A stretch of DNA of 37,224 nucleotides from Limisphaerales bacterium (GCA_009773355.1 WRPG01000051.1:1-37224), one strand, 5' to 3'; counted from the first letter of the stretch, positions 1 through 37,224 are shown. Numbers and translations are program-made. The notes: generated from the sequence alone by a model not told the origin.

Positions 1-180
1 AGAGTAAAGCACCCACGCGAGGCCGAGCTGTTTGAGGTTGTTGGTGCATTTGGTCATGCTGCCCTTGAGCTTGGCCTTCGAGAGCACCGGCAGGAGCATT
101 CCTGCCAGAATCGCAATGATGGCGATGACGACGAGCAGCTCGATGAGGGTGAAACCGACTTGCTGCCGTTTGGTTTTCAT
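1..180 (-). CDS. Pseudopilin-like protein with prepilin N-terminus, 3' end outside window
   Basis: The reverse strand from the ATG at 180 encodes a short basic leader, MKTKRQQVG, followed by [12 protein letters not shown] and a hydrophobic helix ending near [11 protein letters not shown], then a [16 protein letters not shown] stretch that runs off the window edge. This is the type IV pilin/type II secretion class III signal: cleavage after Gly, N-methylation of Phe, and Glu at +5 of the mature protein. Abundant secreted or surface pseudopilins of this kind are typical of Verrucomicrobiota and Planctomycetota; their individual roles are mostly unknown. The start is secure because the leader length is standard. 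Only about 60 codons are visible, so the C-terminal domain and H-x9-DG motif cannot be checked. Confidence 0.85.
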
Positions 181-264
181 TGGCTGGGTTGGTTGCTGTT
201 GGTTACTGGTTAAGGTCATGGCTGGCGGGAGGTGGCTGAGGTGGCTGAATTCATGCCAGCAAGG

Positions 265-1188
265 TCAGTAGTCCGTGCATTTCTCCTTCAGCCACAGCAC
301 ATCCACGGAGGTGTTGGCCGCGATGCGGACGGTGTTCTGGACGGTCACGGTGCTCCACTTGTGCAGTTCCACATGGCCATCCACGAAGCCCAGGCTGGTG
401 CCGTTGTTGTGCAGGGCCGCCGGCGCGTTCTCGAACACGAGGGGCGGCTGCGCGCCGGGCGTGGTGGAGAAGTTGAGCCGGAAGGTGGCGTCCTCAATCG
501 TGTTGGGATTCTCGTGGATGAAGGTGAAACGGTCGCTGGGCTTGCCAATTTCCAGGAGTCGTTTGTAGTTCTTGCCGGCCCCGACGAGCGAGCCGGCTCC
601 GGCATCCCATGCCATCCACATGTTCATGGAGACGCTCCGGCAATAAGTCTGGGTGAGCGCCGGGTGAATCCATTTGTCCGAGGGGCACTTGAAAATCTTG
701 GCCGCGCCCGCGTAACGACCGAGCAGCGCGTGCATGAAATAGTTCACATTGGTTTCAGTGCCGGCCACATAGGCGCCGCTCCCGGGCTTCATCCAGCCGG
801 TGCACCAAGCCTGGTTGGTCCGTGCCAACGGAATTCCCCCGCGCGTGGAGACGATGCGATCATCCTGATCGCCAGCGTAAAGAGTCCAGGCGAGCTGGAG
901 CTGCTTCATGTTGTTCAGGCAGGAGGTTCCCAACGCCTTTTCCTTGGCCTTGGATAGCGCCGGCAACAGCATCCCAGCCAGAATCGCAATGATGGCGATG
1001 ACGACGAGCAGTTCGATGAGCGTGAAGGCTTGCGAGGCACCGGTGCGCGTGGAACTTCTGGCTGGCCGGCGCGTCCACCTGAGGTTGCAGGTTGCGGGTG
1101 CGTTGCGATGCTCGGAGCCGCCATCAGTCAAGCAGGCCGCCAGCACGCTGGGTTCCAACCAGAAGGGTGATACCAACAGAGCGTGCAT
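265..1188 (-). CDS. Pseudopilin-like protein with H-x9-DG motif
   Basis: A 307-residue reading frame contains [18 protein letters not shown], then [23 protein letters not shown], a region with paired Cys residues, and near the C-terminus [13 protein letters not shown]. The last fits the H-x9-DG motif of prepilin-type proteins of this phylum. Glu at +5 is present. The residue before the mature Phe is Ala (GASQA/F) rather than Gly. The ATG at 1188 gives an unusually long leader of 54 residues. A shorter start at a TTG or GTG within the first 20 codons is possible, since no ATG lies closer to the cleavage site. It is probably exported and inserted into the inner membrane before assembly or release by a type II-like system. 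It is encoded just upstream of, and on the same strand as, the partial pseudopilin at the window edge. Confidence 0.85.
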
Positions 1189-1230
1189 TTACCCGTGAAA
1201 CTACGAGCGATCCCTGCCGTCGCTAAATAG

Positions 1231-1315
1231 CCATTTCTGCTCATGAGTTCCCGCCGGACTCGTGGCGGACGCGCACCTTGGTGGCCCGCTCGTCCGCGAT
1301 AGGCATTTCTGCCGG
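1231..1315. repeat. Two copies of a GCAGAAATGGC-type intergenic motif
   Basis: The divergent gap between the pseudopilin and the sensor kinase carries CCATTTCTGC at 1231-1240 and GGCATTTCTGCCGG at 1303-1316. These are reverse-complement copies of the GCAGAAATGGC motif seen again at 5361-5371, 6449-6459 and, in shorter form, 26211-26221. The sequence at 1184-1203 (TTTACCCGTGAAA region) also resembles 5181-5196 (TTTTCCCGTGAA). The copies are short and imperfect. They may be decayed members of an interspersed repeat family or protein-binding sites. Confidence 0.4.
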
Positions 1316-1375
1316 CCCCTGCTCCGTCGGTCACGGCTTGACGTGTCTGAGAGCAACCGTCCAACTCCTTCCCGC

Positions 1376-4372
1376 ATGCCCAGACTCCGCGCCATCGCCA
1401 GCTTCCTGTTCTGCGTTGGTTGGGCGCTGTCTGTTTCCGCCGCCGAGCCTGCGCGTCTCTCTTCCAAGTATCGTATTGACGGATGGCAGCTTGACGAGGG
1501 GCTGCCCCAGAATTCGGTCACCACCGTGATCCAGTCTCGATCCGGCTACCTGTGGCTCGGCACGTTCAACGGATTGGTGCGGTTCGATGGCGTCAATTTT
1601 CGCGTTTATGATTCCGACAACACCCCTGAGCTGGGGGGGAATCGCATCACGAAGCTGATCGAGGGCGCGGACGGCTCGCTCTGGATTGGCACGGACGGCA
1701 GCGGGCTCACCCATTACCGAAACGGACGGTTCAAGCAGATCGTCCATCCCGAGTTATCGCAGAGTTCAATCACCACGATGTGCGAAGACCGTGACGGGGG
1801 CCTCTGGATCGGGACTCTCGGCGGCGGGGTTGTGCGGTTGATGAAGGCTCAAGCCACGGTTTACGGCGCGAAAGAAGGGTTGCCCGATGCCAGCATTCGT
1901 TCCTTGGCGGCAGACAGATATGGCCGCATCTGGGTGGGGGCTGCCGCGTTTCTTGGATTTTTTCAGCAGGACAAGCTCACCTCCATCTCCGTGGACGCAA
2001 ATGCCGAAGTGCAACTGGGGCCGGGGCGCAGTGGCACCGTGTGGATTGCCATTGGCGATCAATTGCAGCAGACGGATGAGCACGCGGGGCTCAAGGTGAT
2101 TGGCGGCATCCCGTCCACGAAGCAAAGAAACACCGTCACGATGCTCTACGAAGATCGCCGGGGCGACCTGTGGCTCGGCACCTACGGAGGAGGGCTGCTC
2201 CGCCATCATCGCGGGGTTTTCGAGAACATCACGACGGCTGACGGCCTGCCGCACGACACGGTCCTTAGCATCGTCGAGGACAAGGAGGAGAACCTGTGGG
2301 TTGGGACGCGCGGAGGTGGTTTGAGCCGGCTGAAGGAGCGCGTCTTCGAAGTCTTGGACACCAAGGACGGGTTGTCCGAGGAAGTGGTTTTGTCGGTGTG
2401 TCAGGGTCCGGCCGGCAACATCTGGATCGGCACGGATGGCGGCGGGCTGAACTGTCTGAGCAATGGCCAGTTCACCGTTTACTCGCAGAAGCACGGCTTG
2501 CGGCATCAATCCATCCTGGGGGTCTATGAAGACCGGCGGACCAATCTCTGGGTGGGCGCGGCGGGCAGCGGCCTTTACCAGCGACGTGGGCCATCCTCGC
2601 AGTTCATTCGCCGGTTCAGCCTGTCCGGGCGGCATGTGCAAGCCATCAGCGAGGATCGGGACGGCACGTTGTGGGTGGGCACCTCCGATGGCGGATTGAA
2701 CTTTCTCCGGCCGGGGCCGTTTCCGAGGTTCTTCACCCATTTCACCACCCGCGACGGGCTTTCCCATAACGACGTCCGGGTAATCCATCCGGACAAGGCC
2801 GGCAATCTGTGGATCGGCACGGGCGGCGGCGGCTTGAACCGGTTTGCTGACGGAAAGTTCACCACCTTTCGCAAGCGGGATGGGCTGCCGAGCGACCTCG
2901 TCCGGACCATCCACGAAGACACGGACGGTGCTTTATGGATCGGGACGGCGGGTGGGTTGTGCCGGCTGAAGGAGGGAAAGTTCACCCCGTTCACCCAGAA
3001 CCACGGGCTGCCCGTCACCGTCATCACGCAAATCTTCGAAGACGGAGCGGGCAATTTCTGGATTGGCTCCGCCAAGGGCATCTTCCGCGTTCGGAAACGT
3101 GAACTCGACGATGTTGCGCTCGGTCGCCGCCAGTCCGTGACCTGCGTCAGCTACGACAAGTCGGACGGGTTGGGGAGCCGGGAGTGCAGCGGCAACTTTC
3201 AGCCCGCCGGCTGGAAAACAGCCGATGGCAGACTTTGGTTTCCCACGATCAAGGGCATCGCCGTGGTGGATCCAAACAATTTCAAGGTCAACAAGCGTCC
3301 ACCTCAGGTCATCATCGAAGAAGTGGTGGCGGATGGGCGACGGAACGAGCTTGCCGGCCCGAGCATGGAAGACCGGGCGGTCCAAATCAAACCCGGCGCG
3401 GACCAGATCGAGTTCCGTTACACCGGCCTGAGTTTCTCCGCGCCACGCCGGGTGAGTTTCAAATACCGGCTGGAAGGTTTGGACAAGGACTGGGTGGATG
3501 CCGGGACACGGCGGAGCGCGTATTACGGCCAGTTGCCGCCGGGCAATTACCGCTTCCAAGTGCTAGCCGCCAACAACGACGGCTTTTGGAATGACGTTGG
3601 GAGTTCGCTTGCGGTGATGGTCCCCACGCCCTGGTGGCGCACCTGGTGGTTCACCAGCCTGGCCGCGCTCACCCTCACGGCCGCGATGGTCGGGGTCACG
3701 CGCTACCTGACCTCGAAACAACTGACGCGAAGGCTGGAGTTGCTGGAGCACCAGAACGCGGTCGAGAAGGAGCGCACGCGCATCGCCCAGGACATGCACG
3801 ACCAGCTTGGTGCCAGTCTCACGCGCGTGGGGCTGCTCAGCGAACTGATCCGGCGCGAAGCCTCCACGCCGGCGGCCGTGGTCGCCCACACCAGCAAGAT
3901 TTCCGAAACCACGCAGGAGGTGGTCAAGACGCTCGACGAGATCGTCTGGACCGTGAATCCGAAGAACGACACGCTCGACAAGCTCGCTGACTACCTCGTG
4001 CATTATGCGGAGGAGTTCTTCGAGTCCACGCCCGTGCGGTGCCGGCTCGACGTGCCCGCCGAGCTGCCGAGCCACCCGCTCACCGCCGACGTCCGGCACA
4101 ATGTGTTCCTCGCCTTCAAGGAGGCCTTGAACAACATCCTGCGGCACGCGGGCGCCTCCGAGGCCGGGGTGCAACTGGTGATTGGCAACGACCACTTGGA
4201 GCTGACGGTGAAGGACAACGGCCGGGGGTTCGACGCGAGCTCCGGCGACCCGCGCGGCAATGGGCTGCCCAACCTGCGGCGGCGGCTGGCCGAGATTCAC
4301 GGCCGCTTCGAACTCCGCAGCGCGCCGGGACAAGGCTGCGTCCTGAAGTTTTCCGTCCCCCTGGGCCGATGA
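1376..4372 (+). CDS. Reg_prop/Y_Y_Y sensor histidine kinase (NarL-type partner)
   Basis: The protein has about 998 residues from the ATG at 1376; the frame is open upstream to a GTG at 1262, but the ATG gives a clean signal peptide (MPRLRAIASFLFCVGWALSVSAAE). Residues ~30-600 hold about a dozen propeller repeats of the form LWIGT-GGGL, expected to fold as two periplasmic beta-propellers. A Y_Y_Y domain (~680-750) and a membrane span (~752-778, rich in Trp) follow. The cytoplasmic part has a HisKA_3 H-box, RIAQDMHDQLGASLTRV, with His808 as phospho-acceptor, then an HATPase domain with an N-box (EALNNILRHA), DNGRGF and GNGLPNLRRRL. This is the hybrid two-component layout without a fused receiver. 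The NarL-type regulator 137 nt downstream is the obvious partner. The periplasmic ligand is unknown; in Bacteroidota such propellers sense glycans, but that need not hold here. Confidence 0.93.
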   Translation: MPRLRAIASFLFCVGWALSVSAAEPARLSSKYRIDGWQLDEGLPQNSVTTVIQSRSGYLWLGTFNGLVRFDGVNFRVYDSDNTPELGGNRITKLIEGADGSLWIGTDGSGLTHYRNGRFKQIVHPELSQSSITTMCEDRDGGLWIGTLGGGVVRLMKAQATVYGAKEGLPDASIRSLAADRYGRIWVGAAAFLGFFQQDKLTSISVDANAEVQLGPGRSGTVWIAIGDQLQQTDEHAGLKVIGGIPSTKQRNTVTMLYEDRRGDLWLGTYGGGLLRHHRGVFENITTADGLPHDTVLSIVEDKEENLWVGTRGGGLSRLKERVFEVLDTKDGLSEEVVLSVCQGPAGNIWIGTDGGGLNCLSNGQFTVYSQKHGLRHQSILGVYEDRRTNLWVGAAGSGLYQRRGPSSQFIRRFSLSGRHVQAISEDRDGTLWVGTSDGGLNFLRPGPFPRFFTHFTTRDGLSHNDVRVIHPDKAGNLWIGTGGGGLNRFADGKFTTFRKRDGLPSDLVRTIHEDTDGALWIGTAGGLCRLKEGKFTPFTQNHGLPVTVITQIFEDGAGNFWIGSAKGIFRVRKRELDDVALGRRQSVTCVSYDKSDGLGSRECSGNFQPAGWKTADGRLWFPTIKGIAVVDPNNFKVNKRPPQVIIEEVVADGRRNELAGPSMEDRAVQIKPGADQIEFRYTGLSFSAPRRVSFKYRLEGLDKDWVDAGTRRSAYYGQLPPGNYRFQVLAANNDGFWNDVGSSLAVMVPTPWWRTWWFTSLAALTLTAAMVGVTRYLTSKQLTRRLELLEHQNAVEKERTRIAQDMHDQLGASLTRVGLLSELIRREASTPAAVVAHTSKISETTQEVVKTLDEIVWTVNPKNDTLDKLADYLVHYAEEFFESTPVRCRLDVPAELPSHPLTADVRHNVFLAFKEALNNILRHAGASEAGVQLVIGNDHLELTVKDNGRGFDASSGDPRGNGLPNLRRRLAEIHGRFELRSAPGQGCVLKFSVPLGR

Positions 4373-4508
4373 AACGAAACACCGCTTCCCGCGAGAACCC
4401 GGCCGCCTGCGCGCGCGGCCCGCTGGTCGCGCGAGCCGCGCAAATGGCCGTGGTGGCTGGCCCCGGTCTGCGCTAGGTTCAGGCCGTTCAGCGCCAAACG
4501 AAACGCTC

Positions 4509-5135
4509 ATGTCCATCAAGGTTTCCATCGTGGAGGATGACCGCGGGATTCGGGAAAACCTGTCGGTGCTGGTCGGCGGGTCGCCGGGGTTTAGCTGCGC
4601 GAGCACCCACGGGAACGCGGAGGAGGCCTTGAGGCAAATCCCCTTGAAGTCGCCGGATGTGGTGCTGATGGACATCAACCTGCCGAAACTCTCCGGCATC
4701 GAGTGCGTGCGCCAGCTCAAGGCACAGATGCCCCGCGTGCAGTTCCTGATGCTTACGGTCTATGAAGACAGCGACATGATCTTCAAGGCCCTTGGCGCGG
4801 GGGCCAGCGGCTACCTGCTCAAGCGCACGCCGCCCGCCCGGTTGCTGGACGCCATCGAGGAGGTGCATGCCGGAGCCTCGCCGATGTCGGGAAAAGTCGC
4901 GCGCATCGTCGTGCAGTTCGTCCAGCGGATGAAGCAGGCCGCCCCCCCCACGGAGCTGTTGTCCAAACGCGAGCAGGAAATCCTCGACCTGCTCGCCAAG
5001 GGCTATCGCTACAAGGAAATCGCCGACCTGCTGACCATCAGTTACGACACCGTGCGCAGCCACATCCGAAACATTTACGACAAGCTGCAAGTCCACTCGC
5101 GCACGGAGGCGGTGGTTCGCTATCTGCGTCCGTAG
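4509..5135 (+). CDS. NarL/FixJ-family response regulator
   Basis: A 208-residue protein. The receiver domain (~1-120) has acidic residues in SIVEDD, phospho-acceptor Asp55 in LMDINLPKLSG, and the later LMLTVYED and GYLLKR motifs containing the conserved Thr and Lys. A LuxR-type helix-turn-helix at ~145-205 reads LSKREQEILDLLAKGYRYKE followed by IADLLTISYDTVRSHIRNIY, the usual four-helix DNA-binding module. It lies directly downstream of the HisKA_3 kinase in the same direction, and HisKA_3 kinases normally pair with NarL-type regulators, so a cognate pair is likely. Target genes are unknown; the pseudopilin genes on both sides are candidates by position only. Confidence 0.93.
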   Translation: MSIKVSIVEDDRGIRENLSVLVGGSPGFSCASTHGNAEEALRQIPLKSPDVVLMDINLPKLSGIECVRQLKAQMPRVQFLMLTVYEDSDMIFKALGAGASGYLLKRTPPARLLDAIEEVHAGASPMSGKVARIVVQFVQRMKQAAPPTELLSKREQEILDLLAKGYRYKEIADLLTISYDTVRSHIRNIYDKLQVHSRTEAVVRYLRP

Positions 5136-5429
5136 CGTGGCATTCCGGTTTAAGCCCGCAGTTCTTCCCGTGGCATTTTCCCGTGAACCTGGCGGGGAGA
5201 GCGGGCACTCCGCCGGCTTCGGGTGCGCGGACGCGCAAACGGGCAGGGGAAACTCAAGGTCGCGAATCGCTTGCCGGAACGACCCCGGTGATGGATTGCG
5301 GCCACCGGCAGAACTGACTATCCAACGCCGCTTCACCTTGGAGATTCATCAACTCGCCAGCAGAAATGGCGATGCCCCCGGCCCTGCGGCTCGCGTAGGT
5401 TGCGCAGCAAAGCCTGACCAGATGTTTCC
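5136..5429 (+). other. Intergenic region with repeat-like motifs
   Basis: No gene was found here. The segment carries TTTTCCCGTGAA near 5185, the phrase CCACCGGCAG-AACTGACT around 5303-5320, and CAGAAATGGCGATGCC at 5361-5376. A similar order (CCACCGGCAGAG, GAACTGACT, CACCGCT, CGGCAGAAATGGCGGTGCC) recurs at about 6386-6464 downstream of the next gene. The two stretches look like diverged copies of one interspersed element flanking the pseudopilin gene. Confidence 0.45.
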
Positions 5430-6266
5430 ATGACGAAAACGGATCGCTCCCCGCCTCCTCGCCAGACCGTTGGCTGCGCCCAAGTCCGGGCGTTCACCCT
5501 TATCGAGCTGCTCGTCGTCATCGCCATCATCGCGATCCTCGCCGGGATGCTGCTGCCGGCGTTGGGAAAAGCCAAGGCGAAGGCCAAGACCACCCAGTGC
5601 CTGAACAACAACAAACAGCTTGGCCTGGCGACGATGCTTTACAAGGATGACTGCGACGACCAGTTCCCCTTCGGCATCCAGATCACGGGATCGCCCGCCA
5701 GCTCGCTCACCGATCCGCGCGGCTGGGTGGCGCAACTCATCCGCTACATGGGCGGCACCACCAACAGCCCGCCCAAGGCGCTGACCTGCACCGCCGACCC
5801 CACGCCCAGCCCGGGGGCGTTCGCCTTCGCGGTGCATTTCCGGGCCAGTCGCCACATCTTCCGTGACACCGGTTTTACCGACCCAAGGCCGTTGCGCGGC
5901 TTTGTCATCCAATCGCCGTCGCAAATGGTGATGCACACGGAGAAGGACTCGAACAACGCCAACTTCAGCATGAACAACGGCGGCTACAACAATGTCCGCA
6001 ACGCCTGGAATCGGACCACGGGCGGTGGCCCCAACGGCTTCACCCGCTCGGGCATGGTGCGGCACCAGTTCGGCATGACCGCCAGCGCGGCGGATGGACG
6101 AGCCGTCTGGCTCAAGATGCCGCCCTTCAACCCCGGCGCGCCCGCGCCGGCCAACCTGGAGGACTTGGGTGACATCGCCGGAGGCAACCAGGCCGGTGCA
6201 AGCTGGCCCAAGACCGGTCGGGAGAAGGTTTATATCCGCAACCACAATGGCACCGGCGGCTTTTAG
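5430..6266 (+). CDS. Pseudopilin-like protein with H-x9-DG motif
   Basis: A 278-residue protein starting at ATG 5430. A 21-residue leader ([21 protein letters not shown]) precedes [18 protein letters not shown], with Glu at +5 and Ala rather than Gly before the cleavage point. [20 protein letters not shown] and a variable globular domain follow. [12 protein letters not shown] fits H-x9-DG, although the usual aromatic before the motif is replaced by Ala. It is expected to be an inner-membrane precursor processed by a prepilin peptidase. It is flanked on both sides by diverged copies of the same intergenic repeat. No secretion-system core genes are in the window, so the assembly machinery must be encoded elsewhere. 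Confidence 0.87.
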
Positions 6267-6620
6267 TGGTCGCTTCCCTGCTCGCTGGCGGCAGGGCAGC
6301 CTGCGGGTCGGATGCCTCGGCGCTCATCGGATGGGATGCTCGGCCGGCCGGCAAACTGGCCGGTCGCATTCGGTGATTGGCCGGCCACCGGCAGAGCGGA
6401 ACTGACTGCAAATCACCGCTCCAGCACCGAGGTTCGTTCTCTCCCCGGCAGAAATGGCGGTGCCGTGTGCGGCGTGACAGAGCCGCAGTGACAACGAGAC
6501 TGGGTTCGTCGGCCTTCATGGGTTGACCATGTGGCCGGAAGGAGAGCGCTGCCTGTCCCGCTCAATGTCATTTGGCCCGCTTGCTTTGCTCCGTGTGCTT
6601 CCGGCACTTTCCTCGGCGGC
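6267..6620 (+). other. Intergenic region with palindromes and repeat motif
   Basis: No convincing gene is seen. GGCCGGC palindromes cluster at 6340-6390, and the motif CGGCAGAAATGGCGGTGCC lies at 6446-6464 within a diverged second copy of the element upstream of the pseudopilin gene. A GTG-initiated in-frame extension of the downstream peptidase begins at 6531 but is not used here, because the lipoprotein signal starts at 6621. Confidence 0.45.
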
Positions 6621-8792
6621 ATGAAAGTCCAGTTCCTCCAGCTCGCCGGGGTCGTCGTTGCCGCCGGTTGCCTGCTCAGTTGCGTCGCGCCCAACGCCAG
6701 TTCCCCCAAGCCCACCCGCATGATGACCACCCGCCTTGGCTATCCCGAAACCGTGAAGCAGGACCTCGTGGACGACTACCACGGCACGAAGGTTGCCGAC
6801 CCGTATCGCTGGCTGGAGGACGACAATGCCGCCGAGACCAAGGCCTGGGTCGCCGCGCAAAACAAGGTCACGTTCCACTACCTCGACCAAATCCCCGAGC
6901 GCGCGAAGCTCCGCGAGCGGCTGACGAAGCTGTGGAACTTCGAGCGCTACGGCATCCCCTTCAAACAGGGCGGCCGCTATTTCTACTCGAAGAACGATGG
7001 CCTCCAGAACCAGTCCGTCCTCTACGTGGCCGACTCGCTCGACGCCGCGCCGCGCGTGCTGCTCGATCCGAACAAGCTTTCCTCCGATGGCACGGTGGCG
7101 CTCTCCGGCTACCGCATCAGCGAGGACGGCAACCTGATGGCCTACGGCCTCTCGACCAGCGGCTCGGACTGGAACGAGTGGAAGGTGCGCGACGTGCGGA
7201 CGGGCGCGGACCTCAGCGACCATCTCGAGTGGGTGAAGTTCTCCGGCGCGAGCTGGACCAAGGACGGCAAGGGCTTCTTTTACTCGCGCTACGACGCGCC
7301 GAAACAGGGCGACGCGCTCAAGGGCGTGAACAAGTTTCAGAAGCTGTATTTCCACAAGGTCGGCACACCGCAGGGCGACGACGTGCTCATCTACGAGCGG
7401 CGCGACCAGCCGGACTGGGGCTTCGGCGGGCAGGTTTCCGACGACGGGCGCTTCCTCATCATCTCGATCTGGCAGGGCACCGACCCGCGCAACCGCGTGT
7501 ATTACCGCGACCTCACGCGCCCCGACGCGCCCGTGGTGAAGCTGCTCGACGACTTCGACGCGGACTACAGCTTCGTGGACAATGACGGCGGCGTGTTCTG
7601 GTTTTACACCGACCTGAAGGCCCCGCGCGGCCGGGTGATCGCGATAGACACGGCGAATCCCGTGCCGGCGCAGTGGAAGGAAGTCATCCCGCAGGCCGCC
7701 GACACGCTCAAGGGCGTGAACCTGTTCGGCGAGAAGTTCCTCTGCACGTATCTCAAGGACGCGCGCAGCGCGGTGAAGCTCTTTAGTCGCGAGGGCAAGC
7801 CGCTGGGCGAAGTCGTCTTGCCCGGTTTGGGCAGCGCGGGTGGCTTCAGCGGCAAGCGCTCGGACACGGAGACTTTCTACTCCTTCACCAGCTTCACGAC
7901 GCCCGGCACCATCTACCGCTACGACGTGACCAGCGGCACGAGCAGCGTCTTCCGCGCGCCGACGGTGGACTTCGACTCCGCGCGCTACGAGACCAAGCAG
8001 GTCTTTTACGCCAGCAAGGACGGCACGCGCGTGCCGATGTTCCTCACGCACCGGAAGGGCCTGAAGCTCGACGGCTCGAACCCGACGTATCTCTACGGCT
8101 ATGGCGGCTTCAACATCCCGCAGACGCCGGGCTTCAGCGTGAGCATGGCGGTGTGGCTCGAACTCGGCGGCGTCTATGCCGTGGCGAACCTTCGGGGGGG
8201 AGGGGAATACGGTGAGGAGTGGCACCAGGCCGGCACGAAGCTCAAGAAGCAGAACGTCTTCAACGACTTCATCGGCGCGGCGGAGTGGCTCATCGCGCGG
8301 AAATACACCTCACCGGCAAAGCTCGCCATTGCCGGCGGCAGCAACGGCGGCCTGCTCGTGGGTGCGTGCATGACGCAGCGGCCCGACCTCTTTGGTTGCT
8401 GTCTGCCGGCGGTGGGCGTGATGGACATGCTGCGCTTCCACAAGTTCACCATCGGCTGGGCGTGGACCAGCGACTACGGCAGCGCGGACAACCAGGACGA
8501 GTTCCCCGCGCTCTTCGCCTACTCGCCCTACCACAACCTCAAGCCCGGCGTGCGCTATCCCGCCACGCTCGTGACCACGGCCGACCACGACGACCGCGTG
8601 GTGCCAGCGCACAGCTTCAAGTTCGCGGCGCGCTTGCAGGCGTGCCAGAGCACGCTCGGCGCGCCCGTGTTGATCCGCATCGAGACGAAGGCCGGCCACG
8701 GCGCGGGCAAACCGACAGCCAAGCTCATTGAGGAGGCGGCCGACAAGCTGGGCTTCGTGGTGCGCGAGCTGGGAATCGGGATGATGAACTGA
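6621..8792 (+). CDS. Prolyl oligopeptidase family protein (S9A), predicted lipoprotein
   Basis: A 723-residue serine peptidase of the POP fold. The ATG at 6621 gives MKVQFLQLAGVVVAAGCLLSC, a lipoprotein signal with an LLSC lipobox, so the enzyme is probably tethered to a membrane in the periplasm. The N-terminal helical/propeller part contains DPYRWLED, typical of the family. The C-terminal alpha/beta-hydrolase domain has GGSNGGLLVG with nucleophile Ser574, DHDDRVVP with Asp657 and substrate-contacting Arg659, and GHGAGKP with His693. Length and residue spacing match prolyl endopeptidases, which cleave after Pro in short peptides because the propeller excludes folded proteins. The neighbours suggest no specific pathway; peptide scavenging is the plain inference. 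Confidence 0.95.
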   Translation: MKVQFLQLAGVVVAAGCLLSCVAPNASSPKPTRMMTTRLGYPETVKQDLVDDYHGTKVADPYRWLEDDNAAETKAWVAAQNKVTFHYLDQIPERAKLRERLTKLWNFERYGIPFKQGGRYFYSKNDGLQNQSVLYVADSLDAAPRVLLDPNKLSSDGTVALSGYRISEDGNLMAYGLSTSGSDWNEWKVRDVRTGADLSDHLEWVKFSGASWTKDGKGFFYSRYDAPKQGDALKGVNKFQKLYFHKVGTPQGDDVLIYERRDQPDWGFGGQVSDDGRFLIISIWQGTDPRNRVYYRDLTRPDAPVVKLLDDFDADYSFVDNDGGVFWFYTDLKAPRGRVIAIDTANPVPAQWKEVIPQAADTLKGVNLFGEKFLCTYLKDARSAVKLFSREGKPLGEVVLPGLGSAGGFSGKRSDTETFYSFTSFTTPGTIYRYDVTSGTSSVFRAPTVDFDSARYETKQVFYASKDGTRVPMFLTHRKGLKLDGSNPTYLYGYGGFNIPQTPGFSVSMAVWLELGGVYAVANLRGGGEYGEEWHQAGTKLKKQNVFNDFIGAAEWLIARKYTSPAKLAIAGGSNGGLLVGACMTQRPDLFGCCLPAVGVMDMLRFHKFTIGWAWTSDYGSADNQDEFPALFAYSPYHNLKPGVRYPATLVTTADHDDRVVPAHSFKFAARLQACQSTLGAPVLIRIETKAGHGAGKPTAKLIEEAADKLGFVVRELGIGMMN

Positions 8793-8911
8793 ACGGCAGG
8801 GAGGCGATGCGGAGATTTCATCCCGTTGGCGCGGGTGTTCCTTGCGTTTCCGTCCATCGCAGGCACACGTAAAGGCCGTCGGTTGCCGGCGATTGGTTCG
8901 CCGAACTCCGA

Positions 8912-9532
8912 ATGGAAACAATGTCCGCCACCGTTTCGCCTGCCGCGCCCACCACGCTGCTTCAAAGGCTCCCCGACGGCTCGGTGGAGGTGGCGCTGCG
9001 GGGCGCGTTCTCGCATCCGCACTGGCTGGCCTATCTGCTGCGGGCGCTGTCGGAGAGCCAGGTTTCCCTCGTGTCCGGGCGGGCGGTGCAGAATGACGCG
9101 CTGGAGTGGGACGCGCGCATCGTGCTGGATTTCCGGTCGAGCCAGTTGCTGCCCGAGAAGCTCGACTACGTCATGCTGGCGCATCAGCGCTTGGACATGG
9201 CGACGCTGGCCGCGCCGCAGTTGGGCAGCTTCCGCATCGCGCGCCGGAGTGATCTGCAACTGGAGGTCCACCTCGAAGCGCCGGATCAAGTCGGCTTTCT
9301 GGGGCGGTTGCTGACGCGCGTCTCCTCGCTGGGGCTGTTCCCGTCCGAGATGGAGATTGCGACCGTCGGTGGACGCATCAAGGACCGCATCATCTTTCGC
9401 GGCATCATGAACAAGGCTCCGACCGACACGGTGCAGAAGTCGCTGGAGGCGATGTTCCGGCTGATGTCGGCGCCCGTGCCGCCGGAGGTTCCCGCCGCTC
9501 CGCCATCCACCGTGCCCGTCCGCCGGGCTTGA
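8912..9532 (+). CDS. ACT-domain-like protein of unknown function
   Basis: A 206-residue protein; the start could be ATG 8912 or ATG 8921. Residues ~10-105 form a globular region without a recognised family. Residues ~110-185 resemble an ACT domain of the GlnD C-terminal type: EVHLEAPDQVGFLGRLLTRV, then SSLGLFPSEMEIATVGGRIK and a strand DRIIFRGIM. That is the beta-alpha-beta-beta-alpha-beta pattern, with the Asp/Gly positions (APDQVGFLGRL) that usually contact a small ligand. The C-terminus is Pro/Ala-rich and probably disordered. No nucleotidyltransferase or HD motifs are present, so it is not GlnD itself. It precedes aat in the same direction by about 130 nt. A small-molecule-responsive regulatory role is an inference. 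Confidence 0.7.
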   Translation: METMSATVSPAAPTTLLQRLPDGSVEVALRGAFSHPHWLAYLLRALSESQVSLVSGRAVQNDALEWDARIVLDFRSSQLLPEKLDYVMLAHQRLDMATLAAPQLGSFRIARRSDLQLEVHLEAPDQVGFLGRLLTRVSSLGLFPSEMEIATVGGRIKDRIIFRGIMNKAPTDTVQKSLEAMFRLMSAPVPPEVPAAPPSTVPVRRA

Positions 9533-9662
9533 TCGCAGGTGGAGAGTGCTTGGCGGCGAGGGGCGGCTTCGGCCAAAGTGTTCGCGCGCGTGCGCTCGCG
9601 GCTCTGCCTTTGCGGTCCGGTCTTGATGCGAAGGCTTCCGTGGTCGCTGTTTGCCGAACTCC

Positions 9663-10331
9663 GTGTCCGCCCCCGTCCTCCTCGATGAACGCCTGTGGTT
9701 TCCCGACGCGGGCGACGCGGTCAAGCGCGGGCCGCACGCGGGCTTGGTGGCCGTCGGCGGCGACTTGTCCGTGCCGCGCCTGCTGCTGGCGTATCGCAGC
9801 GGGCTGTTCCCGTGGACGGCGGACCCGGCGACGTGGTGGTCGCCGGACCCGCGCGGCATCATCGAACTCGACCAGTTCCATGTTTCCCGCAGCCTCGCGC
9901 GCACGCTGCGGCAGGGCGGGTTTGAGGTGACGTTCAACCGCGCCTTTCGCGAAGTCATCACCGCGTGCGCCAAGACGCGGCGGCCCGGTGGGTGGATTTC
10001 GCCCGAGTTCATCACCGCCTACACCGCGCTGCACGAAGCCGGGCACGCGCACAGCGTCGAGTGCTGGCGGGCAGGGGAACTGGTCGGCGGCGTCTATGGC
10101 GTGGCGGTGGGCGGGCTGTTCGCGGGCGAGTCCATGTTTCACCGCGCAAGCGACGCCTCGAAGGTCGCGCTGTTCCATCTGGTCGGGCGGTTGCGGGAGC
10201 GGGGTTTCACTTTGTTCGACACCCAGATGGTCACGCCGGTGACGCGGCAGCTCGGCGCGACGGAGATTTCCCGGGCGAAGTATCTTCAGCGGCTGGCGGC
10301 GGCCGTGGCGGTTCAGGCCCAGTTTGGGTGA
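9663..10331 (+). CDS. aat: Leucyl/phenylalanyl-tRNA-protein transferase
   Basis: The cytoplasmic enzyme transfers Leu or Phe from aminoacyl-tRNA to N-terminal Arg or Lys of proteins, marking them for ClpS/ClpAP degradation (bacterial N-degron pathway). Recognised motifs in order: [73 protein letters not shown] and FDTQMVTPV. Together these cover the diagnostic transferase core. The length of about 222 residues is normal. There is no ATG in a suitable place; GTG at 9663 is chosen, with TTG at 9651 (226 residues) as an alternative. rpsO follows 76 nt downstream, with a candidate promoter of its own. Confidence 0.93.
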
Positions 10332-10350
10332 ATCTGCCGGGAAATACGGC

Positions 10351-10379
10351 TTTACACCCCCCCTGCAGTCTTCTACGCT
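10351..10379 (+). promoter_or_regulatory. Candidate sigma70-type promoter for rpsO-pnp
   Basis: TTTACA at 10351-10356 is followed after exactly 17 nt by TACGCT at 10374-10379. The -35 matches five of six consensus positions and the -10 three of six, including the first two and the last base. It sits about 30 nt before the rpsO start codon and just after aat, where a promoter is expected. Confidence 0.4.
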
Positions 10380-10407
10380 GCCGCCTTCATTATCGAAAAA
10401 CGAAAGT

Positions 10408-10671
10408 ATGGAAGCACAGACTAAGAAGAAAATCCTCACGGACCACCAGCTCCACGCGAAGGACACCGGTTCCGCCGACGTCCAGATCGCCCTGCTCACC
10501 GAGCGCATCAATCACCTGACCGGCCACCTCCAGGGCAACAACAAGGACCACAGCTCGCGTCGCGGGCTGCTCATCATGGTCAGCCAGCGCCGCCGGTTGC
10601 TCAATTACCTCCAGAAGACGGACAACACCCGTTATCTGGGCATCACCAAGAAGCTCAAGCTCCGCAAGTAA
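10408..10671 (+). CDS. rpsO: 30S ribosomal protein S15
   Basis: An 87-residue protein starting at ATG 10408. It binds the central domain of 16S rRNA and is a primary assembly protein of the small subunit. The family pattern is clear: [40 protein letters not shown], and [19 protein letters not shown]. Length matches the usual 88-89 residues. pnp follows 182 nt downstream in the same direction, the classic rpsO-pnp order of many bacteria. An intercistronic hairpin lies between the two genes. Confidence 0.98.
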
Positions 10672-10690
10672 CCGCCGGGCTTTTCACTTT

Positions 10691-10728
10691 CGGAGCCGGG
10701 CGGCCTTTGCGGCGACGCCCGGCTTCGA
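10691..10728 (+). promoter_or_regulatory. rpsO-pnp intercistronic hairpin
   Basis: AGCCGGGCG at 10694-10702 pairs perfectly with CGCCCGGCT at 10716-10724 around a 13-nt loop, 20 nt after the rpsO stop. No T-run follows, so it is not a standard terminator. In E. coli the rpsO-pnp spacer holds an RNase III-cleaved hairpin through which PNPase controls its own mRNA. An equivalent role here is an inference from position. Confidence 0.5.
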
Positions 10729-10853
10729 CACACACCCATCCCGCCGCTAAGAAACCGGCCCGTCACCATGGGGAAATTTCATTCAGCACCCGCGCCGTCG
10801 AGTGCTCACTGAAGTTCCTCCCGGTGCGCGGGCCGAAACACCAGTAAGAAACC

Positions 10854-13463
10854 ATGTCAGTCAAAGTCACCGCCCAAGTCGGAGGGCAAACTCTTTCCAT
10901 TGAGTCCGGCAAAATCGCCAAGCAGGCCGACGGAGCCGTGATGGTCCAGTTCGGCGAGACCATCATCCTCACCGCCGCCGTCGCCGCCGTGAAGGCCAAG
11001 GACGGGCAGGAGTTCTTCCCGCTCACCGTGGACTACCGCGAGAAGGCCGCCGCCTGCGGCAAGTTCCCCGGCAGCTACTTCAAGCGCGAAGGCCGCCCCA
11101 CCGAGAAGGAAATTCTCACCATGCGCCTCACGGACCGGCCCATCCGGCCGCTGTTCCCGAAAGGCTGGTTCAACGAAGTCCAGGTCCAGTCCATCCTCCT
11201 CAGCGCGGATGGTGAGAACGACCCCGACATTCTCAGCATCCTCGGCGCGAGCGCGGCGCTGATGGTCAGCGACATCCCGTTCGCCGGGCCGCTCGGCGCG
11301 GTGCGCGTCGGTCGCGTCGGCGGCGAGTTCGTGGCGAACCCCACGCATTCGCAGATGGCCCAGAGCGATCTCGACCTTGTCTATGTCGGCAACGAAAAAG
11401 ACGTGGTGATGATCGAAGGCGGCGCTGACGAAATCACCGAGGCGGACTTGAACGACGCCCTGCGCTTCGCCCACGAAGCCTGCCAGCCGCTCATCGCCGC
11501 GCAGAAGGAACTCGCCGCCCAGATCGGCAAGAAGAAGCGCGACATCACGCTCATCCTCGTCCCCGACGAAGTCCTCAAGGAAGCCAAGAAACTCGCCGGC
11601 GACCGCATCGCCACCGCGTTGCTCACCCCCGGCAAGCTCGCCCGCGAAGCTGCGTGCAAGGCCATTCAGGACGAGATCGGCGTAAAGCTCGTCGAGAAAT
11701 ACGGCGCGGAGAAAGTGACCAAGTTCACCATCTCCCAGGCCTTCTACTACATCCAGAAGGAAGCCGCCCGCGAGATGATCATGACCACGGGCAAACGTCT
11801 TGATGGTCGTGGCTGCGATGACTTGCGCGCCTTGAGCAGCGAAGTCGGCATGTTGCCCCGCGCCCACGGCTCCGCCGTGTTCTGCCGTGGCGAGACGCAG
11901 GCGATGGCCCTCGCCACCCTCGGCACCACCGAGGACGCGCAGAACTTCGACGCCTGGACCGGCGGCCAGACCAAGAAGCAGTTCCTCCTGCACTACAACT
12001 TCCCGAACTTCTCCGTCGGTGAGACGGGCCGCATCATGGGCCCCGGTCGCCGCGAGATCGGTCACGGCGCGCTCGCCGAGCGTTCGCTGGAGCCGGTGAT
12101 TCCCTTCGCCGACTTCCCCTACGCCATCCGCGTCACCGCCGAGATCATGGAATCCAACGGTTCCACTTCCATGGCCTCCGTCTGCGCCGGCACCCTGGCG
12201 CTCATGGACGCTGGTGTCCCCATCACCCGGCCCGTCGCTGGTATCAGCGTCGGCCTCTGCTCCGAGACCGACGACAACGACGTCATCAGCGATTACCGCC
12301 TCCTCACCGACATCATCGGCTGGGAAGACGCGTTCGGCGACATGGACTGCAAGTTCGCCGGCACCACCAAGGGCATCACCGGCTTCCAGCTCGACCTGAA
12401 GCTCCGCGGCCTCCCGCACAAGATTCTGGCCGAGTCGTTGGAGAAGGCCCGCATCGCGCGCCTCGCCATCCTCGACTCCATGCTCGCGGTCATCCCTGAG
12501 TCGCGCAAGGAGCTGAACAAGTATGCCCCGCGCATCGTGACCGTGAAGATCAACCCCGAGAAGATCGGCGCGCTCATCGGACCTGGCGGCAAGAACATCA
12601 AGCGCCTCGTCGAGGAGTCCGGCTGCGAGATCAACATCGAGGACGACGGCACCGTGCACATCTACTCGATCAGCGAGGACGGCATGAAGATCGCCCGCGA
12701 GTCCATCGAGGGCATGACCGCCGAGGCCGAGATCGGCAAGATCTACAAGGGCCGCGTCGTCACCATCAAGGAGTTCGGCGCGTTCGTGGAATTCCTTCCC
12801 GGCAAGGACGGCCTCGTCCACATCAGCGAGCTGTCCAACAAGCGCGTCAACAACACCGAGGACGTCGTCAAGATGGGCGACGAGATTCACGTCAAGTGCC
12901 TCGGCGTGGACGAGAAGGGCCGTGTGCGCCTTTCCCGCAAGGCCGCGATGGAAGACCGTGGCGAGGCCGTTGCCGGTGAAGGCGACGCTGCTTCGTCCGA
13001 CGCCCCCGCTGAAGCCAACGGCGAAAGCTCCGGTGGCGAGCGCCCCGAGCGCGGCGGCCGTGGCGAACGCGGCGGTCGTGGTGAGCGTGGCGAACGCGGT
13101 GGTCGTGGCGAACGGGGCGGTGAACGCCGTGAAAAACCGGGCCGCAAGGAACCCGCCACCCCCGCCGAGGACGGCAAAATCTATCGCGCCAAGGTCGTTT
13201 CGATTAAGGACTTTGGTTGCTTCGTGGAATACATGCCCGAGTCCGAGGGCCTCGTGCACGTCAGCGAACTCGCCAACTTCCGCGTGAAGCAGGTCGAGGA
13301 CATCGTCAAGACCGGCGACGAAATCTGGGTCAAGTGCATCGGCACCGACGAGCGTGGTCGCGTCCGCTTCTCCCGCAAGGCCGCGATGGAAGAGCGCGAG
13401 AAGGAACAAGGCGGCGGCGAGGCCGCAGCCGCTCCCGCTGCTGAAGAGGCTCCGAAAGCCTAA
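10854..13463 (+). CDS. pnp: Polynucleotide phosphorylase with two S1 domains and an RGG-rich linker
   Basis: An 869-residue 3'-5' phosphorolytic exoribonuclease, expected to be a homotrimer in the RNA degradosome. Two RNase PH domains occupy ~1-545; the second contains [20 protein letters not shown] and [14 protein letters not shown]-like catalytic-core sequence (here [15 protein letters not shown]). The KH domain at ~555-615 has [18 protein letters not shown]1 domain 1 lies at ~626-700 ([20 protein letters not shown]). A linker at ~703-770 is acidic, then rich in RGG/RGE repeats. A second S1 domain follows at ~772-847 ([20 protein letters not shown]). Typical PNPase has about 700 residues and a single S1, so the linker and second S1 are an extension. 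The two S1 copies are clearly related (both end RxSRKAAME), which suggests internal duplication. The tail is Ala/Glu-rich. Start ATG 10854. Confidence 0.97.
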
Positions 13464-13482
13464 GCGCAACGCAACTCACTCG

Positions 13483-13518
13483 AACGGCGGACTGGCAACA
13501 GTCCGCCGTTTTTCTTTT
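13483..13518 (+). terminator. Rho-independent terminator of rpsO-pnp
   Basis: AACGGCGGACT (13483-13493) pairs perfectly with AGTCCGCCGTT (13500-13510) around a GGCAAC loop and is followed by TTTCTTTTT. It begins 20 nt after the pnp stop codon, as expected for the operon end. Confidence 0.88.
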
Positions 13519-13531
13519 TGGATACCCATTC

Positions 13532-13829
13532 AACGCAAGGACGCAAAGACGCGAAGACGCAATGCTCAGCCCGAACGCCGGAGTTGAACGGGGTGGCACG
13601 GGCTACCAGCCCGTGCCGGCGGGCCACCGGCCCGACGGAATGACGAGACGGCCACCCTTGACCAGTGATGCCCGAAACAGTTCGGGCACCGTCGTCGTTC
13701 CGAGCGGCTGGTAGCCGCTCGGCACAGGCCGGTGGCCTGTGCTACCCGCCGGCTTGGCCGCTGCCACTTCGGCGTTCGGACTCAGAGGTCTTCCTGCCTT
13801 GCGCCTCCGCGTCTTTGCGACCTTGCGTT
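13532..13829. repeat. ~298-nt imperfect palindromic element
   Basis: The outer arms are 13532-13562 (starting AACGCAAGGACGCAAAGACG) and 13799-13829; they match in inverted orientation at 28 of 31 positions. Inverted similarity continues inward (CCGAACGCC near 13571 against GGCGTTCGG near 13771; GCCGGCGGGCCACCGGCC against parts of 13725-13755). The exact centre is a perfect 8-bp hairpin, TGCCCGAA-ACAG-TTCGGGCA, at 13669-13688. Further small palindromes lie inside (GGGCTACCAGCCC; GAGCGGCTGGTAGCCGCTC). No gene is present. The organisation suits a non-autonomous palindromic interspersed repeat and fills the gap between the pnp terminator and the epimerase gene. Confidence 0.8.
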
Positions 13830-13899
13830 AAACCCGTTCGTCACAAGAGATTCGCTGGCAATCCCCCGCCGCCTTCGCTAAGACTTCGCCCACTTCAAA

Positions 13900-14847
13900 A
13901 TGAAAGCACTTGTTACTGGAGGCGCGGGATTCATCGGCTCACACCTCTGCGAGGCGCTCTGTCGGCGGGGTGCCAAGGTCGTCGTCCTCGACAACCTCAG
14001 CACCGGCAAGCTCCACAACCTCGACTGGAAAAGGCCCGGCGATGAAGTGGAGTTCGCTCAGGGCGAAGTCGCCGACGAGGCGCTCGTGACGAAGCTCGTG
14101 GCCGGCTGCGACTGGGTCTTCCACGAAGCCGCGCAACCCTCCGTCCCGCTCTCCGTTTCCCAGCCCGTGCAGACCAACCGCGACAACCTCGACGCCTCCC
14201 TCGGCCTGCTCGTCGCCGCGCGCGATGCGGGCGTGAAGCGCTTCATGTTCGCCTCCTCTTCCGCCGTCTATGGCGACTCCGAGGCCCCCGTGAAGCACGA
14301 GTCCCACGCCGTCGCGCCCATCTCACCCTACGGCCTCCAGAAGTATGCCGCCGAGCGCTACGGCCAGCTCTTCCACCAGCTCTACGGCTTCGAGGCCATC
14401 AGCTTCCGCTACTTCAACGTCTTCGGCCCGCGCCAGTCCTTCGACTCGCCCTACTCCGGCGTCATCGCGAAGTTCTGCACCCTGATGCTGCAAGGCACGG
14501 CCCCGAAGATTTTTGGCGATGGCCTGCAAACCCGCGACTACGTCTATGTGCAAAACGTCGTGAACGCGAACCTCCTCGCCGCCGAGGGCGACGCGGCCAA
14601 GGTCGCCGGCAAGGTCTTCAACGTCGGCTGCGGCGAGAGCATTGACCTCCTCCAGCTCACCGCCGAGTTGAACCGGCAGACCGGCCAGAGCCTCGCGCCC
14701 GTCCACATGCCCCCGCGCACCGGCGACATCAAGCACTCCGCCGCCGACATCTCCGCCGCGCGCGCCGGCCTGAACTACGTGCCCGAAGTCACCTGGCAGA
14801 AAGGCCTGGAGCACACGCTGGACTTCTACCGCGCGGGGAACAAGTGA
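13900..14847 (+). CDS. NAD-dependent epimerase/dehydratase, probable UDP-sugar 4-epimerase
   Basis: A 315-residue extended short-chain dehydrogenase. The Rossmann motif VTGGAGFIGSHL (Gly7-Gly13) binds NAD; DNLSTG follows the second strand, as in GalE/WbpP-type enzymes. Catalytic residues are visible as SSSAVYGDS and Tyr144-x3-Lys148 in SPYGLQKYAAERY. FRYFNVFGPRQ and the C-terminal IFGDGLQTRDYVYVQN are typical of the UDP-glucose or UDP-N-acetylglucosamine 4-epimerase branch. Substrate specificity cannot be fixed from sequence alone, and no glycan cluster surrounds it. Start ATG 13900, 70 nt after the palindromic element. Confidence 0.92.
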   Translation: MKALVTGGAGFIGSHLCEALCRRGAKVVVLDNLSTGKLHNLDWKRPGDEVEFAQGEVADEALVTKLVAGCDWVFHEAAQPSVPLSVSQPVQTNRDNLDASLGLLVAARDAGVKRFMFASSSAVYGDSEAPVKHESHAVAPISPYGLQKYAAERYGQLFHQLYGFEAISFRYFNVFGPRQSFDSPYSGVIAKFCTLMLQGTAPKIFGDGLQTRDYVYVQNVVNANLLAAEGDAAKVAGKVFNVGCGESIDLLQLTAELNRQTGQSLAPVHMPPRTGDIKHSAADISAARAGLNYVPEVTWQKGLEHTLDFYRAGNK

Positions 14848-15214
14848 CCGGGTGAAACCACGAATGCACACGAATGGACACGAAGCGGCATGGGGAGCGC
14901 GCCCACCCCGGGCGCAGCGAACCGCGCCCTCGCGGTTCGCTCGGGACGCTCGGCAACCCGCATCGTTCGGTTCATTCGGACGCGCCCGAGTTCGGTGCGA
15001 GGGCGCGCCGAACAGCAGCCGGGGCGGCTGCGCCCCCCAATTCCTGCCGCCCCGCTCCGGCTTGCTTGAGCGCGCTGGATTCCAGCGGCTAAACCGGAGC
15101 CGTTGGCGTTTGGGTGCGTTACCTTCTTCGACTTGGCCGGGCAACGCCGCCCCCGGCTGCGGCCAGCAAGACTCAAAGCCAGACTTAATACCGAGTTAGG
15201 CCGCGTCACCCACG
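14848..15214 (+). other. Intergenic region with repeats and hairpins
   Basis: No gene is seen. 14857-14880 (AACCACGAATGCACACGAAT and following) is a diverged copy of the sequence found inverted at 34303-34326. A perfect 10-bp hairpin, GCGAACCGCG-CCCT-CGCGGTTCGC, lies at 14917-14940. The right part, 15087-15201, is rich in inverted repeats and ends in GTTAGGC 13 nt before the next start codon; see the findings for a speculative attC reading. Confidence 0.5.
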
Positions 15215-15469
15215 ATGACATTAACGAGCAAACAGTGGGCATTGGCGAGCGTAGTTTTGACTGCGCTTCTTCTCGCGTTGGCCATGTATGGCGGAGACTA
15301 CCGTTCGCTGGGCACTTTGTTTGCGCCGCTCGGCTTGTGGCTCAGTCTCAAGCGAGAGCCGAAGCAGATGGAAGTTCGTCCAGCGATTCGAGTCCTCGGT
15401 TGGATATTTGTCGCTGTGGCTGCTTTCACAATAGTTGCGTCGGCCGTTGCAATTGTCGGAAGCAAATAG
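15215..15469 (+). CDS. Small two-span membrane protein, unknown
   Basis: An 84-residue protein from ATG 15215. Two hydrophobic helices are evident: ~8-25 (ALASVVLTALLLALAMYG) and ~60-80 (VLGWIFVAVAAFTIVASAVA), separated by a short amphipathic and basic segment (LWLSLKREPKQMEVRP). No family is recognised. Codon use is less GC-biased than in neighbouring genes, with many A/T third positions, which hints at transfer. It lies between a repeat-filled spacer and the diguanylate cyclase gene. A genuine gene is likely from the start, length and coherent hydrophobic pattern, but this is not proven. Confidence 0.6.
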   Translation: MTLTSKQWALASVVLTALLLALAMYGGDYRSLGTLFAPLGLWLSLKREPKQMEVRPAIRVLGWIFVAVAAFTIVASAVAIVGSK

Positions 15470-15545
15470 TGCATGACGACTATGTGGCCCTCCCCTAAAC
15501 CAAGTTTGAACTGATTTATGAGCGAGCCAGTGGTTGAATTTCCCC

Positions 15546-16679
15546 ATGTCTGACTCGACCCAAATCATCCGCCGCGGCCACGGGACGCCCGTCCTCATCG
15601 TCGAGGACATCGCCACCGAGGCGTTCACGCTGCGCAAGGTGCTGGAGCGCGCGGATTATCAGGTGACGCTCGCCACCACCGGCCAGGAGGCGCTCCGGCT
15701 GCTGGCCATGCGCGAGTTCCGCCTCGTCATCACGGACATAGACATGCCCGGCATGGACGGTTACGAGATGTGCCTCGCCATCAAGGACAGCCTCCGCACG
15801 CGCACCATCCCGGTCATCCTGCTCACCACGCTCTCCAGCCCGGCGAACATCCTGCAAGGCCTCAAGTGCAAGGCCGATTACTACCTCACCAAGCCCTACA
15901 CGCCGACGCTGCTGCTCGCCCGCGTGCAGACGTTGCTGGAGCGTCCGCCCACGCCGCCCGACGCCGATGCCGAGCCGTTGCCCGTCGCGCTCGAAGGGCA
16001 GGAACACGTCGTCACGGCGGGCCGGCGGCAGATGGTGAACCTCATCCTCTCCACCTACGAATGCGCCGTGCAGCAGAACCGCGAGCTGATTGCGACGCAG
16101 GCCGAGTTGAACCGCCGCAACGACCAGCTCCGCGAGCAGCAGGAGCAGTTGCGCGTCGCCAACGAGCAGTTGAAGGCGCTCGCCACGACGGACGGCCTCA
16201 CCGGCCTGAAGAACCACCGCACGTTCAAGGAGCGGCTCGCCGAGGAGTTCGAGCGCGCGACGCGCTACCACCTGCCGCTCTCGCTCATGCTGCTGGACGT
16301 GGACCACTTCAAGGCGTTCAACGACACCCACGGCCATCCAGCCGGCGACGAGGTGCTCAAGCGCGTCGCCAAGCACCTGACCGAGAGCACGCGCAGCACG
16401 GACTTCGTGGCGCGCTACGGCGGCGAGGAGTTCGCGGTGCTGCTGCCGTTCACGCACCAGCAGGCCGCGATGGCGCTGGCCGAGCGCACCCGCGCCGCCA
16501 TCGAGCACGCGAAGTGGGACCTGCGCGCCGTCACCGCCAGCTTCGGCGTCGCCACCATCAACGCCGAAACACACACCGGCTCCATGCTGGTTGAGTTCGC
16601 GGACAACGCCCTCTACCGCTCGAAGGAAACCGGGCGCAACCGCGTCACCCACGCCAGCGAACTCGCCAAGAAGCCATGA
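15546..16679 (+). CDS. Response regulator with GGDEF diguanylate cyclase domain (PleD-like)
   Basis: A 377-residue cytoplasmic protein from ATG 15546. The receiver domain (~14-135) shows LIVEDI, phospho-acceptor Asp64 in VITDIDMPGMDGY, and YYLTKPY with the conserved Lys-Pro. A helical, Gln/Glu-rich linker (~165-210: QAELNRRNDQLREQQEQLR) is a likely coiled coil that dimerises two cyclase domains. The GGDEF domain has an intact GGEEF active site at 292-296 and an RxxD product-inhibition site (RSTD) five residues before it. It should make cyclic di-GMP from two GTP in response to phosphorylation. Its stop codon overlaps the start of the next regulator (ATGA), so the two are co-translated. No cognate kinase is adjacent. 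Confidence 0.95.
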   Translation: MSDSTQIIRRGHGTPVLIVEDIATEAFTLRKVLERADYQVTLATTGQEALRLLAMREFRLVITDIDMPGMDGYEMCLAIKDSLRTRTIPVILLTTLSSPANILQGLKCKADYYLTKPYTPTLLLARVQTLLERPPTPPDADAEPLPVALEGQEHVVTAGRRQMVNLILSTYECAVQQNRELIATQAELNRRNDQLREQQEQLRVANEQLKALATTDGLTGLKNHRTFKERLAEEFERATRYHLPLSLMLLDVDHFKAFNDTHGHPAGDEVLKRVAKHLTESTRSTDFVARYGGEEFAVLLPFTHQQAAMALAERTRAAIEHAKWDLRAVTASFGVATINAETHTGSMLVEFADNALYRSKETGRNRVTHASELAKKP

Positions 16680-17425
16680 AAGCCGCCAAAGCCAAACCCG
16701 CCGCGAAGCCCGCGCCTCAGTCCGCCACCGTCGCGCCGCCTCCGCCCGCTGCCAAGGCCAGGACGCGCGTCTTCGTCGCCGACGACCATCCGTTCCTCCG
16801 CGTCGGCCTTTCGCACCTCATCAACAAGGAAGCGGACATGACCGTCTGCGGCGAGGCCGAGACCGTCGCCGGAGTGCGCAGCGGCGTGGAGAAGGAGAAG
16901 CCGGACTTGCTGCTCACCGACCTTTGCCTCGGCGACAGCGACGGTCTCGACCTCATCAAGGGGCTGAAGGCGCAGTTTCCGAACCTTCCCATCCTCGTCC
17001 TCTCGCAGCAGGACGAAACCCTCTTCGCCGAGCGCACCCTGCGCGCCGGCGCGCGCGGCTACATCATGAAGGAGCGCGCCACGCAGGACGTGCTGGAGGG
17101 CATCCGCACGATTCTTGGCGGCGACCTCTACGTCAGCCGCAAGATCGCCGCGCTCGCCATGCGCAAGCTGGTTGAAGGCGGCGCGGATGCGGCATCCTCC
17201 GCCGGCTCCGAGGTGTCCGGCCTCTCCGACCGGGAATTGCAGGTCTTCCGCCTGCTCGGGGCGGGGAAGGGGACCAAGGAAATCGCCGACGCGCTGAAGT
17301 TGAGCCATAAGACCATCGAGACCTACCGCGAGAACATCAAACACAAGCTCAACATCCCGGACGCGACGGCGCTTATCCATCGTGCGACCGAGTGGGTGCA
17401 AGGTCAGGCGAAGCCGGGGAAGTGA
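16676..17425 (+). CDS. NarL/FixJ-family response regulator
   Basis: A 249-residue protein whose ATG overlaps the previous stop (ATGA). An N-terminal Ala/Lys/Pro-rich tail of ~29 residues (MKAAKAKPAAKPAPQ) precedes the receiver domain (~30-150), with VADDHPFLRVGL, phospho-acceptor Asp82 in LLLTDLCLGDSDG, VLSQQDE and GYIMKE. A LuxR-type HTH at ~185-245 reads LSDRELQVFRLLGAGKGTKE, then IADALKLSHKTIETYRENIK. Translational coupling to the REC-GGDEF protein suggests that one signal controls both c-di-GMP synthesis and transcription. The basic low-complexity N-terminus is unusual for the family, and its role is unknown. Confidence 0.93.
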   Translation: MKAAKAKPAAKPAPQSATVAPPPPAAKARTRVFVADDHPFLRVGLSHLINKEADMTVCGEAETVAGVRSGVEKEKPDLLLTDLCLGDSDGLDLIKGLKAQFPNLPILVLSQQDETLFAERTLRAGARGYIMKERATQDVLEGIRTILGGDLYVSRKIAALAMRKLVEGGADAASSAGSEVSGLSDRELQVFRLLGAGKGTKEIADALKLSHKTIETYRENIKHKLNIPDATALIHRATEWVQGQAKPGK

Positions 17426-17431
17426 TGTTTG

Positions 17432-17585
17432 CCTTCTCCCTTCGCAAAGCGAGGGGAGAAGGTGGCCGACTCGTCCGCCGTAGCCTTGGCGAAGGCGGAA
17501 GGCCGGATGAGGGGTGAGGCCGCCAACGCCAACGAGAGAAACCCCTCACCCCGGCCCTCTCCCCTTGCTCCGCAAAGGGAGAGGG
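17432..17585. repeat. Nested palindromic repeat at a convergent gene junction
   Basis: Three inverted pairs lie between two convergent genes. CCTTCTCCC at 17432 pairs with GGGAGAAGG at 17454-17462. GGGGTGAGG at 17511-17519 pairs with CCTCACCCC at 17544-17552. CCCTCTCCC at 17555-17563 pairs with GGGAGAGGG at 17577-17585. The middle part (GCCTTGGCGAAGGCGGA) is also self-complementary. The CCTCACCCCGGCCCTCTCCC type of sequence is a common interspersed repeat in many bacterial genomes. It may act as a bidirectional transcription barrier here; there is no clear T-run. Confidence 0.65.
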
Positions 17586-17620
17586 AGTTGTCCATCGAGG
17601 TAAGCGAGCACGTCGGCTTC

Positions 17621-19165
17621 CTACACCTTCAGCAGCTCCTTCGCCTCCGCCACGCCGGGGGCCGGGCGGCCAAACTCGCTGGCGGTGACGCGCGCGAGCG
17701 CCACGAGCTGACGCCAGCGGAACGCACTGCGGGTCGAGGCAAACTCATCACTCGCGGTGCGGTAATACTTCTCCGCGTGCAATGCGCCATCCTCGCTGAT
17801 GGCGTAGCGCAGCAGCAGGTCGAACACTGGGCGCGGTGCGTGGCCCAGCTCCCCGTAGCGGTGGACAATGGCGGCGGCGTGCGACTGGAGGTTCCCGCGG
17901 ATCGCCTCTTCCGCCTCGTGCAACAGCGCGGCGGCATCCGTGGACTTGGTGCGGTCGAGGTGCCACTTCACCGGCAACGCCTCCCACTTGAGGAAATCTC
18001 CGCCGCGCTCGATGCGGTCGTGCGCGACCTGGTGCGCGCCGAGGATGAGGCACGCGAAGGTGTTCCGCGCGTTGGCCACGCGCGCCATGTTCCGCCACGC
18101 GTTCGCGCTGTCGCAGGCGTGGACGCCGATGCTGTCGCCGTGGACGCTGCCGGTGGGTTTCCCGGCGCTCTCCGCTTGCGGCGGGCGGCCGTGGTCGCGG
18201 AGGACGAGCTGGTTCGCGGCGAGCGAGAGGGCCTCACCGATGACGGCGGGCGCGAAGCCCTCGGCCAGTGCCGATGCCACGGCTTCGGCGGCTTGCGCGG
18301 CCGTGGACTTGAAAATGGTCTGGCTGAGCTGGTCCACCCACTTGTCCTCGGCGGTGCGCGTGCCGGGCTTTTGGTCGAGGAGCTTGTGCTGGTCGAGCAG
18401 TTGGGTGAGCAGCGCGCAGGCGGGACCGGGGGTCGCGCTGCCGCGCACACAGTAATGCACGGACTGCCGAAGCATCGTGCCCGCGTGCTGGCGGCCCACC
18501 ACGTCGAGCAAGTCCCACGCGCGATAGGGCATCACCACGCGATGCACTTCGCTGTGGTCCTGCACAGCGAGGAGCACGCTGTTGAAGGCGTCCTCGGGAG
18601 AGCGCTGGGCGATTGCGGCGAGCATCTGCTCCGCGCCCTTGGTGTCCTTCTTGCGCACGGCGTCGCGGATGGCTTCGCCGCCGGGCTGCGATTCGCCTGA
18701 CGCGCCGGGCTTGACCGGGCGAAGCACTTCTTTCGCCGGCCCGCCGAACTCCTGGATGCGATTGGTGTTCCGGTAAAGCACCTTGAACACCGGCAGCGCC
18801 TGCTGCGCGGACGACAGCTCGCGCGACATCTGATAAGCCGGCGAGAGCGCCATCATCGTGTGGAAGCCGATGTAGTCCTCGCCGCCGAACGTGCGCGCGT
18901 TGGCGAGCGCGGCGGCGGCGGTGAGCTGGCGGAGGTCCGTGCCGGACGAGAGCTTCGCGACGAGCGCGGGCAGGAGCTTGTTCGCGGGTGTCTCCTGCAT
19001 CAGGCGCACGAGCGGCTCGACGGAGCCGAAGTCGAGCTTGTCCGGCGCTTCGCCGGCGAAGGCGGGCGCGAGGCCGAGTTCGGAAGCGAGGCTGGTGCCG
19101 ACAGCGGCGGCGACGGTGGCGCGGCTGACATCGGCGAGGAATTCACGGCGGGAGGAGGCGTTCAT
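17621..19165 (-). CDS. Tat-exported helical protein of unknown function
   Basis: A 514-residue protein from the ATG at 19165. The N-terminus MNASSRREFLADVSRATVAA is a clear twin-arginine signal (SRREFL), followed by a hydrophobic stretch and an AFAGEA cleavage-like site, so it is exported folded, perhaps with a cofactor. The rest is predicted largely helical, with scattered His residues (GFHTMMAL, QDHSEVHRVVMPYR, RQHAGTMLRQSVHYC, HGDSIGVHACDSANAWRNMA) that could bind a metal or haem. No family is recognised. It lies 120 nt downstream of a pseudopilin gene on the same strand. The Tat signal with conserved-looking His/Cys patches argues for a redox or hydrolytic enzyme, but this is inference. 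Confidence 0.85.
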   Translation of the reverse strand: MNASSRREFLADVSRATVAAAVGTSLASELGLAPAFAGEAPDKLDFGSVEPLVRLMQETPANKLLPALVAKLSSGTDLRQLTAAAALANARTFGGEDYIGFHTMMALSPAYQMSRELSSAQQALPVFKVLYRNTNRIQEFGGPAKEVLRPVKPGASGESQPGGEAIRDAVRKKDTKGAEQMLAAIAQRSPEDAFNSVLLAVQDHSEVHRVVMPYRAWDLLDVVGRQHAGTMLRQSVHYCVRGSATPGPACALLTQLLDQHKLLDQKPGTRTAEDKWVDQLSQTIFKSTAAQAAEAVASALAEGFAPAVIGEALSLAANQLVLRDHGRPPQAESAGKPTGSVHGDSIGVHACDSANAWRNMARVANARNTFACLILGAHQVAHDRIERGGDFLKWEALPVKWHLDRTKSTDAAALLHEAEEAIRGNLQSHAAAIVHRYGELGHAPRPVFDLLLRYAISEDGALHAEKYYRTASDEFASTRSAFRWRQLVALARVTASEFGRPAPGVAEAKELLKV

Positions 19166-19285
19166 AGACGTTTTGGGGCAGAACTTTTTAGGAGCTTGTA
19201 TCGGCGATACGCCTCTTACCCCGGCGCGTCAAGCAGTCGTTCTGGGCGAACAGCGCGACAGCCGCGCCAGGTTGAAAGCCGGGAG

Positions 19286-20089
19286 TCAGGGCACCCAGGA
19301 TTTCACCTTGGCCAGGTCTGCCAAGTCCGCGGCCGGCATGGCCGCCGGGCCGGTGTAGTAGTGGGTCGAGGTGGGCAGGGACGCGCCTTGGGCCTCCTGC
19401 AACAGGAGTGAACCCTGCCACTTGGACAGCTCGACATGGCCGTCGGCAAAGCTGAACAACCCCGCGTTGCCGTGGCGCGCGCCGGGATATTTCGACCAGA
19501 CGGTGTCGTTGACGTTGATGATCAGGTTGCAGTGGGCAGCCAGTTTCATGTCCACAAACACGAAGGCGTTGGCCGAGTTCAGCACCTGGGAGGCGAGGGT
19601 GAAGAAGCCCGTCGTCGGCCCCGCCAGCTTGCCGTTCATGCATACGCTGTAGGTGCCGTGATCCGAGCCGTTCTGTGGATCCTTGGGCTGGGCCGGGCAC
19701 CGGTAGATTGCGGGAGCCATCGTGTAGCGGATGAGTGTGCCGTTGGTGGCCGGAAAATCGAGGCTTGGATACGACGGCGCGGGTGAACCGGAGCCATACT
19801 CGGTGCCGCCCACCCAGGCATTCGGATCCCGATAACCGGTGCCGGCCAGCGGGTTGATGTTCTTGGGCAGCTTGTCCGCAAAGTCGCCCGTGTAGAGATT
19901 GAAGCCGAGCTGGAGCTGCTTGAAATTCGAGAGGCAAGCCGTTCCTTTGGCCTTCGCCTTCGCCTTGCTCAACGCCGGGAGCAGCATTCCCGCGAGGATC
20001 GCGATGATGGCGATGACAACCAGCAGTTCGATGAGGGTGAACGCCGCGCCCGCGGGGTTCTGCACTGACAGGCGCTGAGGGGGCTTCAT
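19286..20089 (-). CDS. Pseudopilin-like protein with H-x9-DG motif
   Basis: A 267-residue protein. The ATG at 20089 gives a 16-residue leader ([16 protein letters not shown]) before [18 protein letters not shown]; an upstream in-frame ATG at 20125 would add 12 residues. Glu at +5 is present and the -1 residue is Ala. [20 protein letters not shown] follows. The C-terminal region has [20 protein letters not shown], a textbook H-x9-DG motif. The hydrophobic helix and DGHVELxKW ending closely match the protein at 265-1188, so the two are paralogues. It is transcribed towards the Tat-exported protein gene, with which it may share a transcript. Confidence 0.88.
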
Positions 20090-20247
20090 GGGTTTGTCGG
20101 GCTTGGGAAGCCGACGCGCCGGCACGGGTGCTATTCACTCCGCCACCGCTGCGCACTCGCGCCGAGCGCGGAAAAAACTGGAAACAAAGTTTGACATTGC
20201 TTCCCCTGCGCGGCAATTGGAGCGCCGTCCCGCAACCCCGCACACTC

Positions 20248-20892
20248 ATGGGCAGCAAAAACACGCTCGTCGCCGTTGGCGCGATCCTCGCGATCCTCGG
20301 ATCACTGGCCTGGCTCTACTTCACCGAGTTCCGCTCCGGGCCGAAGGCGAACCTCAAGCCGCTGGAGACCCTGGGCGCCGTGGCCGCCGAGGAGACGGCG
20401 GCGCTGCTCGGCGGTCAGGGCCGGGTGGTGGTCGTGACCGAGTTGATCGAGGTTCAGAAGAATCCGAACCTCGACGCGCAGGTCAGCGGCTTCAAGGCGG
20501 CGCTCGGCAAAAAGGGCGGCGTCACCCTCAAGGAGGTCAGGGAAATCAAACGCCCGCCCTCCGACGACCCGCGCCTGTGGCCAGCGGGCCAGGCTGCTCA
20601 AATCGCGCAGATGAGCGAGGGCGCGAACGCCACCGTGCTGCTCATGAGCCTGCCCATGCAGCTTGCCCGGGAGGATGTCGCCGCGCTCAAGGGCATCAAG
20701 GGCAGGCTCGTCGCCGTGACCTCGCAGTCGGCGACGCTCAAGCCGCTGCTGCAACAGGGCGTCCTCCACCTCGCCATCGTGAACCGCTTTCCCCCCAAGC
20801 CCGCCCCCGCCTCCGGCAAGGAGACGCCCCGCCAGTGGTTCGATCGCGTCTATATGGTCGTGAAGCCCGACGCGCTGGGCGAGCTGCCCTGA
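20248..20892 (+). CDS. Single-span membrane-anchored protein, unknown
   Basis: About 214 residues from ATG 20248; an earlier in-frame ATG at 20128 would add 40 residues without a signal. The N-terminus MGSKNTLVAVGAILAILGSL is a membrane anchor or uncleaved signal. The soluble part alternates strands and helices: GRVVVVTELIEVQKNPNLDA, FKAALGKKGGVTLKEV, ANATVLLMSLPMQLAREDVA, LKGIKGRLVAVTSQSATLK, and GVLHLAIVNRFPP. This resembles a periplasmic alpha/beta substrate-binding fold, but no specific family is recognised. A perfect TTGACA lies at 20191-20196, about 50 nt before the start, without a clear -10. The gene ends at a convergent junction carrying a hairpin repeat. Confidence 0.75.
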   Translation: MGSKNTLVAVGAILAILGSLAWLYFTEFRSGPKANLKPLETLGAVAAEETAALLGGQGRVVVVTELIEVQKNPNLDAQVSGFKAALGKKGGVTLKEVREIKRPPSDDPRLWPAGQAAQIAQMSEGANATVLLMSLPMQLAREDVAALKGIKGRLVAVTSQSATLKPLLQQGVLHLAIVNRFPPKPAPASGKETPRQWFDRVYMVVKPDALGELP

Positions 20893-20907
20893 GGCGAAGG
20901 AAGGCAA

Positions 20908-20991
20908 AAGGCGGACGGTTGCCCGTCCGCCTTGGTTGCGTGGTAGGGACGACCTGCGGGTCGTCCGGACGCGCGGCAGCACGTCCCTACC
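20908..20991. repeat. Hairpin repeat, copy 1 (convergent junction)
   Basis: AAGGCGGACGG-TTGC-CCGTCCGCCTT at 20908-20933 is a perfect 11-bp hairpin. It is followed by a nested inverted repeat (GGTAGGGACG at 20942-20951 with CGTCCCTACC at 20982-20991), including GGACGCGCGGCAGC at 20967-20980. The same two blocks recur in the same order and orientation at 23251-23317. It sits between convergent stop codons at 20892 and 20997, where it could terminate transcription in both directions. Confidence 0.8.
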
Positions 20992-20996
20992 ATCCC

Positions 20997-21617
20997 TCAC
21001 GCCTTGAGCACCCCGGCTGCCGTGTCACTGCGCAGGCCGATCTCGGCATCGTCCGAGACATACACCGCCTGATACTCGCGGCGCTCCGTGGCGGCACCGT
21101 TCAGGTTCGGCCGGTTGTCCACGTAGGGCGAGAACGTGTCCCGTGCGAGGAACGTGAACACCGTCTCGCTCCCGCGCTTGGTGTAGATGTTCACCCCGTC
21201 CGAGATGCTCTTGTTGAACCCGATGGTGACCTGTCCGTTCTGCGTGTCGTCCACCGTGAGCGTGGGCTTGGACGTGCTCAGGTCCGTCGTGTCCTCCGGG
21301 CCGATGATGCCGAGCTGCTGGCCCAGCGCGGCGGTGTAGGCCGGGTGCTCCTTGAGCCGGCGGGCCAGCGCGCGGGCGGCGGTCTTGATGGTCCGCAGCG
21401 ACGTGGCGCACGCCTCCGTGGCCGTCTTGGCGGCGTTCCGGGCCGCGACCTTGGCGTCCACCTTCGTGTGCGCCGTGCCGTTGTCCGTGGCCACCGCCGC
21501 CACCTCCGGGTCCGTCAGGCCGAACGTGGTCTTCAAGGCAGCCGTCTGGTTCTTGAAGTTGTCGTGCCAGAGGAGCAACTGTGGGTCTTGGTCGGGCAGA
21601 TAGTCCTGTTTTGCCAT
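20997..21617 (-). CDS. 206-residue protein with C-terminal Fn3-like region, unknown
   Basis: From ATG 21617, preceded by a good Shine-Dalgarno-like AAAGGA, which is rare in this window. Residues ~1-105 are helical and Ala-rich (AAVATDNGTAHTKVDAKVAA, ATSLRTIKTAARALARRLKE). Residues ~118-206 look like a beta sandwich of fibronectin III type: KPTLTVDDTQNGQVTIGFNK, then GVNIYTKRGSETVFTFLARD, SPYVDNRP, and REYQAVYVSDDAEIG. The YxxVYVxDDAEIG ending resembles small proteins seen repeatedly in Verrucomicrobiota, Planctomycetota and Bacteroidota; their function is not known to me. No signal peptide is present. A 21-nt tandem array begins 38 nt upstream of the start codon. Confidence 0.82.
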   Translation of the reverse strand: MAKQDYLPDQDPQLLLWHDNFKNQTAALKTTFGLTDPEVAAVATDNGTAHTKVDAKVAARNAAKTATEACATSLRTIKTAARALARRLKEHPAYTAALGQQLGIIGPEDTTDLSTSKPTLTVDDTQNGQVTIGFNKSISDGVNIYTKRGSETVFTFLARDTFSPYVDNRPNLNGAATERREYQAVYVSDDAEIGLRSDTAAGVLKA

Positions 21618-21654
21618 AACTTTGTTCCTTTCAACTGTTTGCGAACGGAAGATA

Positions 21655-21906
21655 GGCCACGGTGGAACGATTTTCCCGCACGGTGAAATGATTTTACCGT
21701 GCGGCGGAAACAGTCCGCCGTGCGGATAAAACCCTCGACCGTGCGGTGCTTGGACTTCTCCGTGCCCGGAACACGCTTCCGGGATTGCTGCAACCGTTTC
21801 CCCACGCGGAAAAGCAGCCCCACCGTGCGGTGAACGCCCTCACCCGCGCGGGAAACGCTCCTGACCGTGCCCGGTTACGTGAGCCGGACGCGGGCAAGTG
21901 GCTGCG
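21655..21906. repeat. Degenerate tandem array, 12 units of exactly 21 nt
   Basis: Units start at 21655, 21676, 21697, 21718, 21739, 21760, 21781, 21802, 21823, 21844, 21865 and 21886, all exactly 21 nt apart with no slippage. The consensus is approximately CCGTGCGGTGAAA followed by eight less conserved, T/C-rich bases. Examples: 21697 begins CCGTGCGGCGGAAA, 21718 CCGTGCGGATAAAA, 21823 CCGTGCGGTGAAC and 21844 CCGCGCGGGAAAC. The first two units share CACGGTG and GATTTT. The array fills most of the divergent gap between genes starting at 21617 (minus) and 22056 (plus). No continuous convincing coding frame spans it, although 21 nt preserves frame and any translation gives heptads. Confidence 0.85.
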
Positions 21907-22018
21907 CCGCGCTGCGGATTTAGGAATCCAACCTCTGTCTGCTGTTCGGGTTTAGGAGTAGCGCGCCGGGCGGGGGAGGGCAAGGGGGAAATGCGGCAGC
22001 GCTGGTCTTTGATGTGCC

Positions 22019-22048
22019 TTGTCACTTCAAGCGGCTATGAACTACTCT
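22019..22048 (+). promoter_or_regulatory. Candidate promoter for the membrane/coiled-coil gene
   Basis: TTGTCA at 22019-22024 (five of six -35 matches) is followed after 18 nt by TACTCT at 22043-22048. The start codon is only 8 nt after the -10, which would give a leaderless or nearly leaderless transcript. Confidence 0.35.
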
Positions 22049-22055
22049 GCCGTGC

Positions 22056-23249
22056 ATGAGTGACGCCATTCTGGAGGTGGATTTCGGTTTCCCGCTTGGA
22101 AAGCGAAGCTTTCAAAGTCATCAGGAGCTTCTGGTTTGGTGGGAGAAGGAAAGGACTTTTTGGAACCGCATCCTCAACGACAAAGCCGCTCAATCGGCAG
22201 GTGATATTCGCTCTTTCCTTACTCAGCCTCTTAATCAGTGTGACAGAACTCTCCGAGAAGGGGCGCAGCCTTGGACTTCTGAAAGTTCACCAAACCAAAC
22301 CGACGCTCTCAAGAATTGGATGCGAAACGCCAAGAGCGTCCTTGAAGGTCATTATCTAAACGGCACGCTCTTCCTCGCGGATAGCCCAAAGGGACAGTTC
22401 TTATCCGGTTATTTTGAGAAGAGAGGTGCTTTGGCAGCGGTCTATGCAGCCAGCTTTCTCCTCCGACTGGGACACATGAACCAGTCATATCTGAAACAAG
22501 AGGCAGAATTTGCAGCCTTCTGCTTTCAGGAAGGTCTGGCGAACCGTGCAGATGCAGAAATCAGCGCCTTGAAACAAGCAGAAGCAGAATGGCAAGAAAG
22601 CCGCCGGATTCACGGCGAGGAGATGAAAGCACTCAAAGGAGAAGCAGCCGAGTGGGGCGAGAAACAAGGAGCTTTGCTCAATGCATTCAGAGAAGATACG
22701 AAAACCCTGAAGGGCGGATTCGATACGATGATGAAGGATGCCGATGGAGACTTGGCTAGAATCAAGGCGACCTACGACCGGAAACTCGCACTTCATGCAC
22801 CGGTCTTATATTGGCGGGCAAAATCATTCCGCCACGGCCGAGCTGCTACTCAGATTGGGCGATGGACCTTGAGCGCAGTAGTGGCCTCAACTGCACTACT
22901 GATGTGGGTTGCCTACGAATTCTTGGTCAGCCCCATTCACAAGCAACCAAATTGGAAACCCGAACTTGGGAACTTCTTCGCCGTTGTGCTCATTGGTTCT
23001 GTCCTTGTGTGGCTCATGCGCGAACTGGTGAAACTTTGGCTCAGTGAGGTGCATCTCCGCCACGACGCACAATTTCGAATCGCGCTGCTGCGAACCTACT
23101 TGTCGCTGCTGAAAGGTGAGAAAGGAATTGGCGACAAGGACCAGTCGGCACTTGTAGCTGCGCTTTACCGGCCAACACCAGATGGCGTAGTTAAAGAGGA
23201 CACTACGCCAGCGAGCTTGCTGGATTTCATCGCTCAACGCCTGAAATGA
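22056..23249 (+). CDS. Membrane protein with coiled coil, DUF6161-like
   Basis: A 397-residue protein from ATG 22056. An N-terminal soluble region with FQSHQELLVWWEKERTFWNR and EGHYLNGTLFLADSPKGQFL is followed by a long charged helix (~165-250, e.g. KQAEAEWQESRRIHGEEMKA) likely to form a coiled coil. Two membrane spans come next (~265-290, TLSAVVASTALLMWVAYEFL; ~310-330, FFAVVLIGSVLVWLM). The C-terminus contains HDAQFRIALLRTYLSLLKGE and ALYRPTPDGVVKEDTTPASL. This layout matches what I recall of the DUF6161 family of unknown function; that assignment is from memory. GC content and third-codon bias are visibly lower than in all neighbours, a sign of recent acquisition. Direct repeats flank the segment that contains it. 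Confidence 0.83.
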   Translation: MSDAILEVDFGFPLGKRSFQSHQELLVWWEKERTFWNRILNDKAAQSAGDIRSFLTQPLNQCDRTLREGAQPWTSESSPNQTDALKNWMRNAKSVLEGHYLNGTLFLADSPKGQFLSGYFEKRGALAAVYAASFLLRLGHMNQSYLKQEAEFAAFCFQEGLANRADAEISALKQAEAEWQESRRIHGEEMKALKGEAAEWGEKQGALLNAFREDTKTLKGGFDTMMKDADGDLARIKATYDRKLALHAPVLYWRAKSFRHGRAATQIGRWTLSAVVASTALLMWVAYEFLVSPIHKQPNWKPELGNFFAVVLIGSVLVWLMRELVKLWLSEVHLRHDAQFRIALLRTYLSLLKGEKGIGDKDQSALVAALYRPTPDGVVKEDTTPASLLDFIAQRLK

Positions 23250-23250
23250 G

Positions 23251-23317
23251 AAGGCGGACGGTTGCCCGTCCGCCTTTGCGGAATCAGATGGAGGACGCGC
23301 GGCAGCGCGTCCCTACC
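23251..23317. repeat. Hairpin repeat, copy 2 (convergent junction)
   Basis: AAGGCGGACGG-TTGC-CCGTCCGCCTT at 23251-23276 is identical to the hairpin at 20908-20933. It is followed by GGACGCGCGGCAGCGCGTCC, itself a perfect hairpin, and CTACC up to 23317. The second block matches 20967-20991 at 24 of 25 positions. It lies between the stop at 23249 and the ahcY stop beginning at 23318, again a convergent junction. Confidence 0.82.
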
Positions 23318-24745
23318 TCAGTAGCGGTAGTGCTCGGGCTTGTAGGGGCCGTCCACGGGGACGCCGAGGTAGGCGGCCTGGTCTTTGGTGAGCTTGGTGA
23401 GCTTCACGCCGATCTTCCCGAGGTGCAGGCGGGCGACTTCCTCGTCGAGCTTCTTGCTCAGGCGATAGACGCCGACCTTGTAGACGTCCTTGTTCTTCCA
23501 GAGGTCGAGCTGCGCGAGCGTCTGGTTCGAGAAGGAGTTGGACATGACGAAGCTCGGGTGGCCGGTGGCGCAGCCGAGGTTCACGAGCCGGCCTTCGGCG
23601 AGCATGAAGATGCTGTGGCCGTCGGCGAAGGTGTATTGGTCCACCTGCGGCTTGATGTTCTTGCGCTTGACGCCCTTGGCGTTGTTCAGGCGGTCCACCT
23701 GAATTTCGTTGTCGAAGTGGCCGATGTTCGCGACGACGGCCTGGTCCTTCATCTTCGCCATGTGCTCCAGCGTGAGGATGTCCTTGTTGCCGGTGGTGGT
23801 GATGTAGATGTCGGCGCGGCCGAGGGTGTCCTCGATGGTGGTGACCTCGTAGCCTTCCATCGCGGCCTGCAACGCGCAGATGGGGTCAATCTCGGTGACG
23901 ATGACGCGCGCGCCCTGGCCGCGGAGGGACTGGGCGCTGCCCTTGCCGACGTCGCCGTAGCCGCAGACCACGGCGACCTTGCCGGAGATCATCACGTCCA
24001 TGGCGCGGTTCAGACCGTCCACGAGCGAGTGGCGGCAGCCGTAGAGGTTGTCGAACTTCGACTTGGTGGTGGAGTCGTTGACGTTGATGGCGGGGACGAG
24101 AAGTTTGCCCTGTTCGAGCATCTGGTAGAGGCGGTGGACGCCGGTGGTGGTCTCCTCGGAGACGCCCTTCCAGTCTTTCACGATGCCGTGCCAGTAGCCC
24201 TTGCCGCGCTTCTTGGCGATGGCCTTGAGGAGGTCCTTGATGACCTTGACCTCATGGTTGTCGGAGGGGGTGTTGACCCAGCCGTCGCCGTTTTCGAGTT
24301 CGTAGCCCTTGTGGATGAGCAGGGTGGCATCGCCGCCGTCGTCCACGATCAGCTCGGGGCCTTTGCCGTCACCGTGGTCGAGCGCGCGCTCGGTGCACCA
24401 CCAGTATTCTTCCAAGCTCTCACCCTTCCAGGCGAAGACGGGGATGCCGGCGGCGGCAATTGCGGCGGCGGCGTGGTCCTGGGTGGAGAAGATGTTGCAA
24501 CTCGCCCAGCGGACGGACGCGCCCAGGGCCGCGAGCGTCTCGATGAGGACGCCGGTCTGGATGGTCATGTGAAGCGAGCCGGTGATGCGGACGCCCTTGA
24601 GGGGCTTGTCCTTGGCGTGCTTCTCGCGGATCGCCATCAGGCCGGGCATCTCGTGCTCGGCGATGTCGAGTTCCTTGCGGCCCCATTCGGCGAGGGTGAT
24701 GTCTTTGACTTTGTAATCGGCTTTGGCAGCGGTTTTCTTGGCCAT
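23318..24745 (-). CDS. ahcY: Adenosylhomocysteinase
   Basis: A 475-residue cytoplasmic enzyme that reversibly hydrolyses S-adenosylhomocysteine to adenosine and homocysteine, removing the product inhibitor of methyltransferases. Motifs: [15 protein letters not shown] near the N-terminus, [15 protein letters not shown], the NAD-binding [35 protein letters not shown]-like substrate region (here [14 protein letters not shown]), and the canonical C-terminal KPEHYRY. It carries the insertion typical of the long bacterial form. It follows metK on the same strand with 94 nt between them. No Shine-Dalgarno precedes the ATG at 24745. Confidence 0.98.
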
Positions 24746-24781
24746 AGTGGTGTTTGTTAAATCGTTGAACGGTTAAAAGGC

Positions 24782-24830
24782 TGAAGCGTTGAAGAGGAGA
24801 GGCATCGCCCCGGTCCCTTCAACGCTTCAA
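24782..24830. repeat. Inverted repeat in the metK-ahcY spacer
   Basis: TGAAGCGTTGAAG (24782-24794) and CTTCAACGCTTCA (24818-24830) form a perfect 13-bp stem with a 23-nt loop. Related short units (TCGTTGAACGGTTAAAAGG) lie beside it towards ahcY. In the transcript it falls between the metK stop and the ahcY start. It could stabilise or attenuate the message. It does not match a SAH riboswitch consensus as I remember it. Confidence 0.6.
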
Positions 24831-24839
24831 CGACAGCAA

Positions 24840-26018
24840 TTACTTCACGGCCTTTTGCAGCGCGCCGACTTTGTCCGTGGCTTCCCACGTCAGATCCTTG
24901 TCGCTCTTGCCGAAGTGGCCGTAGTTGGTGGTCTTGCCGTAAATCGGGCGCAGCAGCTTGAGCTGGGCGACAATGTCCGCCGGCTTAAAGCTGAAAACCT
25001 TGCAGACCGCGTTGGTGATGGCCTCGTCGGAGAGGCCTTCCTTGGCCGTGCCGAAGGTGTTGACGTAAACGCTGACCGGCTCGGGATAGCCGATGGCGTA
25101 GGCGAATTGAATCTCCGCGCGCCGGGCGAGGCCGGCGGCCACGATGTTCTTCGCCACGTAACGGCCCATGTAGGCGGCACTGCGGTCCACCTTGGATGGG
25201 TCCTTGCCGGAGAAGGCACCACCACCGTGACGGCCAAAGCCGCCGTAGCTGTCCACGATGATCTTGCGACCGGTGAGGCCGGTGTCGCCCTGCGGTCCGC
25301 CGACGACGAAGCGGCCGGTGGGATTGATGAGGAACAGCGTGTCGGGAGTGAGGAGGTTCCTGGGCAGGACCTTCTTCACGACTTCCTCGATGCAAAACTC
25401 CTCGATCTGCTTGTGCTCCACGTCGGCGGTGTGCTGCGTGGAGATGACGACGTTCGAGATGGCGACCGGCTCGTCGTTCTCATACACGACAGACACCTGC
25501 GACTTCGCGTCGGGGCGGAGCCAGTGAACCTTGCCGCTCTTGCGGATTTGCGTGAGCTTCCGGCCCAGGCGATGCGCGAACATGATCGGCGCGGGCATCA
25601 ACTCCGGCGTCTCGTCGCTGGCGTAGCCGAACATCAGGCCCTGGTCGCCCGCGCCCTGCTCGGCCTTCTTCTTGCCCTTGGCGGCCTTGGCGTCCACGCC
25701 CTGCGAAATGTCGGGAGACTGCTGGGTGATGATGGTGTTCACGAACACCCTGTCCGCATGGAACACGTCGTCGTCGTTCACGTAGCCAATCTCGCGGATG
25801 GCCTCGCGCGCGAGCTTCACGAAGTCCAGCTTGGCGCGCGTGGTGATCTCACCGCCGACGATGGCGATGTTCGACTTCACGTAGGTCTCGCAGGCGACGC
25901 GGCTGTGCTTGTCCTGCGCCAGGCAGGCGTCGAGGACGGCATCGGAGATCGTGTCCGCGACTTTGTCCGGGTGGCCTTCGCCGACGGATTCGGAGGAGAA
26001 GATGAAGCGTTTGCTCAT
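24840..26018 (-). CDS. metK: S-adenosylmethionine synthetase
   Basis: A 392-residue cytoplasmic enzyme making S-adenosylmethionine from methionine and ATP, with release of phosphate and pyrophosphate. Motifs: [20 protein letters not shown] at the N-terminus, [19 protein letters not shown] (here preceded by an inserted [13 protein letters not shown] segment), and the P-loop-like [19 protein letters not shown]. The ATG at 26018 is chosen because it starts [12 protein letters not shown]; the frame extends 25 codons upstream without conserved sequence. It is upstream of ahcY on the minus strand, forming the methyl-cycle pair. The 252-nt divergent gap to the flotillin gene contains GAGAAATGGCG at 26211-26221 and small palindromes; I could not recognise a SAM riboswitch in it. 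Confidence 0.98.
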
Positions 26019-26270
26019 GCGTAGAACTGCGTGTTTTCGTTTTGCACTGCCGTTTTGACAGCGGGCGAGGAAACTAGCTTCCCTCCGTTTCAAAGCAATC
26101 TCTTTTACCGTTCCCGGCGGTTTGCCCGGCGGCGCTCCGTCCGCTACAAACTTTCCCCAGATTTTCCATTGGCCTGCCCGCCGAGGATTTAGTAATCAAA
26201 CAGGCGTCCCGAGAAATGGCGTGGAGCGCTGTGACTCGGGCGGAATCAACGAACCCCAACCCCGCCCCTT

Positions 26271-28430
26271 ATGGAAATCATCATCGCTGGAATTGTGATT
26301 GTGGGTCTGCTGGTGCTCGCGGCCGGCGTCGCCATCTGCATCCGCAAGATCCCGCCCGGCAAGGCCGGCGTCATCGTCGGCGTGGGCGGCATGCGCGTGT
26401 CGTTTGACTGGATGCTGCGCCTGCCCATTGTCCAAACCCTCGAACTGGTGGACATCTCGGTGAAGAAGCTGGAGATCCACCGCAAGGGCAAGGACGGCCT
26501 CGTCTGCAAGGACAACATTCGCGCGGACATCTCGGTGGCTTTCTACATCCGGGTGGACGCCACGCCCGACAGCGTGCGGCGGGTCGCCCAGATGCTCACG
26601 CCCGACCGCGTGTCGGACATCAACCAGCTCCGCGAGCTGTTCGAGGCGAAGTTCTCCGAGGCGCTCAAGACCGCCGGCAAGCAGATGGAGTTCCACGAGC
26701 TGTTCACCGAGCGCATCAAGTTCCGCGACCAGATTCAGGTGACCATCGGCAAGGACTTGGATGGCTTCATCCTGCAGGACGTGGCGATTGACTACCTGGA
26801 GCAGACGCCGCTGGACCAGCACGACCCGAGCAACGTGCTCGACGCCGAGGGCATCAAGAAGATCACCGAGATCACCCAGCGCGAGCGCGTCATTGCCAAC
26901 GAGTTTTCCCAGCGCGCGCAGGTGCAGGTGGAGAAGGAGAACGCCGACGCGGACATCGCCAAGCGCGAGCAGAAACGCCGCAACGAGGAGGACACCGCCA
27001 AGCAGACGCGCGCCATCACCGAGGTCAAGGCCAACGAGGAAGCCGAGTCGCGCAAGGTCATCGAGAACCGCCGCCGTGAGGTGGAGGGCAAGCGCATCGA
27101 AGCCGAGGAATCCATCCGCCTCCGTCAGGAGGACATGAACCGCGCCGTGCAGGAACGCGAGTTCACCGTGAAGAAGGAAAAGCAGCGGCTCGATCAGGAA
27201 TCCGTTCAAGAGGGCGAGGAGGCGCGCGTCCGCCGCGAGCGCACAGTGTCGCTCGCCGAGATGGACAAGGAAGTGAAGGTCGCCGAGGCCGCCGTCGAGG
27301 TGCAGCGCAAGCGCGCCACGGTTGTCGCCGAGGAGAAGGGCGTCGTCCAGCAGCAGCAGGAGAAGGACAACATCGAGGCGCGCATGACCGCCGAACGTGT
27401 CCGCGAGGTCACGCTCATCGAGGCGGACATGATCGCCAAGAAGGAGCAGGTCGAAAAGGTCGTCGCCGCCGAGGCGCAGAAGGAAGCCGACCGCCACCAT
27501 GCCGAGGGCGAGAAGATCAAGGTCATCACCGCCGCCGACGCCGGGCGCGATGCCGCGGTCCGCGATGCCGAGCGCCTTCAGACCACCGCCGACGCCGAAG
27601 CCAAGGCGAGCGACAAGAAGCGTCACGCCGCCGAACAGCAGGCGGAAGGCATAGCCGCGATGGAAGCTGCGAAGGGGTTGGCAGAGGCGCGCGTCATCAC
27701 GGCGAAGGCCGGAGCCAAGAAGGCCGATGCCAGCGCCATAAAGGAAGTTGGTCTAGCTGAGGCCGATGTCACCAAGGCCAAGGGCACCGTGCTGGCCGAG
27801 AACACCCAAACGCAGGCTGAGGCTGAGGCCGCCGGCACGAAGGAACGCGAGCTAGCCGTCGCCACCGGCATCGAGGCGAAGGGTCTGGCCGAGGCCAAGG
27901 CGATTCACCAAAAGGCCGAGTCCATGAAACTGCTCCACGCCGCCGGCAAGGAGCACGAGGAGTTCAAGCTTCGGCTTGCGAAGGAACGCGACGTCGAACT
28001 GGCCGCCATCCATGTGCAACGCGACGTGGCGCAGGCGCACTCGAACATCGTGGGCGAGGCGCTCAAGCACGCGCACATAGACATCGTCGGCGGCGAGAAC
28101 GACTTCTTCGAGAAGGTCGTGAAGGCTGTCGGCACCGGGAAGTCCGTGGACCGCATGGTGCAGAGCAGCACCACGCTCACCGACGTGAAGAACACGTTCT
28201 TCAACGGCGACCCGGAGCACTTCAAGACCCAGGTGCGCCAGTGGGTCGAGGACTTCGGCCTCAAGAGCGAGGACATCAAAAACCTCACGCTCTCGGCGCT
28301 GCTGGCGAAGCTCATCGCGTGCGCCAGCGACGGCGGGGTGCGTTCGCTGATGGAGTCCGCGCTGGCAATGGCGAAGGACAAAGGCTTAGGAGACACACCG
28401 GCGAGCGCGGTGGTGGCCGGTAAGAAGTAG
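26271..28430 (+). CDS. Flotillin-like SPFH/band 7 protein (YqiK type)
   Basis: A 719-residue protein from ATG 26271. An N-terminal membrane helix (~2-24, EIIIAGIVIVGLLVLAAGVA) is followed directly by the SPFH domain (~28-195), including RKIPPGKAGVIVGVGGMR, KDNIRADISVAFYIRVDATP and IGKDLDGFILQDVAIDYLEQ. A very long Ala/Glu/Lys-rich helical region (~200-580) should form the flotillin coiled coil. The C-terminal part (~600-700) is globular (NDFFEKVVKAVGTGKSVDRM). E. coli YqiK has about 550 residues, so this is a long member. Flotillins oligomerise into membrane cages or microdomains. It is the first gene of a four-gene, same-strand block with a DNA-repair-type ATPase and a PLD-like protein. Confidence 0.92.
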   Translation: MEIIIAGIVIVGLLVLAAGVAICIRKIPPGKAGVIVGVGGMRVSFDWMLRLPIVQTLELVDISVKKLEIHRKGKDGLVCKDNIRADISVAFYIRVDATPDSVRRVAQMLTPDRVSDINQLRELFEAKFSEALKTAGKQMEFHELFTERIKFRDQIQVTIGKDLDGFILQDVAIDYLEQTPLDQHDPSNVLDAEGIKKITEITQRERVIANEFSQRAQVQVEKENADADIAKREQKRRNEEDTAKQTRAITEVKANEEAESRKVIENRRREVEGKRIEAEESIRLRQEDMNRAVQEREFTVKKEKQRLDQESVQEGEEARVRRERTVSLAEMDKEVKVAEAAVEVQRKRATVVAEEKGVVQQQQEKDNIEARMTAERVREVTLIEADMIAKKEQVEKVVAAEAQKEADRHHAEGEKIKVITAADAGRDAAVRDAERLQTTADAEAKASDKKRHAAEQQAEGIAAMEAAKGLAEARVITAKAGAKKADASAIKEVGLAEADVTKAKGTVLAENTQTQAEAEAAGTKERELAVATGIEAKGLAEAKAIHQKAESMKLLHAAGKEHEEFKLRLAKERDVELAAIHVQRDVAQAHSNIVGEALKHAHIDIVGGENDFFEKVVKAVGTGKSVDRMVQSSTTLTDVKNTFFNGDPEHFKTQVRQWVEDFGLKSEDIKNLTLSALLAKLIACASDGGVRSLMESALAMAKDKGLGDTPASAVVAGKK

Positions 28431-28484
28431 GGGCTGAAGTTTTTTCCAGCCTTGGTGGCACGATGAACGCGAGCACGCATCCAG

Positions 28485-28720
28485 CAGGCGCGGAGCGCCG
28501 CCAGAAAGTAGCCCACGGCGTGAGCCGTGGGTTGGCGGCGAGAGAATCCAAAGCCCCAGCGGGGCGACAGAATCAATCTGCGCACTACTACAAGCGATAC
28601 GTGTTTGAATGAAGCCGTTGGGTTCAGTGAAGTTCTGCCGCCCCTCCGGGGCTTGCTCTCGTTTTGCGACTCACCCACGGCTTGCGCCGTGGGCTACTTT
28701 CTGGCGGCGCTCCGCGCCTG
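28485..28720. repeat. Inverted-repeat element with 48-nt arms
   Basis: The left arm 28485-28532 and right arm 28673-28720 are inverted copies matching at 46 of 48 positions (core CCAGAAAGTAGCCCACGGCG). A second inner pair follows: AAGCCCCAGCGGGGCGACAG near 28551-28570 against CTGCCGCCCCTCCGGGGCTT near 28635-28654. Each arm contains its own CCCACGG-CCGTGGG hairpin. No gene fits inside. The element separates the flotillin gene from the giant ATPase gene and ends 15 nt before the latter's start codon. Confidence 0.88.
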
Positions 28721-28735
28721 TGCCATCGCTTCATC

Positions 28736-31700
28736 ATGGCTGACTCGGCCTCAACTCCTCCCGCCGCTCCATCGGCCGCGACCGCCCTCGGCGGCGCGAC
28801 CTACGAGGTCATCCGGCAGCGGCTCGGCACGCACGCGGAGGCGTTGCGCGAGCGCATGGCGAAGCTCGATGCGCGGCGCGGCGAGGTCTTCGGCAGCATC
28901 GAGTTCAAGCTGTTGCAGGCCGACCGCGTCACGACCGCGCACAACTGCATCCCGCAGGACATGGTGCAGCTCGGCAGCGGACAGTTCCTCTTCGGTTTCA
29001 ACGTGCAGTTCGGGCTGAAGAAGGACATCGAGCTGGCGGACGTCTTCGCCATTTACGCGCGCGACGACGCGGCGGGCATATGGCGCGAAGCCCCGCTGGA
29101 CGCGTTGCAGGACAAGCATTTCATCACGGACTTCAAGCGGCTGTATCAGGTCTATTCGCGCGCGTCGTTCCACAAGTTCTCGCTCGTCGAGGGGCACCTC
29201 TACATGGTCTTCCGCACCGGCACGGGCGGGAGCGACCTCGCCGTCTTCAAGTGGCTCTACAACGACGGCCGCCTGCGCTACGTGGACGGCCGGAGCGAGG
29301 CGGAGTTCCGCAAGGTGGGCTTCCCGCCGCCGCACTCGTTCCGCTGGCGCACGCCGGACCGGCAGTCGTTCCGCTACGGCGACCACCCGCACGTTTCCAT
29401 CGCCGACCGCGTGTTCGTCGAGACCATCGAGGGCGACCTGACCATCAAGGTCGAGGACAACACCGCCACGGGCGAGGGCATCTACTCCGAGCCGGTCGAG
29501 GACAAGTTTCAGAAGGTGGACGACGCGGAAATCACCTACGCCGAGCTGGGCCATCTCATCCTGTTGAAAGTCCGGCCCTACAAGGAGGCCAACGCGCGCT
29601 ACTTCATCTTCAACGAGAAGACGCAGACCGCCGACCGCGTGGACAGCATCGGCCAGTCGTGCGCGTTGCTGCCGGAGGAGCACGGGCTGATTTTCCCGGA
29701 CGGCTACTACCTCGGCACTGGCGAGCTGAAGCGCTTCGAGACGCACGAGGAGCCGATGACGCTGGAGCGCGTCATCCACTCGGCCAACGGCGAGGATTCG
29801 CTCTACGTGTTCTTCAAGCCGGAGACGGGGCATTACGCGCTGATGCCCTACCGGCTCATCGCGCAGAAGGTCGAGGAGCGCATCACCTGCAACGGCTTCT
29901 CGCTCTTTCCGAACGGCCACCTCGTCGTCTTCCGCGCGGAGGCCGAACCGCAGCGGCACCACTCGATTCAACTGCGGCAGACGCCGTTTTATCAGGCCGG
30001 CTTCGAGCCGCCGGGCAAGCGCGACGCCTTCCTCTATCAGGTCGGCAACAAGGAGGTCGTCCGCTGCCTCGCCGAGTGCAACGAGGTGCTCACGCTCGCG
30101 CGGAAGGAAAATCCCTACGCTGAGCTTTACAGCGACCTCGTGAAGCGCTGCGACGCGATGCTCGACACCTACCCGTGGCTCACGCACGCGGAGTGCTTCG
30201 CGCTCGACGCGGCGCTGCGCGAGGTGCGCGCGGCGGCGGACCAAGCAGTGGCGGAGTTCGACAAGGTGCGCCGCCTCCAGCGCGAGGCCGTGCAGCGGGT
30301 GAAGGAAATGAAGGCCCGCTGCGAGGAGCGCTTCAACATGGTGCGCCGCGCGAGCTTTCGCGTGCTGAATGACTTCGTCGCGAACCTGGCCGCACTCCGG
30401 CAGTTGCGCGGCGAACTCATCACGCTCAAGGAAGTCCGCTACGTGGACTTGCCGGTCATTGAGGCCACCGAGGCCGCCGTGACCACGCAGACGGAGGAGC
30501 TGTCGCGCGCGTGCGTGAAGTTCCTGCTCCAGCCGGCGGCGCTGGAGCCTTACCGGAAGCAGGCGGACGAGCAGCTTGCCGGCGTGGAGAAGGTCGCAAA
30601 GGCGGCAGAGGGCCGGCAGGTCGAGCAGGCCGTCGCCAAGGCGGGCGCGGAGTTGGAGATGCTCATCGAAATCGTCAACAACCTCAAAATCGAGGACGCG
30701 ACCGAGACGACGCGCATCATTGACGGCATCACGGCGGTTTACTCGACGCTGAACCAAGTGAAGGCGGCGTTGAAGAAGCGCCTGCAGGAGCTGGTGGCCG
30801 TCGAAGGCGCGGCGCAGTTCAGCTCAAAGCTCAAGCTGTTGAGCCAGTCCGCCGCGAGCTACCTCGACCTCTGCGACACGCCCGCGAAGTGCGACGAGTA
30901 TCTCAACCGGCTCACGGTGCAGATCGAGGAGTTGGAGGGCGCGTTCGCGGACTTCGAGGAATACACGGTCCAGCTCGCCGAGAAGCGCACGTCGCTCTAC
31001 GAGGCGTTCGAGCAGCGGAAAGTCGCGCTCGTCGAGCAGCGCAACCGCCGCGCCGCCGCGCTGCTCACCGCCGCCGAGCGCATCCTCAAGGTCATCCAGA
31101 ACCGGCTCGCGGGGATGGACTCGGTCGAGGCCATCCACACCTACATGGCGTCGGACCTGATGATTGCGAAGGTCCGCGAGCACGTCGCGCAGCTCCTCGC
31201 GCTGGGCGACTCGGTGAAGGCCGATGACCTGCAAGGCCGGCTCAAGAGCGTGCAGCAGGAGGCGGTGCGGCAGTTGAAGGACCGGCAGGAGCTGTTCACC
31301 GGCGGGCCGAACGTCATCACGCTGGGCCGGCACCAATTCAACACGAACACGCAGCCGCTCGAACTCACGGTGGTCAACCGCGACGGCGTGCAGCACGTCC
31401 ACCTGACCAGCACGAAGTATTTCGAGCCGGTCACCGACGAGGCGTTTCTCGCGACGAAGGATGTGTGGGACCAGGAAGTCATCTCCGAGAATGCCCAAGT
31501 CTATCGCGCGGAGTTTCTGGCGTGGCAGCTCTTGAAAGCTTGCGGAGCGCCGGTCTCCGACCCGGCGCGAACCGATGGAAACGCCGGGTCGGAGACCGGC
31601 GCTCCGAGTATCGCAGGCATCGTCGCGATGTCCGACGAATCCCGCCTCGCCGCCGTGCAGCACTTCATGCAGTCCCGCTATGCCGAGGGCTACATGAAGG

Positions 31701-34192
31701 GCATCCACGACCTCGACGCCGCGCGCGTCTTCCACACACTGGTCACCACGCACACCTCGCTCCGCCTCGCGCGCTACCACCCGACGGTGCGCGCCTGCGC
31801 CGTGGTGTGGTGGCTCCGCTTCTGTCCGCCGGACACCCGGACACTCTGGACGGCCAAACTCAAAGGATTCGGCGCGCGCAGCCGACTTTTCCCCGGCGAC
31901 CCCACGCAGCAGGTCTACATCACGGCATTGCAGGCGCTCCTCGCGGTGTTCATCGAGGAGACTAAACTCTTCGCACCGGAGCTGGCCGCGCCCGCTGGCG
32001 AATACCTTTTCCACGAGCTGACCACGGGCGACACCTTCGCCTCCAGTCACGAGGCCGAGCAACTCACCTCCGCCCTCCGCCAGCATCTCGTTGTGAAGGG
32101 CTGCGAAGACGATTTCGCTCAGGCCCGTCAGGCGCTCGCGGCGCATCCGGCGAGTGAGTTCGAACTGGTGCGCGACTGGGTGCGTGGCTTCCTGCTGGGG
32201 CAGGGCGGTCTCACGTATCTCGACGAGGTGGCCGCCATCCTGTTCTGCGATGCCACCCTGTCCCGCGCGATGGTCTCCGCCAGCACCACTGCGACGCTTG
32301 AAGGCATGAAAGGCGCGCACGGCACGGTGCGCGAGAGCCGCTACCGCTTCGATTACCTCGCGTTCACCGACAAGCTCCGCCGCTTCGAGCGCGAGGTGGT
32401 GCCGCGCTTCGAGCAGTTCCACCGCCTCAAGCAGGAACTGCTCGACCGCGAGCGCGCCAAGCTGCGGCTGGACGAGTTCAAACCGAAAGTCCTCACCTCG
32501 TTTGTCCGCAACCAGCTCATTGACCAGGTCTATCTGCCGCTCGTCGGCGACAACCTCGCCAAGCAGGTCGGCGCGGCGGGCGCGGCCAAGCGCACCGACC
32601 TGATGGGCATGCTGCTGCTCATCTCGCCGCCCGGCTACGGCAAGACGACCTTGATGGAATACGTCGCGAGCCGGTTGGGCATCGTGTTCGTGAAAATCAA
32701 CGGCCCCGCGCTCGGCCACAACGTCACGTCGCTCGACCCGCAGGAGGCGCCCAACGCCGCCGCGCGCGAGGAAATCCAGAAGCTCAACCTCGCGCTGGAG
32801 ATGGGCGACAACGTGATGATCTGCGTGGACGACATCCAGCACACAAACCCGGAGTTTCTTCAGAAGTTCATTTCGTTGTGCGACGGCCAGCGCCGCATCG
32901 AGGGCGTCTGGCGCAACAAGCCGCGCACCTACGACCTGCGCGGACGGAAGGTCGTCGTGGTGATGTGCGGCAACCCCTACACGGAGAGTGGCCTGAAGTT
33001 CAAGCTGCCGGACATGCTCTCCAACCGCGCCGACACATACAACCTCGGCGACATCGCGGCGGGCGGAAACGCCGATTCCTTCAAGGCCAGCTATCTCGAA
33101 AACGCCGTTACCTCGAACCCCGTGCTTGCGCCGCTGGCGAATCGCAGCCAGAAGGACGTGCGCACCTTCATCCGTCTCGCCGCGACCGGTGCAGGCCAAA
33201 TTGAGGGTGAAACCTTCGAGGGCAGTTACTCGGCGCAGGAGGTCGAGGAGATTCTCAGCGTCATGCGGAAGCTGGTGACCATCCGCGATGTGGTGCTGCG
33301 GGTGAATCAGGAATACATCGCGTCCGCCGCGCAGGCCGACGAGTTCCGCACCGAGCCGGCGTTCCGCCTGCAAGGGAGCTACCGCAACATGAACCGGCTC
33401 GCCGAGAAGGTCGCGCCCATCATGAACGATGCGGAAATCCGCGCGCTCGTGCTCGCGCACTACCGCAACGAGTCGCAGACGCTCACCACCGGGGCCGAGG
33501 CGAACATGCTCAAGCTCAAGGAACTCCTCGACGCGCAGTCGCCCGAGGAGAAGGCGCGCTGGGAGGAAATCAAGCGCACCTTCAAGCGCAACCAGTTCAC
33601 GCGCGGCGCGGACACGTCCGACCCGGTCGGGCGGCTCGTGGCGCAGCTCGCGACGTTCCAGGGCGGCCTCGAATCCATCCGCGACACGCTGGACCAGCGC
33701 TTGTCCGCCGCCGCGAAACCGGAGGAGAAGTCCACCGTGGAGGCGGACGTGCTCGCGAAGACCATCGAGGCGTTGCGCGCGAGTTTGGAGAACCGGAACG
33801 CCGCGCCCGCCGCCAGCGGCACGGACATGACGGTGGTGGTGAAGCAGTTCACCGATGGCATGAAGGCGCTGCGGGTGGAGTTGAGCCGCGCGCTGCGCAC
33901 CGCACACTCCGGCCAGCTTGCGCAAAAGGTGGACAGCCTCACGCACGAACTGGAGCAGATTCATTGCACGATGAGCAGCGTGGAAGACCTCGCCCGTCAG
34001 CAGCGCGACCAGTTGCAGGGCGCAAAGGACTTGCTCGCCGCCCGCGCCAAGCAGGGCACGCTCGAAGTCGAGGTGACGCAGGAGATGCTGGAGAACCAGA
34101 GCATCTTCCTCCGCAAGTTCAACGAGGCGCTCGTCGCGGCGAAGCAACCGCAAGCGCCCAAGCCGCCGCCGATTCCCGGAGAAACGGAATGA
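28736..34192 (+). CDS. Giant AAA ATPase, 'DNA repair ATPase' (DUF3686) type
   Basis: An 1818-residue protein from ATG 28736 (MADSASTPPAAPSA); the open frame continues 24 codons upstream into the repeat arm. The N-terminal ~450 residues match the DUF3686 pattern as I recall it: GGATYEVIRQRLGTHAEALR, LFGFNVQFGLKKDIELADVF, HPHVSIADRVFVETIEGDLT, and IKVEDNTATGEGIYSEPVED. Helical, coiled-coil regions occupy ~500-900. The AAA domain follows, with Walker A PPGYGKTTL (Lys1303) and Walker B VMICVDDIQH (Asp1365-Asp1366), then an MCGNPYTESG sensor-like strand and DMLSNRADTYNLGDI. More coiled coil ends the protein (~1560-1810). An in-frame palindrome encodes ~936-957. The family is annotated as a DNA-repair ATPase, but a biochemical role is not established to my knowledge. 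It neighbours a flotillin and a PLD-like nuclease. Confidence 0.92.
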   Translation: MADSASTPPAAPSAATALGGATYEVIRQRLGTHAEALRERMAKLDARRGEVFGSIEFKLLQADRVTTAHNCIPQDMVQLGSGQFLFGFNVQFGLKKDIELADVFAIYARDDAAGIWREAPLDALQDKHFITDFKRLYQVYSRASFHKFSLVEGHLYMVFRTGTGGSDLAVFKWLYNDGRLRYVDGRSEAEFRKVGFPPPHSFRWRTPDRQSFRYGDHPHVSIADRVFVETIEGDLTIKVEDNTATGEGIYSEPVEDKFQKVDDAEITYAELGHLILLKVRPYKEANARYFIFNEKTQTADRVDSIGQSCALLPEEHGLIFPDGYYLGTGELKRFETHEEPMTLERVIHSANGEDSLYVFFKPETGHYALMPYRLIAQKVEERITCNGFSLFPNGHLVVFRAEAEPQRHHSIQLRQTPFYQAGFEPPGKRDAFLYQVGNKEVVRCLAECNEVLTLARKENPYAELYSDLVKRCDAMLDTYPWLTHAECFALDAALREVRAAADQAVAEFDKVRRLQREAVQRVKEMKARCEERFNMVRRASFRVLNDFVANLAALRQLRGELITLKEVRYVDLPVIEATEAAVTTQTEELSRACVKFLLQPAALEPYRKQADEQLAGVEKVAKAAEGRQVEQAVAKAGAELEMLIEIVNNLKIEDATETTRIIDGITAVYSTLNQVKAALKKRLQELVAVEGAAQFSSKLKLLSQSAASYLDLCDTPAKCDEYLNRLTVQIEELEGAFADFEEYTVQLAEKRTSLYEAFEQRKVALVEQRNRRAAALLTAAERILKVIQNRLAGMDSVEAIHTYMASDLMIAKVREHVAQLLALGDSVKADDLQGRLKSVQQEAVRQLKDRQELFTGGPNVITLGRHQFNTNTQPLELTVVNRDGVQHVHLTSTKYFEPVTDEAFLATKDVWDQEVISENAQVYRAEFLAWQLLKACGAPVSDPARTDGNAGSETGAPSIAGIVAMSDESRLAAVQHFMQSRYAEGYMKGIHDLDAARVFHTLVTTHTSLRLARYHPTVRACAVVWWLRFCPPDTRTLWTAKLKGFGARSRLFPGDPTQQVYITALQALLAVFIEETKLFAPELAAPAGEYLFHELTTGDTFASSHEAEQLTSALRQHLVVKGCEDDFAQARQALAAHPASEFELVRDWVRGFLLGQGGLTYLDEVAAILFCDATLSRAMVSASTTATLEGMKGAHGTVRESRYRFDYLAFTDKLRRFEREVVPRFEQFHRLKQELLDRERAKLRLDEFKPKVLTSFVRNQLIDQVYLPLVGDNLAKQVGAAGAAKRTDLMGMLLLISPPGYGKTTLMEYVASRLGIVFVKINGPALGHNVTSLDPQEAPNAAAREEIQKLNLALEMGDNVMICVDDIQHTNPEFLQKFISLCDGQRRIEGVWRNKPRTYDLRGRKVVVVMCGNPYTESGLKFKLPDMLSNRADTYNLGDIAAGGNADSFKASYLENAVTSNPVLAPLANRSQKDVRTFIRLAATGAGQIEGETFEGSYSAQEVEEILSVMRKLVTIRDVVLRVNQEYIASAAQADEFRTEPAFRLQGSYRNMNRLAEKVAPIMNDAEIRALVLAHYRNESQTLTTGAEANMLKLKELLDAQSPEEKARWEEIKRTFKRNQFTRGADTSDPVGRLVAQLATFQGGLESIRDTLDQRLSAAAKPEEKSTVEADVLAKTIEALRASLENRNAAPAASGTDMTVVVKQFTDGMKALRVELSRALRTAHSGQLAQKVDSLTHELEQIHCTMSSVEDLARQQRDQLQGAKDLLAARAKQGTLEVEVTQEMLENQSIFLRKFNEALVAAKQPQAPKPPPIPGETE
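31543..31606. repeat. Perfect 25-bp palindrome inserted in frame in the giant ATPase gene
   Basis: CGGAGCGCCGGTCTCCGACC and the next five bases (31543-31567) are followed after a 14-nt spacer by an exact inverted copy at 31582-31606. Its outer CGGAGCGC block is shared with the intergenic element at 34223-34291. The insertion keeps the reading frame and encodes residues ~936-957 (CGAPVSDPARTDGNAGSETG), a Gly/Ser/Asp-rich, probably surface-exposed loop between helical segments. Confidence 0.9.
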
Positions 34193-34222
34193 CACAGAAC
34201 GCGCCAAGTTTCCATTACCGGT

Positions 34223-34326
34223 CGGAGCGCAGGAGTCCATCCTGCGCGTTCCAGTCGAATCACCTCACGCAGGTTGGACACCTGCGCTCCGCTTTCCTCC
34301 GTGTCCATCTGTGTTCATCCGTGGTT
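34223..34326. repeat. Palindromic repeat plus dispersed CCACGGATG-type repeat
   Basis: CGGAGCGCAGGAGTCCATCC with the next four bases (34223-34246) is matched inverted at 34268-34291 at 22 of 24 positions. The outer CGGAGCGC is shared with the in-gene palindrome at 31543. Directly after it, 34303-34326 is an inverted, diverged copy (20 of 24) of 14857-14880. The whole lies between the giant ATPase stop at 34192 and the next start codon at 34341, so two repeat families are stacked in one 148-nt spacer. Confidence 0.8.
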
Positions 34327-34340
34327 AACCCATTCCTGCC

Positions 34341-35156
34341 ATGAAAAAAATGCTTCGCCGGGCCAAGGAACTTTCCGAACAAGCCGAGCGCGTCCGTGAG
34401 CTGCTCGAATCCGCGCCCGAGCGCATCGAGCAGGCCAAGGGCATCGTCACGCTCACCACCAGCCAGCTCCAGCAGCTCCGCACTGATGTGCAATCCAGCA
34501 TCGCCGGCCTCCGCGCGGACACGGGCGACGCCGTCACCGCCGCCGTGCGCGAGCTGAACGAGGGCGCGCCGACCTTCCTCCGCGCCGGCTACGCCCTCAG
34601 CGGCGTGGACATGGAACTCGGCATCGCGCCGCGCGTGACCGCACATCTGGAGCGGATTGAGGAAGTGGGCATCCCGGCCATGCGCGCGCTGCTGGCTCCG
34701 AACAGCGACCGTCGCACCATCCACGGCATCCTCTCCGCGCTGGTGAAGGCCGAGGAACTCGCGGACAGCACGCACTTCGAGGGCATGGAATACACCGAGG
34801 TCTCCATCCAGGTCGGCCCCGCGCCGACCATCCGCTTGCGCTGGCGTGCGTCGGCCTCCGAGGTGGAAACCTACGCCGCCAGCCCGCCGCCGATTCCAGG
34901 TGCGGCGGTTGCCGTTGCGCCGGCTCCCACGCCCGCGAAGCCCGCGACTTCCGCCACGCCGATGTTCGCTCAAAGCTCCTACTTCGAGCCGCGCAGCAGT
35001 GCCGTAAAGCCAGCCAGTCCCACGATTGCCGAGTCCGAGCCGCCGCCGCAACCGGTGCGCCAGCAGTCCGCCACTCCGGCTGCTACAGCCGAAGCCAATC
35101 GTGACCCGCTGGCCCGCTTCAAGAAGATGCCAAACCTTACGAAGCCACGGCGCTGA
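34341..35156 (+). CDS. Coiled-coil protein with disordered Pro/Ala tail, unknown
   Basis: A 271-residue protein from ATG 34341. Residues ~1-80 are a strongly charged helix predicted to be coiled coil (MLRRAKELSEQAERVRELLE, TTSQLQQLRTDVQSSIAGLR). Residues ~80-170 form a compact domain: FLRAGYALSGVDMELGIAPR, ERIEEVGIPAMRALLA, HGILSALVKAEELADSTHFE, and a strand pair VSIQVGPAPTIRLRWRA. The remaining ~100 residues are Pro/Ala/Ser-rich with a basic end (FKKMPNLTKPRR). No signal or membrane helix is seen. No family is recognised. It sits between the giant ATPase and the PLD-like gene, only 9 nt from the latter, so it is very likely co-expressed and could be an adaptor linking them. Confidence 0.85.
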   Translation: MKKMLRRAKELSEQAERVRELLESAPERIEQAKGIVTLTTSQLQQLRTDVQSSIAGLRADTGDAVTAAVRELNEGAPTFLRAGYALSGVDMELGIAPRVTAHLERIEEVGIPAMRALLAPNSDRRTIHGILSALVKAEELADSTHFEGMEYTEVSIQVGPAPTIRLRWRASASEVETYAASPPPIPGAAVAVAPAPTPAKPATSATPMFAQSSYFEPRSSAVKPASPTIAESEPPPQPVRQQSATPAATAEANRDPLARFKKMPNLTKPRR

Positions 35157-35165
35157 AGGCACCTC

Positions 35166-35864
35166 ATGCAGGACCACGAGCTGAGAGCGGCGCTGCGCCG
35201 GAGCCTGGCCGACGGCCAGTTCGACCGCACGGAGCGCGATGAGTTCCGCGCGTGGCTGGAGAACGCCTCACCGGATGGACACCGGCGGGCGGTTTGTCAG
35301 AGCATGGCCTTCGACCTCGCCCGCGAGGCCGTCGAGCAGCAGTCCGTCCCATTGCACTCCGCTCTGAACTGGCTGGAACGCATCGTCAAGCTCCTGACTC
35401 CGCTGGCGTCCGCCGGTTCACCGCAGACGGTCGCGGAAGCGTGCTTCAGTCCGCAGCACCAGTGCGCTGCGCGCATCGCGCAACTATTCGACTCTGCCCG
35501 GCGCTCGGCGGACGTGTGCGTCTTCACCATCACCGACGACCGCATCACGGAGGCCATCGAGAGCGCCCATCGGCGGGGAGTGAAGATCCGCGTCATCACC
35601 GATGACGAGAAGCAGTTCGACCCCGGCTCCGACGTGGAGCGCCTCGCACGGGCCGGCGTCCCCGTCCGTGTGGATCGGACGGCGTTTCACATGCACCACA
35701 AGTTCGCCATCTTCGACGGCGCGCTGCTCCTGACCGGCAGCTACAACTGGACCCGTTCCGCCGCGCAGAACAACGAGGAGAACTTCGTGCTCACCGGCGA
35801 GCCGCGCCTGCTCCGTCCCTTCGCACAGTTGTTCGAGGAGCTTTGGCGGCAGTTTTCCAGTTGA
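35166..35864 (+). CDS. Single-HKD phospholipase D-like protein, probable nuclease
   Basis: A 232-residue protein from ATG 35166, 9 nt after the previous stop. Residues ~1-90 are helical and include LADGQFDRTERDEFRAWLEN, an acidic DxxxDxxER pattern reminiscent of TerB-like domains; that resemblance is weak. Residues ~92-232 form one PLD domain: FSPQHQCAARIAQLFDSARR, VCVFTITDDRITEAIESAHR, RGVKIRVITDDEKQ, and the catalytic HHKFAIFD (His177, Lys179, Asp184) followed by GALLLTGSYNWTRSAAQNNE. One HKD per chain implies a dimeric active site, as in Nuc-type endonucleases and the mitochondrial PLD6/Zucchini group. No signal peptide is seen, so it acts in the cytoplasm. It ends the flotillin-ATPase block, 3 nt from the convergent cdsA stop. 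Confidence 0.92.
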   Translation: MQDHELRAALRRSLADGQFDRTERDEFRAWLENASPDGHRRAVCQSMAFDLAREAVEQQSVPLHSALNWLERIVKLLTPLASAGSPQTVAEACFSPQHQCAARIAQLFDSARRSADVCVFTITDDRITEAIESAHRRGVKIRVITDDEKQFDPGSDVERLARAGVPVRVDRTAFHMHHKFAIFDGALLLTGSYNWTRSAAQNNEENFVLTGEPRLLRPFAQLFEELWRQFSS

Positions 35865-35867
35865 GGC

Positions 35868-36809
35868 TCACCGCGTCAGCACATGGCGCAGGTAGAGATA
35901 CATCAGCGGCGCGTTGAACAGCAGGCTGTCCAGCAGGTCCAGGATGCCGCCGATGCCGGGGAAGTAGCCGCCGGAGTCCTTCACGCCGGCCTCGCGTTTG
36001 AAGAGCGATTCGATGAGGTCGCCGATGACCGCCGCGATGCTCAACAGCACGCCGAGCACGAGGGCGTGCGTGAGGTTCATGCCGTAGAGCTTCGTGCCCG
36101 CGAAGTGCGCAAACGCCACGCTCGCGCCCGTGGAAATCACCACCGCGCCCGCGAAGCCCTCCCACGTCTTTCCCGGGCTGATGCGCGGGATCATCTTGTG
36201 CCGCCCGATGAGCGACCCGGTGCAATACGCGCCCACGTCGCTGAACTTCGTCACGAGGATGAAGTAGAGCACGTAGAACGTCCCCGCGTCCGCCGCCGCG
36301 CCGGCCGGGAAGCGGAAGAACTCGATCTTCTGGATGAAGTTCAGCAGCCACGGCACATACATCAGGCCGAGCAGCGTGGTCGCCATCGCCACGATGCCGT
36401 TCGGGTTGTCCTTGGCGATGAACTGCCGGAGACAGAGGCCGAGAACGAAGAGAATGAGGAAGCTCGTCTCGAAGTCGTTGACCCGCGCCGGCGAGTCGTG
36501 GATGCCCAGTTTGCCGGCGCAATGCAAAAAAGTGCCCGCGACCATCAGCAGCCCCGCCGCCATGCCGAACTTGCGGAAGCACACCAGCCCGCGCGCCCGC
36601 ACCAGCCCGTAGAACTCGAACATCCCGCACGCCGCCAGCAGCAGCATGATGAGGATGAACACCACGTCCGACACCAGCTTGTGGCCACAGAAGAGCGCGC
36701 CGAGCACGACGGTCCAGAGCGCCAGGGAACTGGCCAGCCGGCGCAGGAACACTTTGCCCTTTGACGGGGCAGGGGACGGCGCGGGCGCGGCAGGCGTCTC
36801 GTTGGTCAT
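35868..36809 (-). CDS. cdsA: Phosphatidate cytidylyltransferase
   Basis: A 313-residue integral membrane enzyme making CDP-diacylglycerol from phosphatidate and CTP for phospholipid synthesis. The ATG at 36809 (MTNETPAAPAPSPAPSKGKV) is chosen because the open frame upstream encodes only low-complexity sequence. About eight hydrophobic spans follow. Diagnostic sequences: KFSDVGAYCTGSLIGRHKMI, PRISPGKTWEGFAGAVV, and the C-terminal signature SLFKREAGVKDSGGYFPGIG followed by GILDLLD. Compared with the classic family signature, His and Arg near the end (HGGxxDRxD) are replaced by Ile and Leu, while the Lys-Asp and the two Asp residues are kept. It is convergent with the PLD-like gene and divergent from the next gene. 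Confidence 0.95.
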   Translation of the reverse strand: MTNETPAAPAPSPAPSKGKVFLRRLASSLALWTVVLGALFCGHKLVSDVVFILIMLLLAACGMFEFYGLVRARGLVCFRKFGMAAGLLMVAGTFLHCAGKLGIHDSPARVNDFETSFLILFVLGLCLRQFIAKDNPNGIVAMATTLLGLMYVPWLLNFIQKIEFFRFPAGAAADAGTFYVLYFILVTKFSDVGAYCTGSLIGRHKMIPRISPGKTWEGFAGAVVISTGASVAFAHFAGTKLYGMNLTHALVLGVLLSIAAVIGDLIESLFKREAGVKDSGGYFPGIGGILDLLDSLLFNAPLMYLYLRHVLTR

Positions 36810-36874
36810 GCCCCGGCAGCGTAACGGGCGGGGCGGGGCGTTGGAAGGAAGTTCAACCTTCCCCCGCGCCAGTC

Positions 36875-36902
36875 TTGCGAGCGGGGGAGCGCCGCCTACA
36901 CT
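36875..36902 (+). promoter_or_regulatory. Candidate promoter for the Tat-exported protein gene
   Basis: TTGCGA at 36875-36880 and TACACT at 36897-36902 are separated by 16 nt; each matches four of six consensus positions. The start codon at 36909 lies 6 nt after the -10, so transcription would begin at or near the ATG. Confidence 0.38.
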
Positions 36903-36908
36903 CCCGCC

Positions 36909-37224
36909 ATGCGCAAGCCCGTGTCCGCCGTCACCCGGCGCAAGTTCGTCGCCCGTTCCACTGCTGTTGTCGCCACTGGAGCGGTTGCCGGAAAACTGGC
37001 GGGCCACTCAGCCCGCGCGGCGGAGGTGGCCGTCGAGTTCCGGTCGAACTGGCACCAATCCCCCGACCGTGTCTGGCTCGGCGCGGACGTGTGGGCGAAC
37101 CCGCTCCAGGACTGGCGCGTGGCGAACGGCCGCGCCGAGTGCGTCAACGCGGCGGCCGACCGGAACATCCACGCGCTCACGCGCCAGCTCGCGGCGCGCA
37201 GTGGCGAGGTGCGGATGTCGGTGC
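36909..37224 (+). CDS. Tat-exported protein, 3' end outside window; possibly PhoD-like
   Basis: The visible 105 codons from ATG 36909 start MRKPVSAVTRRKFVARSTAV, a twin-arginine signal (TRRKFV) with a hydrophobic core and an ARAAE cleavage-like site. The mature part begins VEFRSNWHQSPDRVWLGADV, then WANPLQDWRVANGRAECVNA and NIHALTRQLAARSGEVRMSV. That looks like the first strands of a beta-sandwich or concanavalin-type domain. I associate similar N-termini with secreted alkaline-phosphatase-D-like proteins of Planctomycetota/Verrucomicrobiota, but no catalytic motif is in view and this is tentative. Confidence 0.8.
   Translation, partial: MRKPVSAVTRRKFVARSTAVVATGAVAGKLAGHSARAAEVAVEFRSNWHQSPDRVWLGADVWANPLQDWRVANGRAECVNAAADRNIHALTRQLAARSGEVRMSV

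Follow-up and report, generated by a model that had tools for sequence, protein, structure and literature searches.

The window analyzed here, 37,224 nucleotides forming one contig (WRPG01000051.1) of a 6.2 Mb draft genome of a Limisphaerales bacterium (GCA_009773355.1; 162 contigs, 95% complete), which its relatives assign to Verrucomicrobiota, carries four genes on the + strand that encode a flotillin, a DUF3686 ATPase, a 271-aa protein of a family here named F9 and a PLD protein. All four ORFs were recovered with the layout given in a preliminary description of this DNA, and the features are as follows.

26271..28430, + strand: YqiK-family flotillin (SPFH), 719 aa (TM prediction, E. coli YqiK comparison, 12-member alignment)
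28736..34192, + strand: DUF3686 AAA+ ATPase, 1818 aa (Pfam, alignment of relatives, structure model)
32621..32653, + strand: Walker A region of the AAA+ domain, SPPGYGKTTLM (motif alignment)
34341..35156, + strand: F9 family protein, 271 aa (homologues, alignment, structure model)
35103..35138, + strand: conserved C-terminal tail of F9, DPLARFKKMPNL, with the family form ALDRFKKMPDL (alignment)
35166..35864, + strand: single-HKD PLD protein, 232 aa, an optional member of the system (Pfam, motif alignment, structure-sequence matches)

The genes are separated, in order, by 305, 148 and 9 nt, the last value being the distance between the F9 and PLD genes that had been reported before. Repeat palindromes occupy parts of both the 305-nt and the 148-nt gap, so one transcript is not to be assumed. 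Nor do all relatives keep the four genes on one strand, F9 being inverted in the marine ones. A sigma-70 promoter scan of the locus, a method that is uninformative for this phylum, found none. REP-like palindromes lie at window positions 28485-28720, 31543-31606 and 34223-34291; the REP motif CGGAGCGCCGGTCTCCGACC occurs 170 times in the genome with up to three mismatches, against 3 copies of a reversed control. One perfect copy with 25-nt arms sits in frame within the ATPase gene, in a length-variable loop (residues ~936-958), and further copies sit between the genes of the locus.

The flotillin has a single predicted N-terminal TM segment (residues ~3-21), an SPFH region (~25-180), a very long coiled coil rich in Ala, Glu and Lys, and a C-terminal domain conserved in the 12-member alignment. 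Along an alignment of 456 aa it is 30% identical to E. coli YqiK (E 1e-36), and the family profile matches E. coli YqiK with probability 100, in agreement with its first reading as a YqiK-like flotillin with an exceptionally long coiled coil. The Pfam Band_7 model gave no match in any of the 12 family members tested, so standard annotation would stay silent on this family.

The ATPase measures 1818 aa from its ATG and 1842 aa from an upstream TTG at 28664. Pfam recovers DUF3686 (3e-162, residues 37-479), a region described as a beta-propeller in PMC11237479, and DUF7902 (2e-24) together with a coiled coil at residues 602-685; a helical middle, the AAA+ domain (~1245-1600) and a C-terminal coiled coil make up the remainder. 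Walker A (SPPGYGKTT), Walker B (CVDDIQ), the sensor-1 N and the sensor-2 region show almost no variation across 37 relatives, which upholds the earlier assignment to a DUF3686-type ATPase with intact Walker motifs. Neither a TM segment (by prediction) nor a protease domain (in Pfam) was found, and a search of the accessible literature for DUF3686 by name returned nothing. In the structure model the AAA+ part reaches a pLDDT of 86, and its closest folds by VIA-align, over 240-256 residues, are CbbQ2 (Z 16.4), NorQ (15.8) and dynein AAA1 (15.3), while Vps4 appears at 3e-4 among many AAA+ proteins in Foldseek and lies outside the best VIA-align matches. At this level of resolution the modeled fold favors a MoxR/dynein-like over a Vps4-like domain, and it argues for a remodeling motor. 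In one relative (locus L162, genome G438) the ATPase reads as fragments of 152 and 605 aa between the flotillin and F9, a possible sign of decay or of an assembly error.

The third gene had been described as an unrecognized coiled-coil protein, and this description still holds. No match to F9 was found in Pfam (15 members searched), NCBIfam, PHROG or the sequences of the PDB, and in fold searches the best results were E 0.47 in Foldseek and Z 5.9 in VIA-align, the latter on helices only, a missing match that says nothing on the novelty of the fold. Homologues are nevertheless present in 20 fetched loci, and F9 is therefore regarded as being under selection. The protein comprises N-terminal helices (residues 2-74), an alpha/beta core (84-170), a disordered linker (173-254) and the tail DPLARFKKMPNL (255-266), with no TM segment predicted. 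A model built on six sequences, of moderate overall quality (mean pLDDT 66), places two N-terminal helices before a core with pLDDT mostly above 85, beyond which a disordered arm leads to a short helix at the C-terminus. Within the otherwise variable linker a motif S-S/T-Y/F-F-E (SSYFE, near 209-217) is conserved, and the basic tail motif, (W)-R-x-x-A-L-D-R-F-K-K-M-P-D-L, is conserved at least as well as the folded core; judged from the alignment, these two linear motifs suggest that F9 has binding partners.

Several relationships were considered for F9 and rejected. Kinship with PspA is opposed by a PspA_IM30 score of 13.4 bits (E 0.06) against a cut-off of 33.9 and by an hhalign probability of 2%; kinship with YqiJ/NfeD by the missing TM segment and a probability of 0.2%; and kinship with CesT/Tir, with which F9 may still share a fold, by a profile probability of 0.1% for CesT_Tir_1. 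The tail also fails as a canonical ESCRT MIM, its spacing misfitting the MIM1 pattern. As a separate observation, two ATPases of YqiJ-type loci (L011 and L066), placed as sister to the F9 clade with a support of 77, have as their very last residues LERFKK, which also makes up the core of the F9 tail; the match was noticed post hoc in two closely related proteins and counts as one evolutionary observation, hence as a lead only.

It was in the gene neighborhoods that the locus proved unusual. The preliminary description had proposed a linked membrane system of all four genes, to be judged by how often the families co-occur. The flotillin lies beside the ATPase in 72 of the 80 relatives fetched, and F9 adjoins the ATPase wherever the contig permits a test, so that the linkage of these three families stands; the PLD gene, which neighbors F9 at just 7 of the 18 distinct loci with F9, is not a fixed member. 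What had been overlooked is that F9 occupies the place held by YqiJ/NfeD in the relatives. Most of the 80 carry upstream a YqiJ-like protein, identified by a profile probability of 96 against E. coli YqiJ, and in a wider count over 112 loci YqiJ occurred without F9 in 79, F9 without YqiJ in 18 (19 entries, L154 repeating L005), and both together in none. The same pattern was seen across 146 genomes of the order, with F9 in 13 and DUF3686 in 22: of the 10 that carry DUF3686 but lack F9, 9 have YqiJ, compared with none of the 13 that have F9. In 12 of these 13, DUF3686 lies near F9 on the same contig, and in the last the contig ends 82 nt past F9. A survey of 388 genomes from the whole phylum turned up F9 nowhere else, apart from one marginal match at 1.5e-4.

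Phylogenetic analysis of 38 ATPases grouped those of the F9 loci in a single clade (SH-aLRT 100), and a wider FastTree run agreed on this clade, with two entries cut by contig ends falling inside it. As the clade is monophyletic, YqiJ was exchanged for F9 once, in one Verrucomicrobial clade, and the resulting layout has persisted in at least ten families; because the replacement is one event, the exclusion of YqiJ by F9 comes without independent replication. The genes flanking F9 loci are mostly unrelated between loci, so the linkage of F9 with the ATPase does not reflect a shared neighborhood by descent alone. Linkage, exclusion and single origin are established, as are the domain folds. A rival view takes F9 for a passenger or a simple regulator that linkage has preserved without its being a physical part of the machine. 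Its reversed orientation in the marine clade and its lack of homology to known parts of such systems would fit a passenger, yet F9 remains next to the ATPase in all genomes that allow a test while the flanks differ, no F9 was found away from an ATPase in the 388 and 146 genomes except for the marginal match, and the two conserved motifs hint at partners; we hold this explanation to be distinctly improbable.

The type of system is already known. A 2024 paper (Ravi et al., mSystems, PMC11237479) already described the flotillin paired with the ATPase, in company with NfeD/YqiJ (its YqiJ/YuaF), PspA, CesT and, in some cases, a PLD; there the full operon has a CesT/Tir-PspA dyad, abbreviated versions lack it, and a PLD (HKD) protein occurs in some proteobacterial versions. 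The present locus resembles that operon in its YqiK-type flotillin beside a giant ATPase and in its PLD, and the PspA, CesT_Tir_1 and YqiJ genes that the paper lists were recovered in the fetched relatives; the ATPase itself was matched by domains and linkage set against the paper's description. It differs in having no YqiJ, PspA or CesT, YqiJ being absent from the source genome as well as from the locus, and this absence is why we file it as a variant and not as a standard member. New here is the replacement of YqiJ, beside the ATPase, by an undescribed coiled-coil family, F9, of which the accessible text of PMC11237479 makes no mention.

PspA and CesT_Tir_1 are present in canonical loci of Hymenobacter and relatives. 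No PspA was found in the source genome, a 95% complete draft, nor in the 13 F9 genomes of the order, and it is for this reason that PspA is dispensable for the F9 variant. An exclusion of PspA by F9 was also considered and dropped: PspA passes the cut-off in just 8 of the 146 genomes of the order, so that 0 of 13 is not significant.

Our preferred reading, advanced tentatively and at somewhat less than even confidence, is that the locus represents a form, specific to one lineage, of the envelope-maintenance operon with flotillin and AAA+ ATPase that Ravi et al. described, and encodes an inner-membrane remodeling machine in which F9 replaces YqiJ. The flotillin would tether a large SPFH assembly to the inner membrane, as its family suggests, and the ATPase, with its DUF3686 propeller, coiled coil and MoxR/dynein-type AAA+ ring, would dock on this assembly and, judging from its fold and partners, spend ATP on remodeling membrane-associated protein complexes. 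In most bacteria the partner of the flotillin is the small membrane protein YqiJ/NfeD; in the Verrucomicrobial clade, as the observed pattern shows, YqiJ was lost and the soluble F9 became a constant neighbor of the ATPase. F9 would most likely be an adaptor or a cycling substrate whose tail peptide is gripped by the ATPase or the flotillin, and the PLD protein would serve as an optional effector, with either phospholipid or nucleic acid as its target. A more specific proposal, namely that F9 founds a new family of AAA+ adaptors or substrates that took over from NfeD/YqiJ, and in which ALDRFKKMPDL, a peptide whose core the sister-branch ATPases bear themselves, docks the motor to the flotillin for a PspA-free, ESCRT-like remodeling, seems to us rather unlikely in that full form.

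The identification of the fourth product as a single-HKD PLD-like protein is confirmed by a PLDc_2 match (1e-30, residues 105-227) with an intact HxK(x4)D, accompanied by a GSxN motif in a GSYNWTRSA region; no TM segment was predicted. Its N-terminal helical domain (~1-80, window 35166-35405), with a TLxDxxxSRGEK pattern kept across phyla, has no Pfam match and is, by eye, reminiscent of TerB-like domains. The closest solved structures are those of mitochondrial cardiolipin hydrolase (MitoPLD; E 4.8e-39) and Zucchini, well ahead of Nuc (1.7e-19), with NucT also matched. Being nearest to MitoPLD/Zucchini, the protein could act on lipid or nucleic acid, and since nucleases (Zucchini, Nuc) belong to this structural family too, the substrate is not to be read from the sequence. 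The best match to MitoPLD, together with the membrane anchor of the flotillin, might point to lipid remodeling, in which the PLD would hydrolyze cardiolipin or another phospholipid in flotillin patches, with the ATPase and F9 controlling access; the occurrence of the same PLD family beside canonical systems in Pirellulaceae and Bacteroidota, and of a PLD in some proteobacterial versions (PMC11237479), would agree with it. We nonetheless consider this explanation unlikely, since the PLD is optional, its structural family extends to nucleases and it carries no TM segment, while the nearby CdsA gene is a convergent neighbor that occurs in genomes without the locus too.

Another rival is a nuclease machine, either as put forward earlier, with an ATPase that remodels or loads the nuclease, or as a phage-defense form of it: the ATPase would load or activate the PLD nuclease at the membrane, with F9 as the adaptor between them. 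The 9-nt spacing after F9, the matches to Nuc and NucT and the weak ones to the DrmC, DpdK and MkoB defense profiles speak for it, as does the higher frequency of DUF3686 in genomes with a full-length PLD (7 of 12, versus 15 of 134 others; Fisher p 3.4e-4, kinship ignored). Against it, 11 of the 18 distinct F9 loci lack an adjacent PLD, which adjoins few canonical loci as well; the full-length PLD, found in 12 of the 146 genomes, is often unlinked to the locus, as in G438 (on another contig), G434, G436 and G423, and occurs without a detected ATPase in five genomes; and its nearest structures are those of a cardiolipin hydrolase and Zucchini. In PADLOC, those PLD-domain profiles gave the only matches, the other proteins (flotillin, ATPase and F9) having none that convinces (E >0.005), and PHROGs returned nothing specific. 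Accordingly, the loading of a nuclease is not borne out, a phage-defense output finds no backing, and we regard a nuclease machine as very unlikely. In all five marine relatives (L004, L005 and L007-L009) a protein of 620-869 aa (cluster F22) directly follows the PLD; its member in L004 has no family match and looks multi-TM, and it is possible that this protein is a further part of a marine sub-variant.

Comparison with other systems helps to place the remodeling machine that we favor. The bac operon of P. aeruginosa (bacA-F) is co-transcribed and encodes the DUF2170/CesT-like BacA, the PspA-like BacB, a short NfeD and the flotillin PaFlo3, and a bacA mutant shows altered biofilm and rhamnolipid traits (PMC10948618, PMC13086221). 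That operon has both NfeD and PspA; the present locus has neither. Its bacE or bacF we presume to encode the DUF3686 ATPase. HflK/C-FtsH and other SPFH-AAA+ assemblies likewise combine a membrane SPFH scaffold with an AAA+ motor, but FtsH is a membrane-anchored protease, and the ATPase described here has no predicted TM segment or protease domain. With ESCRT-III/PspA and Vps4 the likeness goes no further than a functional analogy, in that a coiled-coil protein bearing a flexible arm and a terminal peptide stands beside an AAA+ motor; F9 shows no detectable kinship with PspA, and the AAA+ domain is nearest to MoxR/dynein. MitoPLD/Zucchini (PLD6) and Nuc share with the PLD the single HKD and the GSYNWTRSA region, while the latter differs in its additional N-terminal helical domain and its lack of a TM anchor.

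SPFH proteins organize membranes in nearly all organisms, by a mechanism still under debate, and NfeD/YqiJ counts as their usual partner. A stable natural swap of NfeD for an unrelated soluble protein, with the motor beside it unchanged, offers a ready-made experiment on the role of NfeD and on how the giant ATPase couples to the flotillin. F9, an orphan family, thereby gains a testable role, with a short peptide as the first thing to examine.

The locus is absent from each of five genomes of the same genus. Similarity of the DNA to four same-genus genomes stops abruptly at the stop codon of CdsA (window 35865-35873), and the gene beyond the CdsA end varies among these relatives, which suggests a junction prone to rearrangement; because that gene differs, gain, loss and rearrangement of the locus are indistinguishable. 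Elsewhere in the window, a DUF6161 gene (22056-23249) lies in a local dip in G+C content (0.51 versus ~0.65) and was possibly acquired.
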